Assembly (NCBI GenBank): GCA_027021085.1
Contig: JALUVB010000216.1
Coordinates: forward strand, 1 to 14,644
DNA length: 14,644 nucleotides
Source: a bacterium
Lineage (GTDB): Bacteria > CAIJMQ01 > JAADFP01
Direction: 5' to 3'
Each line of letters opens with the position of its first letter. Position 1 is the stretch's first letter. Shown here in pieces: positions 1-14,644 of this stretch. Both the position numbers and the translations under genes were made by a program. The notes below the pieces were generated by a model. The model was given only the letters and a program-made list of their open reading frames with translations, was not told where the DNA came from and made no database searches.

Positions 1-133
1 GTCCGGACAGTATGAATATGCTGAGGGCTGGCGCCGCCATCTGCATCAGGGATTGTGTTCGGCTGAAGCAGACCCGCTTTCTCAAGCATTGAAAGATAAA
101 GTTTCTCGTAACCAGAACTATGAAGGGAGATAG
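1..133 (+). CDS. C-terminal end of an unrecognised upstream gene (partial)
   Basis: The frame starting at base 2 is open from the window edge to a TAG stop at 131-133 and gives 43 residues. The peptide is basic and polar, contains W, Y and H residues and ends ...RNQNYEGR. Codon choice is mixed and gene-like, unlike the GTAG-rich sequence just after the stop. I do not recognise the family from so short a tail. The gene lies on the same strand as the main cluster but is separated from it by about 900 bases of repeat-rich DNA, so it is probably a different transcription unit. A chance open frame of this length at an edge cannot be excluded. Confidence 0.45.
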
Positions 134-170
134 TAGATAGTAGCGCGTAGCGGGTAGTGAGGGGGACATT

Positions 171-205
171 TTAGACCTTCGACCATAGACTTTAGACGTT
201 AGACC
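171..205 (+). repeat. Five tandem 7-bp units, TTAGACN type
   Basis: Five consecutive heptamers are directly visible: TTAGACC, TTCGACC, ATAGACT, TTAGACG and TTAGACC. The GAC core at unit positions 4-6 is present in all five. The array is the inverted counterpart of the one at 552-586, so the two face each other across about 350 bases of palindrome-containing DNA. There are no spacers between units, so it is not CRISPR-like. The function is unknown; it could be one end of a small non-autonomous mobile or recombinogenic repeat, or an intergenic spacer repeat typical of the host genome. Confidence 0.75.
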
Positions 206-285
206 AGGAGATAGGGAATAGTAACCAGTGAACAGTAAGCAAGGATGGTAACTCGGTGTCCTGGTTTCTTGGTAAAGGGGATAGA

Positions 286-301
286 TTTCGCAGGAATGAC
301 A
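286..301 (-). repeat. Partial REP-like unit
   Basis: This stretch (TTTCGCAGGAATGACA) matches one arm and flank of the palindromic unit seen in full at 444-470; CGCAGGAATGACA is identical at 458-470. The opposite arm is missing or degenerate, so it is a half copy. It lies in the same orientation as the unit at 444-470. Confidence 0.5.
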
Positions 302-335
302 AAGAGAAGCAGAAAAGGGGAAAAACCAGTCCACA

Positions 336-404
336 TGTCATGCCTGCCTGCTTTCCCCCGACATCCGTCGGGAGAACGGGCAGGCCTGCGAAAGCAGGCA
401 TCCA
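336..404 (+). repeat. REP-like palindromic element with nested hairpins
   Basis: The unit begins TGTCATGCCTGC and ends GCAGGCATCCA. The outer arms GCCTGCTTTC (346-355) and GAAAGCAGGC (390-399) are perfect reverse complements. A second perfect hairpin lies inside: CCCGAC (357-362), loop ATCC, GTCGGG (367-372). GCCTGCC (342-348) can alternatively pair with GGCAGGC (379-385). Elements with TCATTCCTGC...GCAGGAATCC ends are common dispersed intergenic repeats in many bacterial and candidate-phylum genomes (general knowledge). This copy is in the opposite orientation to the one at 444-470. Confidence 0.75.
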
Positions 405-443
405 GTAAAGTAGTGAGTAGTTGGTAGCGGGTAGATAGGGTTA

Positions 444-470
444 TGGATTCCTGCTTGCGCAGGAATGACA
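444..470 (-). repeat. REP-like palindromic unit, inverted copy
   Basis: ATTCCTGC (447-454) and GCAGGAAT (459-466) form a perfect 8-bp stem around a TTGC loop, flanked by TGG and GACA. The reverse complement (TGTCATTCCTGC...) has the same start and end signature as the larger element at 336-404, so the two are inverted relative to each other. Confidence 0.75.
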
Positions 471-551
471 GAGAGCAAGAATAGCAGGTAGTGAGGGGAA
501 GATAGTACACAGGAAATAGTGAGTTGGTCCCCCGTATCATGTGTCTTTCCC

Positions 552-586
552 GTCTAATGTCTAAAGTCTGATGTCTATAGTCTAAC
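552..586 (-). repeat. Five tandem 7-bp units, GTCTAAN type (inverted array)
   Basis: Five consecutive heptamers are visible: GTCTAAT, GTCTAAA, GTCTGAT, GTCTATA and GTCTAAC. Read on the minus strand they are nTTAGAC-type units and align with the array at 171-205, sharing the stretch AGACTTTAGAC exactly. The pair therefore forms imperfect inverted repeats of about 35 bases bounding the REP-like block. Confidence 0.75.
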
Positions 587-699
587 ATGAGGGAATAGGT
601 GTCCCCAACAGGGGTCGGGACTGATGGATATAGGGGGGCAACTCTGGAAGTAACGATGCGTGAGGGGAGAAGGTAGCAAATTTTTAGTGCCCCAGAAAT

Positions 700-801
700 T
701 CAAAGGGCTATTTCCAAACCTTCTCTTATCTCATTTTCAAATTCATCCTTTCTAATCCTGTTGGCTCTAGCCGGGCCCATTGACAAAAGAAGGGTTTTGT
801 G
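700..801 (-). pseudogene. Possible C-terminal gene remnant on the minus strand
   Basis: On the minus strand a frame runs from just after an in-frame TAA (802-804) to a TGA at 700-702. It encodes about 33 residues, including an ATG at 778-780 and the string GPARANRIRKDEFENEIREG. The run is rich in charged residues with a helix-like heptad pattern and reads like real protein rather than random translation. No ribosome binding site precedes the ATG, and the frame is closed immediately upstream. I therefore read it as a decayed tail of a gene or mobile element rather than an active small gene. The family was not recognised. Confidence 0.3.
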
Positions 802-1042
802 TTACTCTTTAATACATGATTTTATTTGGCAATACAATTAGGTGGCAAGAGTGATTTAGGGCTAAGAAGTATAAGAAGTCGAAAGGATTACCACGGTAGA
901 GCGGAAAAGGTATAAGCAAAACTGACCTGGCTCTGAAGTAAATCTGGTCCTGTGTTAATTTGGTTTGTATGATATGAAAGAAAGGAATAGTGCTGGTTGT
1001 ATGTGTGTATAAATAACCCGGTATAGAAAGCTAAGGATAAAT

Positions 1043-2206
1043 ATGAAAATTGCACAGCGAGTAAGTTATAAAAGAGCTTCTCCTCCTCTGGATATTGGCT
1101 TACGCGTGAAGGAAATAAAGGCAGAGGGAGGATTTGTTATAGACTTTGGTGTGGGTGAACCAGATTTTGAAACTCCGGATGACATAAAAGAAGCGGGAAT
1201 AGAGGCTATAAAAGGTGGATTTACCCGCTATCCCCCCACGGCGGGATTCTCCGATTTAAGGTTGGCCATATGCCGCAAACTTAAGGAAGAAAATGGATTA
1301 GACTATGTGCCCGAACAGGTAGTAGTTACCTGTGGAGCCAAACATGCTCTCTACAATATATTCCAGGTTTTATGCGAACCCGGTGATGAGGTTATCATCC
1401 CTTCCCCGTACTGGATGTCCTATCCCCACATGGTCAGGTTCGCTGGAGCTACTCCGGTGATTATCCACACAACGGTAAGGTCGGGGTTCAAACTTACTGC
1501 CCGGCAGTTTGAAGAGGCGATTACCTCTAAAACCAGGGCGGTTATTATAAACAGCCCATCCAACCCCACCGGGGCAGTTTATAGCAGGGATGAGCTGATG
1601 AGAATAGCAGAAATTGCCGTATCCAGGCAGATTTACATCGTGTCAGATGAAATATATGAAAAGCTTGTATACGACGGGTTAAACTATTGCTCAGTGGCTG
1701 CATTGGGTGAAGAAGCCTATGATTTCACTATCACAGTGAATGGGTTTTCCAAGTCCCATGCTATGACCGGATGGAGGATAGGTTATCTGGCTGCTCCGAG
1801 GGAAATAGCTCAGGCAGTGACTTTTTTGCAGGGGAATTCCACCTCCGGCGCCTGCTCTATCAGCCAAAAAGCGGCCATTGCTGCACTTAAAACGGACAAG
1901 AAAGAGTTGAAATACATGGTAAATGAGTTCTCTCGGAGAAGAGATTACATGGTAGCTGAATTAAACAAGATGGAGAAAATTTCCTGGCTAAAGCCTTCGG
2001 GGGCGTTCTATGTCTTCTGCGATATATCTCGCAGCGGGCTTGGGTCAGTTGATTTTTCCCGGCAATTATTTGAGCAATACAGGGTGGCAGTATTCCCCGG
2101 AGTTGTCTTTGGCTGGGATTCTCATATAAGAATTAGTTTTGCCAATAGTATGGATAATATCAGAGAAGGCCTATCGTATATTAGGAATTTTTTACAAGGA
2201 TTATGA
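1043..2206 (+). CDS. Class I PLP-dependent aminotransferase (aspartate aminotransferase-like)
   Basis: This 387-residue protein has the usual length and layout of fold-type I, class I aminotransferases, which transfer an amino group from an amino acid to a 2-oxo acid in the cytoplasm. Visible motifs are FGVGEPDFETP near residues 35-45, CGAKHA (97-102) for phosphate contacts, SPYW (121-124), SPSNPTG (171-177) with the cofactor-ring Asn174, SDEIYEKLVY (201-210) with Asp202, the Schiff-base lysine Lys237 in NGFSKSH, Arg245 in GWRIGY, and the C-terminal substrate-carboxylate arginine Arg363 in HIRIS. The early GxGEPDFxTP signature resembles the Thermus-type aspartate/prephenate aminotransferase subgroup (Ig), but substrate cannot be fixed from sequence. 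AAGGA at 1033-1037 supports the ATG start. It is the first gene of the plus-strand run, and a 49-base gap separates it from the next gene. Its link to glycan use is unclear; it may supply or remove an amino group, or simply sit next to the cluster. Confidence 0.93.
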   Translation: MKIAQRVSYKRASPPLDIGLRVKEIKAEGGFVIDFGVGEPDFETPDDIKEAGIEAIKGGFTRYPPTAGFSDLRLAICRKLKEENGLDYVPEQVVVTCGAKHALYNIFQVLCEPGDEVIIPSPYWMSYPHMVRFAGATPVIIHTTVRSGFKLTARQFEEAITSKTRAVIINSPSNPTGAVYSRDELMRIAEIAVSRQIYIVSDEIYEKLVYDGLNYCSVAALGEEAYDFTITVNGFSKSHAMTGWRIGYLAAPREIAQAVTFLQGNSTSGACSISQKAAIAALKTDKKELKYMVNEFSRRRDYMVAELNKMEKISWLKPSGAFYVFCDISRSGLGSVDFSRQLFEQYRVAVFPGVVFGWDSHIRISFANSMDNIREGLSYIRNFLQGL

Positions 2207-2239
2207 GTATTAAAACTTAAAAGATTACCTTATATTAGC

Positions 2240-2246
2240 AAGGAGG
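2240..2246 (+). promoter_or_regulatory. Strong ribosome binding site for the propeller glycosidase gene
   Basis: AAGGAGG lies 9 bases before the ATG at 2256 and fixes this start. It resembles the sites before 3872 and 13185. Confidence 0.7.
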
Positions 2247-2255
2247 CAGATTATT

Positions 2256-3833
2256 ATGTGTGCTGAGGTTTACAGTGTGGGTGAACCGTATAGGCTATCT
2301 GGACATCGTATAGTTTTTACCAACTGGTACTATGTGCGGCCGGGTACTTTCGGTTGGTACGATGAAAAAGGGCAGTGTGTGACTGTGAGAGGTGCACAAG
2401 GTCCACTTGAGGCCCGGATGAAAAGTTTTGATTGTCCCTGGGGAATTCGCCTGTCTGTAAAAAATGCTCTCCGTTCAGGTCCGATTCTTAAAGCAGAGCG
2501 TCCCTGGGAAGAGGGTGGAGCTGCGATTATTACTATTATCAAGGAAGGGAGCCTTTACCGTGCCTGGGGAAATACAGGCTGGGGTGATTTGAAAGAGAGG
2601 GGAGAAAGGTATTTCTGCTATTTTGAATCAAAAGACGGCATACATTGGGAGCGGCCGAATTGTGGTGTAGTGGAGTATGGTGGAAATCGCAATAACAATT
2701 TATTGGACAATAAAGGCGGCACGGTTTTTATAGACCCCTCTGCCCCTGTTTCTGAGCGCTATAAGTGGATATCCATTGACCATTTTACCCGGGAAGAATA
2801 CGAGGAATATTGCCAACGTAGGCCTGATGCAGTTGACCCGAGGTACAGGATAACAGATAAATACTTCCTGGGCGTCCGCGGTGCTGTTTCTCCCGATGGG
2901 ATTCACTGGACAATATTGCCCGAGCCCCTGGTAATGATGTATTCAGATACACAAATAGTAGCATATTACGACACGTTTCTGAAAAAGTATGTTGCTTACT
3001 TCCGCGATTGGATGATAGGTAAACAGAGGGAAGAGGCAACAGATGATACTCCAGAGGAGAAAGCTATAAAATGGCAGAGATGGATATCCATTGGCCGGCG
3101 GGCTATTGGTAGAGGTGAGACCAGCGACTTCCGTAATTTTCCTCTTTCGGAATTAATCGTAGAGCCTTCTCCAGAATGGCCTCCGTACCAGGTGCTTTAT
3201 ACCAACTGTAAGACCACTATCCCGGGAGCACCTGACCACCATTTGATGTTTCCTGCCGTGTGGGATACGGCAGATGATACCACCCATATCCGGGTGCTTT
3301 CCAGCCATGATGGCAAAATATGGAATTATATCCCGGGTGCACCTATTTTGGTGACGGCCAGTTTCGGAGAATGGGATGGGGGTTGTGTCTTTGCTTCTCC
3401 CAATCTTATCGAGTTGCCAAACGGAGACTTTGCCTTGCCTTACAATGGGTTCAATGTTCCACATAAGTATCCTCGCAGAAGGGCACGGAGAGCCTGCGGG
3501 TATGCTTTATGGCCTAAAGGACGCCTGGTGGCTCTGGAGGCACCGGAAAAGGGGGAATTTTCCACCGTGGCAGTTATTCCTCCCGGCGATAAATTGCTTA
3601 TCAATGCAGTTACCAAACGTGCCGGGTATATTTTAGTTGAGGCGGCAGATTTAGCAGGTAAGCCGATCCCGGGGCGGGAGTTTGAGAATGCAGTACCAAT
3701 TTTCGGTGACCAACATAAAACTCTTGTGGTATGGAAAGGTCACAATAATTTGGGTATAGAGGCAGGAGAAGGAGTTATTCTCCGTTTCAAGCTGGAGAAA
3801 GCTTCTATCTATGCCCTGGAGTTTGAGAAATGA
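2256..3833 (+). CDS. Cytosolic GH32/GH43-like five-bladed beta-propeller protein, putative glycosidase
   Basis: The 525-residue product has no signal peptide and no membrane segment. Three evenly placed blade motifs of the type SxDGxxW appear at about residues 125-131 (SKDGIHW), 212-218 (SPDGIHW) and 350-356 (SHDGKIW). They resemble Asp-box/propeller repeats and the blade motifs of GH32/GH43/GH68-type proteins. RDW at 250-252 sits where GH32-like proteins often have an R-D pair, and GRRAIGRGETSDF (280-292) resembles a segment I recall from uncharacterised planctomycete homologues. The C-terminal part, about 440-525 (INAVTKRAGYILVEAADLAGKPIPG onward), looks like the beta-sandwich appended to GH32 proteins. 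The catalytic triad was not assigned with confidence, so hydrolase activity is inferred. Its stop overlaps a possible ATG of the next gene, and the next gene probably starts 39 bases later, suggesting coupled expression with the secreted glycosidase. Confidence 0.75.
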   Translation: MCAEVYSVGEPYRLSGHRIVFTNWYYVRPGTFGWYDEKGQCVTVRGAQGPLEARMKSFDCPWGIRLSVKNALRSGPILKAERPWEEGGAAIITIIKEGSLYRAWGNTGWGDLKERGERYFCYFESKDGIHWERPNCGVVEYGGNRNNNLLDNKGGTVFIDPSAPVSERYKWISIDHFTREEYEEYCQRRPDAVDPRYRITDKYFLGVRGAVSPDGIHWTILPEPLVMMYSDTQIVAYYDTFLKKYVAYFRDWMIGKQREEATDDTPEEKAIKWQRWISIGRRAIGRGETSDFRNFPLSELIVEPSPEWPPYQVLYTNCKTTIPGAPDHHLMFPAVWDTADDTTHIRVLSSHDGKIWNYIPGAPILVTASFGEWDGGCVFASPNLIELPNGDFALPYNGFNVPHKYPRRRARRACGYALWPKGRLVALEAPEKGEFSTVAVIPPGDKLLINAVTKRAGYILVEAADLAGKPIPGREFENAVPIFGDQHKTLVVWKGHNNLGIEAGEGVILRFKLEKASIYALEFEK

Positions 3834-3856
3834 AAAAGGGATTCGTAATTGGTAAA

Positions 3857-3864
3857 AAGGAGGG
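3857..3864 (+). promoter_or_regulatory. Ribosome binding site that selects the start at 3872
   Basis: AAGGAGGG lies 7 bases before the ATG at 3872. A competing in-frame ATG at 3830 overlaps the previous stop and has only GGAG ahead of it. The stronger site and the compact signal peptide that follows both favour 3872. Confidence 0.65.
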
Positions 3865-3871
3865 AGTGTTT

Positions 3872-6800
3872 ATGGAGAGAATAAGGGCGTTATTGGTAAT
3901 GGTGGTTTTAGCTGTGAGTTTAAGTACCCTGTTTGCCGGGCAGGTGGTGCTCAAGGATGATTTCAGCGACGGTGATTTTATTTCTAATCCTACCTGGAAG
4001 GCTCACACCGTGGATAACCGGTTTGCCGTAGTGGATGACCAGGGCAGGAAGGCTATGCGGGCCCTGGAAAGGTCTTCGGCAGGCACTTTATTCAGAATCC
4101 CACCCAGTATTGGCGAACCGGTGGTGCTTGATACCCGGCAGGGGCCTATCTCAGTCAAGTTTGAGATGAGGTTTGGCTCGGCTGAGCGTAAGAATAATTG
4201 GGTAACTTTACAGTTAAGAGGACCAAAGGGACATGTAGACCCTCGTTTTGTACAGGGTGGAAGAGTTTTTCTGCGGCAGGAGGTCGTAGGGGGTGGCTTC
4301 AAAAACTTTGTTTCCAAGAAGGCTTACTATTTTGATCCCAATCGCTACTATGCGGTGGAGTTAATCTGCCACCAGGATGGCAGTTTTGAAATATTGATTG
4401 ATGGCAAGAGGGCATTGCTGGCTACTCCTCAGTCGCCCCTCAGGCTTTTTGGCAAGATAGTGCTTTTCGAGCCAGGCCGTGCCGGTAAGACGCATTATTT
4501 CACTAACATAGTGGTCAACGGGACCCCAAAGGCAGAGAAGGTAAGTTACTTCCGGCCGGGAGAGACTCCCCTGTTAACCATCCCGCGGGCTGCAGTGGCA
4601 CCCCGTATAGACGGAAATATAGAACCGGGGGAATGGGAGCAGGCTGGTGGAGTAACCGGTTTTTTTGACCTGAACGGTGCATTGGCGGATAAGCAAACGA
4701 TAGTCTATACCACTTTTGATGATAAAAATCTCTACATTGCCTTTTCCTCCCTTAACCGGGCAAAAGACTTTCGGCCGGGCAAGAGCGGCCGGGACATAAA
4801 ATTTGGAGCGCAGATGGAGGCTGTGGAGGTGTGGATTCAGCCGCCGGGGAAGGGGTGGTTCCAGTTTTTGGGAGTACCGGCAGGAGGAATAATAGATGCT
4901 AACTCCAGAGAGGGCGCTAGCTGGAATGGAAAGTGGGAATTCAAGAGCCAGGTAAAGGACAGCGGGGAGGTAATCTCGGGAGTTTTGAGTTTTGATAAAA
5001 AGATATGGACGGTAGAGATAGCCATTCCCTTTGAGACGCTGGGAGTATCGGCACCTAAGGATGGGGAAGTATGGAGGATGAACTTTTGCCGGGATATTTC
5101 CGGGGAGACAGAGCGTACACCTAAGGGATGGACGAGCTGGGCGTTCACGCAGGGTAAATTTGCCAATCCGGCAAAATTCGGGTATGTAAAATTCAAGCAG
5201 GAAGCAGTGGGATTTCAGTTAAGACAGGTAGGGGATTTGGGGAGCGGTAATATTGCCATCAAGGGTAGTGTGGCAGGGAAGGATAGGGAAGAGATAGCGG
5301 TGGAGATGGCGGTAAAGACGAGGGATAAGAAAGGAAGAATACTACTTAAACGGTTAAAGAAAATAGATTTATCTCCCGGCAAAGTAAAAGAATTCTCCCT
5401 ACCGGCCACGCTCAAGGTTTCCGGGAGGACAGATGCGGAACTCATCCTTGCGGCGCAGGACATTTCTAAAAATATGCTTCTGGCTCAATCAGAGATACCT
5501 TTCACCGTGCTTTCCTCCTTCCAGCTGGACTGTGTGCTGAACTACAAGGAAAAGATGCTCTACGTGGATGTGGATGCCCAACGGCTAGCCAACCTGCCCG
5601 GCAATTTATCTGCCAGGGTAGAGATATACAAGGCAGGGGAAGCGGGAGTGGAATTATCTGCACCGGTGAAAGGATTAAGTGCAAAGTCCCCCAAAAGCCT
5701 GGTTAAAGTAGATGTTTCTGCACTCCCGGTAGGAGAATATTTAGTAAAGGGAATTATCCGGGATGCTTCCGGTAAAGTACTTGCTTCCACCAGCGAGCCA
5801 TTAACTATACCGGAGAAACCATCCTGGATGGGGAACAAGATAGGAATAAGCGAGAAAGTCCCCCCGCCCTGGTTTCCGGTAAAGGTGAAGGGGAACCGGG
5901 TGGAGGTAACGGAGAGGGAATATATCATAGGGAACAACGGACTGCCAATAAGCATCAAGGCATTAGGAAAAGATATTCTGGCCTCTCCGGCAGTTTTAAG
6001 GGCGGTGGTAAACGGGAAAGAAGTAAGCTGGAAATTTTCGCCCTTGAAAAAGATAGAGCAGAAGGATGGAGAAGTAACCTGGGAACTTGCCGGGAAAGGT
6101 GGCCCGCTTACGCTGAGCGGGAAACTACGCATAGAATTTGACGGATTTGCCCTCTGGGATGTGAAGATAAGTAGCAAACAGGCAGTAACCATAGACTCTC
6201 TTAGCCTGGAGTTCCCTATAAATAAGGAAAGGGCGCTCTATGCGCGGGGGACTTCACGTATTCCCATTGCCCGGGTCTGTAGTGCCAGCCTGTACAAGGA
6301 TGTATTCACGGAAGATTCTTCCCGAAAAGTGGAGGAGATTGTGGGAGGTTCCCAATGGCGGTACAGCCGGAAGGGCTGGATATGGAATGATACCTTCTTC
6401 TATAACCTCTGGGTGGGGGATGATAAGCGGGGCTTTTCAGTGATGACGGAAAGCGATAAGAACGTGAGGAGCAAAAAGTACCAGGAGATTACCCCGCAGG
6501 GGAAAAGAGTAACGCTAAAACTTAACCTGATAGGAGAACCGACCCGGTTAAACAAACCGCTTTCCTACCAGTACATGTACCAGGCAACCCCGGTTAAACC
6601 TCGCCCCAAGAATCCTCGCCTGTGGCATACCAACTACGGAGCAAGTGGTTGGCCTCCCCCGGAGGGGATGTTAAAAAGGGTTTATATTACCCTCTATGCA
6701 TATGGGGACCTGGCGAAGGTTTCCTATCCGGAGGTTAAGAACCCGGCAGCCACGAGGCGCAAGGCAGCCATTGTGCATGCGAAGGGAGCAAAGATGGTCA

Positions 6801-7765
6801 CCTATTTTGCTACCTCGGGTGCTTCAATAGATACGCCGGAATTTAAGCTCTTCGGAAAGGAATGGGAAGTTTTGCCCCGGAGAGATGCTTTTGGGGGAGC
6901 GGTGAGAATCGTTTCCGCTCAGAGTTCTTACTCCGATTTCATCCTTTATGCACTCAAGAAAATAGTGGAAGATTTTGACCTGGATGGCTTTTATTTAGAT
7001 GTTTCCGGGGCTGTGGCTGATGCCAATCCGGCCCATGGTGCCGGCTACCAGAGGGCAGGAGAAAACCAGCGTCATCCCACCATGGCTTACCTGGCCACCC
7101 GGGAACTCTACAAGCGCATGTACACTTACCTGCACACCGGGGGAAGAAATGGGGTTATCTTCCAGCACCAGATGCCCCCTGCTCTTTATGCCGGCTTCGT
7201 GGATTTAACCGTGGAGGGAGAATCCTGGGGAGGCGAAGGGAAAAATCGCTATACCCGGCTTACCCCCGACATGTTCCGGGCCAAAGAGATGAAGATTCAA
7301 TATGGCACTCCCTACCTCTGGTATGATTTCTTCCAGGTACGGGTTTCTCGTAAGGATGGCCCCATCTCATTAGGTGAAAGTCTGGCCGTAACCCTACCTT
7401 TTTATGTCCTCCCTTCTCTGGGAGGCCCGCGAATATTCCCCTACTGGGACCTATTGGATAAATGGTGGACCACTGCGGAGTTTATCCCCTACTGGGCAAA
7501 AGGGAAAGCCGTGAGCACGGATAATAAGCTGGTCTTAGCCAGCACCTACTTGAAGCCGGAGGAGAAGAAAGCGTTGATAGTGGTAGCCAACTGGAATTAC
7601 AGCCCGGTGCAGAGCGAGGTAACCCTTGATTTCAACCGGCTGGGGATTAGTGCCCGTAAAGCGAAGGTGGTTGATGCCATGAGCGGGAAGCCGGTTAAGA
7701 GAAAGGGAGCGCGTATTCTTCTAAATATACCTAAAAGAGACGTGAAGTTTTTACTGGTGGAATAG
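3872..7765 (+). CDS. Secreted multidomain glycosidase candidate: lectin-like, CBM9-like and DUF6067/GH123-like modules
   Basis: The product is 1297 residues from the ATG at 3872. Residues 1-22 form a signal peptide (basic MERIR, hydrophobic core, LFA before GQ), so the protein is exported. About 25-217 is a beta-rich concanavalin/lectin-like domain (LKDDFSDGDF..., RYYAVELICHQDGSFEILIDGK). About 240-440 looks like a CBM9-type carbohydrate-binding module: PRIDGNIEPGEWEQA, then DDKNLYIAFSS, a WTVEIAIPF strand and WRMNFCRD. About 455-650 is Ig-like beta linker sequence. About 660-1297 resembles the DUF6067/GH123-related C-terminal region, with a TIM-barrel-like core near 910-1215. Acidic candidates for catalysis are Asp1038 and Asp1043 in DLDGFYLDVSG and Glu1115/Glu1117 in VEGES; their roles are inferred. 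A short C-terminal beta domain (1218-1297) resembles the sandwich that closes many glycosidases. Substrate is unknown. Position between two cytosolic glycosidase-like genes suggests it acts first, outside the inner membrane. An alternative start at 3830 adds 14 residues. Confidence 0.8.
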   Translation: MERIRALLVMVVLAVSLSTLFAGQVVLKDDFSDGDFISNPTWKAHTVDNRFAVVDDQGRKAMRALERSSAGTLFRIPPSIGEPVVLDTRQGPISVKFEMRFGSAERKNNWVTLQLRGPKGHVDPRFVQGGRVFLRQEVVGGGFKNFVSKKAYYFDPNRYYAVELICHQDGSFEILIDGKRALLATPQSPLRLFGKIVLFEPGRAGKTHYFTNIVVNGTPKAEKVSYFRPGETPLLTIPRAAVAPRIDGNIEPGEWEQAGGVTGFFDLNGALADKQTIVYTTFDDKNLYIAFSSLNRAKDFRPGKSGRDIKFGAQMEAVEVWIQPPGKGWFQFLGVPAGGIIDANSREGASWNGKWEFKSQVKDSGEVISGVLSFDKKIWTVEIAIPFETLGVSAPKDGEVWRMNFCRDISGETERTPKGWTSWAFTQGKFANPAKFGYVKFKQEAVGFQLRQVGDLGSGNIAIKGSVAGKDREEIAVEMAVKTRDKKGRILLKRLKKIDLSPGKVKEFSLPATLKVSGRTDAELILAAQDISKNMLLAQSEIPFTVLSSFQLDCVLNYKEKMLYVDVDAQRLANLPGNLSARVEIYKAGEAGVELSAPVKGLSAKSPKSLVKVDVSALPVGEYLVKGIIRDASGKVLASTSEPLTIPEKPSWMGNKIGISEKVPPPWFPVKVKGNRVEVTEREYIIGNNGLPISIKALGKDILASPAVLRAVVNGKEVSWKFSPLKKIEQKDGEVTWELAGKGGPLTLSGKLRIEFDGFALWDVKISSKQAVTIDSLSLEFPINKERALYARGTSRIPIARVCSASLYKDVFTEDSSRKVEEIVGGSQWRYSRKGWIWNDTFFYNLWVGDDKRGFSVMTESDKNVRSKKYQEITPQGKRVTLKLNLIGEPTRLNKPLSYQYMYQATPVKPRPKNPRLWHTNYGASGWPPPEGMLKRVYITLYAYGDLAKVSYPEVKNPAATRRKAAIVHAKGAKMVTYFATSGASIDTPEFKLFGKEWEVLPRRDAFGGAVRIVSAQSSYSDFILYALKKIVEDFDLDGFYLDVSGAVADANPAHGAGYQRAGENQRHPTMAYLATRELYKRMYTYLHTGGRNGVIFQHQMPPALYAGFVDLTVEGESWGGEGKNRYTRLTPDMFRAKEMKIQYGTPYLWYDFFQVRVSRKDGPISLGESLAVTLPFYVLPSLGGPRIFPYWDLLDKWWTTAEFIPYWAKGKAVSTDNKLVLASTYLKPEEKKALIVVANWNYSPVQSEVTLDFNRLGISARKAKVVDAMSGKPVKRKGARILLNIPKRDVKFLLVE

Positions 7766-7887
7766 TTGCACTGAGTTACAGGATAGGTTGGTAGGAGATG
7801 GCGTTAAATAAATAGCAGAACTTAAAATAAGCAGCAGAGCAGGTTAAAAATACTTCCCTAATGCTGTTCACCGGAAATAGAAGAAAA

Positions 7888-8973
7888 ATGCGAAAAGATA
7901 TTCAGGAAGTTATTAATAAGCACAAGGATTTCTGGAAGTTAAAGCCAGTTAGTCGTCCCCTTATAGGTTATTGTATGGGAGGCTGGAGTCAGATGCAGCT
8001 GTATGAAAGCGGGAGAAAGACTTTGCCCACCGGGTTGCTTGAGCCGGATATGCTCAAGCCGGAGCTTTTTCTCCCGGATTACGAAAAAATTCTTACCTGC
8101 AACAATATTCTTCAGGATGACCTGGTACATTCTGCCGAACCTTTTCCTGCCATCCCCTGGATGGAGGCCATAATTGGCTGCCCGATTTATAATTCAGGGG
8201 AAAACATCTGGTCAGAGCCGCTATCTGATTCCCTGGGTGCACTGGAGCAAATCCGCTATAACCCTAACTCGCCCTGGGTAGAAAAGTACTGGGAATTTAT
8301 CGATGTTCTCTCTTTGGAGTTTGGCAGTCAATATCCGGTAGCCCAGGCAATTCTGCGCGGTCCTTCTGACATGCTCTCGGCTGCCATAGGAGAGGCCAAA
8401 TTTATTTATGCTTTACATGATAACCCGGAGCAAATGTCCCGCATTGCCCGTAATTTTACGGAAATTCACAATGAGTTTTTGCAGGAACAGGTAAAAAGGC
8501 TGCCGGAATTTCAGGGCGGATACGTAATCGGGCAGTATCACATCTGGTGCCCCGGCAGATGTAGCCGTTTGCAGGAAGATGCCGTAGCTTTGCTCTCGCC
8601 CGGCCTGTACAAGCAATTTTTCCAGAGCCTGGACCGGGAGGTGGCAAAGGTAACCGAGTTCAACCTGATTCACCTACATACCACTTCCCTGTTCCTGCTT
8701 GATTTGTTCCTGGAGATTGATGGATTAAAAGCTATCCAGGTTAGCCTGGACAGCGGCGGTCCCGGGCTGGAAGATATCCTGGAACCACTAAAAAAGATTC
8801 AAAGAGCGGGGAAACGGCTGGTGATAAAGGGTGTTTTAGACGAGGCAGCAGTCGGTAGGGCACAGGAAGAATTGAGTGTCCGGGGGCTTTGTATTGAAGC
8901 AGTGGTAAAAGATGTTGACGAAGCAAGGGCACTGCAAGATGTTTTTACCAGACACGATAAATGGGATGGTTAA
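7888..8973 (+). CDS. Uroporphyrinogen decarboxylase (URO-D) superfamily protein, function unknown
   Basis: From 7888 the product is 361 residues, the usual size for this TIM-barrel superfamily. It includes heme-pathway HemE and corrinoid or coenzyme M methyltransferases such as MtaA and CmuA. Numbering from the upstream ATG at 7861, RGPSDMLSAAIGEAKFIYAL (166-185) and QEDAVALLSPGLYKQFF (238-254) are typical URO-D segments, followed by HLH (271-273), IQVSLDSGGPG (292-302) and a late Cys344 in RGLCIEA. Methyltransferase members bind zinc with H-x-C...C; here the pattern is H-x-H...C, so metal binding is possible but altered. HemE is unlikely because of the glycan context. No good ribosome binding site precedes 7861, and the 7888 start (MRKDIQEVINKHKDFW) fits family N-termini better; it has only a weak AGAAG ahead. 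About 95 to 120 bases separate it from the preceding gene, with no clear terminator. It may act in C1 transfer from a methylated sugar, but this is speculative. Confidence 0.8.
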   Translation: MRKDIQEVINKHKDFWKLKPVSRPLIGYCMGGWSQMQLYESGRKTLPTGLLEPDMLKPELFLPDYEKILTCNNILQDDLVHSAEPFPAIPWMEAIIGCPIYNSGENIWSEPLSDSLGALEQIRYNPNSPWVEKYWEFIDVLSLEFGSQYPVAQAILRGPSDMLSAAIGEAKFIYALHDNPEQMSRIARNFTEIHNEFLQEQVKRLPEFQGGYVIGQYHIWCPGRCSRLQEDAVALLSPGLYKQFFQSLDREVAKVTEFNLIHLHTTSLFLLDLFLEIDGLKAIQVSLDSGGPGLEDILEPLKKIQRAGKRLVIKGVLDEAAVGRAQEELSVRGLCIEAVVKDVDEARALQDVFTRHDKWDG

Positions 8974-9137
8974 CCTACGAAGGAGAAGTAAGCTGCGGTA
9001 GGGTAAAAATGATATTTGAGAAAGATTTATTTTATCATCTCACCAATTGTATGCAGGAGATATGCTTGATTTGGAGAGATTGTAAAGTAGCAGCCAGATG
9101 CCCTATTTGAAAGTTAAGCAAAAAATATGGTAAGAGA
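8974..9137. other. Intergenic gap before the GH38 gene
   Basis: This gap of about 164 bases has no convincing gene. It carries an unused AAGGAG (8980-8985) with no start codon at a useful distance and a weak AT-rich stem (TGAGA 9017-9021 with TCTCA 9038-9042) that is not followed by a T-run. It also has a 33-codon open frame (9009-9110) without a convincing ribosome binding site. Nothing here clearly ends or starts transcription, so read-through from the URO-D-like gene is plausible. Confidence 0.4.
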
Positions 9138-9188
9138 GTGTCCGGTAATGGCCTGGGCGAGCCCGATATGGGTAAAGAGAAAAGTGTA

Positions 9189-11765
9189 ATGAGCAATTAT
9201 AGAGTCCACCTGATACCGCATTTTCATTATGACGTGGTCTATTGTGATACCTACGAGGGATACTTGAAAATATCGCTGGATAACCTGATTGAGATGTGCA
9301 ATCTAATGGATAAGCATCCGGAATACAAATTCCTTATTGAACAGGTTATCCTGCTCAGGGAATTCTGGGAAAGATTTCCGGAGCACCGGGCAGGGTTAAG
9401 AGAGTTAGCCGCCCAGGGACGCATAGAAGTAGCTCCCGGAATGTTCGTTATGCCGGATATGAATTTAATAAACGGCGAGTCGCTTATCCGCCAGGTGGAG
9501 ACGGGCGGAAGATGGCTTGAGGAGAAGTTGGGTTTTTCCCCCCACACCTGCTGGATAGCTGACTGCTGGGGTCATCATGCCCAGTTACCCCAGGTTCTTA
9601 AAAAATGCGGCTATAAATATTATGCTTTCTCCCGGGCTATGCGTCCGGATTTAACAGATAAAAGCGAGTTTTTCTGGCAGGGGCTTGATGGCACTGCCAT
9701 GCTCACCCACTGGATGCCGGCCGGTTACAACGCAATTGTTTTTCACGGCTGGACCTATCTTCCCCCGGATGAGGAAAATCCGCATCTTAAGTTGGAAGGG
9801 ATAAGTGCAGAAGAGTACGACCTCGATAAATTATCCCGGGTGCTGGGGAAATTATCCCGATACGCCACGGGAGAAATAATGCTGTTGGGAAACGGGAGTG
9901 ATTTTGCCCGTCCCCAGGCAAGTGCTCCTAATCTAATTAAGGAGTGGAACAAGCGCCATCCGGATAAAAAGATAACATTTGCTCTGCCCGGGGAGGTTTT
10001 CCGGGCCTGGGAGGAGGAGGGAAAGAATATTCCCTCTATTTCTGCTGATTTGAATCCTCTTTTCCAGGGGACCTATTGCACCCGTATAGATTTGAAACAG
10101 CAAAATCGGTTTTTGGAGAATTATATCGAGATAGCGGAAAAGTTATCCGCCTGCATTCTAAAAGCGGATAAGAGAGTTGCCTGCCGGGTAGAAGAGGCTA
10201 CAGAACTGATGCTCTATAACCAGTTCCACGACATCATCTGCGGCAGCCTCATAGACGAAGCCTACCAGGATTCTTTGGGCAAATACGAGCAGGCAAAGAA
10301 GCTGGTTAAGGAGGCAATAAACTTATCTATGGACGAGTTTATGGAGATAGAGAAAGATGGTAACTTAGATTTGCTTATCTTTAATTCCATGGCCAAAAAG
10401 AGAACAGATGTGGTTGTTGCCAGTTTGAGTTTCCATCAGGATGGAGTAAAGGGAGTGAAGATAACCGACGGAGAGGGAAGAGAGATTCCGGTGCAAATCC
10501 TGAGAAGCAAATCATCTTTGCGGAATGGCATACCCCAGAATACAGAGTTCTCCTTTATCCTGCTTGGAGAAGCTCCTCCCCTGGGCTATAAATGTTATAG
10601 AGTAGAATTGAGCACACAGGAGAGGGAACCCTATCACACCTCGTTAAAAGCACAGGGAAGAGTAATAGAAAACCGCTTTTACCGGCTGGAGATAGCAGAT
10701 AGCGGAACGATTAAAAGCCTTGTGCACAAGGAAAGCGGCCAGGAATTTGTGGACCCGGAGAGACCCTATTTCAACGACCTTTTATTCCAGGTTGACCAGG
10801 GTGATTTCTGGGAATATTACCAGGCACCGGTGGATGGAGAGAGGAGAAGTATTCGTCCCTACCCTGACCCCTATCCTTTAACCCGGGGAGAGAGGATACC
10901 CTACAAAATTAAAGCTAAAGAGAAAGTGTTTGCTCATCAGAACCCGCATAGGGTGGAAATTGTTGAAGCTGGCCCGGTTCGACTAACGGTGAAAGTGGAA
11001 GGTAAAATAGATTTCTGGGCTACTACCTGGGAATATGTGCAGTATATTTATCTCTACGACCAACTCGAGCGCATAGACTTCCGCACGGAATTCATCCCGG
11101 CCGGGCGGCAATATCGCCTGCGAGTTTGTTTCCCCACCAGCATCAAGCAAGGCAAAATCCGTTACGAGATTCCTTTTGGAATAGAGAATAGACCGGAAGG
11201 CGAGTATCCTGCCTTAAACTGGATGGATTACCAGGATGATACTAAGGGTATATGTATTTTGAACCGGGGGATTCCCGGCAACAATGTAACTGACGGAGTA
11301 ATGATGCTTTCCCTGTTCCGGGCAGTGGATATGGGGCCGGGTAAAAGGGAGTGCCCGGATAGTTATGCAGCGGGGAAAAGGCAGGTTTTTGCCTACAGCC
11401 TGGTGCCCTTTCTTATGGAAGATAAGCGGTATCATCCTTCTCTTCTGGGAAGAGAATTCAACCAGCCGCTGAACAGCCGTATAGGAAAATTAAAAGAGAG
11501 CCTTAACCCGGAGAAAAGCTTTTTCGCCCTCCGGCCGGACAATGTGGTGCTCTCCTGTGTAAAAAAATGGGGAGAGGGAATTATGCTGCGCTTTTATGAA
11601 GCAGAGGGAGTAAAGGCGAGTTTTGCACTGGAACTCCCTGCTCATTTTACTCAGGTATATGAAACCGATTGTTTAGGCAAGGACGGATTACAGGTAGAGC
11701 TTTCCCATAACAGAATTGAGGGGATAATTAACCCCTTTGAGATAAAAACCTTTGTGTTGAGGTAA
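9189..11765 (+). CDS. Cytosolic GH38 family alpha-mannosidase-like glycosidase
   Basis: The protein is 858 residues from 9189, or 875 from a GTG at 9138, a normal length for GH38 retaining alpha-mannosidases. These use a zinc ion and an Asp nucleophile to remove alpha-linked mannose. In the 875-residue numbering, HFHYD (28-32) matches the H-x-H-x-D zinc site, with His30 and Asp32 as expected ligands. WIADCWGHHAQLPQ (139-152) carries the nucleophile/ligand Asp142, and YNQFHD (360-365) supplies His364. The order is an N-terminal barrel domain (about 20-285), a helical middle domain (about 300-400) and a large beta-sandwich C-terminal half (about 410-875). The usual DPFG or DSFG after the nucleophile is DCWG here, and the Trp three residues after the zinc Asp is Tyr35, so substrate preference may differ. 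No signal peptide is seen. The start at 9189 (MSNYRVHLIPHFHYD) fits the family; the extra 17 residues from 9138 look unrelated. The next gene begins 3 bases after its stop. Confidence 0.88.
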   Translation: MSNYRVHLIPHFHYDVVYCDTYEGYLKISLDNLIEMCNLMDKHPEYKFLIEQVILLREFWERFPEHRAGLRELAAQGRIEVAPGMFVMPDMNLINGESLIRQVETGGRWLEEKLGFSPHTCWIADCWGHHAQLPQVLKKCGYKYYAFSRAMRPDLTDKSEFFWQGLDGTAMLTHWMPAGYNAIVFHGWTYLPPDEENPHLKLEGISAEEYDLDKLSRVLGKLSRYATGEIMLLGNGSDFARPQASAPNLIKEWNKRHPDKKITFALPGEVFRAWEEEGKNIPSISADLNPLFQGTYCTRIDLKQQNRFLENYIEIAEKLSACILKADKRVACRVEEATELMLYNQFHDIICGSLIDEAYQDSLGKYEQAKKLVKEAINLSMDEFMEIEKDGNLDLLIFNSMAKKRTDVVVASLSFHQDGVKGVKITDGEGREIPVQILRSKSSLRNGIPQNTEFSFILLGEAPPLGYKCYRVELSTQEREPYHTSLKAQGRVIENRFYRLEIADSGTIKSLVHKESGQEFVDPERPYFNDLLFQVDQGDFWEYYQAPVDGERRSIRPYPDPYPLTRGERIPYKIKAKEKVFAHQNPHRVEIVEAGPVRLTVKVEGKIDFWATTWEYVQYIYLYDQLERIDFRTEFIPAGRQYRLRVCFPTSIKQGKIRYEIPFGIENRPEGEYPALNWMDYQDDTKGICILNRGIPGNNVTDGVMMLSLFRAVDMGPGKRECPDSYAAGKRQVFAYSLVPFLMEDKRYHPSLLGREFNQPLNSRIGKLKESLNPEKSFFALRPDNVVLSCVKKWGEGIMLRFYEAEGVKASFALELPAHFTQVYETDCLGKDGLQVELSHNRIEGIINPFEIKTFVLR

Positions 11766-11768
11766 AAA

Positions 11769-13181
11769 ATGAAACTATCTGATATTCTGGCATCTTTGCC
11801 ACCGGTAAGAGCAATTGCGGATGCGCAAGGGAATATCCGCAAACAGCTAAAAGAGTCGGGTAAGCATTTAGTGGTGGTAGACGATGACCCTACCGGGACA
11901 CAGACCGTGCATGGAGTGATGGTATACACGGATTGGTCAATAAAAGAATTAAGCCAGGCACTGACTTCGGAAGAGCCGGTTTTTTATATCTCCACCAATT
12001 CCCGCAGTCTGAAGCGGAAGCAGGCAGAAGAACTCAACTACCAGCTGGGCAGGGATTTGACAGAGGCGGCAAAATTGCAGAACAAAGAGGTGATAATAGC
12101 TTCCCGCAGTGACAGCACCCTGCGGGGACATTTTCCCCATGAGGTAGAAGCTATCCTTTCCGGGCTGGGCTGGAAGGATGTAGATGGTATAATCCTGCTC
12201 CCCGCATTTTTTGAGGGAGGCAGGTATACCATCAATGATATTCACTGGGTCGATGAAGGAGAAAGAATTGTCTCCGCTGAAAAAACCGAATTTGCCCGGG
12301 ACCCGGTGTTTGGTTACAAACACGGCAACCTGCGGCTCTGGGTGGAAGAGAAAACAGGAGGAAGGGTAAAAGCCGAAGAAGTTCCTTCTATTTCCCTGGA
12401 GACTATTCGCCAGGGAGGGCCTGAAGCAGTGGCGGAGGAGTTGATGTGTGTGGAGGGATGCCTGCCGGTAATTGTCAATGCTGCCTGCTACCGGGACCTG
12501 GAGGTATTTGTCCTGGGACTTTTATCTGCTGAGTCTAAGGGCAAACGCTTCATCTATCGCTGTGCAGCTTCTTTTGTGAAAGCGCGCGGCGGGTTCCCGG
12601 ATAAAGGGCTCCTTACCTGTGAAGAGTTAAAGGCGGGAAAGGGCCCCGGCCTTATAGTGGTGGGTTCCTACGTGGAAAAGACCTCTCGCCAGCTTGCCTG
12701 TCTTCTTGATTCCCATCTGGGAATAGGGGTGGAACTGCGGGTGGAGAAGCTGCTGGAAGCAGGTGAGCGGAATAGTGAAATCCGGTTTGTGGTGGGGGAG
12801 GTGAATAAATACCTGTCCAGAGGTAAGCTGGTGGCTGTTTACACCTCCCGGGATAAAAAGATTGATGGAGAAAAACACTTCCTGGAAATTGGCAGAGTAA
12901 TCATGTCCAGCCTATGCCGCGTGGTAGAAGGGATTAAAGCCTCCCCCGGCTTCCTGGTGGCCAAGGGTGGGATTACCAGCATTGAGATAGCCCGCTCAGC
13001 CCTGGGAGTCAAAAAGTCTCTTGTTCTGGGGCAGATAGTTCCGGGGGTTCCTGTATGGCGGCTGGGTGCGGAGAGCCGCTGGCCTGGCATTCCCTACGTG
13101 GTTTTCCCTGGCAATGTAGGAGATGAGAGAACGTTATCTCGGGTAGTTACGGTCTTTAAAAAACAAGAAAAGGAGGGATAA
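11769..13181 (+). CDS. DUF1537 four-carbon acid-sugar kinase family protein
   Basis: The 470-residue product has the two-domain layout of the DUF1537 kinase family (OtnK, DtnK, DenK). These cytosolic enzymes phosphorylate C4 acid sugars such as 3-oxo-tetronate, threonate or erythronate with ATP. The N-terminal sugar-binding domain shows the hallmark VVVDDDPTGTQT (35-46) and SRSDSTLRGHFPHE (112-125). The C-terminal nucleotide-binding domain shows VVGSYVEKTSRQ (297-308), LVAKGGITSIEIA (396-408), GQIVPGVPVWR (421-431) and PGNVGDE (447-453). All expected signatures look intact. GAGG at the end of the preceding GH38 gene (11759-11762) serves as its ribosome binding site, and the gap to that gene is 3 bases, so the two are translationally linked. 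Known relatives neighbour class II aldolase OtnC, isomerase OtnI or PdxA2; here the neighbours are a racemase-family protein and a DapA-type aldolase. The exact acid substrate cannot be read from sequence. Confidence 0.9.
   Translation: MKLSDILASLPPVRAIADAQGNIRKQLKESGKHLVVVDDDPTGTQTVHGVMVYTDWSIKELSQALTSEEPVFYISTNSRSLKRKQAEELNYQLGRDLTEAAKLQNKEVIIASRSDSTLRGHFPHEVEAILSGLGWKDVDGIILLPAFFEGGRYTINDIHWVDEGERIVSAEKTEFARDPVFGYKHGNLRLWVEEKTGGRVKAEEVPSISLETIRQGGPEAVAEELMCVEGCLPVIVNAACYRDLEVFVLGLLSAESKGKRFIYRCAASFVKARGGFPDKGLLTCEELKAGKGPGLIVVGSYVEKTSRQLACLLDSHLGIGVELRVEKLLEAGERNSEIRFVVGEVNKYLSRGKLVAVYTSRDKKIDGEKHFLEIGRVIMSSLCRVVEGIKASPGFLVAKGGITSIEIARSALGVKKSLVLGQIVPGVPVWRLGAESRWPGIPYVVFPGNVGDERTLSRVVTVFKKQEKEG
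13170..13176 (+). promoter_or_regulatory. Ribosome binding site of the racemase-family gene, embedded in the kinase stop region
   Basis: AAGGAGG sits within the last codons of the kinase gene, 8 bases before the ATG at 13185. It couples translation of the two genes and fixes the downstream start. Confidence 0.7.
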
Positions 13182-13184
13182 GCA

Positions 13185-13856
13185 ATGAGTAAAGGTAAAA
13201 AAGTTGTATTTATTATTCACACCAGCAGCGTATCCGTGGACCACCTGAACCAGTTGTTTGCGGAACTGGCTCCCGAGGTTGTGGTGCGTAATATTATAGA
13301 CGACAGCCTCCTGCCGGAGGTTCTCTCTAACGGGGGGGTAACTACGGGTGTATGCCGGAGGATATGTGCTTACGCGGTGCAGGCAGAAGCTGCCGGGGCT
13401 GATTTAATCTTCAATCAGTGCTCCTCGGTGGGAGAAGCCGCAGATATAGCGGCGAAGCTGGTGAAAGTGCCCCTGGTAAAAGTGGATGAGAAAATGGCCG
13501 AGGTAGCCTGTAAAACAGGCAAACGGATAGGGGTGGTAGCCACGCTGCAAACCACCCTGGGCCCCACGGTTCGCCTGATAAAAAGTACGGCAAAAAAACT
13601 GGATAGAGAAATAGAGGTAACGGAAAAGCTTTGCGAGGGTGCCTTTGACCGACTGATTGCCGGAGATAGAAAGACGCATAACCGGATGGTCATAGATGCC
13701 ATTCAAGAATTAGCTAAGAAGGTGGATGTGGTGGTATGTGCCCAGGGTAGCATGGTAGCGCTGTTGCCGGATTTGGGGGAAACCCCTGTGCCAGTCTTAA
13801 CCAGCCCGCGCCTGGGAGTGGAGAGGGCGGTAGAAGTGCTCTCTTCTATGGAATGA
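13185..13856 (+). CDS. Asp/Glu/hydantoin racemase superfamily protein
   Basis: The 223-residue cytosolic product has the length and two-lobed pattern of the cofactor-independent Asp/Glu racemase superfamily, in which two cysteines move a proton at an alpha carbon. Cys79 in IFNQCSSVGE and Cys185 in VVVCAQGSM occupy the two catalytic positions, one per lobe. GKRIGVVATLQTTLGPT (112-128) is the conserved mid-protein strand and turn. The C-terminal PVLTSPRLGVERAV also fits. The family includes aspartate, glutamate and hydantoin racemases, arylmalonate decarboxylase and maleate isomerase, so the reaction could be racemisation, isomerisation or decarboxylation of an acid. It lies 3 bases after the kinase gene and 17 bases before the aldolase gene, so an acid-sugar substrate or epimerisation step is plausible. 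That assignment is inference. Confidence 0.85.
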   Translation: MSKGKKVVFIIHTSSVSVDHLNQLFAELAPEVVVRNIIDDSLLPEVLSNGGVTTGVCRRICAYAVQAEAAGADLIFNQCSSVGEAADIAAKLVKVPLVKVDEKMAEVACKTGKRIGVVATLQTTLGPTVRLIKSTAKKLDREIEVTEKLCEGAFDRLIAGDRKTHNRMVIDAIQELAKKVDVVVCAQGSMVALLPDLGETPVPVLTSPRLGVERAVEVLSSME

Positions 13857-13873
13857 ACGGAGAATAGCGAACG

Positions 13874-14644
13874 ATGAAGAATGCAAAACAGAACAATTAT
13901 GACTGGCTGTGTGGTGTAGTAGTGCCTATGGTGACACCGCTTGCAGAGGGCGAAAAACTTGACGAGATAGCTCTGCGGCGGATTATCTCAGAGCAGGTGG
14001 ACGCTGGCGTGCATGCCTTATTCGTATTAGGGTCGGTAGGCGAGGGACCCATGATGGACAGCCGGATGCGGCGTCGGGTAATTGAATTAACCGTAGAAGC
14101 AGTAAGAGAACGTATCCCGGTGCTGGCCGGTGCCTCGGACAACTCGGTAGTGCTGGTCCTGAAACGTCTAAAAGAAATGGCAGAGATGGGGGTGAAAGCG
14201 GGTGTCTGCACCCTTCCCTATTATGGGTGGTATGATAATCCCGCATCAGCCATAGAGTTTTTCACCAGCGTGGCTGATGCATCGCCCATCCCTATCATTG
14301 TGTATAACCTGCCCCGGGTGGTGGGAGCCTCCATCAAGCCAGAGACGACACGCAGGCTTTACCATCATCCCAACATAGCCGGGATTAAAGACACTGATAC
14401 TGATATCAGGGCTATGGAGGCTATTGCCAGCGACCCTGGCCGACCCCATAAGTTTAAATATCTTTTTGGGAATTCCTCCCTAGCCTACAAATTATTTAAA
14501 GCCGGGGCAGATGGCATTGTATGTGCTCCTGCTAATGTTATGCCTAATCTTTGTGTAGCTCTTTACCAAAACTATTGCCGGGGAAACATGGAAGTGGCCA
14601 GGAAGTTGAGCGATTTTCTCTCGGAACTGTGCAAGATATTTCGG
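13874..14644 (+). CDS. DapA/NanA-family Schiff-base aldolase (partial, runs off the window)
   Basis: The frame from ATG 13874 stays open for 257 codons to the window end; family members are about 290-310 residues, so roughly 35-50 residues are missing. These TIM-barrel enzymes cleave or condense pyruvate-type 2-oxo acids through a lysine Schiff base. Visible are VPMVTPL (17-23), GSVGEG (53-58, the GTTGE-type loop), PYYGWYD (115-121), Tyr144 in IVYNLPRVVG, the Schiff-base Lys172 in GIKDTDTD, and FGNSSLAYKLFKAGADGIVC (198-217). In E. coli DapA an Arg five residues after the catalytic Tyr binds the second substrate carboxylate; the equivalent here is Val149, with Arg148 next to it. The loop also has Val55 where DapA has Thr. 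Both argue against dihydrodipicolinate synthase and for a 2-keto-3-deoxy sugar acid aldolase or dehydratase. A GGAG near 13860 may be its ribosome binding site. Tight linkage to the kinase and racemase supports an acid-sugar role. Confidence 0.88.
   Translation, partial: MKNAKQNNYDWLCGVVVPMVTPLAEGEKLDEIALRRIISEQVDAGVHALFVLGSVGEGPMMDSRMRRRVIELTVEAVRERIPVLAGASDNSVVLVLKRLKEMAEMGVKAGVCTLPYYGWYDNPASAIEFFTSVADASPIPIIVYNLPRVVGASIKPETTRRLYHHPNIAGIKDTDTDIRAMEAIASDPGRPHKFKYLFGNSSLAYKLFKAGADGIVCAPANVMPNLCVALYQNYCRGNMEVARKLSDFLSELCKIFR

Follow-up and report, generated by a model that had tools for sequence, protein, structure and literature searches.

In the D-apionate pathway the DUF1537 kinase OiaK is paired with the RuBisCO-like protein OiaX. 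Other members of the kinase family are found in the degradation of L-threonate and D-erythronate. The four-step pathway for these two acids consists of LtnD or DenD, OtnI, OtnK and OtnC (Zhang et al. 2016, as described in PMC12540250 and PMC10580937). A shorter, three-step L-threonate route of Arthrobacter sp. ZBG10 reportedly requires LtnD, the DUF1537 kinase 2-OtnK and 2-OtnC, a protein of the F_bP_aldolase type, and dispenses with OtnI (Guo et al. 2024, as described in PMC12540250). The first-pass annotation of the DNA studied here had listed OtnC/OtnI with an LtnD-like dehydrogenase, or PdxA2, as the characterised partners of DUF1537 kinases. This list was incomplete, since the RuBisCO-like OiaX and the F_bP_aldolase-type 2-OtnC also belong to it, and it is with operons of the latter type that our kinase groups.

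The window, i.e. the whole stretch of DNA that was analysed, is the entire contig C216 (14,644 bp). The draft genome to which it is assigned totals 1.93 Mb over 307 contigs and is 94% complete; as a MAG contig, C216 could be misbinned. The features discussed below are the following:

2256..3833, + strand: protein of unknown family, without Pfam, NCBIfam or usable PDB match
9138..11765, + strand: GH38-family glycosidase, alpha-mannosidase-like (PF01074, E 7e-48; PF07748; PF09261)
11769..13181, + strand: DUF1537 (SBD_N/NBD_C) sugar-acid kinase of 470 aa (PF07005, E 3e-52; PF17042, E 2e-33)
13185..13856, + strand: RAC, a protein of 223 aa with the Asp/Glu-racemase fold (PF01177, E 1e-16)
13874..14644, + strand: class I lyase of the DHDPS/NAL family, 257 aa, running off the contig (PF00701, E 4e-46)

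ORFs and Pfam matches confirmed the last three genes and the intergenic distances that had been read between them, 3 and 17 bases. The stop codon of the GH38 gene lies 3 bases before the kinase ATG; the packed unit thus comprises four genes, GH38-kinase-RAC-lyase, all on the + strand and separated by 3, 3 and 17 bp. The GH38 gene is probably the first of the unit, and its true start may lie slightly downstream of 9138. A strong Shine-Dalgarno sequence (aaggaggg) precedes the RAC gene. A scan for promoters and terminators gave a signal no better than shuffled sequences. An aspartate aminotransferase-like gene lies upstream of the unit; also upstream of GH38 are a GH123-related protein and an ORF that we read as UroD-like, without Pfam match. 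The product of 2256-3833 is possibly a hydrolase of the pathway. No entry dehydrogenase is present in the window.

The kinase is a full-length DUF1537 protein (178 bits for PF07005 and 117 bits for PF17042, with cut-offs of 25 and 28) and the sole one of the draft genome. Its score with the OtnK model NF043035 is 30.5 bits for 350 required, and neither OtnC, OtnI nor LtnD lies beside it. The DtnK model NF047819 gives 79 bits for 450 required, and PdxA was not found in the draft genome. The OiaK model NF042436 (cut-off 700) gives no match, and the window has no RLP partner. In a tree built without the characterised 2-OtnK of ZBG10, the kinase belongs to a clade apart from OtnK, OiaK and DtnK (SH-aLRT 96-99). 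Like the four-step pathway, our locus has a DUF1537 kinase that would act upon an oxo sugar acid ahead of the C-C cleavage, and RAC could fill the step of OtnI.

The other members of the kinase clade lie in GarR/LtnD-kinase-GntP operons, often with FBA in addition; one is carried by an Arthrobacter plasmid. This gene content matches that of the three-step pathway. The window kinase is therefore probably 2-OtnK-like, a placement made from gene content and from a tree lacking the ZBG10 sequence. OtnI is absent from the window as it is from that route. In contrast to the ZBG10 route as described, the window associates the kinase with RAC and a DapA-family lyase, with no LtnD or FBA beside it. We counted the RAC, LtnD and GarR neighbours within 7 kb of 23 loci of the clade: in 17 of them LtnD/GarR occurs without RAC, in five, the window among them, RAC occurs without LtnD/GarR, and the two are never found together (Fisher p 2e-4, the loci not being independent). 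This exclusivity suggests that RAC belongs to another way of reaching the oxo-acid. Just upstream of three KIN5-type kinases that lack RAC lies a glyoxalase/VOC protein.

It is conceivable, though rather unlikely, that the trio handles C4 acids only, by a modified form of the three-step L-threonate/D-erythronate route in which RAC would convert 2-oxo-D-erythronate to 2-oxo-L-threonate, the kinase would form the 4-phosphate, and the lyase would be a Schiff-base decarboxylase giving DHAP, in place of the F_bP_aldolase 2-OtnC. The mutual exclusion of RAC and LtnD/GarR beside these kinases is in line with such a route, as is the gene content of the LtnD/GarR-kinase-FBA-GntP operons with which the kinase groups, which is that of the pathway of Guo et al. 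2024 as described in PMC12540250. The same holds for Deinococcus taeanensis, where the order is SDR-RAC-kinase-FBA and the SDR weakly matches D-erythronate dehydrogenase (22 bits). But enzymes of the DHDPS family do not usually decarboxylate C4 oxo-acids, the neighbouring GH38 and other glycosidases point to a larger sugar, and the grouping with 2-OtnK comes from gene content and a tree in which ZBG10 is missing.

Relatives of the kinase lie beside GntP and a reductase whose score exceeds the cut-off set in NCBIfam for tartronate semialdehyde reductase. The kinase could in this case phosphorylate glycerate, once hydroxypyruvate or tartronate semialdehyde formed by the lyase and RAC had been reduced to it (Gar-type). 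This seems very improbable because LtnD and GarR form one family, because the Bacillales copies often come with an FBA, needless for a glycerate kinase, and because the window contains no reductase.

To characterise RAC we aligned 71 of its relatives and related them to solved racemases by profile alignment. RAC shares the fold and the first catalytic Cys of the two-cysteine Asp/Glu, hydantoin and allantoin racemases (PF01177). Its AF2 model (pLDDT 90.8) has the racemase fold, with Z up to 22.8 (3s81). C79 is the sole invariant Cys (71/71). Whereas the classical enzymes have a second catalytic Cys, the corresponding position of the allantoin/hydantoin racemases is occupied in RAC by Q187, which is part of the motif AQxSM and also invariant in 71/71. 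In the model C79 and Q187 each sit between a strand and the following helix. The window protein does possess another cysteine, C185, but it is two residues off the second catalytic position and is replaced by Leu in 64 of the 71 relatives. The description of RAC as a two-cysteine racemase thus had to be abandoned: it lacks the canonical Cys pair. As judged from the alignment, such a one-Cys centre argues against classical two-cysteine racemisation; it allows isomerisation, or epimerisation using another second base. We considered Q187 as a hallmark of kinase-linked RACs and rejected it, since sibling paralogs carry the same AQxSM. The signature thus marks a wider PF01177 branch and, as these siblings have no kinases, is not by itself a marker of sugar acids.

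The lyase keeps, in a TIM barrel, the Schiff-base Lys and the tyrosine of YNxP (alignment to 1o5k), which place it in the DHDPS/NAL superfamily and which it has in common with 2-keto-3-deoxy acid aldolases, YagE and NAL. It is set apart from these by scores under every equivalog cut-off of NCBIfam, its C-terminus being cut by the contig end. The DapA sequence GTTGES is replaced by GSVGEG, with loss of the Thr pair, and Arg138 by Val (YNLPRVVG). A canonical DapA is encoded separately in the same genome; the lyase is an extra paralog without the substrate residues of DapA, as the first-pass annotation had noted. At the scale of the draft genome no PdxA was found, and the Aldolase_II match inspected as an OtnC candidate proved to be AraD beside AraB. 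The best PF03446 match, examined as a possible LtnD, is 6-phosphogluconate dehydrogenase. Two class II FBA genes are present elsewhere in the genome.

The trio recurs in Paenibacillus cymbidii, in the order RAC-DapA lyase-DUF1537 kinase-Gfo/Idh. Upstream of it are genes for ABC transport and for an AraC regulator, together with one encoding a homologue of the 2256-3833 protein (54% identity). The RACs of the two loci are 61% identical, while the kinases share 34% and the DapA-family lyases 27% identity. The combination was therefore kept or rebuilt with different parts, and the two trios may use different substrates. The exact RAC-DapA-kinase trio is restricted, among the RAC loci examined, to the window and P. 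cymbidii. Thus recurrence of the trio, which had been suggested as a check, is observed, with the exact DapA form being rare (two genomes). In one more Paenibacillaceae locus, RAC is accompanied by Gfo/Idh, DapA and L-fucose isomerase but by no kinase. A single clade (SH-aLRT 99) unites the RACs of the window, of P. cymbidii and of a Dehalococcoidia pair; this last pair, closest to the window RAC, has NifS/NifU-like genes as neighbours and lacks a kinase. The literature searched contained no description of the trio, and nothing relevant on a racemase in such pathways, in keeping with the initial view that it does not correspond to a characterised pathway; Zhang et al. 2016 and Guo et al. 2024 fall outside that literature and may mention a racemase-family gene.

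The association of RAC with DUF1537 kinases is much wider than the trio. RAC is matched in 48 of 104 Paenibacillaceae genomes. A DUF1537 kinase lies at most 6.5 kb from RAC in 41 of the 49 Paenibacillaceae loci read with their flanks, versus none of 14 loci of sibling PF01177 paralogs from the same bacterial family (Fisher p 9e-9, the loci again not being independent). The two prevailing operon types are RAC-RLP-kinase and RAC-FBA-GH38-OtnC-OtnK. In the first and most frequent one, the RLP and the kinase are closest to the OiaX and OiaK models, yet under their cut-offs, and no entry dehydrogenase was evident among the ORFs and Pfam matches inspected. The likeness to the D-apionate pathway does not extend to the window, which has no RLP and whose kinase belongs to a different clade. 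Other arrangements are RAC-kinase-FBA in Rhodococcus antarcticus, RLP-kinase-RAC in Rufibacter, GH38-RAC-FBA in Deinococcus QL22 and RAC-kinase-BKACE in one Bacillales genome. The oxidoreductase of D. taeanensis was considered as an LtnD-type enzyme and discarded, since NCBIfam identifies it as an SDR. GH38 and RAC are thus neighbours in the window and in Deinococcus, and recurrently so in Paenibacillaceae. Around RAC and the kinase it is the C-C breaking enzyme that varies, i.e. RLP, class II FBA with OtnC, BKACE or DapA. RAC is therefore a recurring, general partner of DUF1537 kinases across several phyla, hitherto uncharacterised.

Some RACs are found in other company. Several from Chloroflexota show no kinase, and some homologues adjoin amino-acid genes or NifS/NifU. 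An unbiased sample of 386 genomes contained six RAC matches, including that of the window's own genome; for the other five, tblastn with the kinase references used here detected no nearby DUF1537. The genes might then be co-transcribed without forming a single pathway, RAC and the lyase acting on amino-acid or cell-wall substrates. The homologues near amino-acid or NifS/NifU genes, and the aminotransferase-like gene upstream of the unit, go in this direction. We nevertheless regard it as highly unlikely because the linkage to DUF1537 and sugar genes is strong and is repeated in separate RAC clades and phyla.

Our preferred reading, which we consider somewhat better than even, is that the trio is part of a bacterial route breaking down an unusual sugar acid, in a glycan-linked catabolic module. 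GH38 and other hydrolases would release a sugar that is converted to an oxo-aldonic acid. RAC would then move or invert the proton beside the carbonyl, either by C3 epimerisation of a 2-oxo acid or by 2-oxo/3-oxo isomerisation, the latter being the step of OtnI in other systems. The DUF1537 kinase would phosphorylate the terminal hydroxyl. Finally, the DapA-family lyase would capture the oxo group as a Schiff base and break a C-C bond, most likely by a retro-aldol reaction yielding a pyruvate-type product and a phosphorylated aldehyde. The sequence epimerisation-phosphorylation-cleavage originally put forward is thus plausible and gains comparative support as a recurring sugar-acid module; its substrate, order and chemistry are what we infer from the genes. 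The occurrence of RLP, FBA, OtnC, BKACE and DapA at the same position fits one idea, that each of them is able to cleave next to the carbonyl of an oxo-acid. More tentatively, with a probability a little short of even, RAC may be an oxo-sugar-acid epimerase/isomerase with one Cys and one Gln, a new activity in the Asp/Glu-racemase fold, used as an exchangeable front end by several DUF1537 kinase clades and followed by swappable RLP, class II aldolase, BKACE or DapA back ends.

The locus is a new version of the DUF1537 acid-sugar pathways, built around the uncharacterised partner RAC. If the proposed route is true, a widespread group of proteins, so far annotated only as "aspartate/glutamate racemase family protein", would gain a function, and caution would be called for before taking them for amino-acid racemases. 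It makes testable a missing step, the preparation of the substrate in DUF1537 sugar-acid operons without OtnI or LtnD. The varied C-C breaking enzymes found beside one conserved pair suggest mix-and-match routes for glycan-derived acids.

In three other loci (L165, L166 and L168) a glyoxalase/VOC protein is encoded immediately ahead of a DUF1537 kinase related to that of Paenibacillus cymbidii; PF13669 was confirmed for this protein in L166 and L168. The glyoxalase/VOC protein may substitute in these loci for RAC, the Asp/Glu-racemase-fold protein. FAA hydrolase and Gfo/Idh-like genes lie close by. In a RAC-kinase-BKACE operon (L184 6264-9201) the beta-keto acid cleavage enzyme (BKACE) occupies the position held in other operons by a RuBisCO-like protein or an aldolase.

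Two tandem genes of a Dehalococcoidia locus (L004 5244-6663), flanked by NifS-like and NifU-like genes, encode the RAC proteins most closely related to that of the window; no kinase was found near this pair. The genome from which the window comes also has a 6-phosphogluconate dehydrogenase gene immediately preceded by one that we interpret as LarA-like, of the nickel racemase superfamily (L189 193-2901). Interconversion of gluconate and mannonate has been reported for LarA homologues (PMC11770544).

Three further features of the window were noted:
1-1040, stretch without genes at the contig end
2256-3833, protein without assigned family, 525 aa
7861-8973, uroporphyrinogen-decarboxylase-like open reading frame (our reading), 370 aa

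Spurious frames in the first resemble repeat-derived sequence. The 370-aa frame, surrounded by a glycosidase cluster, has no Pfam match, and the RAC region of another genome (L135) holds a stretch 27% similar to it. The 525-aa protein matched no Pfam or NCBIfam family; a counterpart (54% identity) is encoded upstream of the P. cymbidii RAC-DapA-kinase trio. It possibly represents a new family of glycan hydrolases.
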